A DNA stretch of 64,000 nucleotides. It comes from Skermanella pratensis (lineage in GTDB: Bacteria > Pseudomonadota > Alphaproteobacteria > Azospirillales > Azospirillaceae). The DNA is taken from contig NZ_CP030265.1 of the NCBI RefSeq assembly GCF_008843145.1, positions 3,960,501 to 4,024,500 of the forward strand. The letters run 5' to 3'. Shown here piece by piece: positions 1 to 64,000 of the stretch. Positions within the stretch are counted from its first letter, which is position 1, and every line of letters begins with the position of its first letter. The position numbers and the translations under genes are program-made. Under the pieces are notes generated by a model. The model did not search any database. It saw only the letters and a program-made list of their open reading frames with translations, and was not told where the DNA came from.

Positions 1-1439
1 GCCAGTTCGCCCTTGATGAATTCCAGGTAGCGCTTCTCGGTGTCCTCCGGGAACTGCTCGCGCTTGATCGACTGCTCGAGCACATACATCAGGTGGACCG
101 GATCGGCCGAGATCTCGGTGTTGTCATAGTTGAAGGTCGCCGCCAGCACCTTGAAGGCGAAGCGGGTCGAAATGCCCTCCATGCCCTCGTCGACGCCGGC
201 CGCGTCGCGGTATTCCTGCATCGACCGGGCCTTGGGATCGGTCTCCTTCAAGGTCTCGCCGTCGTAAATCCGCATCTTGGAATAGATGCTGGAATTCTCG
301 TGCTCCCGCAGGCGCGACAGGACCGAGAAGCGGGCCATCATCTGCAGCGTCGCCGGCGCGCAGGGGGCGGCCGACAGGTCGCTGCCCTGGATCAGCTTGT
401 GATAGATGCTCTGCTCTTCGGTCACCCGCAGGCAGTACGGCACCTTGATCACGCAGATGCGGTCGATGAAGGCCTCGTTGTTCTTGTTGTTCTTGAAGCT
501 CTGCCACTCCGCCTCGTTGGAGTGGGCCAGGATGATGCCCTGGAACGGCATGGCGCCGATATTCTCGGTGCCGACATAGTTGCCTTCCTGGGTCGCCGTC
601 AGCAGCGGGTGCAGCATCTTGATCGGCGCCTTGAACATCTCGACGAATTCCAGGATGCCCTGGGTCGCGCGATTCAGGCCGCCGGAGAAGCTGTAGGCGT
701 CCGGGTCGTTCTGGCTGAACATCTCCAGCTTGCGGATATCGACCTTGCCGACCAGGCTGGAGATGTCCTGGTTGTTCTCGTCACCCGGCTCGGTCTTGGA
801 AACGCCGACCTGGCGCAGCTTGGACGGCATCAGCCGGACGACGCGGAACTTGGAGATGTCGCCGCCGAATTCGTCGAGCCGCTTGACCGCCCAGGGGCTC
901 ATCAGGCCGGTCAGGCGCCGGCGGGGGATGCCGAACTTGTCCTCCAGCACGGGGCCCATCTGCTCGGGGTCGAACAGGCCCAGAGGGCTTTCGAACAGCG
1001 GGCTGACCTCCTTGCCGGCCTTCAGCGCGTAGATCGGCTGATGCTCCATCAACGACTTCAGCCGTTCGGCGAGGGACGACTTGCCGCCGCCGACCGGGCC
1101 CAGCAGGTAGAGGATCTGCTTGCGCTCCTCCAACCCCTGCGCGGCATGCCGGAAGAAGCCGACGATGCGCTCGATCGTCTCCTCCATGCCGTAGAAGTCG
1201 CTGAAGGCGGGATAAACCTTGATCGTGCGGTTCATGAAGATACGGCCCAGGCGCGGGTCCTTGGCAGTATCCACGACCTCCGCCTCCCCGATGGCCGCGA
1301 GGAGGCGCTCCGCGGCGGTGGAGTAGATCAGAGGATCGCTCTTGCACGCTTCAAGGTACTCGACGAGGGTCATCTCGACTTCTTTGCGACCCTCGTAATT
1401 CTGTGCGTAGCGTGAAAACAGGTCGTCGGCCGGGAACAT
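1..1439 (-). CDS. prkA: PrkA family serine protein kinase, 3' end outside the window
   Basis: PrkA-type cytoplasmic protein kinase with an AAA+ fold, linked in other bacteria to stress and nutrient limitation. From the ATG at 1439, 479 codons are visible; the frame is still open at base 1. The family is about 640 residues, so roughly the last quarter (the PrkA C-terminal kinase-like domain) lies off the left edge. A Walker A motif GPVGGGKSS sits at residues 114-122, and the start MFPADDLFSRYAQNYEG is typical. GAGGAG lies 6 bases before the ATG and fixes the start. In proteobacteria prkA usually leads an operon with a DUF444 (YeaH) gene and a SpoVR-like gene; both would lie beyond the left edge. 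Identity is well supported; the regulatory role is family knowledge only. Confidence 0.95.
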   Translation of the reverse strand, partial: MFPADDLFSRYAQNYEGRKEVEMTLVEYLEACKSDPLIYSTAAERLLAAIGEAEVVDTAKDPRLGRIFMNRTIKVYPAFSDFYGMEETIERIVGFFRHAAQGLEERKQILYLLGPVGGGKSSLAERLKSLMEHQPIYALKAGKEVSPLFESPLGLFDPEQMGPVLEDKFGIPRRRLTGLMSPWAVKRLDEFGGDISKFRVVRLMPSKLRQVGVSKTEPGDENNQDISSLVGKVDIRKLEMFSQNDPDAYSFSGGLNRATQGILEFVEMFKAPIKMLHPLLTATQEGNYVGTENIGAMPFQGIILAHSNEAEWQSFKNNKNNEAFIDRICVIKVPYCLRVTEEQSIYHKLIQGSDLSAAPCAPATLQMMARFSVLSRLREHENSSIYSKMRIYDGETLKETDPKARSMQEYRDAAGVDEGMEGISTRFAFKVLAATFNYDNTEISADPVHLMYVLEQSIKREQFPEDTEKRYLEFIKGEL

Positions 1440-2450
1440 CGGTCACTCCTCTGTGAAAGGGTCTCCATTGATCCTGCAGCGCTCGACTGGCTTCATACGT
1501 CTACTTCTCCGCCAGGGCTGCCGCAGGCAACGAAAGTCGTCACTCCTCCCCGCCGATCCCTGAGGCTATCCTTTTCTGTATCGTTACTTCTCCGGACAAG
1601 AAAGTTCCCGGCAGCATAACGAAATAGCCTAGACCACGGACGGTTCGCGTTCATCGAATCTATATAGCTAGTCTCAAAGAGATTTCTAACGCGGTGCCAT
1701 AATTGCACGCGCCGGCTTGGCGCAGCGGTTCGAGAGCCGGTTTTTCCAAAGAATGTTGCGTCAGCCACTCTGCCCCAAACATCCCCGCATGTTTGCCCCG
1801 GAATTGGACTATTCGATGGCAAGACGGAGTATACCGCACTGCGGTGATCTGAAGCAGCCTTATCGGCGGCTCGATCAAGGGCACCCCATCGCGAGGTGTA
1901 CGTGTCAGGCGAAATCGGCCGTGGCCGGAACGGCGAACCCTCGGCGCGGCAGTCGGACGAAGTCGCCCGGCTGATGCTGTGACGGTCTGCGGTTCGTTGC
2001 TTCAAGCCGTTCCCCTTCCAGACACCCTGATGGTTAATCGTTACGTTAAGTGGCGTTTCGTTAACAAGGAGTTTCAAACACAAGCGGGCATTGGGGCAAG
2101 AGCGGATATGAGTGCACCGTTCCCACCCTGTGGAATGTGGGCAGGTTCACGAACGCGCACGGTTTCCCGAATGCGTCCGTACTCCAGCCTCCCCGTCATT
2201 TTCAGCCGATCGGCGCGGGAGCGGCACCACTTCGCGGGTGCCTTCAACCAGTATCTCCGTATGCGCTGTGATTTATCAAACACACCCAAGGCGTACTCGT
2301 TCCGCCTTGCGCGGCATCCGAAACCGCCGTCGAAGACGAATCTTGCAGTTCGATGACACCGACTCGATAGACCGGTCGGGTGACACCTTTTGGAACCGTG
2401 CAACCCCGCCGCCACGCCCCCTGTTGCAGGAATAAAACAGGAGGATGGAA
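1440..2450. other. 1.0 kb intergenic region without a convincing gene
   Basis: This gap separates prkA, transcribed leftward, from a small gene transcribed rightward. Open frames exist on both strands, but their translations are low in hydrophobic residues, rich in Arg/Ser/Pro, mutually overlapping and lack good ribosome sites, so none is called. Visible structure: a 6-bp stem CCGGCT/AGCCGG at 1712-1740 followed by TTTTT on the + strand, resembling a weak terminator or the end of a small RNA; and an AT-richer patch near 2030-2070 with GTTAA/TTAAC inverted halves. The prkA leader and promoter must lie in the left part of this gap. Confidence 0.5.
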
Positions 2451-2624
2451 ATGGCCGATCCGACACCTAAGCCGGGGCAGGAACACGGGGATACACCCGG
2501 GACCGGCCGCGACAAGCCGCCGGGCGAACAGGAACAGACCGGCATCATCCCGGGCAAAGTACCGGGTTCGCCCACCGACCCGCGGGATCCCCGATTCCCC
2601 GGCAGTCAGCCGGACCTCGCCTGA
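2451..2624 (+). CDS. Small Pro/Gly-rich hypothetical protein (57 aa)
   Basis: Unrecognised 57-residue protein. The ATG at 2451 follows a near-ideal Shine-Dalgarno, AACAGGAGGATGGAA, and the frame closes at TGA 2622-2624. The sequence is hydrophilic and very rich in Pro, Gly and Asp (for example PGTGRDKPPGEQEQTG), with no cysteine, signal peptide or membrane segment, so it is probably disordered. It stands alone between a 1 kb gap and the convergent glucosidase gene, whose stop is 33 bases away. Short Pro/Gly-rich proteins of this kind occur in many alphaproteobacteria, but I know of no function and assign none. The strong ribosome site is the main argument that it is expressed. Confidence 0.6.
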   Translation: MADPTPKPGQEHGDTPGTGRDKPPGEQEQTGIIPGKVPGSPTDPRDPRFPGSQPDLA

Positions 2625-2657
2625 GCGGGGCCCGGCTTAACCATCACGACTTCACCA

Positions 2658-4277
<1,620 letters not shown>

Positions 4278-4355
4278 GGCTTAATACCTTTTCCGATACC
4301 TGCGGTTCGCGGGAGAAACGCGCGTATCCGGCAAACGGCTCCAACCGTTCCGTCT

Positions 4356-4457
4356 CTAGTGTTCCGGCCTAGACATTTGATTCGATGCGTTGGGCCGCGG
4401 CCCAACGCATCGCAAGACATGAAGTAGGGGAATCATTCGTTCCTGCGGAAACACTAA
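4356..4457. repeat. Palindromic MITE-like element A, copy 1
   Basis: A 94-bp unit (4360-4453) lies between CTAG (4356-4359) and CTAA (4454-4457), both fitting a YTAR target. Its ends are short inverted repeats, TGTTCCG on the left and the complement of TGTTTCCG on the right. The centre is a perfect 30-nt palindrome at 4383-4412 around GGGCCGCGGCCC. A diverged inverted copy occurs at 20379-20451. It has no coding capacity. YTAR/CTAG target preference is known for IS5-type transposases, so mobilisation in trans is a reasonable inference. The right flank CTAA supplies the TAG stop codon of the gene on the minus strand. Confidence 0.6.
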
Positions 4458-4966
4458 TGGATCATGATGCCGTCCGGAACGGCCGAGCTTGTCGGCATGT
4501 CGCGGCAAGGCAGCATCAGGCCCCGTTCGGCGAAGGCCCCGGCGAGGCGCATCGCCCCTTCCAGCAGGCCGTCGGGATGGGCGATGCCGGACAGCGACTG
4601 CGCCGCGGTCCGGGCCAGCAGCCCGTCTCCCCGCTGGCAGGCGCCGAGGAGGACCAGCAGCAGGGCCTCGTCGTCGCCGACGCAACGGCAGCAGGGCTGG
4701 TGGTGGGTGATGGTCCGCCGCGCAGTCCGGCGCAGCGCCTCGATCATCTCGGCCAGCGCCGCCGCCGCCTCGCGCGCGACCGGCTCGCCGCACCGCCGCC
4801 GCAGCCCGCGCCAGACCGTCTCCCACTGTTCCGGCGCCTGATGGCGCACGCCCAGCACCCAGCGGCGGAACGCCCACACGATCAGGGATTCGGCATCCTC
4901 CTGCTCCGGGATGAAATCGAGGTCCGGCATGCTGGCGGTCGATCGATCGAGCATCTGGTACGACAT
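4454..4966 (-). CDS. Hypothetical protein, possibly iron-regulated
   Basis: Unrecognised soluble protein, 170 aa from the ATG at 4966. It is helical in character and contains a cysteine cluster HHQPCCRCVGDDEA near the middle, which could bind a metal; that is only a suggestion. Two other in-frame starts exist: ATG 5005, with AGGAG nine bases ahead, and ATG 5053. I prefer 4966 (GAGAGG four bases ahead) because it leaves a Fur-box-like sequence at 4984-5002 in the leader rather than in the coding region; this choice is uncertain. The TAG stop lies inside the CTAA flank of repeat element A. The neighbouring divergent gene is a chemoreceptor; no iron transport gene is adjacent. Confidence 0.6.
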   Translation of the reverse strand: MSYQMLDRSTASMPDLDFIPEQEDAESLIVWAFRRWVLGVRHQAPEQWETVWRGLRRRCGEPVAREAAAALAEMIEALRRTARRTITHHQPCCRCVGDDEALLLVLLGACQRGDGLLARTAAQSLSGIAHPDGLLEGAMRLAGAFAERGLMLPCRDMPTSSAVPDGIMIH

Positions 4967-4983
4967 GGGGCCTCTCTGAAAGT

Positions 4984-5002
4984 GATAATCACTCGCATCA
5001 TT
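4984..5002. promoter_or_regulatory. Possible Fur-box-like operator
   Basis: The 19-mer GATAATCACTCGCATCATT matches the classical Fur box in 12 of 19 positions, including the GATAAT left half. It sits just upstream of the preferred start (4966) of the hypothetical gene and about 180 bases from the divergent chemoreceptor start. Many alphaproteobacteria use Irr/RirA instead of Fur for iron, so the factor is uncertain. Confidence 0.35.
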
Positions 5003-5185
5003 CATCCATGAATACTCCTGTTGAGAGTCATTCGCAACATGTCTGGAGGGCATAGGCGCGACAGAGTGGCGCAGGAGCCCCGCCCAACCCGCACCCGGCC
5101 CAACGAATTAACCTTAAATTCGCGAAATGGACCGATAGATACGGAAAGAAGGCAAAATCAAGAACCCCCGCCGAGGATGGCAACC

Positions 5186-6940
5186 ATGTTCTCCGGAATG
5201 AGCATAAGGCGAAAGATCCTCCTGATCGTCGGAGTCGGCCTGGTGGGACTGCTGACCGTCGCCGCCGCGGCCCTTGGCACCCTGAGAAGCCAGATGTTCG
5301 CGGACCGGCAGGTCCAGACGCGTCATCTGGTGGAGGTCGCCGTCGCCCAGATCGATCATCATGCCAAGCTCGCCGCGGCAGGATCCATGACGCTGGATGC
5401 CGCGAAGGCGGCGGCCCTGGCCGGCATCACCGCCCTGCGATATGCGGACGGGGAGTATTTCTTCGTCCTCGACCCGTCCGGCACGGTCATCGCGCACGGC
5501 ACCAGCCCCCAGCTGGTCGGCAGGAACCTGCGGGACACCAGGGACGCCAACGGGTTCGCTTTCGTCGGCGAGATGACCCGGCGCGCGATCGCCGACGGTT
5601 CGGCCATCGTCAGCTATGTCTGGCCGAAGGCGGGATCGACGGAGCCGCAGCCGAAGATCGGCTACTCCAGCCACTACAAGCCGTGGGACTGGGTCGTCGG
5701 CTCGGGGCTCTACGTGGACGACGCCGAGACCGCCTTCCTCTGGATCGGCCTTGAACTGGGAGCGGTCTGCCTCGCCATCCTGGCCGTCCAGGGACTTATC
5801 GCGGCGGCCCTGGCCCGCGCCATCGTCCGCCCGATCCCGGTCATGCAGGACTCCATATCGGCCGCGCGGACGGGCGATCTGTCGCGGACGGTCGGCATCG
5901 ACACCGGCGACGAGATCGGCGCCATGGCGCGGGACTTCAACCATCTGCTGGAGAGTCTGAAGGACAGCCTGGGACAGGTCGGCGAAGCCAGCGGCTCGGT
6001 CTCCGCCGCGTCGGTCGAACTCACCGCTTCCGCGGAGGAGATGAGCCGGAACGCGGAAACCATGAACGGCCACGCCGACCAGATCAACAGCGCCGTGGTC
6101 GGCGTGGTCGGCGCCGTCGGCGACCTGACCTCGATCGCCGAGGAGCTGGCGACCAGCGCCGACGGCGTGGCGACCGCGTCGGAGGAGATGACGGCCTCTA
6201 TCCGGGAAGTGGCGCGCCATGCCGCGGCCAGCTCCGATGTCGCCCACAAGGCCTCGGCCGCCGCCGACCAGGCGCGTGCGACCCTGCGGGGAGCCGAGCA
6301 GGCGATCAGGTCGGCGGTCGACAACATCCGCCAGCTCTCCCAGAACAGCACGGAGATCGGCGAGGTCATCCAGGTGATCTCGGACATCGCCGAGCAGACC
6401 AACCTGCTGGCCCTGAACGCCACGATCGAGGCGGCGCGCGCCGGGGAGGCGGGCAAGGGTTTCGCCGTGGTCGCGACCGAGGTCAAGAACCTGGCGACCC
6501 AGAGCGCCCGGGCCGCGGAGCAGATCGCCGAGCGGATCACGGCGACGCAGGACCAGACGGAGCGGTCGGTCACCTCGATCGACCAGGTCGCCGACGCCAT
6601 GGCCAGGGTCTCCGGATCGATCGGCGCGATCCACGAGGTCATCTCCCAGATCGACCGGATCGCCGGCTCGATCGCGGCCGAGGTGGACCAGCAGAGCGCC
6701 ACCACCAGCGAGATCGGGCGCAATGTCGGGCAGGTCGCGACCTCGGCCAAGGCGGTCGCGTCGGACACCAGCCAGACGGCGATGGAAGCCCAACTGGTTA
6801 GCGAGGCGGTCCGCACGATGGTCGCCATCGCGCAGAGCACCGCGGCCGGCGCTACCGAGACATCGAGCGCCGCCGCGGAACTCAGCCGGCTGGCGCACCA
6901 GCTCGACCAGCTCGTCGGGCGCTACAAGCTGAGCGCCTGA
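5186..6940 (+). CDS. Methyl-accepting chemotaxis protein with single Cache sensor
   Basis: Inner-membrane chemoreceptor that signals to CheA/CheW. From the ATG at 5186 it has 584 aa. Order of parts: short cytoplasmic start ([10 protein letters not shown]), TM1 about 10-33, periplasmic sCache_2-type domain about 35-185 (with [20 protein letters not shown] and [14 protein letters not shown], typical of this fold), TM2 about 190-215, HAMP, then a long coiled-coil signalling domain with the tip [20 protein letters not shown]. There is no C-terminal CheB/CheR pentapeptide. The frame is open upstream to 5021; GAGG nine bases before 5186 favours this start over 5177. No che genes are adjacent, so it is an orphan receptor. 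The ligand is unknown; sCache_2 receptors often bind small carboxylates. Confidence 0.92.
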
Positions 6941-7034
6941 TTTCCTCCCCTGGCCCGCCCCCCCCTGGCCCGCGGCGTAATGTCCCGCTATGGTCCTTCC
7001 TTCCGACATAACGACACAGGAAGGGAAGATAACC

Positions 7035-7502
7035 ATGGCGGGAACCATCGCGGCGCGCCTGAAGGAACTGGGCATCGACCTGCCGAAAGTCGCGGCTCCG
7101 GCGGGGGCCTACGTGCCCTATACCCTGTCCGGCAAGATGCTGTTCGTCTCCGGCCAGATCCCCATGCGCGACGGCGCGCTGACCCACAAGGGCAAGGTCG
7201 GCACCGACCTGTCGGTCGAGGACGGCCATGCCTGCGCCCGAGTCTGCGCGCTCAACATCCTGGCCCAGGTGGATGCTGCCTGCGGCGGCGACCTCGACAA
7301 GGTGGCGCGATGCCTCAAGCTGGGCGGCTTCGTCAATTGCGGCCCCGATTTCAACGACCATCCCAAGGTGATCAACGGCGCGTCGGAGCTGATGCTGGAG
7401 GTCTTCGGCGAAGCGGGAAAGCACGCCCGGTTCGCGGTCGGAGCCCCGTCGCTGCCGCTGGGATGCTCGGTGGAGGTCGAGGCGGTCTTCGAACTGAAGT
7501 GA
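7035..7502 (+). CDS. RidA family protein (YjgF/YER057c/UK114 superfamily)
   Basis: Small cytoplasmic protein of 155 aa in the RidA superfamily; founding members hydrolyse reactive enamine/imine intermediates from PLP enzymes. The fold signature is clear: LSGKMLFVSGQIPMRDGAL near residue 35, the middle stretch SVEDGHACARVCALNILAQV, and the end SLPLGCSVEVEAVFELK. The subgroup of about 155 residues (COG0251-like, YjgH/TdcF type) often lacks the catalytic Arg of true RidA; here the expected R-x-x-V region reads FAVGAPSLPLGCSVE, without that Arg. Strict deaminase activity is therefore doubtful. ATG 7035 is preceded by GGAAGGGAAG, better than the upstream in-frame start at 6990. The FemAB-like gene starts 40 bases downstream and may be cotranscribed. 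Confidence 0.88.
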   Translation: MAGTIAARLKELGIDLPKVAAPAGAYVPYTLSGKMLFVSGQIPMRDGALTHKGKVGTDLSVEDGHACARVCALNILAQVDAACGGDLDKVARCLKLGGFVNCGPDFNDHPKVINGASELMLEVFGEAGKHARFAVGAPSLPLGCSVEVEAVFELK

Positions 7503-7542
7503 GCGTCTTGCGCCGCAGCGCGAAACGTCTAATTCTCTGGTC

Positions 7543-8709
7543 ATGCCAGACGGAAACGACAGCATCACGGTCAAGGTGATACCGGGTATCGGCGCGGTGG
7601 ACGCCGCCGCCTGGGATGCCTGTGCCGGCGCGGAGAACCCGTTCCTCAGCCACGCCTTCCTCGGGGCGCTCGAAGACAGCGGGTCCTGCCGCGCCGCGAC
7701 CGGCTGGCAGCCCCAGCATCTGGTGCTCGAAAGCCCGGACGGCGGGATCTGGGGAGCTGTCCCGCTATACCTGAAAAGCCACTCCTACGGCGAATACGTG
7801 TTCGACCACGCCTGGGCGAACGCCTACGAGCGGGCGGGCGGCAGCTATTATCCCAAGCTCCAGGCCGCCGTCCCATTCACGCCGGTGACCGGGCCGCGGC
7901 TGCTGGTCCACCCGGAGGCGCCGGACGGAGTGGCGCCGGCCCTGATCTCCACCATGGAGCAGCTGGGCCTCCGTCACGCGGTTTCCTCGATCCACGTCAC
8001 CTTCCCGACCGAATCGGATTGGAACCGCTTCGGCGAGGCCGGCTGGCTCCAGCGGATCGGGCAGCAGTACCACTGGGAGAACCGCGGCTACGGCAGCTTC
8101 GACGATTTCCTGGGCGAGCTGAACTCCCGCAAGCGCAAGTCGATCCGCAAGGAGCGGCGGGAAGTGGCGGAAACCGGCGTGAAGATCCACGCCCTGACCG
8201 GTCCCGACCTGCGCCAGGAGCACTGGGACGTCTTCTACAAGTTCTACATGGACACCAGCGACCGGAAATGGGGCAGCGCCTACCTGAACCGGAAGTTCTT
8301 CCTCCAGCTCGGCGAAACCATGGCCGACCGTGTCGTGCTGATCCTGGTCGAGGACGACGGCGACTGGGTCGCGGGCGCCCTGAACCTGCTCGGCAGCGAC
8401 ACGCTCTACGGCCGCAACTGGGGCTGCCTCGCGACCTACAAGCACCTGCATTTCGAGGCGTGCTACTACCGAGCCATCGATTTCGCGATCGAGCGCGGGC
8501 TGAAGCGGGTCGAGGCCGGCGCCCAGGGCCAGCACAAGATCCAGCGCGGCTATCTGCCGACCCCGACATACAGCGCCCACTGGATTCGCGACCCGGGCTT
8601 CCGCGCCGCTATCGCCGACTATCTCAGGCGCGAGCGGCCCGCCGTGGAGAGCGAGATCGCGATCCTGATGCAGGACAGCCCGTTCCGGCAGGAGAACGGT
8701 TGCGGCTGA
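7543..8709 (+). CDS. FemAB-like / GNAT-fold protein (PF04339, former DUF482)
   Basis: Protein of 388 aa belonging to the FemAB-like (DUF482) family, an acetyltransferase-type fold often annotated as peptidoglycan biosynthesis; the true reaction is unknown. Typical landmarks are the N-terminal NPFLSHAFLGALEDSG, the middle YEVFDHAWANAYERAG-type segment (here YVFDHAWANAYERAGG), the basic run LNSRKRKSIRKERREV near residue 205, and the C-terminal GAQGQHKIQRGYLPTPTYSAHW. Length matches the family. It starts 40 bases after ridA with no strong ribosome site, which suggests coupling or leaderless-like initiation. It converges with the CoA-transferase gene, only 6 bases separating the two stops. Confidence 0.85.
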   Translation: MPDGNDSITVKVIPGIGAVDAAAWDACAGAENPFLSHAFLGALEDSGSCRAATGWQPQHLVLESPDGGIWGAVPLYLKSHSYGEYVFDHAWANAYERAGGSYYPKLQAAVPFTPVTGPRLLVHPEAPDGVAPALISTMEQLGLRHAVSSIHVTFPTESDWNRFGEAGWLQRIGQQYHWENRGYGSFDDFLGELNSRKRKSIRKERREVAETGVKIHALTGPDLRQEHWDVFYKFYMDTSDRKWGSAYLNRKFFLQLGETMADRVVLILVEDDGDWVAGALNLLGSDTLYGRNWGCLATYKHLHFEACYYRAIDFAIERGLKRVEAGAQGQHKIQRGYLPTPTYSAHWIRDPGFRAAIADYLRRERPAVESEIAILMQDSPFRQENGCG

Positions 8710-8715
8710 CCCGCA

Positions 8716-9834
8716 TCAGGCTGCGTTCCAGCGGTCCAGGACGGCTTCCACGTCGAGCTGCCGCAGGGCCGGCCGGACCGGCGGCGGGTCGCCGTCGACC
8801 CGCAGACCGAACAGGGTCTCCACCAGGGGCTCGGCGTCCCCTGAAACCCTCACCTGCCCGCGCGCGGCGACGTGGGGATGGGCGGGAACGTCGGACAGCT
8901 CCGCCACCGTCTCGAAGCAGCAATCCACATCGGCGAATAGCGCTTCCCAGCGGGCCAGCGGCTCGGCCGCGACCGCGCCGGCCACCTCCCGGATCAGGTC
9001 CCGCTGCGGCATCGGTTCGAACTGCCGCGGGGTCCAGTCGGGTCGGCCCAGGGTGGCGCAGAAAGCCGCCCAGAACTTTCCCTCGATGGCGCCCAGGCTG
9101 ACGAAGCGGCCGTCCGCCGTCCTGTAGACCTGGTAGCAGGCAGCGCCTCCCGTCAGCAGGTCGCCGGCCGGCCGGGGAGGTGCTCCGCGCCGGGCCAGGG
9201 TGAGCGGCCAGGACTGCCACCCCAACACGGTCTCCATCAGGCTGACGTCCAGGAAAGCCCCCTGCCCGGTCCTGCTCCGCCGGAACAGGGCGGCCGACAC
9301 CGCGGCGACCGTCTGGACGGCGGCGGCATGGTCGGCCACCGGCGGATGGGCCATCGCCGGCACGCCCGCCATTCCCGAAGACGCCAGGCCGCCGCCCAGC
9401 GCCATGTAATTGATGTCGTGGCCGGCGCGCAGCCGATAAGGGCCGTCCTGCCCCCAGCCGGACAGCGCGGCATGGACAAGACCCGGGTTCAACTCCCCGA
9501 GTCGCGCGCGCGGAAGCCCGAGCCGGTCCAGCGTGCCCGGCCGATAACTCTCGATCAGCACGTCGGCGGCCCGAACCAGGGACTCGAACGACGCCCGGCC
9601 CCCGGCCGACTTCAGGTCGAGCAGGACGACGGTCTTGCCGGCATTCACCAGCTTGTAGGCGGGCGCCAGCCCGTCCGAGTCGATCGCGCCGAGCCGCCGC
9701 ATCGGATCGCCAGACGGCGGCTCGACCTTGATCGCGTCGGCGCCCATGTCCGCCAGCATCTGGGCGGCGAACGGACCCGGCAGGTACTGGCTGAGATCGA
9801 GGACGCGGATGCCGTCGAGGAGCCCGCCCGTCAT
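8716..9834 (-). CDS. CoA transferase family III (CaiB/BaiF), alpha-methylacyl-CoA racemase-like
   Basis: Family III acyl-CoA transferase or racemase, 372 aa. The N-terminal block LLDGIRVLDLSQYLPGPFAA and the segment GHDINYMALGG (Asp140) are the signature of the alpha-methylacyl-CoA racemase branch, where His/Asp epimerise the 2-methyl of branched acyl-CoAs; a transferase role cannot be excluded. The start is the ATG at 9834, which overlaps the stop of the upstream hypothetical gene by four bases (ATGA), so the two are translationally coupled. The longer open frame upstream is the shadow of that neighbour. It may serve fatty acid or bile-acid-like side chain catabolism, but no beta-oxidation gene is nearby. 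Confidence 0.88.
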   Translation of the reverse strand: MTGGLLDGIRVLDLSQYLPGPFAAQMLADMGADAIKVEPPSGDPMRRLGAIDSDGLAPAYKLVNAGKTVVLLDLKSAGGRASFESLVRAADVLIESYRPGTLDRLGLPRARLGELNPGLVHAALSGWGQDGPYRLRAGHDINYMALGGGLASSGMAGVPAMAHPPVADHAAAVQTVAAVSAALFRRSRTGQGAFLDVSLMETVLGWQSWPLTLARRGAPPRPAGDLLTGGAACYQVYRTADGRFVSLGAIEGKFWAAFCATLGRPDWTPRQFEPMPQRDLIREVAGAVAAEPLARWEALFADVDCCFETVAELSDVPAHPHVAARGQVRVSGDAEPLVETLFGLRVDGDPPPVRPALRQLDVEAVLDRWNAA

Positions 9835-10349
9835 ACCGCGCCGGTCCCGAACTTCAGCAGTCCGGGCGCCTTGTCGATGATCTCTTCCAGGATCGCCTCC
9901 GCCGTGTCGAGGTCGTTGGCGAGGCCTGTGCTCAGCCGGTTGACATAGTCGGGCCGCCGCAGCTTCTCGCGCGCCTCGTACAGGCTGTGCAACTCGGCGA
10001 TGAAGATCTCGCGGGCGCCCAGTGGGAGGATGGTGTTGGCCGACAGGACGAAGAAGAAGCGCATGCTGGCCTTGATCAGCAGGGCCAGCATCAGGATGTC
10101 CATCCGCTCGAACTCGGTCTTCAGGTCGTCGACCCGGCCGTCGGCGACATGCTTCAGGCGCCCCTCTATCAGGATGCAGAGAGCCTTGAACTCTCCGACT
10201 TTCTCCCGGAAATGGCGGTATGCGACAAAGCTGTTGTTGGCTGCCTCGCGCTGCGCCTCCGCGGCGAGCTTCGCGGCTTCGCGGGCCTGCCGCTCGAGCG
10301 CATGCAGCAGGCCTTCCACTTCGCTGCGCTTGTAGGTGCGTTGAACCAA
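9831..10349 (-). CDS. Hypothetical helical protein coupled to the CoA transferase gene
   Basis: Unrecognised 172-aa protein. It is predicted to be nearly all helical: residues 1-45 are a charged coiled-coil-like stretch (HALERQAREAAKLAAEAQRE), and the centre contains a hydrophobic segment MDILMLALLIKASMRFFF near 84-101 that might touch a membrane. The start appears to be TTG at 10349; there is no in-frame ATG until residue 84, which would lose the conserved-looking N-terminal half. Its stop overlaps the ATG of the racemase-like gene (ATGA), indicating a two-gene unit. Nothing in the sequence reveals a catalytic site, and I assign no function. Confidence 0.65.
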   Translation of the reverse strand: MVQRTYKRSEVEGLLHALERQAREAAKLAAEAQREAANNSFVAYRHFREKVGEFKALCILIEGRLKHVADGRVDDLKTEFERMDILMLALLIKASMRFFFVLSANTILPLGAREIFIAELHSLYEAREKLRRPDYVNRLSTGLANDLDTAEAILEEIIDKAPGLLKFGTGAV

Positions 10350-10566
10350 GGGACGATTTCCGACAGACGGACCGAGGCAACCCTATAGCATGGCGGTGAA
10401 AAATCGTCATGCGTCATGTCGGACAGCGGAAGCGCGGGCTGGACTCCCGACAGGCTCGTCCTCCAGAGGTTTGCGCCTTACATCTATAACTAATCTTTAA
10501 ATAAATTGATTTTTGAAGATCATGTTCTGATTATGCTTCCAAGCAGCATGTATTCGGAGCAACGAG

Positions 10567-11907
10567 ATGGTCTTCTCCGGACTATCGTATTCACCCTTGT
10601 CTTCGGATTTTCTGATTACCAGGGCCAGGCGTCTGACCTGGGGCTTCGTGGCCGTCCAATGTCTGCTGTGCATTGTTGCCGTCAAAGCGGTGGCCGACCT
10701 GCTGTCGTTTGTCATGCTGCTTGCCGCAGCCGGCATCGTGCTGGACTCGCCGGCAATAGCGGAACTGATGAAGACTCCCGAGGGACAGCAGGAATTCTGG
10801 GCCTACCTGATCAACAATTCGGTCGCTCTGCGGGCTGAATGGAATCTCGACTGGCCGCTTTTCCTGATCACCATGACGGGCATCTGCGCGATCTGGGTTC
10901 TCAGCCGCAAGCGGCGCAAGCCCATGGCCGGTAAGCCGCTGTCCACGCTGTACCCGGACCTGCCCCTCCCCGACAATCTGCGGGACCGGAAGATAGTTCT
11001 GTCAGACCAAAGCGTCGTCACCCGCGATACCATCTTCGTCAGCATGCCTATCGCCCGCTTGGCCAGGACCAACGTCGAGCATTTCTTCTTCTTCCTTCAG
11101 CATGAATGGTTCCACCACAGGACGGGCGACGCCGCGTTGGTTCCCTTCGCAACCTATCTCGGCAAGGTGAGCGCGGTCTTCCTGTCAGCATATCTCGGCG
11201 GGCTGGTCATCCCGTTCCTCATTCCGTTGAATTGGCTCGATGAGCTTCCCGTCATGAAGATCCTGGCCGTGATCCTGATCGCCGTACTGGGCTTCTCGGC
11301 AACCTATCGCCTCTTCAAGTACGATACCGGACGGTTCCAGTATCTGAAGGAACAGCTGGCCGATGGTTTCGCGGCCACCAGGACCGGCGTGGTTCCCTCG
11401 ACCCTGTTCCTGGACGAGACCCCCAGCCGGGCATCGCCTTTCCTCGATTCCACGCCTGCGGCGGCGGAGCGGCGCGATTTCCTGGCGCATGGCCGGACCG
11501 ACCAGCCGGTGGCGCTGCTTTCGATCCTGATCTGCAAGTGGGCCATGGTCCGGACGGTGGCTTTGATCGTCGCCGCCAATCCGATCCTGGCGATCCCCGG
11601 CGTGATCCTCATCGACTGCATGCTGTTGCCGGCCCTTGCGCCGATCGTCCTGTCCGCCTGGCGTCTCCGGGCGGAGAGGTTTTCGGCGGTCTCCCGGTGG
11701 GCGCCCGCTTTGGCGGCCCTGCTGCTTCTGGCCGGCTTCCCGATGTGGCTGGCCTTCATCCTGAACAGTCTTCCGACGGGCGTGCCCGACAGCTCGACCT
11801 GGACGGCGGCCCATTTCCTGCTGGCGCTGCCGACCCTGCCTACGCTGGTCCTGATCGTCTTCGTCGCGGGACTCGCCGGGAGACGCTTCCGGAGCGGCAA
11901 GCCATGA
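10567..11907 (+). CDS. Polytopic membrane protein with HExxH motif (M48-like metalloprotease candidate)
   Basis: Membrane protein of 446 aa not assigned to a named family. Hydrophobic segments lie near 24-60, 97-113, 200-222, 228-246, 318-350 and 375-440. Between them is a zinc-protease signature: HEWFH at 179-183 (HExxH) and ExxAD at 262-266 within YLKEQLADGFAA. This pair, about 80 residues apart, is the arrangement of M48 (HtpX/Ste24) gluzincins, so it is probably a membrane-embedded or membrane-anchored metalloprotease; this is inferred from the motifs. GGAGCAACGAG precedes the ATG at 10567, after an AT-rich leader. It heads a four-gene run, its stop overlapping the next ATG by four bases. 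Substrate and role are unknown. Confidence 0.7.
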   Translation: MVFSGLSYSPLSSDFLITRARRLTWGFVAVQCLLCIVAVKAVADLLSFVMLLAAAGIVLDSPAIAELMKTPEGQQEFWAYLINNSVALRAEWNLDWPLFLITMTGICAIWVLSRKRRKPMAGKPLSTLYPDLPLPDNLRDRKIVLSDQSVVTRDTIFVSMPIARLARTNVEHFFFFLQHEWFHHRTGDAALVPFATYLGKVSAVFLSAYLGGLVIPFLIPLNWLDELPVMKILAVILIAVLGFSATYRLFKYDTGRFQYLKEQLADGFAATRTGVVPSTLFLDETPSRASPFLDSTPAAAERRDFLAHGRTDQPVALLSILICKWAMVRTVALIVAANPILAIPGVILIDCMLLPALAPIVLSAWRLRAERFSAVSRWAPALAALLLLAGFPMWLAFILNSLPTGVPDSSTWTAAHFLLALPTLPTLVLIVFVAGLAGRRFRSGKP

Positions 11908-12422
11908 TCCGCAACCGAACGATCGGCATCGTCCGATGGCTCGGGCGACAACTATCCATAGCGGTCCTGCTCTTGGCATCGTTCTGCGTGCTCGTGACGA
12001 TCGGCGGGACTATCGTCGCCTGGCAGGCTCCGCATACCTTGGACGCGGCGGGCGGACTGGTGGCGTTCTGCCTGACCGTCGCCAGCGCCTACAACGTCTT
12101 TGCCTGGAAAGACCGGGGCAGTCAGCATTTCAGGCTCTTGCGGCTCAGCGTGACGGCCGAGGGCGGGCTGTTGGCCGTTAGCGCCTTCCCGGTCTCCTAT
12201 CTGTTCCGCGTCGTAGATCTGGCGATGGCCCGGACTTCGAGCGGCGACTTTTCTTCAGATGGGCTGAAGGGCGTGCTGGGCACCATGCTGACCGATCCGC
12301 CGGACGGCGTCATGGCGCGGGCCGGAATGGATGCGCTCGCCCTGTCGTTGCCTCTGCTCTGCATCTACGCCGCGCGCTTGTGGCAGGTGCGGCTCGACTC
12401 CGAACAACTTGGACAAGGATAG
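11904..12422 (+). CDS. Four-TM membrane protein in the HExxH operon
   Basis: Unrecognised 172-aa inner-membrane protein starting at ATG 11904, which overlaps the stop of the metalloprotease-like gene (ATGA). Four hydrophobic helices are visible near residues 16-38, 50-68, 82-104 and 136-155; the loops are short except the one between helices 3 and 4 (about 30 residues, Asp/Gly/Met-rich). No cysteine pairs, metal ligands or enzyme motifs stand out. Translational coupling suggests that it is made in stoichiometry with the protease-like protein and may be its membrane partner; that is inference. The open frame continues upstream only as a shadow of the preceding gene. Confidence 0.7.
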   Translation: MIRNRTIGIVRWLGRQLSIAVLLLASFCVLVTIGGTIVAWQAPHTLDAAGGLVAFCLTVASAYNVFAWKDRGSQHFRLLRLSVTAEGGLLAVSAFPVSYLFRVVDLAMARTSSGDFSSDGLKGVLGTMLTDPPDGVMARAGMDALALSLPLLCIYAARLWQVRLDSEQLGQG

Positions 12423-12427
12423 GTCCC

Positions 12428-12930
12428 ATGCCCGACCTGACACGAGACCTCGCCTTCGACGTGATCGAAGCCATCGCTCCCGAAGAGCGCGGCATGCTTG
12501 ACGCCTTCTATGAGATCCTGATCGGCGGAGTCGCCGGCGCGGCGGCGGGCGACATCGAATCGCCCGGGTTCGGCCAGATCGGGGCCGGGCTCGACAACGA
12601 CATCTGCCGTCAGGTCGTGACCGTCAGCCACATCCTGACCCGGACCGTCCGGACCCGCGATCCGCAGGCTGCCGCGGCCCTGGCGCTCGAAGAACTCTGG
12701 AAGCGGTGGTGCCGTCTCGAAGACTGGCTGGAGGATTGCGGCGGCTCCCCCGCGCTGGTCCGATCCTTCCAGGAAGCGCTGCTGCGCCGGGGGCGGCCAC
12801 GACCGACGAAGCGGTCTTCGTCTCGACCGCGATGCGCCTGTTCGGCCTTCCGGACCCGGATCTGGACGATCCCGACAACGTCCTCGCGCGGGCCCTGCGG
12901 TTCGACCCCGCGCTCCCGACCAGCGCCTGA
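12428..12930 (+). CDS. Hypothetical protein with apparent 1-nt frameshift
   Basis: Third gene of the HExxH operon, starting at ATG 12428, five bases after the previous stop. The first frame gives a credible soluble helical protein up to about residue 121 (SFQEALLRRG), then turns into Arg/Ser/Pro-rich nonsense running to 12970. The minus-one frame gives a sensible ending, AATTDEAVFVSTAMRLFGLP and on to DPALPTSA, stopping at TGA 12928-12930, twenty bases before the next ATG. The switch falls in the run GGGGG at 12789-12793; one extra G would join the halves into about 167 aa. The cause is a sequencing error or a true deletion. No family recognised. Confidence 0.6.
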
Positions 12931-12950
12931 GCTGAGCGACCGGTGCCGAC

Positions 12951-13676
12951 ATGAAGCAGCCCCGCCCTGAAATCCGCGAAGATCAAGCCGTGAAATGGGC
13001 TTACGCGCTGGCTTGCGCAGCCACCGGCGTCGCGCGCGACAACCGTGCCCGGGTGGTCGAACTGTCGGCGCGCAAGGAGGAACTCCAGAAGAAATGGTCC
13101 CAGACCGCCATCGATTCCACCGTCACGCTGCTGAACCTGCCGAACGCCGGCCGGACCGCCGGCTTCTGCCGGATCATGGGCGTCAAGCCGGCCTTCTCCT
13201 CGGTGGTCGCGCTGGAAGCCTTCGCGCGCATCTCCCAGGGACTTGAGGTCGCGGAAAGGCAGCGCCTGGACGGGACGATGCTGGCCTTCGCCGGAGCCAT
13301 GATGGTTTACCATGTCGCCCAGGTCTGGCAGGCACTTTCCACGAATACCGACAACGAGCCGACGATGCAGCGGCTGGGCCTGGGGACGGCCTCCGCCGAA
13401 CTCGTCTACAAGCTGGTCTGGAAGACCGAAACGGATTGGCTCCTCCGCACCCTGCTGGGTCTCGGCCGGCTCCCCGACCCACCGGAGGCGGTGGACCGCA
13501 GGGGCATCAGCGCCGTGCGGACCCATGCCGAACTCCGCGCCGCGTCCAGGCAATCCACCCTGCCCAGGAGGTTGGCGGAACTGGAAAGCCTGAGCGCCGA
13601 CTGCTGGCACTTCCTGATATCGGCACGCAAATGGACGACGGCGAACATCGACCTGGTTCCCGCCGCCCTGTGCTGA
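12951..13676 (+). CDS. Hypothetical soluble protein, last gene of the HExxH operon
   Basis: Unrecognised protein of 241 aa, start ATG 12951. It looks cytoplasmic and mostly helical: a basic N-terminus, a charged stretch RARVVELSARKEELQKKWSQ near residue 33, a moderately hydrophobic centre (LAFAGAMMVYHVAQVW near 109) and a Trp/Leu-rich C-terminal half (ETDWLLRTLLGLGRLPDPPE). No nucleotide-binding, metal or catalytic motif is evident. It follows the frameshifted gene by 20 bases and closes the run, which ends against the convergent clpA terminator. Being last in a coupled operon with a membrane protease candidate, it may be a soluble partner or substrate; no direct evidence supports this. Confidence 0.65.
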   Translation: MKQPRPEIREDQAVKWAYALACAATGVARDNRARVVELSARKEELQKKWSQTAIDSTVTLLNLPNAGRTAGFCRIMGVKPAFSSVVALEAFARISQGLEVAERQRLDGTMLAFAGAMMVYHVAQVWQALSTNTDNEPTMQRLGLGTASAELVYKLVWKTETDWLLRTLLGLGRLPDPPEAVDRRGISAVRTHAELRAASRQSTLPRRLAELESLSADCWHFLISARKWTTANIDLVPAALC

Positions 13677-13719
13677 TCGCGGGGCACCCGGAAGCGCCTG
13701 CCGTGCCCCATGAAAGGAA

Positions 13720-13747
13720 ATCGGCGCGCACCGAAGTGCGCGCCGAT
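13720..13747 (-). terminator. Intrinsic terminator of clpS-clpA
   Basis: A perfect 12-bp stem ATCGGCGCGCAC/GTGCGCGCCGAT that on the minus strand closes with a C(TTCG)G tetraloop and is followed by TTTCCTTTC. It lies 36 bases past the clpA stop, in the convergent gap with the hypothetical gene ending at 13676. Confidence 0.75.
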
Positions 13748-13782
13748 ACCTGGCTTTCGAGACCGGCCGGGACCGGCAGGCG

Positions 13783-16083
<2,301 letters not shown>

Positions 16084-16089
16084 GCCGGG

Positions 16090-16416
16090 CTAATCCTTCT
16101 CCAGGGTGCATTGCAAAGGATGCTGGTGTTGGCGGGCAAAGTCCATCACCTGGGTGACCTTCGTTTCGGCTACCTCGTAGGTGAAAACTCCGCAGATGCC
16201 GACGCCACGCCGATGCACGTGCAACATGATGCGCGTGGCTTCCTCGCGGTTCTTGTTGAAGAATCGCTCCAACACCAGAACGACGAACTCCATCGGAGTA
16301 TAGTCGTCGTTCAGCATTAGAACTTTGTACATAGAGGGTTTCTTCGTCTTGGGCTTGGCCTTGACGACCACTCCCGTCACGGTCCCCTCGTCCCCGTGCT
16401 TGTCGCTGTCGGCCAT
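16090..16416 (-). CDS. clpS: ATP-dependent Clp protease adaptor ClpS
   Basis: N-end rule adaptor that delivers substrates with Leu/Phe/Tyr/Trp N-termini to ClpA; 108 aa. The core [20 protein letters not shown] carries the conserved N-D-D-Y-T binding-site residues, and the later [21 protein letters not shown] contributes the conserved His residues of the pocket. The 35-residue N-terminal tail is charged ([10 protein letters not shown]) as expected for the segment that enters ClpA. ATG 16416 is chosen; the frame can be extended five codons to a TTG at 16431, but no ribosome site supports that. clpA follows after 6 bases. Alphaproteobacteria often have a second ClpS; none is in this window. Confidence 0.96.
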
Positions 16417-16617
16417 GGGCAAATTTAGCAATCATCGCGATGGACATCCTCCGACAATCATATGAGATTTCCGGACGCGCTTGGAAGAGGCGTCTTGCGC
16501 CAAATCCACATCGGGGGGAAGGATTCCTGAGAATTGTTCCCAAGGACCCGACCTCGCGCAATAATCGAAATGCCCTGGCCCTCGAAACAGGTCCGACGGA
16601 CCGGCCGTTCCGAACGC

Positions 16618-16655
16618 GAACGGCCCGGCGGTCACTCTGGACCGCCGGGCCGTTC
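16618..16655. terminator. GC-rich hairpin between phasin and clpS genes
   Basis: A perfect 16-bp stem (16618-16633 with 16640-16655, arms GAACGGCCCGGCGGTC) and a 6-base loop, downstream of the phasin gene and upstream of clpS. There is no U-run on either side, so it may act as a Rho-type pause/3' end stabiliser rather than a simple intrinsic terminator. Confidence 0.5.
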
Positions 16656-16721
16656 ACGTTTCGACTCCGCGGGATGCGGCGCGCCGCCGAAGCTTGGCGC
16701 CGTTCCGAAACTTTTCCCGGG

Positions 16722-17150
16722 TTACGCCGCCAGCGGCTTGCCCAGCTTCTCGATGGTGGCGTTGAGGCGGGCGTTGATCGGCTGGAACGCCTCGTTGGCG
16801 ACCTTGACCGACAGCTCCGACATCTTGGCGCTTTCGGCCAGCGCGGTGTCGAGCGTGGACTTGGTGTAGCTGGACTGCAGGTCGACCAGGTCGCGGACGG
16901 TCTTGACGCCCAGTGCGGCCTTGCCGGCGGCGGCGCCGCTCTCCAGGGAGGACTGGGAGTAGGCCAGCGTGCGCTTGCTCAGCTCCTCGAAACCCTTCGC
17001 GAGGACGGTGCCCGCCTGGATCAGGGCATCGACGTTCGCCTTGCTGAAGGTGGTGTATTCCTCGTAACCCTTGGCGATCTGCGCGGATGCCTTCTCGAAC
17101 TGCTCCTTGGAGACGGTCGCGAACTGCTCGTAGGTCGGGGTCGTGGCCAT
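16722..17150 (-). CDS. Phasin family protein (PHA granule-associated)
   Basis: Phasin of 142 aa that coats polyhydroxyalkanoate granules and limits their size. It begins MATTPTYEQFATVSKEQFEK at ATG 17150, with AAAGGAAG seven bases upstream. The whole chain is amphipathic helix/coiled coil, with the phasin core KGYEEYTTFSKANVDALIQA and SKRTLAYSQSSLESGAAAGK, and no cysteine. The open frame extends upstream to 17393 but only through the leader. The promoter at 17287-17314 is flanked by two TGCA-rich dyads that match the alphaproteobacterial PhaR operator type, so autoregulated derepression when PHA accumulates is likely. No phaA, phaB or phaC gene is in the window. Confidence 0.92.
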   Translation of the reverse strand: MATTPTYEQFATVSKEQFEKASAQIAKGYEEYTTFSKANVDALIQAGTVLAKGFEELSKRTLAYSQSSLESGAAAGKAALGVKTVRDLVDLQSSYTKSTLDTALAESAKMSELSVKVANEAFQPINARLNATIEKLGKPLAA

Positions 17151-17173
17151 TTGGACTTCCTTTCGGTTGGTCG

Positions 17174-17212
17174 CCGCCACCGACTCCATCGGGCCGCCAC
17201 CGACTCCATCGG
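17174..17212. repeat. 20-bp tandem duplication in the phasin leader
   Basis: A 19-base segment, CCGCCACCGACTCCATCGG, occurs at 17174-17192 and again at 17194-17212, period 20. It lies in the 5' untranslated region of the phasin mRNA between the operator at 17264 and the ribosome site, and looks like a recent slippage or duplication. Confidence 0.85.
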
Positions 17213-17263
17213 AGGGTCGCGGCAAGGTTTCGTGTATGCTTGCGTCAGGCTTCCGAACTTTCA

Positions 17264-17278
17264 TGCTGCACTGCAGCA
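17264..17278. promoter_or_regulatory. PhaR-type operator at the phasin transcription start
   Basis: Near-perfect palindrome TGCTGCACTGCAGCA containing CTGC-N3-GCAG, the motif described for PhaR in Rhodobacter/Paracoccus. It begins a few bases past the predicted start of transcription of the phasin gene, a position where a bound repressor blocks initiation. Confidence 0.65.
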
Positions 17279-17286
17279 ATGCCCTT

Positions 17287-17314
17287 ACTATAGGCATTTT
17301 CAGGACGGCGTCAA
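17287..17314 (-). promoter_or_regulatory. Sigma-70-type promoter of the phasin gene
   Basis: On the minus strand TTGACG (17314-17309) is separated by 16 bases from TATAGT (17292-17287). This is a strong match for an alphaproteobacterial housekeeping promoter and predicts transcription starting near 17280, about 130 bases before the phasin ATG. Confidence 0.65.
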
Positions 17315-17322
17315 CGGTTTTG

Positions 17323-17335
17323 TTGCAGTGCACAA
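17323..17335. promoter_or_regulatory. Second PhaR-type site upstream of the phasin promoter
   Basis: TTGCAGTGCACAA, a near-palindrome of the TGCA-rich type, lies directly upstream of the -35 hexamer. Together with 17264-17278 it brackets the promoter, about 58 bases centre to centre. It matches the CTGC-N3-GCAG core less exactly (TTGC-AGT-GCAC). Confidence 0.45.
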
Positions 17336-17480
17336 TAACACTGCCGGAACCCGCCGCGGTCTCGTTAATGGGGTATTCACCAAGACCCGGCATGGTCGGT
17401 CGCCGGTCGGGAACCGCGCTTGTGGCGGAACCTGCGGCGTGACAGGATGTGTCGCCTCTTCGCCTTTGGATTTACCGGAA

Positions 17481-18248
17481 ATGACCTATTGCCTCGGCAT
17501 CAAGACCCGCGATGGCCTGATCGGCCTGTCCGATGGGCGCATCACCAGCGGCTCCCAGCTTTCGGCGGCCCGCAAGGTCACGATCATGGGGTCGGGAGGC
17601 CATCGCTTCTTCATCATGAATTCGGGCCTGCGCAGCGTCCGCGACAAGACGCTGGCGTATCTGCGCCGCGACATGTCCAAGCGTCCGACCGAGACATTCT
17701 CCAGCATGCTCGACGCGGTCGGCGCCTTCACCGCCTGTCTGCGGCAAGTCGCCGCGGAGGACAAGGAGGCCCTGGAGGCCAGCAAGCTGCACTTCAACCT
17801 TCACGCGATCATCGGCGGCCGGCTGTCCGACGACCGCGAGCCGACCATGTTCCTGGTCTATCCCGAAGGCAACTGGATAGAGGTGGACGAGCGCACGCCC
17901 TACCTCTCGATCGGGGCGACCGCCTACGGCAAGCCGATCCTGGACCGGGCGCTTCGTTACGACACGTCCATGCAGACGGCGCTGAAACTGGCGTACCTGT
18001 CGTTCGACTCGACCCGCTTCAGCTCGGCCGACGTCGGGTTCCCGATCGACATGGTGACGATGACCAACAGCGACAGCAACTGGCGCCAGGCCCAGTTCGA
18101 CTATGACGACCTGGTCGACCAGCGGCAGTGGTGGAACCGCAACCTGACCGACCTGGCCCAGCGCATGCCGGACGGCCCCTGGATCGACAAGCTGATGCCC
18201 GCCCCTCAGCCGACGCTGGCGGTGGTCGGCGGCGACGACCGGGAATAG
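17481..18248 (+). CDS. Anbu, proteasome-like peptidase (COG3484)
   Basis: Proteasome-type Ntn-hydrolase fold protein, 255 aa, of the Anbu (COG3484) group, which assembles into open helical rings of unknown substrate. It starts MTYCLGIKTRDGLIGLSDGR at ATG 17481; removal of Met would expose Thr2, the expected nucleophile, and SDGRIT, HFNLHAIIGG and SIGATAYGKPILDRAL are further family blocks. Anbu usually sits in an operon with a transglutaminase-like protein, an alpha-E (DUF403) protein and a circularly permuted ATP-grasp protein. None is adjacent here; a transglutaminase family gene does occur 14 kb away. It diverges from the phasin gene. The long open frame upstream (to 16440) is not coding. 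Confidence 0.9.
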   Translation: MTYCLGIKTRDGLIGLSDGRITSGSQLSAARKVTIMGSGGHRFFIMNSGLRSVRDKTLAYLRRDMSKRPTETFSSMLDAVGAFTACLRQVAAEDKEALEASKLHFNLHAIIGGRLSDDREPTMFLVYPEGNWIEVDERTPYLSIGATAYGKPILDRALRYDTSMQTALKLAYLSFDSTRFSSADVGFPIDMVTMTNSDSNWRQAQFDYDDLVDQRQWWNRNLTDLAQRMPDGPWIDKLMPAPQPTLAVVGGDDRE

Positions 18249-18311
18249 CCTCCCGGGGGGCCGAGGCGGCGCCCCGGGGCCGGTCGAGCACAAGCTCGCC
18301 CTTCCGCCGAG

Positions 18312-18908
18312 TTATCGAAGCAGCCCCGACAACGCTTCCGCCGCGGTCCGTCCGTCGATGATTTCAAGCCGCTCGGCTGGGTTGGAGAAGGCGGTGAGAA
18401 AATAGGCGCCGTCGTGACAGCCGCTGGCCAGCCAGAGCACCCCGCCCGGTCGCGTCCGGAACCCCCGCAGCGGCGTGTCGAACACGCCGCTGTCGGCGAG
18501 GCTTCGGGTCAGCCAGTCGAACTGTTCGGGCGACAGCCGGATGCGGGAGGCGGCGCTTTCGCCGTTGCCCAGGGCTTCTTCCGGCTGGCGGCGCGACAGG
18601 TCGGCCGCCGGGATCTCGCGCGCTTCCACCACGGCTCCGCCGCGCTGGCCGGAGCGCATGTCGTCGCCCTCCCCATGCACCTCGTAGGTCCTGAGCTGCG
18701 CGCTGGCCTGGGCGTTGTAGATCAGACGGTAGCGGTCGGGAGCCTCGACGGAGCACTGGGCCCGCAGATCCTCCCCGTTCACGTAGCTGAACCAGGTGAG
18801 CTTTCGTGCGCCGTCATCCCCGTCCGGGCCGAACGAGGCGCATCCGGTCAGGACATGACCGAACAGGACGAGGGCCGCGGCGGCCGGACCGAACGGAGGC
18901 AGGCGCAT
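18312..18908 (-). CDS. Hypothetical lipoprotein
   Basis: Predicted outer- or inner-membrane lipoprotein of 198 aa. The start MRLPPFGPAAAALVLFGHVL leads to a lipobox LTGC with lipidated Cys23. The mature part is hydrophilic and has two further cysteines (in RAQCSVEA and ASGCHDGAYF) that could form a disulfide in the periplasm. No known domain recognised. ATG 18908 is preferred over an in-frame codon at 18953 because it gives a standard signal sequence. It is convergent with the Anbu gene, with a GC-rich hairpin-forming stretch (18252-18280) between them, and is divergent from the D,D-carboxypeptidase gene. Confidence 0.75.
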   Translation of the reverse strand: MRLPPFGPAAAALVLFGHVLTGCASFGPDGDDGARKLTWFSYVNGEDLRAQCSVEAPDRYRLIYNAQASAQLRTYEVHGEGDDMRSGQRGGAVVEAREIPAADLSRRQPEEALGNGESAASRIRLSPEQFDWLTRSLADSGVFDTPLRGFRTRPGGVLWLASGCHDGAYFLTAFSNPAERLEIIDGRTAAEALSGLLR

Positions 18909-19110
18909 ACCGGACAATATACCACCGCCTGCGGAGAGGGACGATAGCGGCACCCGACAATCTTCCGGTGCGCCACCGCCTCATCCTTTTGGGATCGGGT
19001 TCGGGACTCCGCCGAGACTACCGCTTGATGAAAGGACGGTAGACATTGATTCGACACGAACTTACCATCCGGCGAAAGGTTTGTTCAGAAGGTGTATTGG
19101 GGGCTCCGCC

Positions 19111-20373
19111 GTGTCAAATCAGTCCCGCCGACCGGGCTTTCTCACCCTGCTCGTCCTGGCCCTGTCGTTCTTCCTCATCGGCCCCCTGGCGGACCCGGCA
19201 CTGGCGCAATCGAGATATGCCTCCATCGTGATCGATGCCGGGAACGGGGAGGTCCTGTACCGGGCCAATGCCGACGACCCCAAGTATCCGGCGTCGCTGA
19301 CCAAGATGATGACCCTCTACCTGACCTTCGAGGCGCTGGAGAAGAAGCGCATCAAGCTCGGGCAGAGCCTGACGGTGTCCCGCAAGGCGGCGTCGCAGCC
19401 GCCGACCAAGCTGGACCTCAAGCCCGGCCAGCGGATCAAGGTCGAGCATGCGATCCTGGCGCTGGTGACCAAGTCGGCAAACGATGCCGCCATGGTGCTG
19501 GCCGAGGGGATCGGCGGTTCGGAAAGTCGGTTCGCCACCATGATGAACCAGAAGGCACGCCGGCTCGGCATGATGCAGACGAGGTTCCGCAACCCTCACG
19601 GTCTGCCGGACGAGCGGCAGGTCTCGACCGCGCGCGACCTCGCGACCCTGGCTTCCGCCCTGATCCGCGACCATCCCAAGTACTATCCCTATTTCAGCCG
19701 GGCCAGCTTCACCTATCGCGGCGTGGAGCATCCCAACCATAACCGCCTGATGGGCGCGTACCAGGGCATGGATGGGCTGAAGACCGGCTATATCCGGGCA
19801 TCGGGCTTCAATCTCGCAGCATCGGCGGTGCGCCAGGACCGGCGCCTGATCGCGGTGGTGATGGGGGGCGATACGCCGGCATGGCGCGACGCCCATCTGG
19901 CGGAACTGCTCGACCAGGGCTTCGCCACGCCGCGCACGCCGGCGCCGCTGGTGGCTTCGCTCCGCGCGCCCGCCATGCCGAACCGCAAGCCGGACACCGC
20001 CGGCGGCAACGTGGAGGTCGCCAGCCTGGAGGAGGTCGTCGACAGTTCCGACCTCGCGACGCTGGCCGCCACCGTGAGCCCGCCGCTCGGCGCGGCCGGC
20101 AGCGCGGTCGTGGCCGAGACCGCCGTCTGGGGCGTGCAGGTCGGCGCCTTCAGCGACGCCGGCGCGGGCCGCAAGGCGCTCGACACGGTGAGCCGCCGCC
20201 TGCCCTCGTTGCTCGCCCAGGCCTATCCGCAGATGATCCAGGTGACGACGGGATCCGGCCGCCTGTTCCGCGCCCGCCTTATGGGCCTGGACGAAACCAC
20301 AGCGCGGAACGTCTGCGCCAGCCTGGAGCGGGCCGGCGACGACTGCATCATGGTGGCGCCCCAGGGGCTGTGA
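19111..20373 (+). CDS. D-alanyl-D-alanine carboxypeptidase (S11) with SPOR-like C-terminus
   Basis: Periplasmic penicillin-binding protein of the PBP5/DacA type that trims the terminal D-Ala of peptidoglycan pentapeptides. From the GTG at 19111 it has 420 aa. A signal peptide (FLTLLVLALSFFLIG, cleavage after ALA-QS) is followed by the S11 catalytic domain: S62-LT-K65, S122-AN and K224-TG. The last about 85 residues (VWGVQVGAFSDAGAGRKALD onward) resemble a SPOR domain, which binds denuded glycan at the division site; this S11-SPOR architecture is common in alphaproteobacteria. The frame is also open from a TTG at 19081, but GTG gives the better signal peptide. The stop lies just before repeat element A copy 2. 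Confidence 0.92.
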   Translation: MSNQSRRPGFLTLLVLALSFFLIGPLADPALAQSRYASIVIDAGNGEVLYRANADDPKYPASLTKMMTLYLTFEALEKKRIKLGQSLTVSRKAASQPPTKLDLKPGQRIKVEHAILALVTKSANDAAMVLAEGIGGSESRFATMMNQKARRLGMMQTRFRNPHGLPDERQVSTARDLATLASALIRDHPKYYPYFSRASFTYRGVEHPNHNRLMGAYQGMDGLKTGYIRASGFNLAASAVRQDRRLIAVVMGGDTPAWRDAHLAELLDQGFATPRTPAPLVASLRAPAMPNRKPDTAGGNVEVASLEEVVDSSDLATLAATVSPPLGAAGSAVVAETAVWGVQVGAFSDAGAGRKALDTVSRRLPSLLAQAYPQMIQVTTGSGRLFRARLMGLDETTARNVCASLERAGDDCIMVAPQGL

Positions 20374-20378
20374 CAGTC

Positions 20379-20451
20379 CCCGCTCGATGTTCTGCGATGC
20401 GTTGGGCCACGGCCCGACGCTTGGAGCAAAATGTCTCGGCCGGAAGACTAG
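20379..20451. repeat. Palindromic element A, copy 2 (inverted, one end lost)
   Basis: Reverse-orientation relative of the element at 4360-4453. Shared blocks include GCGATGCGTTGGGCC, GACATTTtgCTC-type spacer and CTTCCGGCCGAGACATTTTG (minus strand) next to CTAG at 20448-20451. The central palindrome has diverged (GGGCCACGGCCCGACGC), and the left terminal repeat seen in copy 1 cannot be found. Its CTAG flank is shared with the next element. Confidence 0.6.
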
Positions 20452-20629
20452 TGGTCCTGCACAGTGTTTTTGATGACGTTCGGCGGAGCGGAGTGCCGTA
20501 GGTCGGCCTTCGCCCGTCAGGGCGAACGACGACGCCCTGCGTCAACGCTCCGGCCACGCTGTCGGCGTCGGCCTTCGGCCGAGGCCGACCTACGATAAAT
20601 CAATCAAAACCACTGTGCCGAGCCACTAG
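20448..20629. mobile_element. MITE-like element B with about 28-bp terminal inverted repeats
   Basis: A 174-bp non-coding unit (20452-20625) flanked on both sides by CTAG. The ends are imperfect inverted repeats: TGGTCCTGCACAGTGTTTTT on the left and the complement of TGGCTCGGCACAGTGGTTTT on the right, extending about 28 bases. Inside is a second inverted pair, GTAGGTCGGCCT and AGGCCGACCTAC. It has no ORF of interest. CTAG duplication fits IS5-like transposition. The right CTAG contains the TAG stop codon of the isochorismatase-fold gene. Confidence 0.65.
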
Positions 20630-21336
20630 TCCAGCTCACCCGCCAGCACGGCGCCGCGGGACGCCATGGCGTACAAGCCCATATGGTGGGTCTCGGCCTG
20701 GGGATGGGCCGCAGTGTCGGGCAGGCCCAAGTCTCGGGCGACGGCGAGGGGCAGGTCGTAGGTGGCGCATCCGGGCTCGTAGACCACGATGTCCTCCAGA
20801 TCCCCGGCCATGCCGTGGTTACGCGCCGACAGAAGGGTCAGCACGAAATCCATCACGCAGATGTCGGTGCAGATGCCGACCGCCAGCACCGCCTTCAGCC
20901 GGTTCCCCGTGATCCAGTCCAGCAGGCGGTTGCGGCCGTCCGGCTCGATCGCGCCGACGAAACCGTTGATGCAGTCCTTCCGGATCAGCGTGGCACTGGG
21001 AGAATCGGCAAGCCACTCCAGTTCGCCCACCAAGTTCTCCTGGCCGGTGCCGATCTCGCAATGGGGCGGATAGGGCGGCTCGGGCTTGCCGGGGACATGG
21101 GTGTCGAGGAAGGCCAGGGTCGGCCATCCCGCCGCCTCGAACCGGCGCGCCAGCGCGACGGTCTCGGCCACCATCCGGGCGACCTGGGCATTGGGGGCGG
21201 CGGGGGCCAGCGGGCCGCAGCCGACCGTGCAGAACCCGTGGACTTCGTCGACGATGACCAGGCCGGTGGGCTTGGATGCCGGGTCGAACCGGCCGAGCGC
21301 TATGGGAAGGGTCCGGCTGAAGAGGGTGTCCGGCAT
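20626..21336 (-). CDS. Isochorismatase-fold cysteine hydrolase
   Basis: Cysteine hydrolase of the isochorismatase/nicotinamidase superfamily, 236 aa. The triad is visible: Asp30 in LVIVDEVHGF, Lys120 in LIRKDCINGF and Cys160 in GICTDICVMDF. The metal-type His of nicotinamidases (D-x-H) may be the FLDTHVPG segment at 77-84, so nicotinamide deamidation to nicotinate is a fair guess, but no NAD salvage gene is adjacent. The C-terminal third (CATYDLPLAVARDLGLPDTA) is typical of the family. ATG 21336. The stop codon TAG lies within the CTAG target of element B, so insertion of that element appears to touch the very end of the gene without shortening it visibly. Confidence 0.85.
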   Translation of the reverse strand: MPDTLFSRTLPIALGRFDPASKPTGLVIVDEVHGFCTVGCGPLAPAAPNAQVARMVAETVALARRFEAAGWPTLAFLDTHVPGKPEPPYPPHCEIGTGQENLVGELEWLADSPSATLIRKDCINGFVGAIEPDGRNRLLDWITGNRLKAVLAVGICTDICVMDFVLTLLSARNHGMAGDLEDIVVYEPGCATYDLPLAVARDLGLPDTAAHPQAETHHMGLYAMASRGAVLAGELD

Positions 21337-21356
21337 GGCGATGGTCCTTGATCACC

Positions 21357-21435
21357 GTAGGTCCGATAGAGCGAAGCGGCATCCGACAAGGCCGGTGCGT
21401 GGCTGTCGGGTGCCGCTTCGCTCTATCCGACCTGC
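21357..21435. repeat. Long palindromic intergenic unit
   Basis: Inverted arms of about 32 bases (21357-21388 and 21404-21435) around CCGATAGAGCGAAGCGGCA and its complement, with a 15-base loop. It sits just past the 3' end of the phosphomutase gene and before the isochorismatase-fold gene on the same strand. It may be a dispersed REP-type unit; the hairpin could also end or stabilise the upstream mRNA. Confidence 0.7.
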
Positions 21436-21458
21436 AGGATACGGCAAACTTCGGAAGA

Positions 21459-22844
21459 TCAGAAGTCCGCCGGCGCCGAGATGCCGCTGGCGCCGAGTTG
21501 CTCGACCAGCAGGGCCTTCAGGCGCGCCAGCCCCTCGGGGCTGAACGCCTCGCAGCGGGCGACCAGCACGTCCTGGGTGTTGGACGCGCGCAGCAGCCAC
21601 CAGCCGTCCTCGGTGTTGACCCGGACGCCGTCGATGTCGTTGACCTTGGCGCCGCTCGCCGCCAGGCGCGCCTTGACCTCCTTGACCACGGCGAACTTGC
21701 GCTCCTCGTCGGTCTGGAAGCGGACTTCCGGCGTGTTGAACACCTCCGGCAGCACGTCCCGAAGCTCGGCCAGCGTCTTGTCGGACTTGGCGACCAGGGC
21801 CACCAGCCGGATGCCGCAATAGAGCGCGTCGTCGAAGCCGTACCACTTGTCGGCGAAGAAGATATGCCCGCTCATCTCGCCGGCCAGCGGCGAGCCCGTC
21901 TCGGCCATCTTGGCCTTGAGCAGGGAATGGCCGGTCTTCCACATCAGCGGCTTGCCGCCCAGGCGCTCGATCTCGTCGAACAGGGTCTGGCTGGCCTTGA
22001 CGTCGGCGATGATGGTGCCGCCGGGATGGGTCTTCAGCACCTCGGACGCGTAGATCGCGACGAGCTGGTCGCCCCAGACGATCCGGCCGCCGGCATCGAC
22101 CGCGCCGATCCGGTCGCCGTCGCCGTCGAAGGCGATGCCCAGGTCGCACTTGTGCCGGGCCACGGCCTGCTGCAGGTCCACCAGGTTCTCCGGCATGGTC
22201 GGGTCCGGGTGGTGGTTCGGGAAGTTGCCGTCGATGTCCTCGAACAGCAGGACATGCTTGCCCGGCAGCCTGGCCGTCAGCCGCTTCAGGATCTCGCCGG
22301 CGGCGCCGTTGCCGGCGTCCCAGGCGACGGTCAGGTCGCGGGCGCCGTCATAGTCCTTCAGCAGACGCTCGACATAGGCGTCGCGGACGTCGATCTTCTC
22401 CGCCCTGCCCTCGCCCACGGCATAGTCGCCCCTGGCCGCGATCTCGCCCAGCTCCAGGATGGCCTGGCCATAGACCGGAGCCTTGCCCATCATCATCTTG
22501 AAGCCGTTGTAATCAGGCGGATTGTGCGATCCGGTGATCATCACGCCGGCCGAGGCCTCGCGGTCGCGGACCGCGAAATACAGCATCGGGGTCGGCCCCA
22601 GGCCGATCCGCTCGACATGCAGGCCGGTCGAGACCAGCCCTTCGACCAGGGCCGCCTCCAGTTCCACGGAGCTGAGCCGGCCGTCATAGCCGACGCAGAC
22701 CCGATCGCCGCCGCCCCTGACCACCACGGTGCCGAAGCTGCGCCCGATCGCCCGGGCGTCGGCGGCGGTCAGGGTCTTGCCGACGATGCCGCGGATATCG
22801 TACTCGCGCAGGACGGTACCGTGGAACTTGTGGGTTTCAGTCAT
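21459..22844 (-). CDS. Phosphomannomutase/phosphoglucomutase
   Basis: Alpha-D-phosphohexomutase, 461 aa, cytoplasmic, interconverting glucose- or mannose-1-phosphate and the 6-phosphates (AlgC/ManB/PgmG group). The start [20 protein letters not shown] is typical. The phosphoserine loop is [17 protein letters not shown] with Ser106; the metal loop [11 protein letters not shown] and sugar-binding [10 protein letters not shown] follow in the usual order, and the C-terminal loop ([20 protein letters not shown]) matches the phosphate-binding RxSNT pattern. The ATG overlaps the stop of ugd by four bases. With galU and ugd it supplies activated sugars for exopolysaccharide or LPS synthesis. Confidence 0.94.
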
Positions 22845-24196
22845 GACTCGAGAACCTTCTCGCGCAGTTCGCGATTGTTGATCCGGAAACGCGAGGGGCG
22901 CCCGACGCAGGTATAGGCGAACCCGGCCATCTCCATGTCATCCGGATTGTAGACATTGCGGAGGTCTACCATAACCGGAGTTTTCATCAACTCCCGCACG
23001 CGCTTAAGGTCTAGCACGCGGAACTCGTTCCACTCCGTGAGGAGTGCCACGGCCGAAGCCCCCTCCAGGGTCTCGTAAGCGTCGCCGCACCACTGGACGC
23101 CGGGCAGCAGTTTCTCCGCCTCGTGGCGTCCGGCCGGATCGAAGGCCCGGATCACGGCGCCTTTCTCCTGCAGGGCCGGAAGGATGTCCAGCGACGGGCT
23201 GTCGCGCATGTCGTCGGTGTTCGGCTTGAAGGTGACGCCGAGCACCGCGATGGTCTTGCCGTCCACCTCGCCGCCGCAGGCCTCGACGATCCGGTCGGCC
23301 ATGGACCGCTTGCGCTTGGTGTTGATGTCCACCACCGTCTCGACGATCCGAAGCGGCGAGCCGTAATCCTGGGCGGTGCGGACCAGCGCCAGGGTGTCCT
23401 TCGGGAAACACGACCCGCCGTAGCCGGGGCCGGGATGCAGGAACTTCTTGCCGATCCGGCCGTCCAGCCCGATGCCCTTGGCGACGTCGTGGACGTCGGC
23501 CCCGACCTTCTCGCACAGGTCGGCGATCTCGTTGATGAAGGTGATCTTGGTCGCCAGGAAGGTGTTCGCCGCGTACTTGATCAGCTCGGCGGTCTCCAGG
23601 CTGGTCATGACGATGGGCGTCTCGATCAGGTAGAGCGGCCGGTACAGGGCGCGCATCACCGCGCGGGCGCGGTCGCTGTCGGTCCCGATGACGACCCGGT
23701 CCGGGCGCAGGAAATCGCCGATGGCCGAACCTTCCCGCAGGAACTCGGGGTTGGACGCCACTCCGAAATCGACGTCGGGGCGGGTCTTGCGGATGATGCG
23801 CGCGACCTCGCGTCCGGTGCCGACCGGCACGGTCGACTTGGTCACGATCACCGTGTAATCGTTGATGCCGCGGGCGATCTCCTCCGCGGCGGCATAGACG
23901 TAGCTGAGGTCGGCATGGCCGTCGCCCCGGCGGGACGGCGTGCCGACGGCGATGAACACCGCGTCGGCATCGGCGACCGAACCGGCCAGGTCCAGGCTGA
24001 AGGACAGGCGCCCGGCCTTGACGTTCTTCGCGACCAGATCGTCGAGCCCCGGTTCATAGATCGGAATTTCGCCGCGGTTCAGCCGCTCGATCTTGCTGGC
24101 GTCCTTGTCGACGCACACGACGTTGACGCCGAACTCGGAAAAACAGGCGCCCGAAACCAAGCCGACATAGCCGGTTCCGATCATTGCGATACGCAT
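22841..24196 (-). CDS. ugd: UDP-glucose 6-dehydrogenase
   Basis: Oxidises UDP-glucose to UDP-glucuronate with two NAD+, in the cytoplasm; 451 aa, standard length. The N-terminal Rossmann motif [17 protein letters not shown], the segment [11 protein letters not shown], and the catalytic loop [11 protein letters not shown] with Cys263 identify it firmly. The C-terminal UDP-binding domain includes [16 protein letters not shown]. The 3' end overlaps the phosphomutase start (ATGA). galU lies 85 bases upstream on the same strand. The product set (UDP-Glc, UDP-GlcA, hexose-1-P) suggests acidic exopolysaccharide, though no polymerase or glycosyltransferase cluster is next to it. Confidence 0.96.
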
Positions 24197-24233
24197 GGGC
24201 CGTGCCCTTTATCTCAATATTTCAATGTAACGG

Positions 24234-24252
24234 CCGGCCGGAAACCGGCCGG
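24234..24252. terminator. Hairpin between galU and ugd
   Basis: A perfect 8-bp stem CCGGCCGG with an AAA loop lies 30 bases past the galU stop and is followed on the minus strand by AT-rich sequence (TTACATTGAAATATTGAG) but no clean U-run. It may attenuate galU transcription into ugd. Confidence 0.35.
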
Positions 24253-24281
24253 ATCAACAGGTCGATCGGTTCGGGATCGGA

Positions 24282-25151
24282 TCACATCAGCTTGGCGATG
24301 GCCTCGCGGACCAGCTGCCCGATGTCGGGACGCTGCAGCGCGAACGCCAGGTTGGCCTCCAGGAAGCCGACGCGGTCGCCGCAATCGTACCGGGTGCCCT
24401 CGAACCGGAGGCCGTGGAACGGCTGGTTCCCGATCAGGCGCGCCATGCTGTCGGTGAGCTGGATTTCGTTGCCGGCGCCCCGCTCCTGGCGGTCCAGGTG
24501 GCCGAAGACCTCCGGCTGGAGGATGTAGCGGCCGATGATCGACAGGGTGGACGGCGCCACATCGGGCTTCGGCTTCTCGACCAGGCCCTTAACCGCGGCC
24601 AGCCGGCCGTCGTCGGACGCCACGTCCAGGATGCCGTAGCGGTTCGTATGCTCGCGCGGCACGTCCACGACGGCGACGATGTTGCCGCCGACGTCGTCAT
24701 AGGCCTCGACCATCTGCTTGAGGCAGGGGGTGCCGGCCAGCACGACGTCGTCGGGGAGCAGGACCGCGAACGGCTCGTCGCCGACCAGCTTGCGCGCGCA
24801 CCAGACCGCATGGCCCAGGCCGAGCGGCTGCTGCTGGCGGGTGTAGAAAAGCTTGCCGGAGCCGATCTCCGTCGATTGGACGGCCTCGAGCGCATCGAGC
24901 TTGCCGCGGGTCTCGAGGACCTTGTTGAGATCGCCATTGATGTCGAAATGGTCTTCGATCGCCGATTTGCCCTGGCTGGTCACGAAGATGATGTCTTCGA
25001 TGCCGGCGGCGCGAGCTTCCTCGACGGCGTGCTGGATCAGCGGCTTGTCGACCAGGGGCAGCATCTCCTTGGGGATGGCCTTGGTCGCGGGCAGGAACCG
25101 GGTGCCCAGTCCGGCAACCGGGAAAACCGCTTTACGCACTGCTTTACGCAT
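24282..25151 (-). CDS. galU: UTP-glucose-1-phosphate uridylyltransferase
   Basis: Makes UDP-glucose from UTP and glucose-1-phosphate; 289 aa, cytoplasmic. The nucleotidyltransferase signature GLGTRFLPATKAIPKEMLP near residue 15 and VDKPLIQHAVEEA, followed by FAVLLPDDVV and VEKPKP, are diagnostic of GalU. The start MRKAVRKAVFPVAG is the ATG at 25151. It precedes ugd (85-base gap with a small hairpin) and follows the J-domain gene (104-base gap that probably carries its own promoter). Its product feeds ugd directly. Confidence 0.95.
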   Translation of the reverse strand: MRKAVRKAVFPVAGLGTRFLPATKAIPKEMLPLVDKPLIQHAVEEARAAGIEDIIFVTSQGKSAIEDHFDINGDLNKVLETRGKLDALEAVQSTEIGSGKLFYTRQQQPLGLGHAVWCARKLVGDEPFAVLLPDDVVLAGTPCLKQMVEAYDDVGGNIVAVVDVPREHTNRYGILDVASDDGRLAAVKGLVEKPKPDVAPSTLSIIGRYILQPEVFGHLDRQERGAGNEIQLTDSMARLIGNQPFHGLRFEGTRYDCGDRVGFLEANLAFALQRPDIGQLVREAIAKLM

Positions 25152-25255
25152 GGGTGTCTCTTTTCGCTACGCGTGGAATGATGGGAAGAACCCGAAGCGG
25201 CACTTTACGACTTGAATTTTCTGCCACAAGCGTGTGCTGCGGCGCAACCCACGCT

Positions 25256-25978
25256 TTACGAGCGTAAGAGCAGATCTTTGGCCTGATTGATCTTGGCCGC
25301 GAGATATGTCGACCCGCCCTGATCGGGGTGCATCTTCAGCATAAGTCTTCTGTGGGCATCCTTTATTTCGCCCGCGCTTGCGCCGGGCTGAAGGCCTAAT
25401 ACCTCATAGGCTTCCGCGCGCGTCATCGCGCCGCCGGTGCTCCGTGAACCCGCGGACCCGCGTTCGTGTTCCCCGGCACCCGAAGCGCCGGCACGCCAGT
25501 CCTCCTCCCGGGTCCTGTCGAGATAGGCTTCGAGGATCGCCGCGGATTGCGAGTCGCCGTCGCGGCATTCCTGGAGCAGGTCCATCAGGTCGGCCAGCCC
25601 GAGGTCGTCCAGCCCCCTGCCCTGGAACCGGCCGCGCAGCACCTCGCCGTTCATCCGGCCGCTGTCATGGTCGAGCCGCATCCGCAGGAACGAGGTTTCG
25701 ATCGTGGAGCTCTGCCCCCCGGAGGGACCGGCCGCGGCCCTCACGCGATTCACCAGGGCGCGCCAGCGCAGCACCATCGGCAGGGCGAAGGCGGCCACCG
25801 CCATCGCGGTGGCGAGACGTCCGGTGATCGCCAGGAAGAAGACCACCACCACCGTGACGCCGATCATGGTGTACTTCACGCCCTTCGCGAGGCTCTTCGG
25901 GTCCGCGCTGACGAAGGCCTGCGCCAGCAGGTAGAAACCCACGAGAAGTGCTATGCCGAGCAGGAACAGCGGGAACAT
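25256..25978 (-). CDS. Membrane-anchored J-domain protein
   Basis: Co-chaperone-like protein, 240 aa, from the ATG at 25978. Two hydrophobic helices lie near residues 2-24 and 38-70, then an acidic cytoplasmic linker, and a C-terminal J domain of about 55 residues ([20 protein letters not shown]) with the HPD motif in LKMHPDQGG, the residues that stimulate DnaK ATPase. The layout (TM segments first, short J domain last) resembles TIM14/Pam18-type and alphaproteobacterial DjlA-related proteins, not classical DnaJ, as no zinc domain is present. The VWA gene lies 14 bases upstream and is probably cotranscribed. The DnaK client is unknown. Confidence 0.88.
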
Positions 25979-25992
25979 CGGGGCTTGCGTCC

Positions 25993-26709
25993 CTACCTGT
26001 TGCCGACCTGGTGGGAGAGCCGGCGCACCACCTCGCCCTTGCTCCGGCTGTAGTCGGCCAGTGCCGGCCGGCCGCCGGCGGCGAAGACCGCGACGGCGCT
26101 CAGCAGTTCCTTCAGCTGCTGGGCGCTGGAGGCGTCGAAGGGGCAATAGGCTCCGCCGCTCAGGCGGGCGATCTGCTCGAAGGCCCGCCGGGCGATCGGT
26201 TCGCCGCCCTCGTGGAACATGAATACCGGAACGCCGAGCAGCCCCAGCTCCCCGGCATGGTGGCAGATCTTGTCGACATCCTCCTCCATGCAGTCGCCGA
26301 CGAACACGACGGCGTCCACCTTCTCGCGCCGGCTCTCCTTCAGGGCATGGTTCAGAACGCGGTCGATCTGGGTCTGGCCGCCCAGGCAGGTGACCGATGT
26401 CATCCGCTTCAGCAGGTCCTTGGCGTTGCCGACCCACGGGCTCGCCTGGCACTGGCGGAACCCGCGATAGAACACGAGCTGTACGTCCAGGCCGCCGAGC
26501 GCCGCCGTCGCCTCGAACATCTCGGCCTGAATCTGGCATGCCTTGTCCCAGGACGGCTGCCGGCTGGCGGTCGCATCCATGGCGAACATCAGGCGTCCGC
26601 GCCGGCCGGTCTGCTTGAGGTTGGGCGTCGCCGCCACCTTACGCAGGAAGGCATCCACGTCGGATTGGGCGGACTTGGTAGTCGGCAGTGTCTTGTCATC
26701 GTCTGCCAT
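25993..26709 (-). CDS. VWA domain protein
   Basis: Cytoplasmic protein of 238 aa, almost entirely one von Willebrand A-like domain. The metal site is degenerate: the first strand reads [12 protein letters not shown], where the MIDAS D-x-S-x-S appears as D-x-T-x-[18 protein letters not shown] supplies the Thr-type ligand and [14 protein letters not shown] the third Asp. There is no signal peptide. ATG 26709. It sits 14 bases before the J-domain gene, so the pair may act together. Proteins of this size are conserved hypothetical in Rhodospirillales. No AAA+ partner of the MoxR type is nearby, so a chelatase role is not indicated. Confidence 0.8.
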
Positions 26710-26838
26710 GGCGGCCCATATCTCCTAATCGATGGGAAACTGAGGGCGTGCGTTCCATAAACTGAGATGGAACCGGATTCGTCCTCTTTCCAGGGCCGAT
26801 TCTTTCGGAGAGGCGGGCGGAGATCCAGGCCGTGACGG

Positions 26839-28893
26839 TCACCCCGCCCGCAGCCAGACCGCCGTGTCGTGGAACACCGCCCCGCCGAGCGGCGGCCCCG
26901 GATCGGCGCCGGTCAGCACGTTGATTCCCCTGCCCTCCACGAAGCAGTCGTTCGGCCAGATCCCCTCGACCACGACGACCCCGGCCTGGAGCCCGTCGAA
27001 CGGCCTGACATGAACCAGCACGCTGCCGCGTCGGTTGCCGATCCGGACCAGCCCGCCGTCGGCCAGCCCCAGCCTGCCGCAGTCCTCCGGGTGGACCAGT
27101 GCGGTCGGCCGCCCCTCGCGCTTCCTGGCGCTCGGCGTCTCGGTGAAGCTGCTGTTCAGGAACTGGCGGGCCGGCGGGGCGACCAGCCGGTAGGGATGCT
27201 CGTCCGTCGCGGCGTCGATCACGTCGAAATGGTCGGGCAGCGGCGGCATGTCGGCATGGTTCGGCCCGACCCTGGACCAGTCCGGCTTGAAGTGGAACCG
27301 CCCGTCCGGCGTGCCGAATCCCTGGAGGAAGTGGCTGTCGGTCTCCGCGATGCAGTCGTGCCAGCGCTTGTCGCGCAGCGTCGCGGCATCGGGCCAGCCG
27401 GACGCCTTCAGGGTGGCGTCGACCAGCTCCCACGCGGTCATGTCGAAACCGGGATGCTCCGCCCCGAGCCGGCGGGCGAGACCGCGGATGACCTCGTGGT
27501 TCTCCCGGCAATCGCCGGGCGGATCGATCTGCCTGGCCCCGACCTGGAGATGCATCTGCCCGCCGGCGGTGTAGAGGTCGTCATGCTCCAGCATCATGGT
27601 CGCCGGCAGGACGATGTCCGCCAGCCGGGCCGTGTCGGTCATGAACTGCTCGTGCACGCAGACGAACAGGTCGTCGCGCAGCAGGCCGGCCCGCACCTTC
27701 CCGCTTTCCGGGGCCACCGTCGCGGGGTTGGTGTTCTGGATCAGCATCGCGTGGACCTGCGGCCCGGCGCCCAGCGCGTCCCGCTCCCCGGCCAGCACCG
27801 GCCCGATCCTGGACATGTCGAGCACGCGGACCCCGGGGTCCAGGCGGTCGCGCCCTTCGATCAGCGTCTTGTCCAGACGGTAGATCGCCGAATTGCTGTA
27901 GAGCGCCCCGCCGCCCTCGTGGGCCCAGGCGCCGGTGACGACCGGCAGGCAGCTTACCGCATGCATCTGGGCGGAGCCGTTGCGGCTGCGCGAGAAGCCG
28001 TAGCCGAGCCGGAGGAAGCTTCGCTTGACGGCGCCGTACAGCCGCGCGAATCCGACGATCGCCTCCTCGTCCAGGCCGGTGATGGAAGCCGCCCAGGCCG
28101 GCGTGCGGGTCGCCAGATGCCGCTCCAGCTCGTCCGGCGCGTCGGCGTAGCGCGCCATGTAGTCCCGGTCGGCGTATCCTTCCTTGAACAGCACGTGCAT
28201 GACCGCGCAGGCGAGCGCGCCGTCGGTGCCGGGGCGCGGCGCCAGGTGCAGGTCGGCGCGCTCGGCCGTCCCGGTGCGGTAGGGATCGACGACGACCAGC
28301 TTGGCGCCGCGCTCCTTCCGGGCGCGCGAGATCCAGCTCATGACGTTGACCTGGGTCGCCACGGGGTTGCCGCCCCAGACCACGATCAGGTCGGACAAGG
28401 CCATCTCGCGCGGGTCGGCGCCGCGCTTGACCCCGTTGCCGGCCAGCCAGCCGGCATCGGCCAGCGCCGTGCAGATCGTCGTCGCCTGGCGCGAATAGCC
28501 CATGACGTTGCGCAGGCGTTCGATGCCGTCGCGCTGAACATGGCCCATGGTGCCGGCGTAGTAATAGGGCCAGACAGCTTCGGGGCCGTGGTCGCGGCCG
28601 ACGCGGGCGAACTGCTCGGCCACGATGTCGAGCGCCGCGTCGAACGGGATCTCCCGCCACTTCCCTTCGCCCTTGGCCCCCACCCGCTGGAGCGGCTTGG
28701 TCAGGCGGTCCGGATGATGGACCCGTTCGGCATAGCGGGAGACCTTGGCGCAGATGACGCCGTCCGTATAGCTGTTGTCCGGGGCGCCGCGCACCCGGCC
28801 GATGCGGTTCGGGGCGATCCGCTCGACTTCCAGCGCGCAGGTGCTGGGGCAATCATGCGGACAGACGGATGGGACGAACGTCGAATCAGGCAC
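26839..28893 (-). CDS. Molybdopterin oxidoreductase family protein
   Basis: Bis-MGD molybdenum enzyme of the DMSO reductase superfamily, 684 aa. An N-terminal [4Fe-4S] site is formed by C11-x3-C15-x3-C19 and C48. The MGD-binding segments VVWGGNPVATQ, MLIQNTNPATV and the C-terminal molydopterin-binding domain (VHPEDCGRLGLADGGLVRIG) follow in the usual order. There is no Tat signal, so it is probably cytoplasmic. The metal ligand position (segment GYSRQATTICTALAD) has no clear selenocysteine; Cys or Ser could serve. It begins with GTG at 28893. No electron-transfer subunit or chaperone is adjacent, so the substrate cannot be inferred; it is unlike the nasA gene in this window. Confidence 0.87.
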   Translation of the reverse strand: MPDSTFVPSVCPHDCPSTCALEVERIAPNRIGRVRGAPDNSYTDGVICAKVSRYAERVHHPDRLTKPLQRVGAKGEGKWREIPFDAALDIVAEQFARVGRDHGPEAVWPYYYAGTMGHVQRDGIERLRNVMGYSRQATTICTALADAGWLAGNGVKRGADPREMALSDLIVVWGGNPVATQVNVMSWISRARKERGAKLVVVDPYRTGTAERADLHLAPRPGTDGALACAVMHVLFKEGYADRDYMARYADAPDELERHLATRTPAWAASITGLDEEAIVGFARLYGAVKRSFLRLGYGFSRSRNGSAQMHAVSCLPVVTGAWAHEGGGALYSNSAIYRLDKTLIEGRDRLDPGVRVLDMSRIGPVLAGERDALGAGPQVHAMLIQNTNPATVAPESGKVRAGLLRDDLFVCVHEQFMTDTARLADIVLPATMMLEHDDLYTAGGQMHLQVGARQIDPPGDCRENHEVIRGLARRLGAEHPGFDMTAWELVDATLKASGWPDAATLRDKRWHDCIAETDSHFLQGFGTPDGRFHFKPDWSRVGPNHADMPPLPDHFDVIDAATDEHPYRLVAPPARQFLNSSFTETPSARKREGRPTALVHPEDCGRLGLADGGLVRIGNRRGSVLVHVRPFDGLQAGVVVVEGIWPNDCFVEGRGINVLTGADPGPPLGGAVFHDTAVWLRAG

Positions 28894-29046
28894 CGGCTGA
28901 ACTTTCGATAGACGCGCCGCGGAGCGGTCTGGGCATGTCGGCGCAGATCAAATCTAGCCACATCCGGAGGTTCCGGCAATCGGCCTTACCTGACGGACCC
29001 TCCGCCGTGCTAACTTCCCGCAGCGAAATTTCAAACCGAGGAGTTC

Positions 29047-30360
29047 ATGTTCGCCTGGGAACTGATCGTGGTCGTTCTGCTGATCTTGCTGAACGGCTTC
29101 TTCGCCATGTCCGAACTGGCCGTGGTATCCGCCCGGCGGGCAAGACTTCAGCAAATGGCCGAGGGAGGCCACCGGGGAGCCCGGGCGGCGATGCGCCTGG
29201 TGGACGATCCGTCCAAGTTCCTGTCCACGGTCCAGGTCGGCATCACCCTGATCGGAATCCTCGCCGGCGCCTATGGCGGCGCCACCCTGGCGGGATACCT
29301 GGCGGTGGAGCTGCGCCGCATCCCGGCGATCCAGCCCTATGCGGACGGCGTCTCGTTCGCCGTGGTGGTCGCTTTCATCACGTACCTGTCGCTGATCATC
29401 GGCGAACTGGTGCCCAAACGCATAGCCCTGGTCAACGCCGAGCGGATCGCCGCCCTGGTTGCCCGGCCCATGGGCTTCGTCGCGATGCTCGGGGCGCCGC
29501 TGGTCTGGCTGCTCGGCGTCTCGACCAACCTGGTTCTCCGCCTGCTTCGCCTCAACCAGGTGAAGCAGGCGGAGGTTACCGAGGAGGAGGTCAAGTCGAT
29601 GATCGCCGAGGGTGCCCGCACCGGCGTGTTCGACCCGGCCGAGCGCGAGATGATCGAGGGCGTGCTGCGGCTGGCCGACCGGAGCGTGCGGACCATCATG
29701 ACGCCGCGCCCCGACGTCCACTGGCTCGACATCGACGACGATCCCGAGACGATCCGGCGGGAGATCGCCGAGAGCGGCCGGTCGCGGTTCCCGGTCAGCC
29801 GCGGCGACCTGGACGAGATCGTCGGCATCGTCAACACCAAGGACCTGCTCGACAAGATCCTGACCGGCCGGCCGCTCGACCTCCAGGCCACCTTGAACAA
29901 GCCCCTGATCATCCACGACGGCACCCAGGTGCTGCGGGTGCTGGAGCTGTTCAAGCAGACCGGCCTGCACATGGCGATCGTGGTCGACGAGTACGGTTCG
30001 GTCGAAGGCATCGCCACCGCCACCGACATCCTGGAAACCATCGCCGGCGAGTTCCCCGAGGCGGGCGAGGACGACGCCGGGGTGGTGCGCCGGGAGGACG
30101 GGACCTGGCTTGTGGACGGCATGCTGCCGATCGACGAGGTCGAGCACCGGCTGGGCCTGCGCGGCCTGCGCGGGGACCGCGATTTCCACACGCTGGCCGG
30201 GTTCGTCATGGCCGAACTGGGGCACGTGCCCAGCGCCGGCGAACATTTCGCCTGGCGCGGCAGCCGGTTCGAGGTGGTCGACATGGACGGCCGCCGGGTC
30301 GACAAGGTGCTGGTCGCGATCCCGCCGGCGGATGAGGAAGACGAGGGTTCGTCGATCTGA
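29047..30360 (+). CDS. CNNM/CBS-domain membrane protein (hemolysin family, TlyC/CorC type)
   Basis: Membrane protein of 437 aa. The N-terminal CNNM (DUF21) domain, residues 1-195, has four hydrophobic segments beginning WELIVVVLLILLNGFFAMSE; a CBS pair follows (MTPRPDVHWLDIDDD and the second near 270-330), then a C-terminal CorC_HlyC domain (FHTLAGFVMAELGHVPSAGE). Members have been linked to magnesium/cobalt efflux or membrane integrity; the hemolysin name is historical. CGAGGAGTTC directly precedes the ATG at 29047. It stands alone, diverging from the molybdopterin oxidoreductase gene. Confidence 0.93.
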   Translation: MFAWELIVVVLLILLNGFFAMSELAVVSARRARLQQMAEGGHRGARAAMRLVDDPSKFLSTVQVGITLIGILAGAYGGATLAGYLAVELRRIPAIQPYADGVSFAVVVAFITYLSLIIGELVPKRIALVNAERIAALVARPMGFVAMLGAPLVWLLGVSTNLVLRLLRLNQVKQAEVTEEEVKSMIAEGARTGVFDPAEREMIEGVLRLADRSVRTIMTPRPDVHWLDIDDDPETIRREIAESGRSRFPVSRGDLDEIVGIVNTKDLLDKILTGRPLDLQATLNKPLIIHDGTQVLRVLELFKQTGLHMAIVVDEYGSVEGIATATDILETIAGEFPEAGEDDAGVVRREDGTWLVDGMLPIDEVEHRLGLRGLRGDRDFHTLAGFVMAELGHVPSAGEHFAWRGSRFEVVDMDGRRVDKVLVAIPPADEEDEGSSI

Positions 30361-30370
30361 CCGCTTCGGA

Positions 30371-30592
30371 TCAGCCGCCGGCCCACCAGGAGCGGCCGGC
30401 ATCCACCGCATCGCGCACGGGCTTCACGATCCGTTCGACCTCTGCGGCAACCCGGTCGTCGGGCACATGGGGAAACAGGTCCCGGTAGCATTGGCGCGCC
30501 AGTTCGGCGGCGGTCGCTTCATCGGCCCTGAGGCTTCGCGCATTGGCGTAAACCTCCGCCACCGCCGCCTCGTCGTCGACACCGCGCGCCAT
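30371..30592 (-). CDS. Small hypothetical protein (73 aa)
   Basis: Short acidic, helical protein with Ala/Arg/Glu-rich composition, ending AGRSWWAGG. ATG 30592 is preceded at a loose distance by GGAGAGGGG. It converges with the CNNM/CBS gene, the two stops being 10 bases apart. Codon use is in line with its neighbours and the antisense frames are poor, which favours a real gene. No family recognised. An AT-rich patch (TTAAATTTAAATATATAT near 30655) lies upstream and could hold its promoter. Confidence 0.55.
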   Translation of the reverse strand: MARGVDDEAAVAEVYANARSLRADEATAAELARQCYRDLFPHVPDDRVAAEVERIVKPVRDAVDAGRSWWAGG

Positions 30593-30735
30593 CGAACCCG
30601 CCCCCTCTCCAATCTATCGAGGGATGATACCGTGAAAACCTTTAGACATTAAATTAAATTTAAATATATATTTCGATTTAGGACGGTTTAAGACTTTGGA
30701 ACACGACCTGGAAGAAAGAGGAATACCCGGTCCGG

Positions 30736-32085
30736 CTAAACCATCGAAGCGATGTCGGCCCCGCCGGTGGGGTATGCGAGAGGCGTCTCCGCGAGCCGGT
30801 CGGCGGCGATCCCGTGGCGGATCGCCAGCGCGAACAGGTTGATCACCTCGTCGGCATGGGGGCCGACCAGATGGGCGCCCAGGATCCTGCCGCTGCCCTC
30901 CTCTATCAGGACCTTGTGGCCGGAGCAGGGTTCGTTGAGCCGGCGTGCGCTGAACCAATCGCCGGTGACGGCGTGGTTGACCCGGAAGCGCAGTCCCCGG
31001 CGCGCTGCCTCCTCCTCCTGCAGGCCGACGGATGCCAGCGGCGGCAGGGAGAAGACCACGCTCGGCATCCCGCCATAGTCCACCCGGCGCTCGGCCCGGC
31101 CGGTCAGGGTGGCGACCACCACCCCGGCATCGTGGCTGGCCTTGGGGGTCAGCGGCATTCCGGATGGCGCCGCGTCGCCCGCCGCGAAGACGCGCGGGTT
31201 GGTCGTGCTGCGCAGCTGGCCGTCGACCTCCACCCCGCGCTTGCCCGCCGCGACGTTCCCGGCCTCGAGGTCCAGCCCGTCCAGGTTCGGCACCCGCCCG
31301 GCCGCGTGGACGACCAAGTCGGCATCGAACTGGAGGTTCCGCCCTTCCTGGTCCGCATGGACGCGGTAGCCTTCGCCGTTCCGCTCCACCGCCGTGACGG
31401 CGGTCCCGACCCGGATGTCCACCGGCAGGTCATGGGTCCGCTCGACCAGCAGGTCCACCAGGTCAGGATCGAAGCCGGCCAGCAGGCGCACGCCCCGCTG
31501 GAGGATCGTGACCTCCGCGCCGGCCCGCATGGCGAGATGGGCGAACTCCATCGCGATATAGCCGCCGCCGACCAGCGCGATGCGGCGGGGCAGCCGTTCC
31601 AGATCCAGGAAACCGTCGCTGTGGAGCAGCAGGCCGGCGCCCTCGATCGGCAGGTCGGCCGGCTTCGATCCGGCCGCCAGCACGAAATGGCCGGCCGTCA
31701 GCACGGTGTCGCCGACCGCCATGGCGTCTGGAGCGACGAAGCGCGCGGTGCCGTGCAGCCCGGCTATGCCGGCATCGGCCAGCGAGGCTTCCTTGGACGG
31801 CGTGACGGGATCGGTGAAGCGCCGCTTGAAAGCCATCATCGCTCGCCAGTCCGGCACCGCCGGTGCGCCGAAGACGCCGACCTCGGCGAGCTGCGCCATG
31901 GCCGCCACGGGTTCGGCCGCCGCGCGCAGCACCTTCTTGGGGTCGCAGCCCCGGAGCTGGCACGTCCCTCCATAGGGAAGCTCGTCGACGATCGCGACGT
32001 CGAGACCCGCCGCCCGGCATCCTCTCGCGACGGCCGTCCCGGCGACGCCGGTTCCCACCACGACGACGTCATAGCTTTGGGTCAT
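30736..32085 (-). CDS. FAD-dependent disulfide reductase family protein
   Basis: Pyridine nucleotide-disulfide oxidoreductase, 449 aa, from ATG 32085 with GGGGAGGACC upstream. FAD site VVVGTGVAGTAVARGC at 8-23; redox pair C42-x4-C47 in YGGTCQLRGCDPKK; NAD(P)H Rossmann motif VGGGYIAMEFAHLAMRAGAE; second FAD motif FAAGDAA. The C-terminal dimerisation domain is present but the usual HPTxxE catalytic pair of glutathione reductase or dihydrolipoamide dehydrogenase reads YPTGGAD, lacking both His and Glu. It may thus reduce a small-molecule disulfide, quinone or metal by another route; the substrate is unknown. A transglutaminase gene lies 109 bases upstream on the same strand. Confidence 0.88.
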   Translation of the reverse strand: MTQSYDVVVVGTGVAGTAVARGCRAAGLDVAIVDELPYGGTCQLRGCDPKKVLRAAAEPVAAMAQLAEVGVFGAPAVPDWRAMMAFKRRFTDPVTPSKEASLADAGIAGLHGTARFVAPDAMAVGDTVLTAGHFVLAAGSKPADLPIEGAGLLLHSDGFLDLERLPRRIALVGGGYIAMEFAHLAMRAGAEVTILQRGVRLLAGFDPDLVDLLVERTHDLPVDIRVGTAVTAVERNGEGYRVHADQEGRNLQFDADLVVHAAGRVPNLDGLDLEAGNVAAGKRGVEVDGQLRSTTNPRVFAAGDAAPSGMPLTPKASHDAGVVVATLTGRAERRVDYGGMPSVVFSLPPLASVGLQEEEAARRGLRFRVNHAVTGDWFSARRLNEPCSGHKVLIEEGSGRILGAHLVGPHADEVINLFALAIRHGIAADRLAETPLAYPTGGADIASMV

Positions 32086-32194
32086 ATCGGTCCTCCCCAG
32101 GGCCGAGCGCCCCTCGATCAAAGAATGATGCCGTTCCGCGTCCAGCAACAACATCCCGGACGCAAACATGTCATCATGCTCCCGGCGTGGGATA

Positions 32195-33022
32195 TCAGGC
32201 GACCTGCTCCGTCCAGACAAGGAAACTCTTGAGGATGTGGGGTCCGAAGGTCGTAATCATCGCGACATCGGCCGCGTCGCGGCCCTTCGCGATGGGAATG
32301 CGGCCGATCCGCGGTTCGTTGTGGCGCGCGTCGAACATGTGCCAGCTTCCGTCCAGGTAGACCTCGAACCAGGCGTTGAAGTCCATCGGGAACGGCAGCG
32401 CCTCGATGCCGATATCGCCCAGGTAGCCGTTGACGAACCGGGCCGGGATGTTCAGCGCGCGGCAGAGCGCGATTGACAGGTGGGCATAGTCGCGGCACAC
32501 CCCCTTCCGCTCGTTGAAGGTCTCCAGCGCCGTCCGGGTGTTGCGGGCGTGCCGATAGCCGAACTCGACCGCGCCGCTCACCCAGTCGCAGACCGCCTGC
32601 ACCCGATCCCACCCCTCGGGCACGGTGCCGAACAGCTCCCAGGCGGCGCCGGACAGCAGGTCGGTCTCGCAGTAGCGGCTGCCGAACAGGAAGGGCAGCA
32701 CGTCGGGCGGCAGCCGGTCGACGCCGTGCTGGCGCGCGCCGGCGTGCCTCAGGTCCGGCAGGCCGCTGTCCCGCACCAGCCCGATGGAGCGGAACGTGGT
32801 GACGCCGGGCTGGACCACGGAGCGGGTGCACCGGTTGCCGTAGCCGTCGAGGAACTCCTCCACCGGAGCCGCCGGAAAGGTCTCCACCACGTCGCGCTTC
32901 AGCAGGCTGCGTTCGTGGCCGGGGTGGACGTTCAGCAGAAGCAGGACCGTGGTCGGCCGGGCTACCTCGATGGAGAACTCGTAACCGACCTTGATGACGA
33001 TTCCGGGGTCGGCTTGCTCCAT
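32195..33022 (-). CDS. Transglutaminase-like family protein
   Basis: Cysteine-protease-fold protein of 275 aa. The N-terminal 140 residues form a beta-rich Transglut_N-like domain (YEFSIEVARPTTVLLLLNVH), followed by the transglutaminase core with Cys in ERKGVCRDYAHLSIALCRAL, His in GSWHMFDARHNE and Asp in FDARHN, the expected Cys-His-Asp triad. It is probably a cytoplasmic protease or amidase rather than a cross-linker. ATG 33022 is used; in-frame GTG codons at 33049 and 33061 are alternatives, since no start has a strong ribosome site. Such genes often accompany Anbu and ATP-grasp/alpha-E genes, but here it is separate. It diverges from ctaG. Confidence 0.87.
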   Translation of the reverse strand: MEQADPGIVIKVGYEFSIEVARPTTVLLLLNVHPGHERSLLKRDVVETFPAAPVEEFLDGYGNRCTRSVVQPGVTTFRSIGLVRDSGLPDLRHAGARQHGVDRLPPDVLPFLFGSRYCETDLLSGAAWELFGTVPEGWDRVQAVCDWVSGAVEFGYRHARNTRTALETFNERKGVCRDYAHLSIALCRALNIPARFVNGYLGDIGIEALPFPMDFNAWFEVYLDGSWHMFDARHNEPRIGRIPIAKGRDAADVAMITTFGPHILKSFLVWTEQVA

Positions 33023-33218
33023 CCGAAATGGTGAGATGATGATCGACACGCGCCTCGACACTCCAAGCCGAATTCTTCCAAGCCAAATTTTCGCGGACTT
33101 TATTATTGCCGGCGGGTGCGGTCAAATGCGCGTGGCGAATGGCTGGCTGCGGCATTTCGGATGAAATGACTAAAAAATTCGCATCTTGCCGCCATAGTGT
33201 TCGCTACCTGTTACCACT

Positions 33219-33248
33219 ATTCGGAACAGACCATTATTCGGAACAGAC
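33219..33248. repeat. Short tandem repeat upstream of the CtaG gene
   Basis: ATTCGGAACAGAC occurs at 33219-33231 and 33236-33248, period 17, just ahead of the preferred start of the CtaG-like gene. It could be a duplicated regulatory half-site or simple slippage. Confidence 0.7.
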
Positions 33249-33262
33249 GACGCCGGACCCCG

Positions 33263-34171
33263 ATGCCGCTCCACTTGATACTGACAGCCGTTCTTCTGCT
33301 GCCGTCCCCGCCCGCCCTGGCCCACGGGCTCTCCGTGATCCCGCCGGAAGGGATCTGGTACGCGTGGTCGTTCGACCCCCTGGTCCTGGTCCCGCTCGCC
33401 CTGGCGCACTGGCTCTACGGACGCGGCGTGGCGCGGATGTGGGCCCGCGCGGGGTCCGGACGGGGCGTTCCGCGCCGACGGGCGGCCTGCTTCCTGGCCG
33501 GCGAACTCACGCTCGTGCTGGCCCTGGTCTGGCCGTTCGACGCGGTGGGCGGCACCCTTTTCTCGGCCCACATGATCCAGCACATGCTGCTGATGGTGGT
33601 CGCGGCGCCGCTGCTGGTGCTGGGAGCCCCGCTCGCTCCGATGATGCGGGCGCTTCCCGACGGCTGGCGGCCGCGCGCCGCCGCGGCGGTGCGGCGGCTT
33701 CGGCCGGGACGGTTCCTGACCAGGCCGTCGGTGGCGGCGGTGATCCAGGGCATCGCCCTGTGGGCCTGGCACGCGCCGGCCCCGTTCCAGGCGGCGCTGG
33801 TCAACGACGCGGTCCACACCGCCGAGCACGCCACCTTCATGGCGAGCGCCGTGCTGTTCTGGTGGAGCGTCCTGCATGCCGGGCGCGACGGCCCGAACGG
33901 CTACGGCTCCGCCGCGGCCTGGACTCTGGCGACCGTGCTGCACGGCGGCATGCTGGGCGCCCTGCTGACCTTCGCGCGGGTTCCGCTCTACCCCGCCTAC
34001 GGAGATTCCGCCTCGCTCTGGGGGCTGACGGCGCTGGAGGACCAGCAACTCGCCGGGCTGATCATGTGGGTGCCGACCGGCATGATCCATCTGGCCGCCG
34101 GTGTATGGCTGATCGGCGCCTGGCTGAACGCGCTCGCGCGCCGCAATGCGAACGTCACGGAACCGACCTGA
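33263..34171 (+). CDS. Cytochrome c oxidase assembly factor CtaG (Caa3_CtaG family)
   Basis: Polytopic membrane protein, 302 aa from ATG 33263. A signal-like first helix (MPLHLILTAVLLLPSPPALA) is followed by about seven TM segments. The family hallmarks are histidines in membrane helices: SAHMIQHMLLMVVAAPLLVL, WHAPAPFQ, AEHATFMASAVLFWW and MIHLAAGVWLIGAW. This caa3-type CtaG differs from the CtaG/Cox11 copper chaperone and is thought to help assemble haem-copper oxidases. No cox genes are adjacent. The open frame upstream of 33263 lacks a ribosome site and would disrupt the hydrophobic start. Confidence 0.85.
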   Translation: MPLHLILTAVLLLPSPPALAHGLSVIPPEGIWYAWSFDPLVLVPLALAHWLYGRGVARMWARAGSGRGVPRRRAACFLAGELTLVLALVWPFDAVGGTLFSAHMIQHMLLMVVAAPLLVLGAPLAPMMRALPDGWRPRAAAAVRRLRPGRFLTRPSVAAVIQGIALWAWHAPAPFQAALVNDAVHTAEHATFMASAVLFWWSVLHAGRDGPNGYGSAAAWTLATVLHGGMLGALLTFARVPLYPAYGDSASLWGLTALEDQQLAGLIMWVPTGMIHLAAGVWLIGAWLNALARRNANVTEPT

Positions 34172-34183
34172 GCCTGCACTGTT
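34159..34183 (+). promoter_or_regulatory. Possible EcfG-type general stress promoter of the YciE-like gene
   Basis: GGAAC (34159-34163), 16 bases, then TGTT (34180-34183). The alphaproteobacterial EcfG consensus is GGAAC-N16/17-CGTT. It overlaps the end of the CtaG gene and lies about 70 bases before the ATG of a gene family known to respond to general stress. Confidence 0.45.
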
Positions 34184-34255
34184 GGGGACCGACGAACGCA
34201 GAGGGAGAAGCCCTGCGGCACGCGAAACGAGTTCACCCCGCCAAAGGAGCCCACC

Positions 34256-34756
34256 ATGGCTGTCAAAAAGTTGCAGGACCTGATGATCGAGGAAATGCGC
34301 GACATCTATCACGCGGAAAAGCAGCTTACCCGCGCACTGCCGAAGATGGCCCGGGCCGCGTCGAACGAGCAGCTCAAGCAGGCGTTCACCCAGCATCTCG
34401 AGGAAACCCGGGGCCAGATCGAACGCCTGGAACAGGTCTTCGAGAAGCTCGACACCCGGACCCGCGGCAAGCACTGCCATGCGATGGAAGGCCTGATCGA
34501 AGAGGCCAAGGAAATCATGGAAATGGGCCTCGCGCCCGAGCTGCTCGACGTGGCCCTGATCGCCGCCGCCCAGAAGGTCGAGCATTACGAGATCGCCGGC
34601 TACGGCACGCTGCATGCCCTGGCCCAGGCCTGCGGCCTGGACGAGGTCGCCCAGCTCCTCGAAGAGACCCTCAACGAGGAGAAGAAGACCGACGAGCTGC
34701 TGAACAAGCTCGCCATCGGCGACGTCAACAAGAAGGCCATGCAGGCCGCCGCCTGA
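34256..34756 (+). CDS. YciE/YciF-type ferritin-like protein (DUF892)
   Basis: Cytoplasmic four-helix bundle of the ferritin-like superfamily, 166 aa. Metal-ligand Glu/His residues appear in the expected helices: EEMRDIYHAEKQL near residue 12, QHLEETRGQIERLEQVFEKL, AAAQKVEHYEIAGYGTL and ETLNEEKKTDELLNKL. The family is induced by osmotic and general stress in several bacteria; the biochemical role is unresolved. ATG 34256 follows AAAGGAGCCC. A possible EcfG promoter lies upstream and a strong intrinsic terminator downstream, so the gene looks monocistronic. Confidence 0.93.
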   Translation: MAVKKLQDLMIEEMRDIYHAEKQLTRALPKMARAASNEQLKQAFTQHLEETRGQIERLEQVFEKLDTRTRGKHCHAMEGLIEEAKEIMEMGLAPELLDVALIAAAQKVEHYEIAGYGTLHALAQACGLDEVAQLLEETLNEEKKTDELLNKLAIGDVNKKAMQAAA

Positions 34757-34768
34757 CGCACCGCCGCC

Positions 34769-36379
34769 TCAAGACAGCCCCGCCCCCTCCGGGGCGGGGT
34801 TTTTGCCGCCCTGATCCACGATCAGCTTCTCCAGGGTTTCCAGCCGGTCCGCCTCGGCCGGAGGCTTGTCCCAGCGGATGCGGGCAACGCGCGGAAACCG
34901 CATGGCGACGCCGCTCTTGTGGCGCGTCGAGCGGTGGACGCTGTCGAACGCCACTTCCAGCACCAACCCCTGCTCGACCTCGCGCACCGGGCCGTAACGC
35001 CGTACGGTATGGTTGCGCACCCACCGGTCCAGCATTCCAAGCTCCTCGTCGGTGAAGCCGGAATAGGCCTTGCCGACCGGCACCAGCTCGTCCCCCTTCC
35101 AGGCCCCGAACGTGTAGTCAGAATAGAAGGACGACCGCTTGCCGTGGCCGCGCTGGGCGTACATCAGCACCGTGTCCAGCGTCAGCGGCCCGCGCTTCCA
35201 CTTGAACCACGGTCCCTTCGGCCGGCCGGCGACATAGGCGCTGTCGAACCGCTTCAGCATCAGACCTTCGATGGAGCTTTCCCGGGCGCCGTTGCGCAAC
35301 TCGGCCAGCTCGCCCCAGGTCGAGAAGGGCAGCATGGGCGACAGGTCCATCCGGCGCGGGCCGGTCCGGGCATGCCAGTCCTCAAGCCGCCGCCGCCGCT
35401 CTTCGAAACCGAGCTGCCGCAGATCCTCCGGCCCCTCGAACAGGATGTCGTAGAGCCGGACATGGACCGGGAAGTCCAGCAGCATCCTGGCCGTCACGGT
35501 CTTGCGGTTCAGGCGCTGCTGAAGGTCGTTGAACGGCGCCACGGCGCCGTCGCGCAGCACCAGCAGCTCGCCGTCCAGGACGGCGTCGAACTCCATCGCC
35601 TCCAGCATGTCGGGGAAGGCCGGGCCGATGTCGTCGCCGGTCCGCGAATAGATCCGGCACTCGCCGCCCTTGGCGACAAGCTGCACCCGGATGCCGTCCC
35701 ACTTCCATTCCGCCCGGTAGACGTCGGCGTCCAGCGCCGCGATGTCCTCGTCCTCAAGCGGGTTCGCCAGCATCAACGGGCGGAAGCCCGCCCCCTCGCC
35801 GACGGCGGGCCGCTCCTCCCGCCCCTCCAGCCAGGCGAACAGCGGCAGGTAGGGAGGCGTCAGGCCATGCCATACCTCTTCGATGTCGTCGACACTCTGC
35901 CCGCCCCACTCGGCCAGCGCCGTCTTGGCCAGCCGGGCCGAGACGCCGATCCGCAGCGAGCCGGTGATCAGCTTGATCAGGGCGTAGCGGCCCTGGGCGT
36001 CCAGCGCGTCGAGCCAGCGCTCGACCAGCCGGGGCACGTCGGCGCGCCTGGTCTCGGCGAGCGTCCCGACCACCTCGGCCAGGGTCGGCTCATGGTTGGC
36101 GCCGGGGCGCTGCGGCCAGATCAGGGAGATCGTCTCCGCCGTGTCGCCGACGAAATCATAGGACCAGCCGTAGAGCACCGGATCGACCCGCGTCATGACG
36201 AGGTTGCGCAGAGCCGCCGGCTTGGCGTCGGTGAAGGTCAGACCGCCGGTCAGCGCCGCCAGTGCTATTCCCCGCTCCGGATCGGGCGTATGGCTGAAGT
36301 AATCTCCCATCAGCCGGATCTTGCCGTTGCGCGACGGGGTGAAGATGAGGGCGTCGATCAGTTCGGCGAACCGCTTCAC
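34769..36379 (-). CDS. ATP-dependent DNA ligase (LigC/exonuclease-associated type)
   Basis: Seals nicked DNA using ATP, 536 aa. An N-terminal DNA-binding domain of about 200 residues precedes the adenylation domain with motif EWKWDGIR, nucleophile Lys226, then YSRTGDDIG, DGELLVLRDG and EGLMLKRFDSAYVAGRPKGP, and an OB-fold. The start is GTG 36379, which overlaps the exonuclease stop (GTGA), so the two are coupled. This ligase-exonuclease pair belongs to a DNA repair cassette that often also carries an Lhr-type helicase and a phosphoesterase (PdeM); those are not adjacent here. The extreme C-terminus is encoded over the convergent terminator. The organism will also have NAD-dependent LigA for replication. 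Confidence 0.93.
   Translation of the reverse strand: MKRFAELIDALIFTPSRNGKIRLMGDYFSHTPDPERGIALAALTGGLTFTDAKPAALRNLVMTRVDPVLYGWSYDFVGDTAETISLIWPQRPGANHEPTLAEVVGTLAETRRADVPRLVERWLDALDAQGRYALIKLITGSLRIGVSARLAKTALAEWGGQSVDDIEEVWHGLTPPYLPLFAWLEGREERPAVGEGAGFRPLMLANPLEDEDIAALDADVYRAEWKWDGIRVQLVAKGGECRIYSRTGDDIGPAFPDMLEAMEFDAVLDGELLVLRDGAVAPFNDLQQRLNRKTVTARMLLDFPVHVRLYDILFEGPEDLRQLGFEERRRRLEDWHARTGPRRMDLSPMLPFSTWGELAELRNGARESSIEGLMLKRFDSAYVAGRPKGPWFKWKRGPLTLDTVLMYAQRGHGKRSSFYSDYTFGAWKGDELVPVGKAYSGFTDEELGMLDRWVRNHTVRRYGPVREVEQGLVLEVAFDSVHRSTRHKSGVAMRFPRVARIRWDKPPAEADRLETLEKLIVDQGGKNPAPEGAGLS
34778..34804 (+). terminator. Intrinsic terminator after the YciE-like gene
   Basis: Perfect 9-bp stem CCCCGCCCC/GGGGCGGGG, 4-base loop, then TTTTT on the + strand. 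It lies within the last codons of the convergent DNA ligase gene, encoding its Pro/Gly-rich tail, so the terminator and the ligase C-terminus share sequence. Confidence 0.9.
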
Positions 36380-37476
36380 AGCAGCGCTCCCCGGGCTGGT
36401 GCCGCGCCCGCCGCCGGCGGCTGCTCCAGGTCGGGAAGCTCCCCCTGGCCTTCCTCGTCGAAGCCGACCAGCGCCAGGGCGCGGGCGCGGATGCCCCGGC
36501 CGGTGGCGTAATGGACCAGCGCCTCCTCCCGCCCGTGGGTGACCCAGACCTCGGGGGCGCCGACCTCCTCGATGGTGGCGCACAGCTCGTCCCAGTCGGC
36601 ATGGTCCGAGATGACCAGCGGCAGCTCGACGCCGCGCTGCCGGGCGCGCTGGCGCACCGTCATCCAGCCCGACGCCATGGCGACCACGGGGTCGGGCAGC
36701 CGGCGCGCCCAGCGGTCGGCCACCGCCGAGGGCGGCGCCATCACGATCCGACCTACGAAAGCGTCCTTCTTCAGCCCCGTCGCCGGGATCAATTCCCCCA
36801 GGTCCACCCCCAGCTCCCGGTACAGGTTGCACAACGGGATATGCGCGCCATGCAGGAAGATCGGCTTGTCGTAGCCGGCCTTGCGGATCAGGGCGATCAC
36901 CCGCTGGCATTTGCCGAGCGCGTAGGCGCCGACCACATGGCTGCGCTCCGGGAACAGCTCGACCGAGTGGAGCAGCCGCGCGATCTCGCCCTCGTCGGGA
37001 GGGTGACGGAACACCGGCAGGCCGAAGGTGGCCTCGGTCACGAACACGTCGCACGTCACCGGCTCGAACGGCGCGCAGGTCGGATCGGCCCTCCGCTTGT
37101 AATCGCCCGAGACGACGATCCTGCAGCCCCGGTACTCCATCACCGCCTGGGCGCTGCCCAGCACATGGCCGGCCGGAACGAACCGGACGTCCACCTCGCC
37201 GATCCGCACCGTCTCGCCGTAGGGCGACGGCTGGAGCGACCCGCCGGCGGCCTCGCCGTAGCGCGCGCGCATGATCGCGATGGTATCGGGAGTGGCGAGC
37301 ACCCGCGCGTTGTTCGGGCGGGCATGGTCGGCGTGGCCGTGGGTGATCACGGCGCGCTGGGCCGGGCGGACCGGATCGACGAAGAAGTCGCCGGGTTCGA
37401 CGTAGAGCCCCTGGGGCAGCACCTTGATCCAGGATTCCGGTGGCCAGGCGTCGGGAAGGGAAATCGAAGCGGTCAT
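36376..37476 (-). CDS. Ligase-associated DNA exonuclease, metallo-beta-lactamase fold
   Basis: Nuclease of the beta-CASP metallo-beta-lactamase group associated with ATP-dependent ligases, 366 aa from ATG 37476. The metal-binding signature is THGHADHARPNN (HxHxDH) near residue 44, with further ligands in VPAGHVLGSAQ, VSGDYKRR and VISDHADWDEL. Characterised relatives of this ligase-linked group degrade DNA ends. The 3' end overlaps the ligase start by four bases. The frame extends upstream to 37512, but ATG 37476 gives the family N-terminus. It diverges from psuK. Confidence 0.9.
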   Translation of the reverse strand: MTASISLPDAWPPESWIKVLPQGLYVEPGDFFVDPVRPAQRAVITHGHADHARPNNARVLATPDTIAIMRARYGEAAGGSLQPSPYGETVRIGEVDVRFVPAGHVLGSAQAVMEYRGCRIVVSGDYKRRADPTCAPFEPVTCDVFVTEATFGLPVFRHPPDEGEIARLLHSVELFPERSHVVGAYALGKCQRVIALIRKAGYDKPIFLHGAHIPLCNLYRELGVDLGELIPATGLKKDAFVGRIVMAPPSAVADRWARRLPDPVVAMASGWMTVRQRARQRGVELPLVISDHADWDELCATIEEVGAPEVWVTHGREEALVHYATGRGIRARALALVGFDEEGQGELPDLEQPPAAGAAPARGALL

Positions 37477-37600
37477 GGTGGATATATGGGCAACATGGCG
37501 GGAAAAAGCCAAACCCGCCGATATCCCGGCCCTTGCGGTATCACCCGTTCTAAGTTCATCCTGTTCTTTAGAAGGATTCCACGAAGGAGAGGCTTACCCC

Positions 37601-38536
37601 ATGGAGCCCACCGTCGCCTGCATCGGTGCAGCCCACATCGATCGCAAGGCCACCGCTGCCGGTCCGGTCGTCCCGGGAAGTTCGAACCCCGTCACCCTGC
37701 GGGTGGGAATGGGCGGGGTTGCCCGCAACGTGGCGGAGAATCTCGCCCGCCTCGGGCTGTCGGTCGCGATGGTGAGCCGGGTCGGCACCGACCGGGAAGG
37801 CGACTCGGTGCTCCAGGGCCTGACCGACGCCGGCATCGGCGTGGAAGACTGCACGCGCTCCGCCACCTCGCCGACGGCCTCCTACACAGCCCTGCTGGAT
37901 CGCAGCGGCGAGCTGGTGATCGGCCTGGCCGACATGGGGATCTACGACGAACTGACGGTCGAGCTCATCGAGCCGCTGCTGTCCCGGCTGGAGCGCATCC
38001 CGGTCTGGTTCATCGACTGCAATCTGCCGGCCGAGTCGCTGCGCCTGCTGCTGCGCCGCAAGCCGGCGGGCTGCACGGTCTACGTGGATTGCGTCTCGGT
38101 AGCCAAGGCGGCCCGGCTCCAGGGTATCCTGAGCGGGATCGACACGCTGTTCGCCAACGGCGACGAGGCGGCCTACCTCTCCCACGTGCCGATCCGCGCG
38201 CCGCTGGACGTGTGCGAGGCGGGCTATCGCCTGATGTGCAACGGCGTGGGCAGCGTGGTAATCACCCGCGGCCGGGAAGGGGCGTTCGTCGCCTCCCCCT
38301 TCGACTATGATTTCTTCCTGCCGCCGCCGGTCGATGTCAACGAGGTGACCGGTGCGGGCGACGCCCTTGTGGCGGGCGTGATCTTCGGCCGGATGGGCGG
38401 CCATTCGATGGAGGACGCCATGCGGATCGGCTTGGCCTGCGCCGCCTGGGCGGTGGAAGCGGATGAAACCGTGAACCCGATGCTGAACGCCGATCTCGCC
38501 ATCGAACGCGCGGGACTTTTGCGGAAATCCGCGTAG
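37601..38536 (+). CDS. psuK: Pseudouridine kinase (PfkB family)
   Basis: PfkB-type carbohydrate kinase, 311 aa, expected to phosphorylate pseudouridine to pseudouridine 5'-phosphate. PfkB signatures: GMGGVARNVAENLARLG near residue 36, and the C-terminal VNEVTGAGDALVAGVIFG with catalytic Asp in GAGD. The specific assignment rests on the immediately following psuG gene, 9 bases downstream, the arrangement of the two-step pseudouridine catabolic pathway. ATG 37601 has AAGGAGAGG upstream. No dedicated nucleoside transporter or regulator is adjacent. Confidence 0.88.
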   Translation: MEPTVACIGAAHIDRKATAAGPVVPGSSNPVTLRVGMGGVARNVAENLARLGLSVAMVSRVGTDREGDSVLQGLTDAGIGVEDCTRSATSPTASYTALLDRSGELVIGLADMGIYDELTVELIEPLLSRLERIPVWFIDCNLPAESLRLLLRRKPAGCTVYVDCVSVAKAARLQGILSGIDTLFANGDEAAYLSHVPIRAPLDVCEAGYRLMCNGVGSVVITRGREGAFVASPFDYDFFLPPPVDVNEVTGAGDALVAGVIFGRMGGHSMEDAMRIGLACAAWAVEADETVNPMLNADLAIERAGLLRKSA

Positions 38537-38545
38537 ACTGCCGGC

Positions 38546-39526
38546 ATGCACGATTATCTTGCCATCCACCCCGAGGTCGCCGAGGCGCTCCAGGCCAGAA
38601 AGGCCGTGGTCGCGCTCGAATCGACCATCATTTCCCACGGGATGCCCTATCCGCGGAACGTGGAGACGGCTCGCCTTGTGGAGCGGACGATCCGCGACGG
38701 CGGCGCCGTCCCGGCGACGATCGCGGTTCTCGACGGCCGCATCCGGATCGGCCTGACCGACGACGACCTGGAGCATCTCGCCAACAGCGACGCCGCCGGC
38801 CGCGGGGTCATGAAACTGAGCCGGCGCGACCTGCCGGTGGCGCTCGCCACCCGCGCCGACGGCGCCACCACGGTTTCCGCCACCATGATCTGCGCGGCGT
38901 TGGCGGAGATCGCGGTCTTCGCCACCGGCGGCATCGGCGGCGTCCACCGCGGCGCCGAGAGCACGCTGGACATCTCCGCCGACCTGGACGAGCTGGCGAC
39001 CACCAACGTCGCCGTGGTCTGCGCCGGCGCCAAGGCGATCCTCGACCTGCCCAAGACGGTCGAGTACCTGGAGACCCGCGGCGTCCCGGTGCTGGGCTAC
39101 GGCACCGACGAGCTGCCGGCCTTCTACACCCGCTCCAGCGGCATCAGGCTGGCGTCCCGCTGCGACAGCCCGGCCATGGTCGCGCGCATCCTGCGCGCCA
39201 AGTGGCAGCTCGGCCTGAACGGCGGCGCCGTGATCGCCAACCCGATTCCGCAGTCGGCGGCGCTCGACCAGGGCCTCATCGACGACGCCATCACCCGGGC
39301 GCTGGCCGATGCCGACGCTCAGGGCGTGAAGGGCAAGGACGTGACCCCGTTCCTGCTGTCCCGCCTTGAGGAACTGACCGGCGGCGCCAGCCTGGAAGCC
39401 AACATAGCATTGGTCCGCAACAACGCCGCCGTGGCGGCCTCCATCGCCCACGCCTACGCCGAGCTGAGCGCGGAAACGGCCCTGCCGCCAAAGCCGCACC
39501 TGACCCGGACGCGGCCCTGGTATTGA
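38546..39526 (+). CDS. psuG: Pseudouridine-5'-phosphate glycosidase
   Basis: Cleaves the C-C glycosidic bond of pseudouridine 5'-phosphate to uracil and ribose 5-phosphate; 326 aa, usual length. Family blocks: ALESTIISHGMPYPRNVETA, including Glu25 and the catalytic Lys region VMKLSRRDLPVAL, then FATGGIGGVHRGAESTLDIS and the C-terminal ANPIPQSAALD and DVTPFLLSRLEELTGG. It forms an operon with psuK (9-base gap). The following 250 bases contain a palindromic repeat and the nasT promoter region. Confidence 0.95.
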   Translation: MHDYLAIHPEVAEALQARKAVVALESTIISHGMPYPRNVETARLVERTIRDGGAVPATIAVLDGRIRIGLTDDDLEHLANSDAAGRGVMKLSRRDLPVALATRADGATTVSATMICAALAEIAVFATGGIGGVHRGAESTLDISADLDELATTNVAVVCAGAKAILDLPKTVEYLETRGVPVLGYGTDELPAFYTRSSGIRLASRCDSPAMVARILRAKWQLGLNGGAVIANPIPQSAALDQGLIDDAITRALADADAQGVKGKDVTPFLLSRLEELTGGASLEANIALVRNNAAVAASIAHAYAELSAETALPPKPHLTRTRPWY

Positions 39527-39552
39527 GGCGAAGCCGGCGCTTTCGGTTTTTT

Positions 39553-39668
39553 TGGCCACAGATGCACGCAGATAAACTCAGATGGGCTTCGGCATTTCGG
39601 CGCCTCTGTGGACAACCGGCGCTTATCCATGATCCGTATCTGCGCCCATCGGCGTGCATCTGTGGCCA
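39553..39668. repeat. Palindromic intergenic repeat (CACAGATGCACGCAGATAA type)
   Basis: Inverted arms at 39553-39587 and 39645-39668: TGGCCACAGATGCACG with CGTGCATCTGTGGCCA, and GATGGGC with GCCCATC. The core CACAGATGCACGCAGATAAA is a sequence seen as a dispersed intergenic repeat in many unrelated bacterial genomes. It lies between psuG and the nasT promoter, with a T-run (TTTTTTT, 39547-39553) before the left arm. Confidence 0.65.
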
Positions 39669-39718
39669 CGAAATAGAGCTTTCCAACGCCTCCCCCTTCG
39701 CCGTCGGCCGTCATCCCG

Positions 39719-39733
39719 TGGCCCAAGGCTTGC
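39719..39733 (+). promoter_or_regulatory. Candidate sigma-54 promoter of nasT
   Basis: TGGCCC-AAGGC-TTGC matches the sigma-54 -24/-12 consensus TGGCAC-N5-TTGC with one mismatch and exact spacing. It predicts a start near 39745, 33 bases before the nasT TTG codon, consistent with nitrogen control of the regulator itself. Confidence 0.5.
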
Positions 39734-39777
39734 TTGTCGGTCACGCGAAGCAGCGGTGAAGACAGCCCACAGGAACG

Positions 39778-40359
39778 TTGGAATTGCGCCTTCTGGTCGT
39801 CGATGAGAACCCCGAGAGGTCCGATGTCGTCCTGTCCGGCCTCAAGGAAGCCGGTTACGACGTGGTCGCCACCATCAGCAAGGACGACGATCTGCGCGAG
39901 GGCATCAGGACGCACCAGCCCGACTTGGTCATCATCGACCTGGAGTCCCCCTACCGCGACTATCTGGAGAACCTGATCATGATCAACCGCGAGAACCCGC
40001 GGCCCATCGCGATGTTCGTGGCGCAGGAAGACAGCACGCTGATCAGCGAGGCGATCGAAACCGGGGTCAGCGTCTATGTCGCCGACGGCCTCAGCCCCAA
40101 GATGGTCAAGTCGATCCTTCAGATCGCGATCGTGCAGTTCACAAAATTCCGCAAGCTCCAGGAGGAGCTGGACAAGTCCAAGACCGCCCTGGCCGACCGC
40201 AAGGTGGTCGAGCGGGCCAAGGGCCTGCTGATGGCGCACAAGGGAGTGACCGAAGAAGAGGCATACCGTTTCCTGCGCAAGCTCGCCATGGACCAGAACA
40301 AGCGCCTCGCCGAGATCGCGGAGAACATCCTGTCGCTGTCCCAACTGTTCAAGGGCTGA
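39778..40359 (+). CDS. nasT: ANTAR-domain antiterminator NasT
   Basis: Nitrate-responsive RNA-binding regulator, 193 aa. An N-terminal receiver-like domain (LRLLVVDENPERSD, Asp54 in LVIIDLESP) is joined by a coiled coil to a C-terminal ANTAR domain (KVVERAKGLLMAHKGVTEEE and YRFLRKLAMDQNKRLAEIAE). NasT binds paired hexaloop stem-loops in nas leaders and prevents termination; just such a leader follows at 40598-40729. Translation begins at TTG 39778 with CACAGGAACG ahead; no ATG is available. The usual co-sensor NasS, an NrtA-like nitrate binder that sequesters NasT, is not encoded beside it; it may be elsewhere in the genome. Confidence 0.93.
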   Translation: MELRLLVVDENPERSDVVLSGLKEAGYDVVATISKDDDLREGIRTHQPDLVIIDLESPYRDYLENLIMINRENPRPIAMFVAQEDSTLISEAIETGVSVYVADGLSPKMVKSILQIAIVQFTKFRKLQEELDKSKTALADRKVVERAKGLLMAHKGVTEEEAYRFLRKLAMDQNKRLAEIAENILSLSQLFKG

Positions 40360-40420
40360 GGCGGCCATCGCGCAAGTCTTTGAAAAGCTTCGACTCGCCC
40401 GACGCCGCAGTAATCAAATC

Positions 40421-40455
40421 TTGTGCAGAAACCCGTCGCATTCCGCACTGCACAA
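40421..40455. promoter_or_regulatory. Dyad upstream of the nrtA sigma-54 promoter, possible enhancer site
   Basis: TTGTGCAG (40421-40428) and CTGCACAA (40448-40455) form a perfect inverted repeat with a 19-base spacer, 107-141 bases upstream of the sigma-54 -24 element. Distance and TGCAC-type halves fit an NtrC-like activator site, though the spacing is wider than the classical NtrC dyad, so the protein is uncertain. Confidence 0.4.
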
Positions 40456-40561
40456 TTTTTGACCGGGCATTGATAGGATCTCAGGCATTCTAGCCGGCTC
40501 TGGAAAGGCCGATCGAGACCGGAAGCGAGGCATTCCGCAGTTTTCCGCGCCTGCTCAACTT

Positions 40562-40576
40562 TGGCACGACGCTTGC
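40562..40576 (+). promoter_or_regulatory. Sigma-54 promoter of the nrt-nir-nas operon
   Basis: TGGCAC-GACGC-TTGC is a perfect match to the -24/-12 consensus, followed by T. Transcription would start near 40588, only ten bases before the first ANTAR stem-loop, so the RNA begins almost exactly where the regulatory structure begins. Confidence 0.8.
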
Positions 40577-40597
40577 TAAATGGTTTGGCGTGCGGCG

Positions 40598-40658
40598 TGG
40601 CGATCCAATGGCGGAGCGCCAGTCGCGCAAGACAGTGTCGGTCCAACGGCGGAACGAC
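40598..40658 (+). ncRNA. ANTAR-type tandem stem-loop leader (NasT target)
   Basis: Two similar hairpins. P1: GGCGATCC (40599-40606), loop AATGGC (40607-40612), GGAGCGCC (40613-40620), plus an outer T-A pair. P2: GTCGGTCC (40637-40644), loop AACGGC (40645-40650), GGAACGAC (40651-40658). Each has four base pairs, one A-G or G-A mismatch at the fifth position, three base pairs and a six-base loop with A at position 1 and G at position 4, the features reported for RNA bound by ANTAR proteins. The linker is 16 bases. nasT is the gene directly upstream and a terminator follows. Confidence 0.8.
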
Positions 40659-40672
40659 CTACCCCGGATAAT

Positions 40673-40729
40673 GGCGTCCGAATGCCGAGCGGCTCCTTTC
40701 AGCCCGCTCGACGTTCCGGCGCCTTTTTT
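40673..40729 (+). terminator. Leader terminator of the nitrate operon
   Basis: A 20-base stem, 40673-40692 pairing with 40704-40723 (two mismatches, two G-U pairs), an 11-base loop, then TTTTTT at 40724-40729. It ends 31 bases before the nrtA ATG. Being upstream of the structural genes and downstream of the ANTAR hairpins, it is the expected attenuator that NasT would override. Confidence 0.82.
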
Positions 40730-40760
40730 ATTGCCGAAATTTCGGCCGATGGAGCGAGCG

Positions 40761-42188
40761 ATGTCCAAGGACCCAGCACTGTTCACCTCCAAGCTTTCCG
40801 CCCGGCAGGACCGCCGCGGCATCCTCAAGGCCGGCGCCTCGCTCGCCGGGACCGCGGCACTGCTCTCCGCGATCAGGGCGGTCGCCCCGGCGGGCGCCTG
40901 GGCGGCCGGCACCGACGGGATCGAGAAGCCGACGCTGACCCTGGGCTTCATTCCGCTGACCGACTGCGCGCCGCTGGTGATCGCCTCCGAAAAGGGCTTC
41001 TTCAAGAAGCACGGCCTGGACGTCACGCTGTCCAAGGAAGCTTCCTGGGCGAACATCCGCGACAAGGTGATGATCGGGGCGCTCGACGGCGCCCACATGC
41101 TGGCCGGCATGCCGCTCGCCGCGACGCTCGGCATCGGCGCGATCCGGAAGCCGACGGTCACCGGGTTCTCCATGGACCTCAACGGCAACGCCATCACCGT
41201 TTCGACGGCCCTCTACGACCGCATGGTCGAGATCGACCCCGAGACCATGAAGAAGCACCCGGTCGGCGCCGCCGCCCTGAAGAAGGTGATCGACGCCGAC
41301 AGGAAGGCCGGCAAGGAGCCGCTGACCTTCGCCATGGTGTTCCCGGTCAGCACCCATAATTACGAACTGCGCTACTGGATGGCGTCGGCCGGCATCGATC
41401 CGGACGAGGACGTCCGCCTGATCGTGATCCCCCCGCCGCAGATGGTCGCCAACCTCCAGGCCGGCAACATCCAGGGCTACTGCGTCGGCGAGCCGTGGAA
41501 CGCGCGCGCCGTGCAGGCCGGGATCGGGCGCACCCTGGTGACGAACTACGACATCTGGAACAACAAGATCGAGAAGGTCTTCGGCGTCAACCAGGACTGG
41601 GCCGACGCCAATCCCAACACCCACAAGGCCCTGATCCGCGCGCTGATCGAGACGGCGCAGTGGATGGACGAGCCGGACAACAGGATGGAGGTGGTCGAGA
41701 TCATCTCCCGGAAGGCCTACGTCAACGCGCCGGCCGACGTGGTCAAGATGTCGATGACCGGCACCTTCCAGTACGCGCCGAAGGAACCGGCGCTGCCGAT
41801 GCCGGACTTCAACGTGTTCCACCGCTACGCCGCCAATTTCCCGTGGCGCAGCCAGGCGGTGTGGTACCTGACCCAGATGGCGCGCTGGGGACAGATCGAG
41901 CAGCCGATCAGTTTCGCGAAGACCGCCGAGGCGGTGTTCCGCACCGACATATACCGGGAGGCCGCCAAGGAGCTGGGCGTCGCCTACCCGACCGTGGACT
42001 GGAAGTCGGAGGGAACGCGGGCGGAACCCTGGACGCTGGCGGACGCGACCCGGCCGATCGCCATGGGACCGGACCGCTTCCTCGACGGCCGCGCCTTCGA
42101 TCCGGCCGACCCCGTGGGTTACCTGCGCGGCTTCGAGGTTTCGAAACTCAAGATCGACCTGGACGCCCTCGCCCAGGCGAACGTCTGA
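40761..42188 (+). CDS. nrtA: Nitrate ABC transporter substrate-binding protein NrtA
   Basis: Periplasmic nitrate/nitrite-binding protein of the NrtA/CmpA family, 475 aa. The N-terminus carries a twin-arginine signal (ARQDRRGILKAGASLAGTAA, cleavage after AWA), followed by the SBP fold with TLGFIPLTDCAPLVIASEKG, VGEPWNARAVQAGIG and the ending VGYLRGFEVSKLKIDL. ATG 40761 has GGAG seven bases ahead; an alternative ATG is at 40749. A Tat signal argues that this is the transporter component and not the cytosolic sensor NasS. First structural gene of the operon, 31 bases after the leader terminator. Confidence 0.95.
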   Translation: MSKDPALFTSKLSARQDRRGILKAGASLAGTAALLSAIRAVAPAGAWAAGTDGIEKPTLTLGFIPLTDCAPLVIASEKGFFKKHGLDVTLSKEASWANIRDKVMIGALDGAHMLAGMPLAATLGIGAIRKPTVTGFSMDLNGNAITVSTALYDRMVEIDPETMKKHPVGAAALKKVIDADRKAGKEPLTFAMVFPVSTHNYELRYWMASAGIDPDEDVRLIVIPPPQMVANLQAGNIQGYCVGEPWNARAVQAGIGRTLVTNYDIWNNKIEKVFGVNQDWADANPNTHKALIRALIETAQWMDEPDNRMEVVEIISRKAYVNAPADVVKMSMTGTFQYAPKEPALPMPDFNVFHRYAANFPWRSQAVWYLTQMARWGQIEQPISFAKTAEAVFRTDIYREAAKELGVAYPTVDWKSEGTRAEPWTLADATRPIAMGPDRFLDGRAFDPADPVGYLRGFEVSKLKIDLDALAQANV

Positions 42189-42223
42189 GCCGTCCGTCTC
42201 CAGTTCATCAAGGATCTCCCGAC

Positions 42224-43099
42224 ATGACCAGCGTCCCGGTGGACGAGACCACGAACTCGCCCGCAGTCCAGCCACAACCGTCCCTTCCCGCCCTCCCCTC
42301 GGCAGCGGCCCGCCTCCGCGAGCGGCTTTACCAGATGCTGCCCGACATCGTGCTGCCGGCCATCACCCTCCTGGTGGTCCTGCTGGCATGGCACCTGATC
42401 GCCGCCAACCTGGGCGGCGGCTTCCCCGGCATCGGGGAGACGTGGGACCGCGGCGTCGAGCTGCTGTCGGACCCGTTCTACAGCAACGGCCCCAACGACA
42501 TGGGACTGTTCTGGCAGGTGCTCTACTCGCTGGGCCGCGTCATGGCGGGGTTCCTGCTGGCCGCCCTGGTGGGGGTTCCGGTCGGGTTCCTGATGGGCTC
42601 CAGCGCGATCTTCCGCAAGGGCTGGGCGCCGCTGATCCAGATCCTGCGGCCGGTCAGCCCGCTGGCCTGGCTGCCGATCGGGCTGCTGCTGTTCCGGGCG
42701 GTCGATCCCTCCGCGATCTTCGTGATCTTCATCACCAGCATCTGGCCGATGATCCTGAATACTGCCGCCGGGGTCGAGGCGATCCCCAACGACTACCGCA
42801 ACGTGGCCGCCGTCCTGCGGCTCAACCGGATCGAGATGGTCCGCCACATCCTGCTGCCCGCCACCCTGCCCCACGTGCTGACCGGCATGCGCCTGTCGCT
42901 GGGCATCGCCTGGATGGTCATCGTGGCGGCAGAGATGCTGACCGGCGGCATCGGCATCGGCTTCTTCGTCTGGGACGAATGGAACAACCTCAACGTGTCG
43001 AGCATCATCGTCGCCATCGTCGTGATCGGGCTGGTCGGCATCCTTCTGGACATGGGCATGAACCTGATCCAGCGCCGCTTCGACCACTCCAACCGCTGA
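42224..43099 (+). CDS. nrtB: Nitrate ABC transporter permease NrtB
   Basis: Inner-membrane permease, 291 aa, with a Pro-rich cytoplasmic N-terminus of about 40 residues and six TM helices. The EAA loop that contacts the ATPase reads AAGVEAIPNDYRNVAAVLRL. Family blocks LRPVSPLAWLPIGLLLF and AWMVIVAAEMLTGGIGIGFF are typical of NrtB/SsuC permeases. AAGGAT precedes ATG 42224. It lies 35 bases after nrtA and 13 bases before the ATPase gene. Confidence 0.95.
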   Translation: MTSVPVDETTNSPAVQPQPSLPALPSAAARLRERLYQMLPDIVLPAITLLVVLLAWHLIAANLGGGFPGIGETWDRGVELLSDPFYSNGPNDMGLFWQVLYSLGRVMAGFLLAALVGVPVGFLMGSSAIFRKGWAPLIQILRPVSPLAWLPIGLLLFRAVDPSAIFVIFITSIWPMILNTAAGVEAIPNDYRNVAAVLRLNRIEMVRHILLPATLPHVLTGMRLSLGIAWMVIVAAEMLTGGIGIGFFVWDEWNNLNVSSIIVAIVVIGLVGILLDMGMNLIQRRFDHSNR

Positions 43100-43112
43100 G
43101 GAGACACCCGGC

Positions 43113-43913
43113 ATGACCGCATATCTGAGCATCGAGGGCGTCGGCATCACCTTCAACCCCCGGAAGTCGCCGGTCCCGGCGGTGCGCGACGTGGACCTGA
43201 AGATCGCCAGGGGCGAGTTCGTCAGCATCATCGGCCATTCCGGCTGCGGCAAGTCCACCGTGCTGAACATCGTCGCGGGCCTGCTGAAGCCGACGCTGGG
43301 CGGGGTCTTCCTGGAAGGCAGGCTGGTGGACGCGCCGGGTCCCGACCGGGCCGTGGTGTTCCAGAACCACTCGCTGCTGCCCTGGCTGACCGTCTACGAC
43401 AATGTCCGCCTGGCGGTGGACAAGGTGTTCGGCAAGACCCGCGGCGCGCAGGAGCGCCACGACTGGACCCTGCACAACCTGAACCTGGTCGGCATGGCGC
43501 ACGCCGTCGGCAAGCATCCGTCCGAGATTTCCGGCGGCATGAAGCAGCGGGTCGGCATCGCCCGTGCGCTGGCGATGGAGCCCAAGGTGCTGCTGATGGA
43601 CGAGCCGTTCGGGGCGCTCGACGCGCTCAACCGCGCCCGGCTCCAGGACGCCCTGATGCAGATCCAGAACACGCTGCGCAACACCGTCATCATGATCACC
43701 CACGACGTGGACGAGGCCGTGCTGCTGTCCGACCGCATCGTGATGATGACCAACGGTCCCGCCGCCACCATAGGCGAAGTGCTGGACATCCCGCTGGAAC
43801 GTCCGCGCAAGCGCCTCGACCTGGCCGACGACGCGACCTACGCCCATTGCCGCGGCGAAGTGCTGCGATTCCTCTACGCCCGGCATCGTCCCGTCGATGC
43901 CGACGCCGCCTGA
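43113..43913 (+). CDS. Nitrate ABC transporter ATP-binding protein
   Basis: ABC ATPase of 266 aa energising nitrate uptake with NrtA and NrtB. Walker A GHSGCGKST near residue 41, Q-loop VFQNHSLLPWLTVYDNV, signature EISGGMKQRVGIARALA (a GGMKQ variant common in this family), Walker B LLMDEPFGALDALNR and H-loop ITHDVDEAV are all intact. It is short, like NrtD/NasD, without the extra NrtA-like C-terminal domain found in cyanobacterial NrtC. GGAGACACCC lies before ATG 43113. nirB follows after 16 bases. Confidence 0.94.
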   Translation: MTAYLSIEGVGITFNPRKSPVPAVRDVDLKIARGEFVSIIGHSGCGKSTVLNIVAGLLKPTLGGVFLEGRLVDAPGPDRAVVFQNHSLLPWLTVYDNVRLAVDKVFGKTRGAQERHDWTLHNLNLVGMAHAVGKHPSEISGGMKQRVGIARALAMEPKVLLMDEPFGALDALNRARLQDALMQIQNTLRNTVIMITHDVDEAVLLSDRIVMMTNGPAATIGEVLDIPLERPRKRLDLADDATYAHCRGEVLRFLYARHRPVDADAA

Positions 43914-43929
43914 ACCGGAGACATCCGTC

Positions 43930-46401
43930 ATGACCCTGGCAAACACCAAGGAACGCCTCGTCCTCGTCGGCAACGGCATGGCCGGCATCCGCACCGTCGA
44001 GGAACTGCTCCAGCGCGATCCCGACCGGTACGAGATCACCGTGTTCGGTGCCGAGCCCCACGTGAACTACAACCGCATCATGCTGTCGCCGGTGCTGGCC
44101 GGCGAGAAGACCTTCGACCAGATCGTCCTGAACGACCGCTCCTGGTACGACCGGAACGGCATCGCCCTGCTGACCGGCGAGAAGGTCGAGAAGATCGACC
44201 GGGAGGCCCGGACGGTGACTTCCATCGGCGGCCGGACGGTCGGCTACGACCGGCTGCTGCTGGCGACCGGGTCGGACCCGTTCATCATCCCGGTGCCCGG
44301 CCGCGACCTGCCCGGCGTGGTGACGTTCCGCGACATGTTCGACGTCGAGGCCATGCTGAGGAAGGCAGCCGACGGGGGCAGGCACGCCGTCGTGATCGGC
44401 GGCGGCCTGCTCGGCCTGGAAGCGGCAAACGGGCTGGCCGTCAACGGCATGAAAGTGACCGTGATCCACCTGATGGGCACGATCATGGAACGCCAGCTCG
44501 ACGAGGCCGCGGGCTTCCTGCTCCAGCGCGAACTGGAGGACCGCGGCATCGACGTGATCACGAATGCTGACACGAAGGCCATCCTGGGCGAAGGCCACGT
44601 CACCGGCGTGCTGCTGAAGGACGGGCGCGAGATCCCGGCCGACCTGGTGGTCATGGCGGTCGGCATCCGGCCGAGCACCGGGCTCGCCAAGGCCGCCGGC
44701 CTCGCGGTCGAGCGCGGCGTCGTGGTGGACGACCATATGGTGACCTCCGACCCCGCCATCCTGGCGGTCGGCGAATGCGTCCAGCACCGCGGGGCGACCT
44801 ATGGCCTCGTGGCTCCCCTGTGGGAGATGGCGCGGGTCTGCGCCGACCAGCTCGCCGGCAGGCCGGAATCCGCCTATGCCGGCTCGGTCACCAGCACCAA
44901 GCTGAAGGTGACCGGCATCGACGTGTTCTCGGCCGGCGACTTCAGCGGCGGCAAGGACTGCGAGGACATCGTCTTCCGCGACGCCGCGCGCGGCGTCTAC
45001 AAGCGAATCGTGCTGAAGGAGGACAGGATCGCCGGCGCCGTGCTGTACGGCGACACCAGGGACGGTGCCTGGTACTTCCAGATGCTGCGCGAGGCGGAGA
45101 ATGTCGCCCCGCTGCGCGAGACGCTGATCTTCGGCCAAGGATTCGGGGGCCAGGGCTTCGGAGGAGGAGGAGCCGCAAACCCTAAGGCCGCCGTTGCCGC
45201 CCTCTCCGACAGTGCGGAGATCTGCGGCTGCAACGGCGTGTGCAAGGGCGCCATCACCAGGGCCATCGCCGACAAGGGCCTGACCTCGCTGGACGACGTG
45301 CGGACCCATACCAAGGCCTCGGCCTCCTGCGGGTCCTGCACCGGGCTGGTCGAGCAGCTCCTGGAACTGTCGCTCGGCGACGGGTACCAGGCCGCCGCGG
45401 CCGCCAAGCCCCTGTGCAAATGCACCCACCATCCGCACGACGACGTTCGCCGGCTGATCGTGGCGGGAGAGCTGAAGAGCATCCCGGCGGTGATGCAGGC
45501 ACTGGAATGGAAGACGCCCAACGGCTGCCACAGCTGCCGGCCGGCGCTCAACTACTACCTGCTGGCGGCATGGCCGGGCGAGTACAAGGACGACTACCAG
45601 TCCCGCTTCGTCAACGAGCGGGTCCACGCCAACATCCAGAAGGACGGCACATACTCGGTCGTGCCGCGCATGTGGGGCGGCCTGACCTCCGCCAAGGAGC
45701 TGCGGGCCATCGCCGACGTGGTGGACAAGTTCGCCATTCCGACGGTCAAGGTCACCGGCGGCCAGCGGATCGACCTGTTCGGCGTGAAGAAGGAAGACCT
45801 TCCCGCCGTCTGGAAGGACCTGAACGAGGCCGGCATGGTCTCCGGGCACGCCTATGCCAAGGGCCTGCGGACCGTGAAGACCTGCGTCGGGTCCGAATGG
45901 TGCCGGTTCGGCACGCAGGATTCGACCGGCATGGGCGTCAAGCTGGAGCGGATGACCTGGGGCACCTGGACCCCGCACAAGGTCAAGCTGGCGGTGTCTG
46001 GCTGCCCGCGCAATTGCGCCGAGGCGACCATCAAGGATTTCGGCGTCGTCGCCGTGGACAGCGGCTGGGAGCTGTACGTCGCCGGCAACGGAGGCATGAA
46101 GGTCCGCGAGTGCGACTTCCTGGCCAAGGTCGAGACCGAGGAGCAGGTGCTGGAGTATTGCGGCGCCTTCCTTCAGCTCTACCGGGAGGAGGCGCGGTAC
46201 CTGGACCGCACGGCGCCTTGGGTCGAGCGGGTCGGCCTCGACTATGTGAAGAAGCGGGTGGTCGAGGACGACGAGGGCCGCCGCGCCCTGTTCGCCCGCT
46301 TCCGGTTCTCGCAGGTGTTCTCGCAAACCGACCCCTGGGACGAGCGCGCCTCCCGGGGCGTCGACTCCCACGAGTTCGCGCCGCTCGCGATGGTGGGGTG
46401 A
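43930..46401 (+). CDS. nirB: Assimilatory nitrite reductase (NAD(P)H), large subunit
   Basis: Reduces nitrite to ammonium with six electrons from NAD(P)H, in the cytoplasm; 823 aa. Order: FAD/NAD(P)H-binding part (VLVGNGMAGIRTVEELLQRD and VIGGGLLGLEAANGLAVNGM), a BFD-like [2Fe-2S] site near 432-480 (EICGCNGVCKGAI and ASCGSCTGLVEQL), then the sirohaem/[4Fe-4S] reductase repeats with TCVGSEWCRFGTQDS near 655 and SGCPRNCAEATIKD near 690, the four cluster-ligand cysteines. CCGGAG lies upstream of ATG 43930. nirD follows after 5 bases; cysG at the end of the operon makes its sirohaem. Confidence 0.97.
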   Translation: MTLANTKERLVLVGNGMAGIRTVEELLQRDPDRYEITVFGAEPHVNYNRIMLSPVLAGEKTFDQIVLNDRSWYDRNGIALLTGEKVEKIDREARTVTSIGGRTVGYDRLLLATGSDPFIIPVPGRDLPGVVTFRDMFDVEAMLRKAADGGRHAVVIGGGLLGLEAANGLAVNGMKVTVIHLMGTIMERQLDEAAGFLLQRELEDRGIDVITNADTKAILGEGHVTGVLLKDGREIPADLVVMAVGIRPSTGLAKAAGLAVERGVVVDDHMVTSDPAILAVGECVQHRGATYGLVAPLWEMARVCADQLAGRPESAYAGSVTSTKLKVTGIDVFSAGDFSGGKDCEDIVFRDAARGVYKRIVLKEDRIAGAVLYGDTRDGAWYFQMLREAENVAPLRETLIFGQGFGGQGFGGGGAANPKAAVAALSDSAEICGCNGVCKGAITRAIADKGLTSLDDVRTHTKASASCGSCTGLVEQLLELSLGDGYQAAAAAKPLCKCTHHPHDDVRRLIVAGELKSIPAVMQALEWKTPNGCHSCRPALNYYLLAAWPGEYKDDYQSRFVNERVHANIQKDGTYSVVPRMWGGLTSAKELRAIADVVDKFAIPTVKVTGGQRIDLFGVKKEDLPAVWKDLNEAGMVSGHAYAKGLRTVKTCVGSEWCRFGTQDSTGMGVKLERMTWGTWTPHKVKLAVSGCPRNCAEATIKDFGVVAVDSGWELYVAGNGGMKVRECDFLAKVETEEQVLEYCGAFLQLYREEARYLDRTAPWVERVGLDYVKKRVVEDDEGRRALFARFRFSQVFSQTDPWDERASRGVDSHEFAPLAMVG

Positions 46402-46406
46402 GGATC

Positions 46407-46769
46407 ATGAAGGAAGACATCACCTGGATCGAGGTCGGCCGGGTCGCCGACATTCCGCCGGCCGGGGCGCGGGTCGTGAAGACCCCGCGCGGCGACATCG
46501 CGGTATTCCGCACAGCCGACGACGACGTGTTCGCGGTGCGCGACCGCTGCCCCCATGCCGGCGGGCCGCTGTCCCAGGGCATCGTCCACGGCGCGCGGGT
46601 CACCTGCCCGCTGCACAACTGGGTCATCGACCTGGCCTCGGGCGAGGCCACCGGACCGGACGAGGGCTGCGCCGGGACCTTCCCGGTGCAGGTCGAGAAC
46701 GGTCTGATCCGGCTGGGCCTGCGCCTGCCCCCCGGCCCGGCCCTCGGTGTGCCCGGGGCGGCGTCGTGA
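46407..46769 (+). CDS. nirD: Nitrite reductase small subunit NirD
   Basis: Rieske-type small subunit of nitrite reductase, 120 aa. Unlike many NirD proteins that have lost the cluster, the ligand pairs are present: CPH at 48-50 in DRCPHAGGPLSQG and CPLH at about 67-70 in VTCPLHNWVIDLASG, so a [2Fe-2S] centre is likely. ATG 46407 lies 5 bases after nirB with weak AGG/GGTG nearby. The TGA stop overlaps the GTG start of nasA, giving translational coupling. The Pro/Gly-rich tail (LPPGPALGVPGAAS) is unstructured. Confidence 0.94.
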   Translation: MKEDITWIEVGRVADIPPAGARVVKTPRGDIAVFRTADDDVFAVRDRCPHAGGPLSQGIVHGARVTCPLHNWVIDLASGEATGPDEGCAGTFPVQVENGLIRLGLRLPPGPALGVPGAAS

Positions 46770-49390
46770 CCGGCGCCGTCCGCACCACCTGTCCCTATTG
46801 CGGCGTCGGCTGCGGCATGGTCGCCAAGGCCGACGGTGCGGGCGGCTGGACGGTCTCGGGCGACCCGGAGCATCCCGCCAATCTCGGCCGGCTCTGCTCC
46901 AAGGGAAGCGCCCTGGGGGAGACGCTGGGGCTGGACGGCCGCCTGCTGCATCCCGCGGTGGACGGCAGGACCACGACCTGGGACGAGGCGCTGGATACGG
47001 TGGCGAGCCGCTTCCGCGCAGTCATCGACCGGCACGGGCCGGACGCCGTGGCCTTCTACGTTTCAGGACAGTTGCTGACGGAAGACTACTATGTCGCCAA
47101 CAAGCTGATGAAGGGCTTCATCGGCTCGGCGAACATCGACACCAATTCCCGCCTGTGCATGGCGTCGAGCGTGGCCGGCCACCGCCGCGCGTTCGGCGGC
47201 GACGTGGTGCCGGGCAATTACGAGGATCTGGAACTGGCCGACCTGGTCGTGCTGGTCGGCAGCAATCTCGCCTGGTGCCATCCGGTGCTGTACCAGCGGC
47301 TGGCGCGGGCACGGGCCGAGCGCGGCACCCGCATCGTCGTGATCGACCCGCGCCGGACGGCGACCTGCGACGCCGCGGACCTGCACCTGGCGCTCAGGCC
47401 CGGCAGCGACGTCGCCCTGTTCAACGGGCTGCTCGCATATCTGGACCGGGCGGAAGCCCTGGACCGGGGCTACATCGCCCGCCACACCGGCGGTTTCGCG
47501 GAGGCCCTGTCGGCCGCGGCCGGGGAGCCGCAGGCGGTCGCCGCGGCCTGCGGGCTGGACGCCAACGAGGTCGAGCGGTTCTACGGCTGGTTCGCCGAGA
47601 CGGCCGCGACCGTCACGGTCTATTCCCAGGGCGTGAACCAGTCGTCCCACGGGACCGACAAGGTCAACGCCATCGTCAATTGCCACCTCGCCACCGGACG
47701 CATCGGCCGTCCGGGCATGGGGCCGTTCTCGGTCACCGGCCAGCCCAACGCCATGGGCGGGCGGGAGGTCGGCGGGCTCGCCAACCAGCTGGCGGCGCAC
47801 ATGGGCTTCACGCCGGAAGCGATCGAGCGCGTGGAACGGTTCTGGCGGGCGCCCCGGATCGCGCGGCGCGAGGGGCTGAAGGCGGTGGACCTGTTCCAGG
47901 CGGTCGAGGGCGGCCGGATCAAGGCCCTGTGGGTCATGGCGACCAACCCCGCCGTCAGCCTTCCCGACGCCGACCGGGTGGTCCGCGCGCTGGCGTCGTG
48001 CGAGTTCGTCGTGGTCTCCGACTGCACCCGCGACACCGACACGGCGGTCCATGCCGACGTGCTGCTGCCCGCCGTCGCCTGGGGAGAGAAGGACGGCACC
48101 GTCACCAACTCAGAACGCCGTATCTCGCGCCAGCGCGCTTTCCTGCCCCCTCCGGGCGAGGCCAGGCCGGACTGGTGGATCATCGCGCAGGTCGCGGCCC
48201 GCATGGGCTGGGGCGAGGCGTTCCGGTACGGGTCGGCGGCGGACATCTTCCGAGAGCACGCGACGCTTTCGGGATTCGAGAACGCCGGCAGCCGGGTGTT
48301 CGACATCGCCGCGCTGGCCGATGCCGACTACGACACGCTGGAGCCGGTCCAATGGCCCGCGCCGGGAACGCCGCGGCTGTTCGGGGACGGCCGCTTCCAG
48401 ACGCCCGACGGACGCGCCGCCTTCGTGCCGGTTCGGGCAGCACCTCCAGGTACGGCGACCGGCGCCGAATACCCGTTCGTCCTGAACACCGGCCGCATCC
48501 GCGACCAGTGGCACACCATGACCCGCACCGGCCGGGTGCCCCGGCTGTCCAGCCACATCGCCGAGCCATTCGTCGCTATCAACCCGGCCGACGCCGCCGC
48601 GACGGGACTGGAGGACGGAGGGCTCGCGGTGGTCCGCTCCCCCAGCGGCCGAGCCACGCTCAGGGTCAGGATCACCGGCGACCAGCCGGCGGGACAGCTC
48701 TTCGCGCCGATGCACTGGAGCCGGCAATTCTCGGCCGAGGGCGGCGTCAACGCGCTGGTCGCCCCGCTCACCGACCCGGTCTCGGGCCAGCCGGAGCTGA
48801 AGCATACCGCGGTACGCGTGGCCCCCTTCAGACCGGCCTGGACCGCCTTCCTGATCGCCCGGGAGGTAATACCCTCCCCGGAGAGCGCCGAGTACTGGTC
48901 GCGGATCAAGGCGGCGGGCTGCACCGTCCTGACCCTGGCCGGCACCGTTGCGCCGGCCGATATCCCGGCATGGGCCGAGACGCTGCTGCCCCGGCTGCCG
49001 GGGATCGACTATCACGACACCCGGCGCGGCGTTCACCGCTGGGCGCGGCTCGACGGCGACCGGCTGGAGTCCTGCCTGTTCCTCAGCTTCGGTCCCGCCC
49101 TGCCCGCGCGGGAATGGCTGGTCGGCCTGTTCGACACCCCGTCGATCGACACGGATGCCCGCTGCGGGCTCCTGAGCGGCCGGGCGCCGGCCGGACTGCC
49201 GGACGAGGGGCGGGTCGTCTGCGCCTGCTTCAATGTCGGCCTCAACCGCATCGCGCGCGCCATCCGCGACGGCGGGCTGACCTCCGCCGAACAGGTCGGC
49301 GTAGCGCTGAAGGCCGGCACCAACTGCGGATCCTGCATCCCCGAGCTGAAGGAGCTGATCGCCGATGCGCGAAGCGACCGGGCAGCCTGA
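46766..49390 (+). CDS. nasA: Assimilatory nitrate reductase catalytic subunit NasA
   Basis: Cytoplasmic molybdenum bis-MGD enzyme reducing nitrate to nitrite, 874 aa. The N-terminal [4Fe-4S] site is CPYCGVGCGM with a fourth Cys in RLCSKGSALG. Molybdenum/MGD segments include NIDTNSRLCMASSVAG, VMATNPAVSLPDADRV and FVLNTGRIRDQWHTMTRTG. A C-terminal BFD-type [2Fe-2S] domain (VVCACFNVGLNRIARAI and NCGSCIPELKEL, from about residue 815) probably accepts electrons from a ferredoxin or flavoprotein; no NasC-type NADH subunit is adjacent. Start GTG 46766 overlaps the nirD stop. Its 3' end overlaps cysG by 26 bases. Confidence 0.96.
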   Translation: MTGAVRTTCPYCGVGCGMVAKADGAGGWTVSGDPEHPANLGRLCSKGSALGETLGLDGRLLHPAVDGRTTTWDEALDTVASRFRAVIDRHGPDAVAFYVSGQLLTEDYYVANKLMKGFIGSANIDTNSRLCMASSVAGHRRAFGGDVVPGNYEDLELADLVVLVGSNLAWCHPVLYQRLARARAERGTRIVVIDPRRTATCDAADLHLALRPGSDVALFNGLLAYLDRAEALDRGYIARHTGGFAEALSAAAGEPQAVAAACGLDANEVERFYGWFAETAATVTVYSQGVNQSSHGTDKVNAIVNCHLATGRIGRPGMGPFSVTGQPNAMGGREVGGLANQLAAHMGFTPEAIERVERFWRAPRIARREGLKAVDLFQAVEGGRIKALWVMATNPAVSLPDADRVVRALASCEFVVVSDCTRDTDTAVHADVLLPAVAWGEKDGTVTNSERRISRQRAFLPPPGEARPDWWIIAQVAARMGWGEAFRYGSAADIFREHATLSGFENAGSRVFDIAALADADYDTLEPVQWPAPGTPRLFGDGRFQTPDGRAAFVPVRAAPPGTATGAEYPFVLNTGRIRDQWHTMTRTGRVPRLSSHIAEPFVAINPADAAATGLEDGGLAVVRSPSGRATLRVRITGDQPAGQLFAPMHWSRQFSAEGGVNALVAPLTDPVSGQPELKHTAVRVAPFRPAWTAFLIAREVIPSPESAEYWSRIKAAGCTVLTLAGTVAPADIPAWAETLLPRLPGIDYHDTRRGVHRWARLDGDRLESCLFLSFGPALPAREWLVGLFDTPSIDTDARCGLLSGRAPAGLPDEGRVVCACFNVGLNRIARAIRDGGLTSAEQVGVALKAGTNCGSCIPELKELIADARSDRAA

Positions 49391-50786
49391 GACGTTGCCC
49401 TATATGCCCGTCTTCATGGACTTGAGGAAGGGGCGGCCGTGCCTGGTGATCGGCTCCGGCGACATGGCGGGCAACAAGACGGCCCTGCTGCGCCGGGCGG
49501 GGGCCGATGTCCGAAACATGGGCGCCGCCGACTTCACTCCGGCGGCGCTCGACGAAGTCGCCCTGGTGGTGGATGCCGCCGACGACGCGCGCCTGACCGC
49601 GACGCTGGTTGACCTCGCCAGGGCGCGCGGGGTTCCGCTGAACGTCGTGGACAAGCCGGAATTCTGCGACTTCATCTTTCCGGCGATCCTCGACCGCTCG
49701 CCGGTGGTGGTCGCCGTCTCGACCGGCGGCTTGGCGCCGGCGCTGGCCCGGCTGATTCGCCAGCGGCTGGAACTGGCGGTCCCCTCGGCTTTCGGCCGGC
49801 TGGCCCGGCTCGCCGGGGAGTTCCGCCGCAAGGTCCAGGACGCGCTTCCGACCACGCGCCAGCGCCTGCGCTACTGGGACGAGGTTCTGGACGGGCGCGC
49901 TGGCGAGCTGGCGATGCATGGCCGCGACGACGAGGCCCGCGCGGAGATGGAACGCCTGCTCGGCCGGACCGCCGCCGGCGGCGCCGATCCCGGTCCCGGG
50001 ATGGTCCATCTGGTCGGCGCCGGACCGGGCGATCCCGAACTGCTGACCCTGGCCGCGATCCGCGCGATCAAGCGGGCCGACGTCATCCTGTACGACCACC
50101 TCGTCGGGGAGGGCGTGCTGGAGTTCGCCCGCCGGGACGCGGAGCGGATTTCGGTCGGCAAGCGGGCCGGGCGCCATTCGGTGAAGCAGACCGAGATCAA
50201 CGCCCTGCTGCTCGAACATGCCTGCCGGGGCCGGCGCGTCGTGCGGCTGAAGGGCGGCGATCCGCTGATGTTCGGCCGCGCGGGGGAGGAGGCGGAATAT
50301 CTGCGCCGCCACGGCATCGAGGTTTCGATCGTGCCCGGCGTCACGGCGGCGCTCGGCTGCGCCGCGGCGGCGCAGATCCCGCTGACGCTCCGGGGCGTTT
50401 CCCGCAGCGTCCAGTTCGTGACCGCCCACTGCCTGGACGACGACGCAACCCGGGCGATGGACTGGGGCAGGCTCGCCAATCCGGACGGCACGCTGGCGAT
50501 CTACATGGGCCGCAGCCAGCTGGCACATTTCAGCGTCAGGCTGATCGAGGCCGGGCTGTCGCCCGACACGCCGGCCGCCGCCATCGAGAACGGCACCCGT
50601 CCCGACGAGCGCCGCTGCTTCGCGACGCTGGCGACCCTGCCGGCCCGCGCCGCCGCGGAACTGGGCGACGGGCCGACGCTGGTCATGGTCGGCGCGGCGA
50701 TCGGCCACCGCCCGCGGGAGGCCGCCGTCCCGCGGGACGAACCGGAGCCGGCGCGCTACGCGATGGAGCGAGCCGGCGCCGGTTGA
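49365..50786 (+). CDS. cysG: Sirohaem synthase (fused CysG)
   Basis: Trifunctional enzyme of 473 aa making sirohaem for NirB. The N-terminal third is the precorrin-2 dehydrogenase/ferrochelatase: FMDLRKGRPCLVIGSGDMAG (Rossmann Gly motif G-x-G-x-x-A), then NVVDKPEFCDFIFPAILDRS and VVAVSTGGLAPALARLIRQR. From about residue 215 is uroporphyrinogen-III methyltransferase: VHLVGAGPGDPELLTLAAIR, ADVILYDHLV, VVRLKGGDPLMFGRAGEE and FVTAHCLDDD. ATG 49365 overlaps the end of nasA. The 3' end overlaps the convergent glycosyltransferase gene by 31 bases. Last gene of the nitrate operon. Confidence 0.95.
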   Translation: MREATGQPETLPYMPVFMDLRKGRPCLVIGSGDMAGNKTALLRRAGADVRNMGAADFTPAALDEVALVVDAADDARLTATLVDLARARGVPLNVVDKPEFCDFIFPAILDRSPVVVAVSTGGLAPALARLIRQRLELAVPSAFGRLARLAGEFRRKVQDALPTTRQRLRYWDEVLDGRAGELAMHGRDDEARAEMERLLGRTAAGGADPGPGMVHLVGAGPGDPELLTLAAIRAIKRADVILYDHLVGEGVLEFARRDAERISVGKRAGRHSVKQTEINALLLEHACRGRRVVRLKGGDPLMFGRAGEEAEYLRRHGIEVSIVPGVTAALGCAAAAQIPLTLRGVSRSVQFVTAHCLDDDATRAMDWGRLANPDGTLAIYMGRSQLAHFSVRLIEAGLSPDTPAAAIENGTRPDERRCFATLATLPARAAAELGDGPTLVMVGAAIGHRPREAAVPRDEPEPARYAMERAGAG

Positions 50787-51940
50787 AGCAGCTCCAGGTA
50801 GCGGTCCACCGCCCGCTCGACGGTGTACGCTTCAGCCTTGGCCCGCAGCAGGTCGGCGGGGACGGGATTGTCCAGGGCCTGCCCGATCGCCAGGGCCAGC
50901 GCCCCGGGATCGCCGACGGGAACCAGCCCGCCGAGCCTGCCGTCCTCCAGGATCTCGCGCGGCCCGCTCGGGCAGTCGGTCGAGACCGTGCTGGTGCCGC
51001 AGGCGATCGCCTCGATCAGGACCGTGGGCAGACCCTCGAACCGGGACGACAGCACGAACAGCGAGGCCTTCGCCATGAAGGCCATCGGATTGTCGACGAA
51101 ACCCGGCAGCTGCACGTCCGACGATATGCCGAGTTCGTCGGCGAGCTTCTCCAGCTCCGGGCGGAGCGCCCCTTCTCCCAGGATCAGCAGCCGGGCCGGG
51201 CGTTCGGCCCGGACCCGCGCGAAGGCTCGCAGCAGGGTGGCGAAGTCCTTCTGCGGCGACAGGCGGCCCACCCCCAGGATCACCGGCGGCTCCCCCTCGG
51301 CGAACCAGGGATGGTTGACAGGTTGCGCGGCACGGGTCAGCAGGTCCGGCGTGACCACGGGATTATGGGCCACGTCGATTCGCGCCCGGTTCAGCCGCGC
51401 GAAGCGGGTCAGGTCGTCGGCGACGCCGTCGGACACAGCGATTATCTTCGCCGCGCGGGGATACAGGTAGGGCACGAGCCGATAGGCCATCCGAAGCGTC
51501 GAGTTGGCGTTGGCCCCCATGTTGCGGCTGATCTGGTTGTGCTCGGTGATGGCGATCCGGGTCCGGCCGCCGGCCAGGAGACGCGCCAGCAGGGCCGCGA
51601 TGTTGACATGGACCAGCGCCGTCAGCAGCACGGCGGGGCGCTCGCGCCGGAGATAGCGGGCCAGCGCCACGACGCTGTTGACGGTGCGCCGCGTGCCGAG
51701 CTCGACCACGCGGATGCCGGGCGGGATGTCGTCCACATAGGCCCCCTCCCGCCGGACGAGGACGAGGTCGACCGGGTAGCCGCGGCGCGCGATGCCGGTG
51801 GCGAGCGCCAGCATCACGCGCTCCGCCCCGCCGCCGTAGAGATCCTGGAGGAACACGGCGATCCGCGAGGGGGCTTCCTGCGCTTCGGCCCGTTGGGTCC
51901 GCAGCATGTCGCCGAGGGAGATCGCGTCGTCGGTATGCAT
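50756..51940 (-). CDS. GT4 family glycosyltransferase
   Basis: Retaining GT-B glycosyltransferase, 394 aa. The N-terminal donor-independent half starts AVFLQDLYGGGAERVMLALA, the common GT4 Gly-rich entry; the C-terminal half has ILGVGRLSPQKDFATLLRAF and the EX7E-type motif in SSRFEGLPTVLIEAIACGTS. It probably adds a sugar to an exported glycan, but acceptor and donor are unknown and no other glycan gene is adjacent. ATG 51940 lies 14 bases after AGGAG; a TTG two codons upstream (51946) has better spacing and could be the real start. It overlaps cysG tail-to-tail. Confidence 0.87.
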   Translation of the reverse strand: MHTDDAISLGDMLRTQRAEAQEAPSRIAVFLQDLYGGGAERVMLALATGIARRGYPVDLVLVRREGAYVDDIPPGIRVVELGTRRTVNSVVALARYLRRERPAVLLTALVHVNIAALLARLLAGGRTRIAITEHNQISRNMGANANSTLRMAYRLVPYLYPRAAKIIAVSDGVADDLTRFARLNRARIDVAHNPVVTPDLLTRAAQPVNHPWFAEGEPPVILGVGRLSPQKDFATLLRAFARVRAERPARLLILGEGALRPELEKLADELGISSDVQLPGFVDNPMAFMAKASLFVLSSRFEGLPTVLIEAIACGTSTVSTDCPSGPREILEDGRLGGLVPVGDPGALALAIGQALDNPVPADLLRAKAEAYTVERAVDRYLELLQPAPARSIA

Positions 51941-52441
51941 GGTCAAGGTGACATCTCCTCAAGGCGGGAGGGTCCGGGCTCGCCGGTTACTCCATTTCGA
52001 AACAGGTTTAAGTAAAAGTGAAGATATTCAGACAGTCAAAGATGTCAAGACAGGGCTAATGCGAACTTGCAAGGTTCAGCAAACACTAGTTGCCTGCGAC
52101 ATCAACATTATGCCTATTTTTTATCGGCATGAGTGCGCAAGCCTTGAACATTGCGCAGCCTACATTGCCCTGTTTCCATTCATATCTGTTCTCTGCAAAT
52201 CCATTTTCAGCCGGAACCCTGTCGATCATCAACCAATTATTGGTTTTGACCAACTCCTCTAGAAGGGGTAGCGGGTATTCTTCATCGTCGAGACGCGTCG
52301 CAGGCGGCGGCAACGGGGCACCCCTCATCAGCCCGTGGATTTTCCGAGAGAATTCCTGATGTTATTTTTCGTTGAGTCGTTGTACGTTTATAACTCTTGA
52401 AACGTGTTTCTACTTTGAAAACTTACGCGGGAGTTTTATTA
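51941..52441. other. AT-richer intergenic region with possible gene remnant
   Basis: About 500 bases between the divergent GT4 gene and the single-CxxCH protein, markedly lower in GC than the rest of the window from about 52000 to 52440. An 80-codon frame on the minus strand (52328-52086) translates to a fairly protein-like sequence (EEYPLPLLEELVKTNNWLMI) but lacks a clear ribosome site. It may be a remnant of a transferred gene. A hairpin-forming pair TGCGCAAG/CATTGCGCA lies near 52134-52160. No confident gene, RNA or repeat. Confidence 0.4.
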
Positions 52442-53914
52442 ATGAAGTATCACGACAAGTTTTCAGCGTGCCTGCTCGCGACATTGGCGCTGATCGCCGC
52501 TCCGGCCCAGGCGGCGGATCCCATTTACGGCGTTCCCCTGCCCAACCCCGCGATCCCCGATTACGTGTTCCCGGCTCCGGAAACGGCGCTCCTCACGGCC
52601 GTCAACAACGCGGATACGGCCGCGATCTACCGGCACGGCTGGGGCCTGTGGGCTTCCCTGACGGCCCCCACGGCCCAGACGGCCTATGGCATCGCCAATG
52701 CCCCGGTCTATCTCACCTGGCTGACCAAGCAGGACCTGGTCAACATGAGCACGGCTCCGGCCACGCCGACCGACGCCACCGCCAGGACCACGGCGTCCGG
52801 CCAGGGCCGCGGCCTGGGCCTGAAGCCGATCACCCAGCTCCGGAAGTTCGGGATCGACAGCTCGGCGCAGAAGTCCAAGGCGACTGCGCGGGCCGCGACG
52901 GCGGTGACGCCGGACACGCAGATCTTCGAGACCGTCGCCTACGACCCGACCTCCGCCAAGTTCATCAATGACAACAAGCTGTTCGTCCTGTCGACCATCC
53001 AGGCCATGTACACGGCCGGCCAGGCGGAGATCCCGACCTTCCCGGTCACGGCGGTGTCGATCAAGCCGGTCTACAAGATCGCCTCGCAGTCCAAACTGAT
53101 CGGCGGCAAGTACTACGCCATGCCGGCCTGGCCGGGCACTCCGGTCGTGACCGCCGATATCGTGGCCTCGGGCTATCCCGAGACGGCGTGGCCCGGATGC
53201 GTCTATGTGGACGTCACGAATCCGGGCGCATCCACGTCCACCGGGATCGACGGCACCTGCGGCGGCCAGACGGCGGCGGCGACCTACGGGCTCGGCGACT
53301 TCATCGCCTATGCCGTGACCTCCAGCAACGTCGCCGCGTTCAACGCCGAGGGATACAAGGTCGCCGCCGGCGACTATCTGCTGCTGATGGCGATGCATGT
53401 CACGTCGCGCGAGATATCGGAATGGACGTGGCAGACCTATTTCTGGACGCCGGCGCCGATGAACCCGCCGTCGCCCAGCAGCGACGCGATCGCGTCGGCC
53501 CAGCCCGCGGCGCTGAGCATGCCGGCCGCCCACTACGCCATGTCGATCGGCTACCAGATGATCAGCCCGAACCAGCCGGTCAACGGCGGCAACAACGACG
53601 GCAAGCCCGTGATCGCCTACAACCCTTACCTGGAGTCCGGATTCAATGCCGAGGTCTTCAGCGTCAGCCGGCAGGTCACCGATCCCAACACGGGCGTCGC
53701 CTGGACGGGACAGGTGGGCGTGGAGACCAACTGCATGACCTGCCACGCCCTGGCCGCCGTCAATTTCGGGACCGGCAGCGGCACGGGATACGCGACCACC
53801 TTCTATATCGGCCGCAACGACCCGATCTTCGCCGGAACGGTGCAGACCGACTTCCTGTGGTCCATCGCGGACGTCGTGTCGTCCCAGCAGCAGTCCTCCG
53901 CCGTCAAGAAGTAG
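52442..53914 (+). CDS. Secreted hypothetical protein with one CxxCH haem motif
   Basis: Unrecognised exported protein of 490 aa. The start MKYHDKFSACLLATLALIAA and APAQAAD form a clear Sec signal peptide. The mature chain is rich in Ala, Thr, Pro, Tyr and Trp, with extended segments (YYAMPAWPGTPVVTADIVAS), and carries a single cytochrome c motif C431-MT-C434-H435 in ETNCMTCHALAAVNFG near the C-terminus. Two more cysteines (WPGCVYVD, GTCGGQT) may form a disulfide. It may be a periplasmic monohaem protein with a large non-cytochrome domain. GGGAG lies eight bases before ATG 52442. No respiratory gene is adjacent; an aminotransferase gene follows 140 bases later. Confidence 0.75.
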   Translation: MKYHDKFSACLLATLALIAAPAQAADPIYGVPLPNPAIPDYVFPAPETALLTAVNNADTAAIYRHGWGLWASLTAPTAQTAYGIANAPVYLTWLTKQDLVNMSTAPATPTDATARTTASGQGRGLGLKPITQLRKFGIDSSAQKSKATARAATAVTPDTQIFETVAYDPTSAKFINDNKLFVLSTIQAMYTAGQAEIPTFPVTAVSIKPVYKIASQSKLIGGKYYAMPAWPGTPVVTADIVASGYPETAWPGCVYVDVTNPGASTSTGIDGTCGGQTAAATYGLGDFIAYAVTSSNVAAFNAEGYKVAAGDYLLLMAMHVTSREISEWTWQTYFWTPAPMNPPSPSSDAIASAQPAALSMPAAHYAMSIGYQMISPNQPVNGGNNDGKPVIAYNPYLESGFNAEVFSVSRQVTDPNTGVAWTGQVGVETNCMTCHALAAVNFGTGSGTGYATTFYIGRNDPIFAGTVQTDFLWSIADVVSSQQQSSAVKK

Positions 53915-54054
53915 GACCGGGTCCCTTGAAGCCGCCATGCCGAGACAAGAGCCCGCATGGCGGCCCCGCACCGAAGTTCCTTGGTTGCCAAGGGGGTGCC
54001 GCAGTACGATCTCATCCGAGGGACCAAGTCGGATCGGAACGGACAGAGCAAGAA

Positions 54055-55446
54055 ATGACCAAGGTCGGCAATTCGGCGGCGAGCCGCGACAAGGCGTTCT
54101 ACCTGCACCCCTACACCAACCTGAAGACCCACGAGGAGGTCGGACCGCTGGTGATCGAACGGGGCGCCGGCGTCCACGTCTTCGATGACACGGGCAAGGC
54201 CTATATCGAGGGGATGGCCGGCCTGTGGTGCACCGCGCTGGGCTTCGGCGAGGAGCGGCTGGTGGAGGCGGCGTCTCGCCAGATGCGCAAGCTGCCGTTC
54301 TATCATGCCTTCGGCCACAAGGCGCATGATCCCGGCATCGACCTGGCCGAGGCGCTGATCCGCATCGCGCCCGTGCCGATGTCGAAGGTCTTCTTCACCA
54401 ACTCCGGGTCCGAAGCCAACGATACCGTCGTCAAGCTGGTCTGGTACTACAACAACGCGCTGGGCCGGCCGAACAAGAAGAAGATCATCGCGCGGCAGAA
54501 GGGCTATCACGGGGTCACCGTGGCGGCCGCGAGCCTGACCGGGCTGCCGCACCTGCACCGCGACTTCGACCTGCCGATCGCCGGAATCCTGCACACCGAC
54601 TGCCCGCACTTCTACCGCTACGGCGAGGAAGGCGAGACGGAAGAGGATTTCGCGATCCGCCTGGCCGACCAGCTCGAACAGCTGATCCTGGCCGAGGGGC
54701 CGGACTCCATCGCCGCCTTCATCGCCGAACCGGTGATGGGCGCCGGCGGCGTGATCGTGCCGCCCGCCACGTATTTCGACAGGATCCAGCCGGTTCTGAA
54801 ACGCTACGACATCCTGTTCATCGCCGACGAGGTGATCTGCGGATTCGGCCGCACCGGGTCGATGTTCGGCACCCAGACCTTCAACCTCAAGCCCGACATC
54901 ATCACCGTCGCGAAGGCGCTGTCGTCCGCCTATCTGCCGATCGCGGCCGTCATGATCTCCGAGCCGATCTACCAAGCCATGGTCAGCCAGTCGGAGAAGA
55001 TCGGCACCTTCGGCCACGGATACACCTATTCCGGCCATCCCGTGCCCGCGGCGGTAGCACTGGAGACCCTGAAGATCTACGAGGAATGCGACATCGTGGG
55101 CCATGTCCGGGCGGTGGCACCCCATCTGCAGGATGGCTTGCGCCGGTTCGCGGGCCATCCCCTGGTGGGCGAGGTCCGCGGGATCGGGCTGATCGCGGGC
55201 GTCGAGATCGTGGCGGACAAGGCGACCAAGGCCCCGTTCGACCCCAAGCTGGCGATCGGCGGCCATGTCTCCCGGTTCGCCCAGGAGCACGGCCTGATCG
55301 TCCGCGCCATGGGCGACACCATCGGCTTCTCGCCGCCGCTGGTGATCAGCCCGTCCGAGTTGGACGACCTGGTCGAACGATTCGGCAAGGCCCTCGACGA
55401 CACGCTCGCGATGGTGACGGAGAAGGGCCTGGCCGCCGTCGCCTGA
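54055..55446 (+). CDS. Class III aminotransferase (PLP-dependent)
   Basis: Omega-type aminotransferase, 463 aa, of the group annotated as aspartate aminotransferase family/putrescine- or GABA-pyruvate aminotransferases. PLP features: GSEANDTVVKLVWYYNNALG (phosphate loop), YHGVTVAAASLTGL, the Asp in FIADEVICGFGRTGSMFG and Schiff-base Lys287 in TVAKALSSAYLPIAAV. Trp/Cys near the start (MAGLWCTALGFGEERLVEAA) match the amine:pyruvate subgroup. The natural substrate cannot be chosen from sequence alone, and no polyamine transport genes are adjacent. ATG 54055 lies 140 bases after the haem-motif gene; a separate promoter is likely. Confidence 0.92.
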   Translation: MTKVGNSAASRDKAFYLHPYTNLKTHEEVGPLVIERGAGVHVFDDTGKAYIEGMAGLWCTALGFGEERLVEAASRQMRKLPFYHAFGHKAHDPGIDLAEALIRIAPVPMSKVFFTNSGSEANDTVVKLVWYYNNALGRPNKKKIIARQKGYHGVTVAAASLTGLPHLHRDFDLPIAGILHTDCPHFYRYGEEGETEEDFAIRLADQLEQLILAEGPDSIAAFIAEPVMGAGGVIVPPATYFDRIQPVLKRYDILFIADEVICGFGRTGSMFGTQTFNLKPDIITVAKALSSAYLPIAAVMISEPIYQAMVSQSEKIGTFGHGYTYSGHPVPAAVALETLKIYEECDIVGHVRAVAPHLQDGLRRFAGHPLVGEVRGIGLIAGVEIVADKATKAPFDPKLAIGGHVSRFAQEHGLIVRAMGDTIGFSPPLVISPSELDDLVERFGKALDDTLAMVTEKGLAAVA

Positions 55447-55470
55447 CGGCAGCCTTTAAGCAGGATCCTT

Positions 55471-55484
55471 TTGACCAGGATCAA
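55471..55484. promoter_or_regulatory. FNR/FixK-type box upstream of hemA
   Basis: TTGACCAGGATCAA matches the FNR/FixK consensus TTGAT-N4-ATCAA at 9 of 10 defined positions. It lies 163 bases before the hemA ATG. In Rhodobacter hemA is controlled by FnrL through such a site, so oxygen-responsive control is a reasonable inference here. Confidence 0.6.
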
Positions 55485-55594
55485 TGCCGGGTGGACTGAA
55501 TCGTCTAGTTTTTCGCGGCGGCCCGGCCGGTCCGGGCCACCGCGACACGGTGCCACGCTGCATCGGCCGACTGCCGATTTACATGTTCCATAAA

Positions 55595-55611
55595 GTGTCG
55601 AATTCTGACAC
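55595..55611. promoter_or_regulatory. Unassigned dyad in the hemA leader
   Basis: GTGTCGAATTCTGACAC has perfect 5-base inverted arms GTGTC/GACAC around GAATTC. It lies 36 bases before the hemA ATG in an AT-rich stretch that probably holds the promoter or ribosome region. The factor is unknown; it does not match the Irr box. Confidence 0.4.
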
Positions 55612-55646
55612 GTTGTTGAAAAAAGAGAACCTACGGATCACGCGCC

Positions 55647-56863
55647 ATGGATTACGAAGCCTTCTTCCGGACCCAGATCGACAATCTGAAGCGTGAAGGC
55701 CGATACCGGGTCTTCGCCGATCTGGAACGCCGGGCGGGCAATTTCCCAAAGGCGAAGCGTTACGACGGGGCGAGCGGCACCGTCCAGGAAGTCACGGTCT
55801 GGTGCTCCAACGACTATCTCGGCATGGGCCAGCATCCCTCCGTGCTGCGGGCGATGCACGAGGCGCTGGAGACCTGCGGCGCCGGTGCCGGCGGGACCCG
55901 CAACATCTCCGGCACGAACCACTACCATGTCCTTCTGGAGCGCGAGCTGGCCGACCTCCACGGCAAGGAAGCGGCCCTTCTGTTCACGTCGGGCTACATT
56001 TCGAACCAAGCGACGCTCAGCACGCTGGGCAAGCTGCTGCCCAACTGCGTGATCCTGTCCGACGCGCTGAACCACAATTCGATGATCGAGGGCATCCGCC
56101 AGTCGGGCGCAGAGAAACACGTCTTCCGCCACAACGACCCGGAGCACCTGGACCAACTGCTGAGCCGGCTGCCGGCCGACCGGCCGAAGCTGGTGGCGTT
56201 CGAGTCCGTTTATTCCATGGATGGCGACATCGCTCCGCTGGCCGAATTGTGCGACGTCGCCGACAAGCACAGCGCGATGACCTACCTGGACGAGGTACAT
56301 GCCGTCGGCATGTACGGCCCGCGCGGCGCCGGCGTCGCGGAGCGGGACGGCGTGATGCACCGGCTGACCATCATCGAGGGCACGCTGGGCAAGGCGTTCG
56401 GCGTGATGGGCGGCTATATCGCCGCGTCGTCCGCCCTGGTGGACGTGGTGCGCAGCTTCGCGTCAGGCTTCATCTTCACCACCTCGCTGACCCCGTCGAT
56501 CGCCGCCGGGGCGCTGGCCAGCGTGCGTCACCTGAAGCAGAGCCAGGCCGAGCGGGCCTCCCACCAGGAGCGGGCCGCCACGCTGAAGCGCCGGCTGCTG
56601 GGCGCCGGCCTGCCGGTGCTGCCGTCGGTCAGCCATATCGTTCCGGTGCTCGTCGGCGATCCGCGCCTGTGCAAGCAGGCGAGCGACGACCTGCTGGAGC
56701 GGCACAACATCTACGTCCAACCGATCAACTATCCGACAGTCCCGCGCGGCACCGAGCGGCTGCGGATCACCCCTGCCCGCTCCACACGGACGGCGACATG
56801 GACCATCTGGTCGATGCGCTGCTCGACGTCTGGAGCCGGCTGGAACTGAAAAAGGCGGCCTGA
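55647..56863 (+). CDS. hemA: 5-aminolevulinate synthase, with apparent 1-nt frameshift near the 3' end
   Basis: Condenses glycine and succinyl-CoA to 5-aminolevulinate, the first step of haem synthesis by the C4 route. ATG 55647; the N-terminus [20 protein letters not shown] is classic. PLP binding includes [38 protein letters not shown] and Lys249 in [13 protein letters not shown]. After RLRITP the first frame degenerates and stops at 56849, while the minus-one frame gives the expected family ending [20 protein letters not shown] and RLELKKAA, stopping at 56863. The change occurs at the run CCCC, 56770-56773; one additional C restores a normal protein of about 405 aa. As a key haem gene, a sequencing error is the likelier explanation. 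Confidence 0.92.
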
Positions 56864-56885
56864 CCCGGGAGGGTCGGACCGCCTT
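56849..56885 (-). terminator. Terminator of the PRC-barrel gene, overlapping the hemA end
   Basis: On the minus strand AAGGCGG and GACCC-type arms pair with GGGTC and CCGCCTT (56885-56852), followed by TTTTT from 56853 to 56849. It lies 24 bases past the PRC-barrel stop and overlaps the last codons of the convergent hemA gene; the hairpin may also end hemA transcripts. Confidence 0.7.
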
Positions 56886-56909
56886 CCCGACAGCTTCCGC
56901 CGTCGGGGA

Positions 56910-57611
56910 TCAGTTGCTCTGGCCCGCCTGATCCTCGGCGGTCTGGGGCTGGATCTCAGCCTGGGTGGCGTTGACGCGGATAGTCTGGGCCCGCTTGTCC
57001 ACCCCGGCAACCTTGTCCCAGGGCACCTCGAAGATGCTGTCGCCGATGACCCCCAAAAGCCCGCCGGTGCTGACCAGCAGGGTGTCTATGCTGCCGGTCT
57101 CCAGGTTGAGGACAGTGCCCGCGACATCGCCGAAATCCTCCTTGTCGGACAGGTCGACGGACATCTTCGCCAAGTCCTCGGTATAGACTTGGTTGGCCGC
57201 GAGACCGCCACCGCCGCGGGAATGCGTCGGCGACTGCGCTTCGGTCGTGTTGAGCGCCGCCGGACGCTCCGTGTCGGAGCCCGCATCGGCCTGGGGAGTC
57301 CCGCCGTCGCGGGTCTTGCCTCCGGAACCCGCCGGCGGCGTCACGTTGGTCGCCGCGGTATCGCCTTCCTGGCCGCCGACGGCGGGCTGGCGGGCTCCCT
57401 GCGGTTGAACCTTCGGATCGGCCGGCGTTGCCTGCTGGGTCCCGTCCGGCCCGCCCATCTGCCGGCCGGCCGGCAGGGTTTCCGGCGTCTGGATACCTTC
57501 CATCTGGTCGGTCGTCGGGCGGCCGCCCATGCCCGGCGTATCCTGCGCATAAGCCCCGGTGCCCAGGGTCGTCAGGATCGCGGTCGCCGCCAGGAGTGAT
57601 TTGAGGGACAC
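56910..57611 (-). CDS. Exported PRC-barrel domain protein
   Basis: Exported protein of about 233 aa. A signal peptide (SLKSLLAATAILTTLGTGAYA, cleaved before QD) is followed by a long low-complexity linker of Gly, Pro, Thr and Gln (residues 25-135) and a C-terminal PRC-barrel-like domain (VYTEDLAKMSVDLSDKEDFG, AGTVLNLETGSIDTLLVST and IFEVPWDKVAGVDKRAQTIR). PRC-barrel proteins of this layout are common in alphaproteobacterial envelopes, function unknown. Start: GTG 57611 has GGAG six bases ahead; an in-frame ATG at 57623 without a good site is the alternative. Divergent from the PadR-like regulator gene. Confidence 0.8.
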   Translation of the reverse strand: MSLKSLLAATAILTTLGTGAYAQDTPGMGGRPTTDQMEGIQTPETLPAGRQMGGPDGTQQATPADPKVQPQGARQPAVGGQEGDTAATNVTPPAGSGGKTRDGGTPQADAGSDTERPAALNTTEAQSPTHSRGGGGLAANQVYTEDLAKMSVDLSDKEDFGDVAGTVLNLETGSIDTLLVSTGGLLGVIGDSIFEVPWDKVAGVDKRAQTIRVNATQAEIQPQTAEDQAGQSN

Positions 57612-57794
57612 GATGGTCTCCATGTAGTGTGAATCTGCTACCTTATCCAACAGGGCGTTGCCGTGCGGCGTTCCGTGCCGCTCTTCCATCCGCCGGCAAG
57701 TTGAGATTGCGTCGCAAAGGCAACTATGGACTTATCGGCAGGGACGCACTATGTTCCATGGTGAGCCGTTGGAACCTTCCGGGGGAGTGGCACC

Positions 57795-58340
57795 ATGTAT
57801 CGCGACAATTCACTGATGCCGAAAGAGGCCGTGCGCCTCGCCGTACTCGGAACGCTCGCCCAGGCGGGGTCCCTGCGCTATGCTGATCTGGCCGGCGCAC
57901 TTCGCCATTTCACCAGCCGCATCGTCGGCCCGTCGCTCGACCTGATGGGAACGTCGCTGGAATTGCTGCGCTATGACGGCTCGATCGAGGCGCTGGACGG
58001 CACCGGCATGGAGGACAACGCGGTACTGTCGGTGACCGAGGCCGGCCGCCGGGAGTTCGAGACCCTGATGCGGGCCAATGTCCGCGCCCCGTCGTCCGAC
58101 GATCTGAACAAGCTGGTGATCACGCTCAAGCTCCGTTTCCTCCATCTTCTCGACAAGGAGGACCAGCAGGAGCAGATCGACCTGCTCGCCAGCATGTACG
58201 AGACGGAACTGGCGCGCCTGCAGGATCTGCGGCGCTATCATGAGGGCGACCCCGGCCATCTGACCGAGTGGCTGGACCATGACATCGCCCAGGTCGAGGC
58301 CCGGCTGCGCTGGTTCCAGGATCTGTACGACCGGACCTGA
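57795..58340 (+). CDS. PadR-like transcriptional regulator
   Basis: Probable DNA-binding protein of 181 aa. Residues 12-90 resemble a winged helix (EAVRLAVLGTLAQAGSLRYA and NAVLSVTEAGRREFETLMRA, the wing and start of the linker), and the C-terminal half is a helical dimerisation region (DLNKLVITLKLRFLHLLDKE, YETELARLQDLRRYHEGDPG) like the PadR C-terminal domain. The residues that normally form the recognition helix read RHFTSRIVGPSLDLMGTSLE and are atypical, so family placement is probable rather than certain. GGGGGAGTGGCACC precedes ATG 57795. It may regulate itself or the divergent PRC-barrel gene. Confidence 0.7.
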   Translation: MYRDNSLMPKEAVRLAVLGTLAQAGSLRYADLAGALRHFTSRIVGPSLDLMGTSLELLRYDGSIEALDGTGMEDNAVLSVTEAGRREFETLMRANVRAPSSDDLNKLVITLKLRFLHLLDKEDQQEQIDLLASMYETELARLQDLRRYHEGDPGHLTEWLDHDIAQVEARLRWFQDLYDRT

Positions 58341-58459
58341 TCTATCCTTGGGCGGCTGGAAGCTTCGCCGGTAGGCCTAGCACAAGACGGGTAGTGCCAA
58401 ATGCGCATCAAAAGGGTTATGATGTACTCCCTTTTCCCAGCGCCGTGGCCATTCACCCG

Positions 58460-59230
58460 ATGTCAGTCAATCTCGATGCCGACGACCTAGCCGATCAACT
58501 GCGTGTCGAATTCAAGGACGATGCGCAGGATCGTCTCGATATTGTCTACCAGACGCTGGACAAACGGGCGAACAGCCTGCTGGCCGACGACGAGGCTCTC
58601 ATGATCCTCCGGCGCGAAGCCAGCAAACTTCGCGGAATCGGCGCCTCCTGCGGATTCCCGCTCGTCAACCTGATCGCGCACCGCCTCGAGACTTACCTTG
58701 GCGGCAATCTCACCCGGCTGAACGAGCGCCAGATCGAGGATGTCACCCGGTTCGCCGACCGGCTCGCCCAGGCCGTGGACCGGGAAGAACTTCCCGACGT
58801 CGCGACGACCAACCAGATCATCCGCACCCTGCCCGTCCGCTACGAGTTCGACATCACCGACATCGAGGTGCACGACGTCGAGATCATGCTGGTGACGCCG
58901 TCCAAGGTGGTGAGCAAGCTGGTCAGCACCGAAATGGCGGCCTGCGGTTTTCGAACCGTCATCGTCCGCGATCCGATCGAGTCGATCGCCCTGGCGGTCC
59001 GGATGCCGCCGGACATGATCATCGCATCGGCCGTGATGGATGGTCTGGGCGGCCTCGACCTGCTGCGCGGCCTGCGCGCCATGTCCCCCACCCGGGACGT
59101 GCCGATGGCTCTGCTGACCAGCCTCGACACCGTCATCAAGGATGTGCCGGACGGCATCGCGGTGATCCGGGTCGGGACCCATTTCGGCGATGATTTCGCC
59201 GGCGCCATCACGCGATTCAACCTCGGCTGA
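58460..59230 (+). CDS. Degenerate Hpt/receiver domain protein
   Basis: Cytoplasmic protein of 256 aa, ATG 58460. Residues 10-110 look like a histidine-phosphotransfer helix bundle, but the phospho-site block reads RREASKLRGIGASCGF with Ser55 where the His of A-H-x-L-K-G belongs. Residues 139-256 fold like a receiver (EIMLVTPSKVVSKLVSTEMA, then DMIIASAVMDGLGGLDLLRG), but the acidic pair is TP (146-147) and the phospho-acceptor position is Ser190; Thr220 in ALLTS is kept. It probably acts by protein contact and not phosphorylation. The frame extends upstream to GTG 58394 without a ribosome site. It converges with the SEC-C gene, 9 bases apart. Confidence 0.7.
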   Translation: MSVNLDADDLADQLRVEFKDDAQDRLDIVYQTLDKRANSLLADDEALMILRREASKLRGIGASCGFPLVNLIAHRLETYLGGNLTRLNERQIEDVTRFADRLAQAVDREELPDVATTNQIIRTLPVRYEFDITDIEVHDVEIMLVTPSKVVSKLVSTEMAACGFRTVIVRDPIESIALAVRMPPDMIIASAVMDGLGGLDLLRGLRAMSPTRDVPMALLTSLDTVIKDVPDGIAVIRVGTHFGDDFAGAITRFNLG

Positions 59231-59239
59231 CGCGTCCGT

Positions 59240-60229
59240 TCATCTCCACTGGCCGCAGCACCTCTTGAACTTCCGGCCGCTGCCGCACGGACAGGGGTCG
59301 TTGCGGCCAACATACCGGTACGGGTTCAAGACGGTCTGCTGGCCGCCGACACCGATGGACGGCATACCCGGGAAAGCCATTGCGGAAGATCCGGGTGCAT
59401 CCCACCCCGCCAGCGCCGGTTCGCGCAAGCGCAGGGTCTGGGCGATCCGGGCGACCTCCTGCTCGATCTCCTCTTCGCCGGCCTCGTCGTCCCAGTCGTC
59501 GCGGACCGTCCAGCCCCCGAGTTCGGCGACGATATCGCCGAACGGGCGGAACTCGTCGCCGACTCCGACCATCAGGTCCCCGGCCTGGGCATCGGCGAGC
59601 ATCCGCTCGAAGTCTTCGCGCGACAGGAACTGCGGATCGACGATCCCGGCACAGAAACTCTGCTCGACCGCGCCGCGCAGCTCGGCGAAGCCCAGTTGGG
59701 CGATCAGTTCCGCCCAACCGGACGATACGATCCCATCGCCGTCACCGGCCAGATTGCCCTGCAGGCGGAGAAGATAGTCCGACATGACGGACCGTTCGAT
59801 CCGGCCGGCGGCCGTCAGCATGCCCATGGTATCGAGCATGCGGCGCCTGACATGACAGTCCGCGGCCGGATTCTCGACGAGATCCATCAACGGGCCCGGG
59901 TCGCCATCGAACAGATTGAACATCACGCGGTGGATCGTCAAGGTGACGGCATCGCCCAGCAGCGTGTCGATCTTACCGGCGTCCTGCGCCAGCAGATCCG
60001 CGACTGTCCGATAGGCCGAGGTCGCGCGCCAGGAACCGAGCAGATGCACAGCCAGGAACAGCAGGCCGTCTTCCCCGGCAAGCGCCGCCATCGGCGTGTC
60101 AGCCGCTCGCGCGACGACCCCGGTCAGGATCGGAACCATCTCGTCGCGCCGGGACGTGGCTTCGCGAACGGCTTCGACCGGAACGGTCGTTGCTTCCTTG
60201 AGTGCAGCGATGATCTGCTCGCTCTCCAT
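59240..60229 (-). CDS. DUF1186 protein with C-terminal SEC-C zinc motif
   Basis: Cytoplasmic protein of 329 aa. Residues about 30-240 match the DUF1186 helical repeat pattern ([60 protein letters not shown]), and the last 20 residues form a SEC-C zinc site, [20 protein letters not shown], with ligands Cys313, Cys315, Cys324 and Cys325, as at the end of SecA. SEC-C modules bind zinc and often link proteins to SecB or ribosome-type partners. The precise function is unknown. ATG 60229. It lies 72 bases downstream of the TPR-GT41 gene on the same strand and might be cotranscribed with it. Confidence 0.88.
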
Positions 60230-60301
60230 GGCTTCCCCCTTTGCGCCGGCCGCAGTTTAGCAGCAAGCCGGCCGGGGTGAAGTCCCTCGCGACATTTATC
60301 C

Positions 60302-62260
60302 TCAACTTGCGCAGTGTTGCCGCCACATCATGCGGTATGCCGCTTCCAGACCGCGGGTGAAGGCCGCGCCGTCGCACAGCGGCGAAGCGGCCATGCGCTC
60401 GCGAAGACCGGACCGCAGGCCGGCAAGGGCCTCACGGTCCCGCGACAGCGCGGCGGCGATCCGCACATAGTCGTCCGCATCGGCCGCAGCCCATTCCGGA
60501 TGACCCAGCACCGTCACATGGCTCAGGCTGTGCCGGGAGCAGAACCGCCGGCCCGGCAAGGTGACGACGGGCACTCCCATCCACAGTGCCTCCAGGGTCG
60601 TGAGACCGCCCGAGTAGGGAAACGGGTCCAGGGCGATGTCGACTCCGGCATAGGCCGCCAGCATGTCCGCATGTCCGCCGCCCTGCCCCAGCTCCAGCCG
60701 GCCCCGACCGATTCCGGCACGCCCGAAGCGCGCCGCGACCCGGTCGCGCAAGCCGGGGCACCGGAGCTCCCGGGTATTGAGGAACAGGCTGCTGCCGGGC
60801 ACCGCATCGAGAACCCGGGCCCAGAGGGCGATGACGCCGTCCTGGACCTTGGCGAGCCGGTTGAAGCAGCCGAAGGTGACATGGCCCGAGCCCAAGGCCG
60901 GCAGCGGCGCCACGGGAGAGGCATAGGCGGGAGGTCCGTAAGGGACGTATCCCCCGGGCAGCCGGACGATCCGCTCGGTATAAAGCTCCTCCGCCGCGGT
61001 CGGGCATTGCCGGCGATCGCCGATAAGCCAGTCCATGGCGGGGAGGCCCGACGTGCCGATCAGCCCGCCCCAGGTGGCAAGGACCGGAGCCGGCGTCCGG
61101 GCGAACACCCCGAGGCGGTTGTGGGCGGTGTGGCCCGAGAGATCGACCAGCAGGTCGATACCGTCCGCCCGGATCCGCCCGGCGAGCGCCGCATCGTCCA
61201 TGTCGGCGGTCGCGGCCCAGGAATCGCAGTGCCGGCGCAAGTGATCGGTCACCTCGTCCTCGACCACCCGGCCGGAGTAGGCATGGATTTCCACCGCCGC
61301 CCGATCATGGTTCGGCAAGACCGGTGAGAGGAACCAGCCAACCGGGTGCCGTCCGAAATCGGCGGAGACATAACCGACACGGAGCCGCCGATCGGGGTCG
61401 CGCCCTCGATCCGGCCGGGGTTCAGCCAGGCGGGACATGCCGGCACCCCAGACGCGCAGTTGCGTGGCGAGTTCCCCGTCGTCGACCGTGGGCGAGAGAT
61501 GGAGGGCGTAGAGCCGGTTCTCCGTGGCGCCGCGATGATCCGGCTGCAGTTCCATGGCCCGGGCATAGGTGTGGACGGCAGCATCGGGATCGCCGGCATC
61601 GATCAGAACATTGCCCAGTTGCACCAGTGCCGAGGCATCGACCGGATCGATCGCCGTCGCGCGCCGCGCGGCATCGACCGCCCGCCCGACCAGACCCGAG
61701 GAAGCCAGGACGATGGAGAGCGTGGTATAGGTCGCCGCATGGTCGGGCCTGAGCGCGGCCGCGCGCTGGGCGAAGGCCAAGGCTTCCCCGGTCCGATCCA
61801 GGCGGCTCAGAACCGTGGCGAGGTTGGCGAGCGCATGGCTATGCTCCGGCGCCACCATTACCGCGCCTTCGAGCACGCCGGCGGCATCGTGCAGGCGCCC
61901 GGCTTCCATTAGGGCGCAGCCGAAATCGTTCAACACGCCCGCATCGTGGGGAACGAGCCCGGCCGCCGCGCGATAGTGGGAAAGCGCGCCGTCCCGGTCT
62001 CCTCGCTTGTCCAGCAGCAACGCCAGCGTCCGCCGCCCGTCCGCCGAATCCGGGCACAGGGCGACCGCCCGTTCCAGCAGTTCGAGCGCCACGTCGGCTT
62101 GCCCCTGCTGGTGGCGCAGCAGTCCGAAGAACCGGAGAAGGTCGGCATGGCCCGGATGGGCGGCAAGAAGGATCCGATAGACGGCTTCCGCCTCGCCCAG
62201 CCGGCCGGCGCGGTGGAGGACGAGCGCGTCCTCCAGGCTCATGGCCGATGTCGATCCCAT
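60302..62260 (-). CDS. TPR-containing GT41 (OGT/SPINDLY-like) glycosyltransferase
   Basis: Protein of 652 aa. Residues 8-270 contain about seven tetratricopeptide repeats (AVYRILLAAHPGHADLLRFF, NDFGCALMEAGRLHDAAGVL). From about 290 is a GT41 catalytic region like O-GlcNAc transferase: RLRVGYVSADFGRHPVGWFL, LLVDLSGHTAHNRLGVFART, VTFGCFNRLAKVQDGVIALW, and DPFPYSGGLTTLEALWMGVP with the UDP-binding turn. His in SADFGRHP corresponds to the catalytic-region His. Bacterial members often glycosylate flagellin or adhesins; no target gene is adjacent. GGGGAGGACCGGAAGC precedes ATG 62260. It follows rpoC after a terminator. Confidence 0.9.
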   Translation of the reverse strand: MGSTSAMSLEDALVLHRAGRLGEAEAVYRILLAAHPGHADLLRFFGLLRHQQGQADVALELLERAVALCPDSADGRRTLALLLDKRGDRDGALSHYRAAAGLVPHDAGVLNDFGCALMEAGRLHDAAGVLEGAVMVAPEHSHALANLATVLSRLDRTGEALAFAQRAAALRPDHAATYTTLSIVLASSGLVGRAVDAARRATAIDPVDASALVQLGNVLIDAGDPDAAVHTYARAMELQPDHRGATENRLYALHLSPTVDDGELATQLRVWGAGMSRLAEPRPDRGRDPDRRLRVGYVSADFGRHPVGWFLSPVLPNHDRAAVEIHAYSGRVVEDEVTDHLRRHCDSWAATADMDDAALAGRIRADGIDLLVDLSGHTAHNRLGVFARTPAPVLATWGGLIGTSGLPAMDWLIGDRRQCPTAAEELYTERIVRLPGGYVPYGPPAYASPVAPLPALGSGHVTFGCFNRLAKVQDGVIALWARVLDAVPGSSLFLNTRELRCPGLRDRVAARFGRAGIGRGRLELGQGGGHADMLAAYAGVDIALDPFPYSGGLTTLEALWMGVPVVTLPGRRFCSRHSLSHVTVLGHPEWAAADADDYVRIAAALSRDREALAGLRSGLRERMAASPLCDGAAFTRGLEAAYRMMWRQHCAS

Positions 62261-62295
62261 GCTTCCGGTCCTCCCCGCCCGATCGGGCTCGAATG

Positions 62296-62331
62296 AAAAA
62301 AGGCCGCCCCGGTTTCCCGGAGCGGCCTTTT
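62296..62331 (-). terminator. Intrinsic terminator after rpoC
   Basis: On the minus strand AAAAGGCCGCTCCGGG, loop AAA, CCGGGGCGGCC and a TTTTTT tail (62301-62296). It lies 28 bases past the rpoC stop, separating it from the GT41 gene, whose ATG is 36 bases further on. Confidence 0.88.
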
Positions 62332-62358
62332 ACTCATGCTTGGCGTCGGTCCCGCGGC

Positions 62359-64000
62359 TTACGCCACGTTGGGCCGGCTTTCCGGCAGGCCCGGCATGAC
62401 GCTCTCGCTGCCATCGTGCTCGATCGGGGTGGTCTCCCGGTCGCGCTCGGCGGCGATCTGCTTCAGGCGGTTGACCACCGAACCGGTACCGGCCGGGATC
62501 AGGCGACCGACGATCACGTTCTCCTTCAGGCCGTCCAGGTTGTCCACGCGGCCCGAAACGGCGGCCTCGGTCAGCACGCGGGTGGTTTCCTGGAACGACG
62601 CGGCGGAGATGAACGATTTGGTCTGCAACGAAGCCTTGGTGATGCCCTGGAGCACCGGCCGCGCCTTCGCCGCGCGGAGCTGCACGCCGTCGGCGCCCGC
62701 CTCCGCGATGACCTTCTCGTTCTCGATGTCGAACTCCTGACGGTCCACCTGCTCGCCCACCAGGAAGGTGGTGTCGCCGGCGTCCTCGATCTCGACCTTC
62801 TGCAGCATCTGGCGGACGATCACCTCGATGTGCTTGTCGTTGATCTTCACGCCCTGGAGCCGATAGACCTCCTGGATCTCATTGGTGAGGTAGGCGGCCA
62901 GCGCCTCCACACCCATGACCGCCAGGATGTCGTGCGGCACGGGGTTGCCGTCCATCAGCAGGTCGCCGCGCTGGACATAGTCGCCTTCCTGGACCGAGAT
63001 GTGCTTGCCCTTGGGGATCAGGTACTCCTTGGGCTGGTCGCTCTCGTCGTTGGGGACGACCACGATCCGGCGCTTGGTCTTGTAATCCTTGCCGAACTCG
63101 ACCCGACCGTCGGTCTCCGAGATGATCGCGAAGTCCTTCGGGCGGCGAGCCTCGAACAGTTCGGCCACGCGCGGCAGACCACCGGTGATGTCACGCGTCT
63201 TGGAGCCTTCGCGCGGGATGCGGGCCAGCACGTCGCCCGCCCGCACGCGGGCACCGTTCTCGATCGACAGGATGGCATCGACCGACATGTAGTAGCGCGC
63301 TTCCATGCCGTTCGGCAGCTTGACCACGTCGCCGGTCTCGTCGCGCAGCGTGATGCGCGGCTTCAGGTCGGCACCGCGTGGCTGCTGCCGCCAGTCCACC
63401 ACCACCTTGCTCGAGATGCCGGTCGCCTCGTCCATGACCTCGCGGACGGACACGCCCTCGATCAGGTCGACGTAGTTGGCGATACCCTCGCGCTCGGTGA
63501 TGATTGGCAGGGTGTATGGGTCCCACTCGGCCAGCTTGCGTCCGCGCTCGACCTTCTCTTCCTCGGCCGCCAGCAGCTTGGCACCGTAGGGAATACGGTG
63601 ACGCGCCTTTTCGCGGCCCTGGTCGTCCACCAGCACCAGCTCGCAGTTCCGCCCCATGACGACCGGCACGCCCTCGGAGTTCAGAACCACGTTGCGGTTC
63701 TTGATCTGAAGGGTCGCGTCGAACGCCGCCTCGACCGAGGACTGCTCGGCACCGCGCTGGGCGGCGCCGCCGATGTGGAAGGTGCGCATGGTGAGCTGGG
63801 TGCCCGGCTCGCCGATCGACTGGGCAGCGATGACGCCGACCGCCTCGCCGACGTTCACCAGGGTGCCGCGGGCCAGGTCGCGGCCGTAGCACTTGGCGCA
63901 CACGCCGTCCCGGGTGTGGCAGGTCAGGACCGAGCGGATCAGCACCGAGTCGATGCCCGCCTGCTCGACCGTGTCTACCAGCGCCTCGTCGATCAGCTGG
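62359..64000 (-). CDS. rpoC: RNA polymerase beta' subunit, 3' part (5' end outside the window)
   Basis: C-terminal 546 codons of RpoC, open to the right edge. Visible hallmarks are the second zinc-binding site ([20 protein letters not shown]), the bridge-helix-distal block [20 protein letters not shown], the trigger-loop-side [11 protein letters not shown], a sandwich-barrel region ([20 protein letters not shown]) and the ending block [16 protein letters not shown] before the variable tail. The protein ends [14 protein letters not shown]. Family length is about 1400 residues, so about 60% lies beyond 64000, presumably after rpoB. A strong terminator follows. Confidence 0.98.

Follow-up and report, generated by a model that had tools for sequence, protein, structure and literature searches.

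A nitrate operon leader in Skermanella pratensis with a sigma-54-type promoter, three ANTAR-type hexaloop hairpins and a terminator that overlaps the last of them

The window, i.e., the whole stretch of 64,000 nucleotides that was analysed, corresponds to positions 3960501-4024500 of the single-contig, 5.87-Mb chromosome of a Skermanella strain, S. pratensis. At the locus discussed here, the nearest named relatives are Skermanella stibiiresistens and S. aerolata, with 91 and 89% identity, respectively, in the first operon protein. All features of the locus given below are on the forward strand and are numbered from the start of the window. A nasT-like gene (39778..40359; TTG start, 193 aa) is followed by a leader and then by nrtA-, nrtB-, and nrtC-like genes, nirB, nirD, a gene for a nitrate reductase-type enzyme, and cysG. 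The first of these (40761..42188) encodes a nitrate-type substrate-binding protein, called NrtA (Pfam NMT1_2, 327 bits), with NrtC/CmpC chains and NrtA 2g29 as its solved relatives; its sequence DRRGILKAG contains what we take to be a Tat-like signal motif. Next come an nrtB-like permease gene (42224..43099; PF00528, 86 bits on 42251-43099), a nitrate ABC ATPase gene of the nrtC/D type (43113..43913; TIGR01184, 344 bits), nirB for the large subunit of nitrite reductase (43897..46401; TIGR02374, 963 bits), a gene for a nirD-like Rieske protein (46407..46769; PF00355/PF13806), one for a molybdopterin enzyme of the assimilatory nitrate reductase type (46766..49390; PF00384, 255 bits), and the siroheme synthase gene cysG (49365..50786; NF007922, 514 bits, above the cut-off). 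Against a NasC-like model, the molybdopterin enzyme scored 415 bits, under the model's cut-off of 1100.

Five Skermanella leaders were compared, i.e., those of the window, of two further genomes (G001 and G002), of S. stibiiresistens and of S. aerolata (loci L009 and L010 duplicate the S. stibiiresistens and S. aerolata leaders). A ribosome-binding site, GGAG (40751..40754), precedes the ATG at 40761, and both are kept in all five. A small palindrome, GCCGAAATTTCGGC, is located directly before this site at 40733-40746, and S. aerolata has a shorter form of it. Further upstream, 3' of nasT, an inverted repeat with a T run (40414-40462) was considered as the terminator of nasT, but it was set aside because its 5' arm lacks conservation in the other Skermanella.

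Between nasT and the operon lies a sigma-54-type -24/-12 promoter, TGGCACGACGCTTGC (40562..40576), which matches the consensus exactly and has its predicted start near 40588. The window contains no other match, either exact or with up to one mismatch; since 1.48 matches with at most one mismatch are expected by chance, the motif alone, taken out of its context, is not significant. Its TGGCACG...TTGC is kept in the five Skermanella leaders. The promoter had been placed here in a preliminary description of the locus, where it was also proposed that nitrogen limitation opens transcription. The promoter itself stands. By analogy with known biology, the motif is consistent with such control, and the genome contains an ntrC homologue (738 bits, above the model's cut-off). 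However, among the matches listed, no NtrC-type site was found between 39118 and 41253 with up to three mismatches to TGCACYN5RGTGCA, which we take to be the consensus and from which divergent sites could escape, and in the only rpoN gene found in the assembly, a frameshift a little ahead of the RpoN box puts the DNA-binding end into another frame (C1:1046301-1048600, L236). The frameshift could reflect either a mistake in the assembly or a genuine loss.

Downstream of the promoter, the leader contains three hairpins with a hexaloop that has A at the first and G at the fourth position (A1/G4). P1, UGGCG-A-UCC[AAUGGC]GGA-G-CGCCA (40598..40621), has the position of an upstream or "recruitment" hairpin, and folding predicts a longer stem for it (40590-40628), which was absent from the preliminary description. 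P2, GUCG-G-UCC[AACGGC]GGA-A-CGAC (40637..40658), is an extra, middle hexaloop hairpin, separated from P1 by 15 nt and from P3 by 6 nt. P3, CGGAU[AAUGGC]GUCCG (40665..40680), likewise absent from that description, lies 43 nt from P1 and has a loop identical to that of P1, AAUGGC; its closing pair is U-G, not C-G. An intrinsic terminator (40670..40729) is evident both as an inverted repeat, with arms at 40670-40692 and 40704-40726, and in the free fold of the full leader. Its 5' arm starts in the P3 loop, its 3' arm ends at 40723, and six T follow at 40724-40729. Bases 40673-40680, i.e., the P3 loop from 40673 onward and the 3' arm of P3, are common to P3 and the terminator, and P2 has no overlap with the terminator arms. 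Each of the three hairpins has a stem of at least 3 bp below an A1/G4 hexaloop, as expected of ANTAR targets, which come as at least a pair, and the last one overlaps the terminator, with mutual exclusion of the two structures predicted by folding. As the dual ANTAR motif consists of two hairpins only and this leader has three hexaloops, it is a variant, not a member, of that motif. P1 and P2, each with A1 and G4, and the long terminator with six T before nrtA had already been recognized and are as described. They had also been read as tandem ANTAR hairpins; both hairpins exist, but as to the working pair, comparison and folding point to P3.

In the window, none of the Rfam families reaches its gathering score. 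The nearest relevant family is the narK RNA (RF03032), which comprises one hairpin only; its CC[AACGGC]GG hairpin aligns to the P2 loop with 17.2 bits against a gathering score of 43.2. Three A1/G4 hexaloop hairpins with a score of at least 12 within 100 nt occur on the forward strand of the window only at the leader. Single hairpins that score as well as P3 are found 45 times per strand in the window. A lone hairpin of this grade is therefore common by chance, and the case for P3 rests on its place and conservation. When the genome was searched with a covariance model built on P3 and the terminator, the leader itself was the only find (41 bits; the next match had 19.8 bits, E 8.6), for which reason we claim no wider regulon.

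Folding predictions agree with a stepwise formation of the three hairpins. For the prefix 40588-40690, exactly three hexaloop hairpins are predicted, both as the minimum and as the centroid, although the prefix is no more stable than its shuffles (z -0.4). The full leader has a z of -2.5, and 4 of 200 shuffles were equally stable. When the 3' end is allowed to grow, P1 is predicted from 40620, P2 from 40658, and P3 from 40679, the latter missing only at 40692, and P3 is displaced from 40720 in the predicted path, as the 3' arm of the terminator emerges. The free fold of 40588-40737 contains the terminator and has -69.4 kcal/mol, including some pairs with bases past the T run; with P3 held, the same stretch has -62.2 kcal/mol. 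Because the free fold is better by 7.2 kcal/mol, the terminator is predicted to be favored when no protein is bound.

A different view of this leader is that P1 and P2 form a complete dual ANTAR motif, which would act on a terminator that it does not overlap, with P3 as a by-product of the terminator sequence. The two hairpins are indeed alike (UCC[AAYGGC]GGA with a purine mismatch), and a hairpin like P3 could arise singly by chance, as noted above. Perhaps, such a pair would act through pairing of the 3' arm of P2 with the 3' arm of the terminator, an alternative fold that had been suggested in the preliminary description. The complement for it exists as a repeat and extends over 10 nt. However, when this pairing (40651-40656 with 40712-40717) was enforced, the fold had -61.6 kcal/mol, 7.8 kcal/mol worse than the free fold, and the pairing was set aside, as constrained folding does not favor it. 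Conservation, too, speaks against this view. Across the Skermanella leaders compared, all five share the P1 core (40599-40620), P2, the stretch between P2 and P3, and P3 letter by letter, and only the outermost P1 base, the spacer between promoter and P1, the linker between P1 and P2, and the terminator apex vary. In the terminator of S. aerolata, changes are present on both sides with pairing kept (alignment read by eye). The 5' arm of P3, CGGAU (40665-40669), lies outside the terminator arms, yet it is invariant. This invariance of P1 to P3 in the compared sequences argues for function; since the pairs do not vary within the genus, covariation of P1 to P3 cannot be assessed there.

Further evidence comes from relatives. 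Using the operon binding protein as a query, 80 loci were gathered, and a hexaloop hairpin of which one arm is reused in a terminator before a T run was found in 23 of them by one scripted rule, which overlooked S. stibiiresistens and, in four loci, flagged two hairpins each. Among these 23, the hairpin is mostly GGAC[AANGGC]GUCC, and the counterpart of P3 in relatives is usually GGAY[AANGGC]GUCC; an upstream A1/G4 hexaloop is present in 18 and a sigma-54-like promoter in 22 of them. The terminator-overlapping hexaloop is thus kept in relatives, and in published dual motifs it is likewise the second hairpin that overlaps the terminator, according to the parts of the literature consulted (PMC3369931, PMC7496416). 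Because related leaders keep such a hairpin, P3, and not P2, likely corresponds to the terminator-overlapping, i.e., antitermination, hairpin of the dual motif. That P1 and P2 suffice and P3 is a by-product is, in our opinion, very improbable.

A larger collection was obtained with pattern scans, which found long leaders in 13 and short ones in 15 of 398 genomes of the phylum, and long leaders in 9 of 369 genomes of another class (two of them already in the phylum set); reversed-pattern controls gave none. The collected set comprises 67 leaders. After removal of four near-copies, P1 was present in 53 of 63 leaders according to the P1 rule. Its loop starts 36-38 nt past the TGG of the -24 element in 26 of these 53; the distance is 45 nt in the window and 42 nt in S. 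aerolata. The closing pair is C-G in 51 of the 53 leaders, and pairs 2-8 show five to six standard pair types over 52 distinct hairpins. The summed paired fraction of these 52 hairpins is 6.34, against a maximum of 4.35 in 1000 shuffles, and in a thinned set of 41 P1 sequences it is 6.32 against 4.46 in shuffles; the inner pairs are biased toward pairing in these figures, because the P1 rule demanded three pairs. Judging by these sequences, P1 stems covary across relatives; within Skermanella, as described above, neither the P1 core nor P2 or P3 varies. Among the pattern-selected leaders, hairpins of the P3 type showed no two-sided changes, as the pattern fixed them, and for P3 and the base of the terminator, counts of covariation are uninformative because the leaders were chosen by pattern.

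The extra hexaloop of Skermanella recurs in other leaders. The 67 leaders, less five redundant ones, ten without P1 by the rule, and 25 with a linker of <20 nt, leave 27 with room for a middle hairpin. In nine of them, P1 and the last hairpin enclose a middle A1/G4 hexaloop (L165, L150, L156, L153, Skermanella, L179, L183, L040, and L053), against 0.28 expected from dinucleotide shuffles; the nine represent about seven groups, as L153 and L165 belong to the same family and L040 and L053 are alike, and the figures are uncorrected for kinship. Counted by loops, nine of 13 middle six-base loops are A1/G4, where one in sixteen would give 0.81. With a stricter score and without two Azospirillaceae leaders (L011 and L015), the count is nine of ten middle loops in 23 leaders. 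L040 (Thiobacillaceae) and L053 (Sideroxydans) have a common middle loop, AGYGCU, on differing stems, apparently a separate three-hexaloop layout.

Within the Azospirillaceae, 55 of 82 genomes had a match at E 0.05 to a covariance model that combines the last hairpin with the terminator. Of 51 loci fetched, 38 were processed by script and gave 30 distinct leaders; without Skermanella, 22 of 29 have P1 and a usable linker. They contain 31 middle six-base loops, of which eight are A1/G4, 18 G1/G4, one Y1/G4, and four of other types, against shuffle expectations of 0.56, 0.66, 0.88, and 4.44, respectively. A middle A1/G4 loop is present in six of the 22 leaders, which are mostly from two genera and hence non-independent. 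Two leaders, L222 and L225 (genomes G825 and G841), even have four consecutive A1/G4 hexaloops, the last of which overlaps the terminator. The G1/G4 loops of sequence GACGAC were not counted as ANTAR sites, because their end bases can pair, leaving a tetraloop. A middle hairpin GGUUC[GACGAC]GAACC beside the antitermination hairpin recurs in one Azospirillaceae genus (L188, L189, L199, L220, L221, L223, L224, L227, L228, and L230-L234), and these loci often have another middle stem as well, the loop of which reads GACGNN. As far as the sequences go, extra A1/G4 hexaloops are a recurrent variant among related leaders.

These data also bear on the role of P2. Conceivably, P2 serves as a structural spacer by which P1 is brought close to P3, with NasT binding elsewhere than at P2. 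In several further long leaders, the middle stems end in loops of other types (e.g., L147, L149, and L160), which favors the spacer view for those leaders. Also, the remaining 18 of the 27 leaders with room have no middle A1/G4 hexaloop, and many middle loops in the Azospirillaceae are the GACGAC type discussed above. In Skermanella, however, P2 carries the loop AACGGC with the same closing pairs as P1, six-base middle loops elsewhere are mostly A1/G4 by both scores, and in the Azospirillaceae, the fourth base is G in 27 of the 31 middle loops, compared with roughly one in three in shuffles. We therefore consider a pure spacer role for P2 rather doubtful.

The protein that would act on these hairpins is presumably encoded just upstream. 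The nasT-like product consists of a degenerate receiver domain (Response_reg, 41.6 bits) and an ANTAR domain (residues 135-185; Pfam ANTAR, 80.2 bits), and it is the only ANTAR protein found in the genome (one PF03861 match); thus, a NasT with REC-like and ANTAR domains adjoins the operon. Its best solved relatives are 1s8n, 6wsh/6ww6, and 4akk, the latter two of which we take to be EutV and NasR, respectively. In an alignment to EutV, read by eye, the receiver domain is without the usual threonine/serine and lysine, from which it appears more likely that NasT is controlled by a partner protein than by a kinase.

In known systems, such a partner is NasS, which is reported to hold NasT inactive until nitrate binds (PMC3795266). 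A separate nasS was not found in five Skermanella genomes, each of which has one PF13379 protein of >200 bits. This protein is the operon's own, and the next has about 121 bits or less. Nor is there an NrtA/NasS-type gene between nasT and the operon in three Skermanella loci (the window, L036, and L037). In two genomes of the same family (G005 and G010), a PF13379-type protein is encoded beside nasT, and in a third (G007) one is encoded after nasT, across the leader. In a tree of 125 rows, made with a quick method, a branch with 99% support leaves the Skermanella binding protein together with alphaproteobacterial proteins encoded next to nasT, and it is grouped with operon-encoded binding proteins, some of which have a signal and others none (called by a simple pattern). 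The operon binding protein was considered as NasS itself and rejected, as it groups with the operon-encoded proteins and as the nasT-adjacent protein of L068, from another group, is located across that branch.

Without NasS, nitrate might not gate the leader at all: NasT would always be free, the leader would attenuate, and control would be at the sigma-54 promoter alone. The lack of a second protein of NrtA/NasS grade in the five Skermanella genomes, and between nasT and the operon in the three loci, fits with this. It is harder to reconcile with the strong conservation of the leader; moreover, the single Tat-signal binding protein could act as the partner, and only one such protein was also found in five of 12 other chosen genomes, for two of which completeness is known. 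Hence, nitrate-independent operation of the leader is considered unlikely. As a guess, and one to which we attach little confidence, the exported Tat-signal binding protein, which would be folded in the cytoplasm before export, doubles as the NasT sensor. In three other genomes (G803, G809, and G810; loci L038, L046, and L053), nasT is followed by a lone nitrate-binding protein with a Tat signal; these genomes are possibly incomplete.

Very probably, this is an antitermination leader fed by a sigma-54 promoter, with P1 and P2 for recruitment and P3 as the antitermination hairpin, and the operon would be read while NasT holds P3. RNA from the promoter would end by default at 40724-40729. In emerging RNA, P1 would fold first, then P2, and then P3. 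As P3 shares bases with the 5' arm of the terminator, NasT-held P3 would keep the terminator from full closure, and the nitrate operon would be read. P1 and P2, as upstream NasT hexaloops, would take up the protein and pass it to P3, with P2 bridging the gap. A leader of this general kind, with a sigma-54 promoter and NasT/ANTAR antitermination, had been proposed before, and this holds up well in view of the REC-ANTAR gene upstream, the A1/G4 loops, the covariation of P1, and the NtrC homologue. The accompanying suggestion that the NasT encoded upstream decides read-through left out the sensor, and no separate nasS was found in the five Skermanella genomes.

The architecture resembles known ANTAR systems in several respects. 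By definition, the target has been a pair of hairpins that carry A1 and G4, and the corresponding screen asked for a terminator overlapping the second hairpin (Ramesh 2012, PMC3369931, consulted in part). For EutV, P1 serves as the recruitment and P2 as the antitermination hairpin, extension of the linker by 20 nt abolishes antitermination, and the dimer was argued to touch one hexaloop at a time, as described in the available part of Walshe 2022 (PMC8934654). EutV/eut, NasR/nasF, and AmiR/amiE share with the present leader the A1/G4 hexaloops, a last hairpin over the terminator, an ANTAR protein, and a nitrogen operon, as far as covered by the sections consulted (PMC3369931, PMC8934654, PMC7496416). 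They have two hexaloops, whereas Skermanella has three and its relatives up to four. Selected NasR targets reportedly favor a C-G closing pair (PMC7496416), in contrast to the U-G pair of P3. The NasS-NasT systems of Paracoccus denitrificans, Azotobacter vinelandii, and Bradyrhizobium diazoefficiens are, in the portions seen, similar in combining a REC-ANTAR protein, a nitrate or denitrification operon, and leader hairpins (PMC3795266, PMC5424462, PMC6759348), but in Skermanella no nasS was found beside nasT or elsewhere at that grade.

More than two hexaloops have been hinted at before. A three-hexaloop RNA was noted in the case of EutX/rli55, where a single extra hexaloop lies beside a dual motif; judging from the excerpts consulted, that is a sequestering small RNA, unlike an operon leader whose last hairpin overlaps the terminator (PMC8934654). 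"A series of regulatory hairpins" is mentioned, with data not shown, in an excerpt of PMC3795266, and for Desulfotomaculum acetoxidans, the accessible part of PMC3369931 gives 13 ANTAR hits, distributed over six transcription units. Apart from these cases, the texts consulted describe targets of two hairpins or leave the number of hairpins unspecified. Genes for ANTAR proteins (COG3707), nitrate transport, and nitrite reductase are among those to which a survey, in its available part, assigns predicted sigma-54 promoters, and that part is without leader-hairpin analysis (PMC12316311). Among the literature matches listed, taken at the level of title and start of abstract and outside subscription literature, there was no description of an ANTAR-type operon leader in which the hexaloop hairpins number more than two. 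NasT/ANTAR antitermination behind a sigma-54 promoter is thus of a known kind, and the architecture with extra hexaloops is the new part.

It is possible, and we put it forward tentatively, that sigma-54 nitrate leaders with two to four NasT hexaloops are relay arrays, in which a NasT dimer would load on the first hairpin and be passed along, one hairpin after another, to the one that overlaps the terminator. If true, distances at which a plain linker fails would become usable. Loci without nasS raise the question of what senses nitrate there. Multi-hexaloop leaders would also call for a broader search model of ANTAR targets than the present one, which is based on two hairpins. Natural leaders with three or four hexaloops separate two published models of ANTAR action: in the case of bridging, one pair would be used, whereas in the case of hopping, each added hexaloop would help and the middle one would matter.
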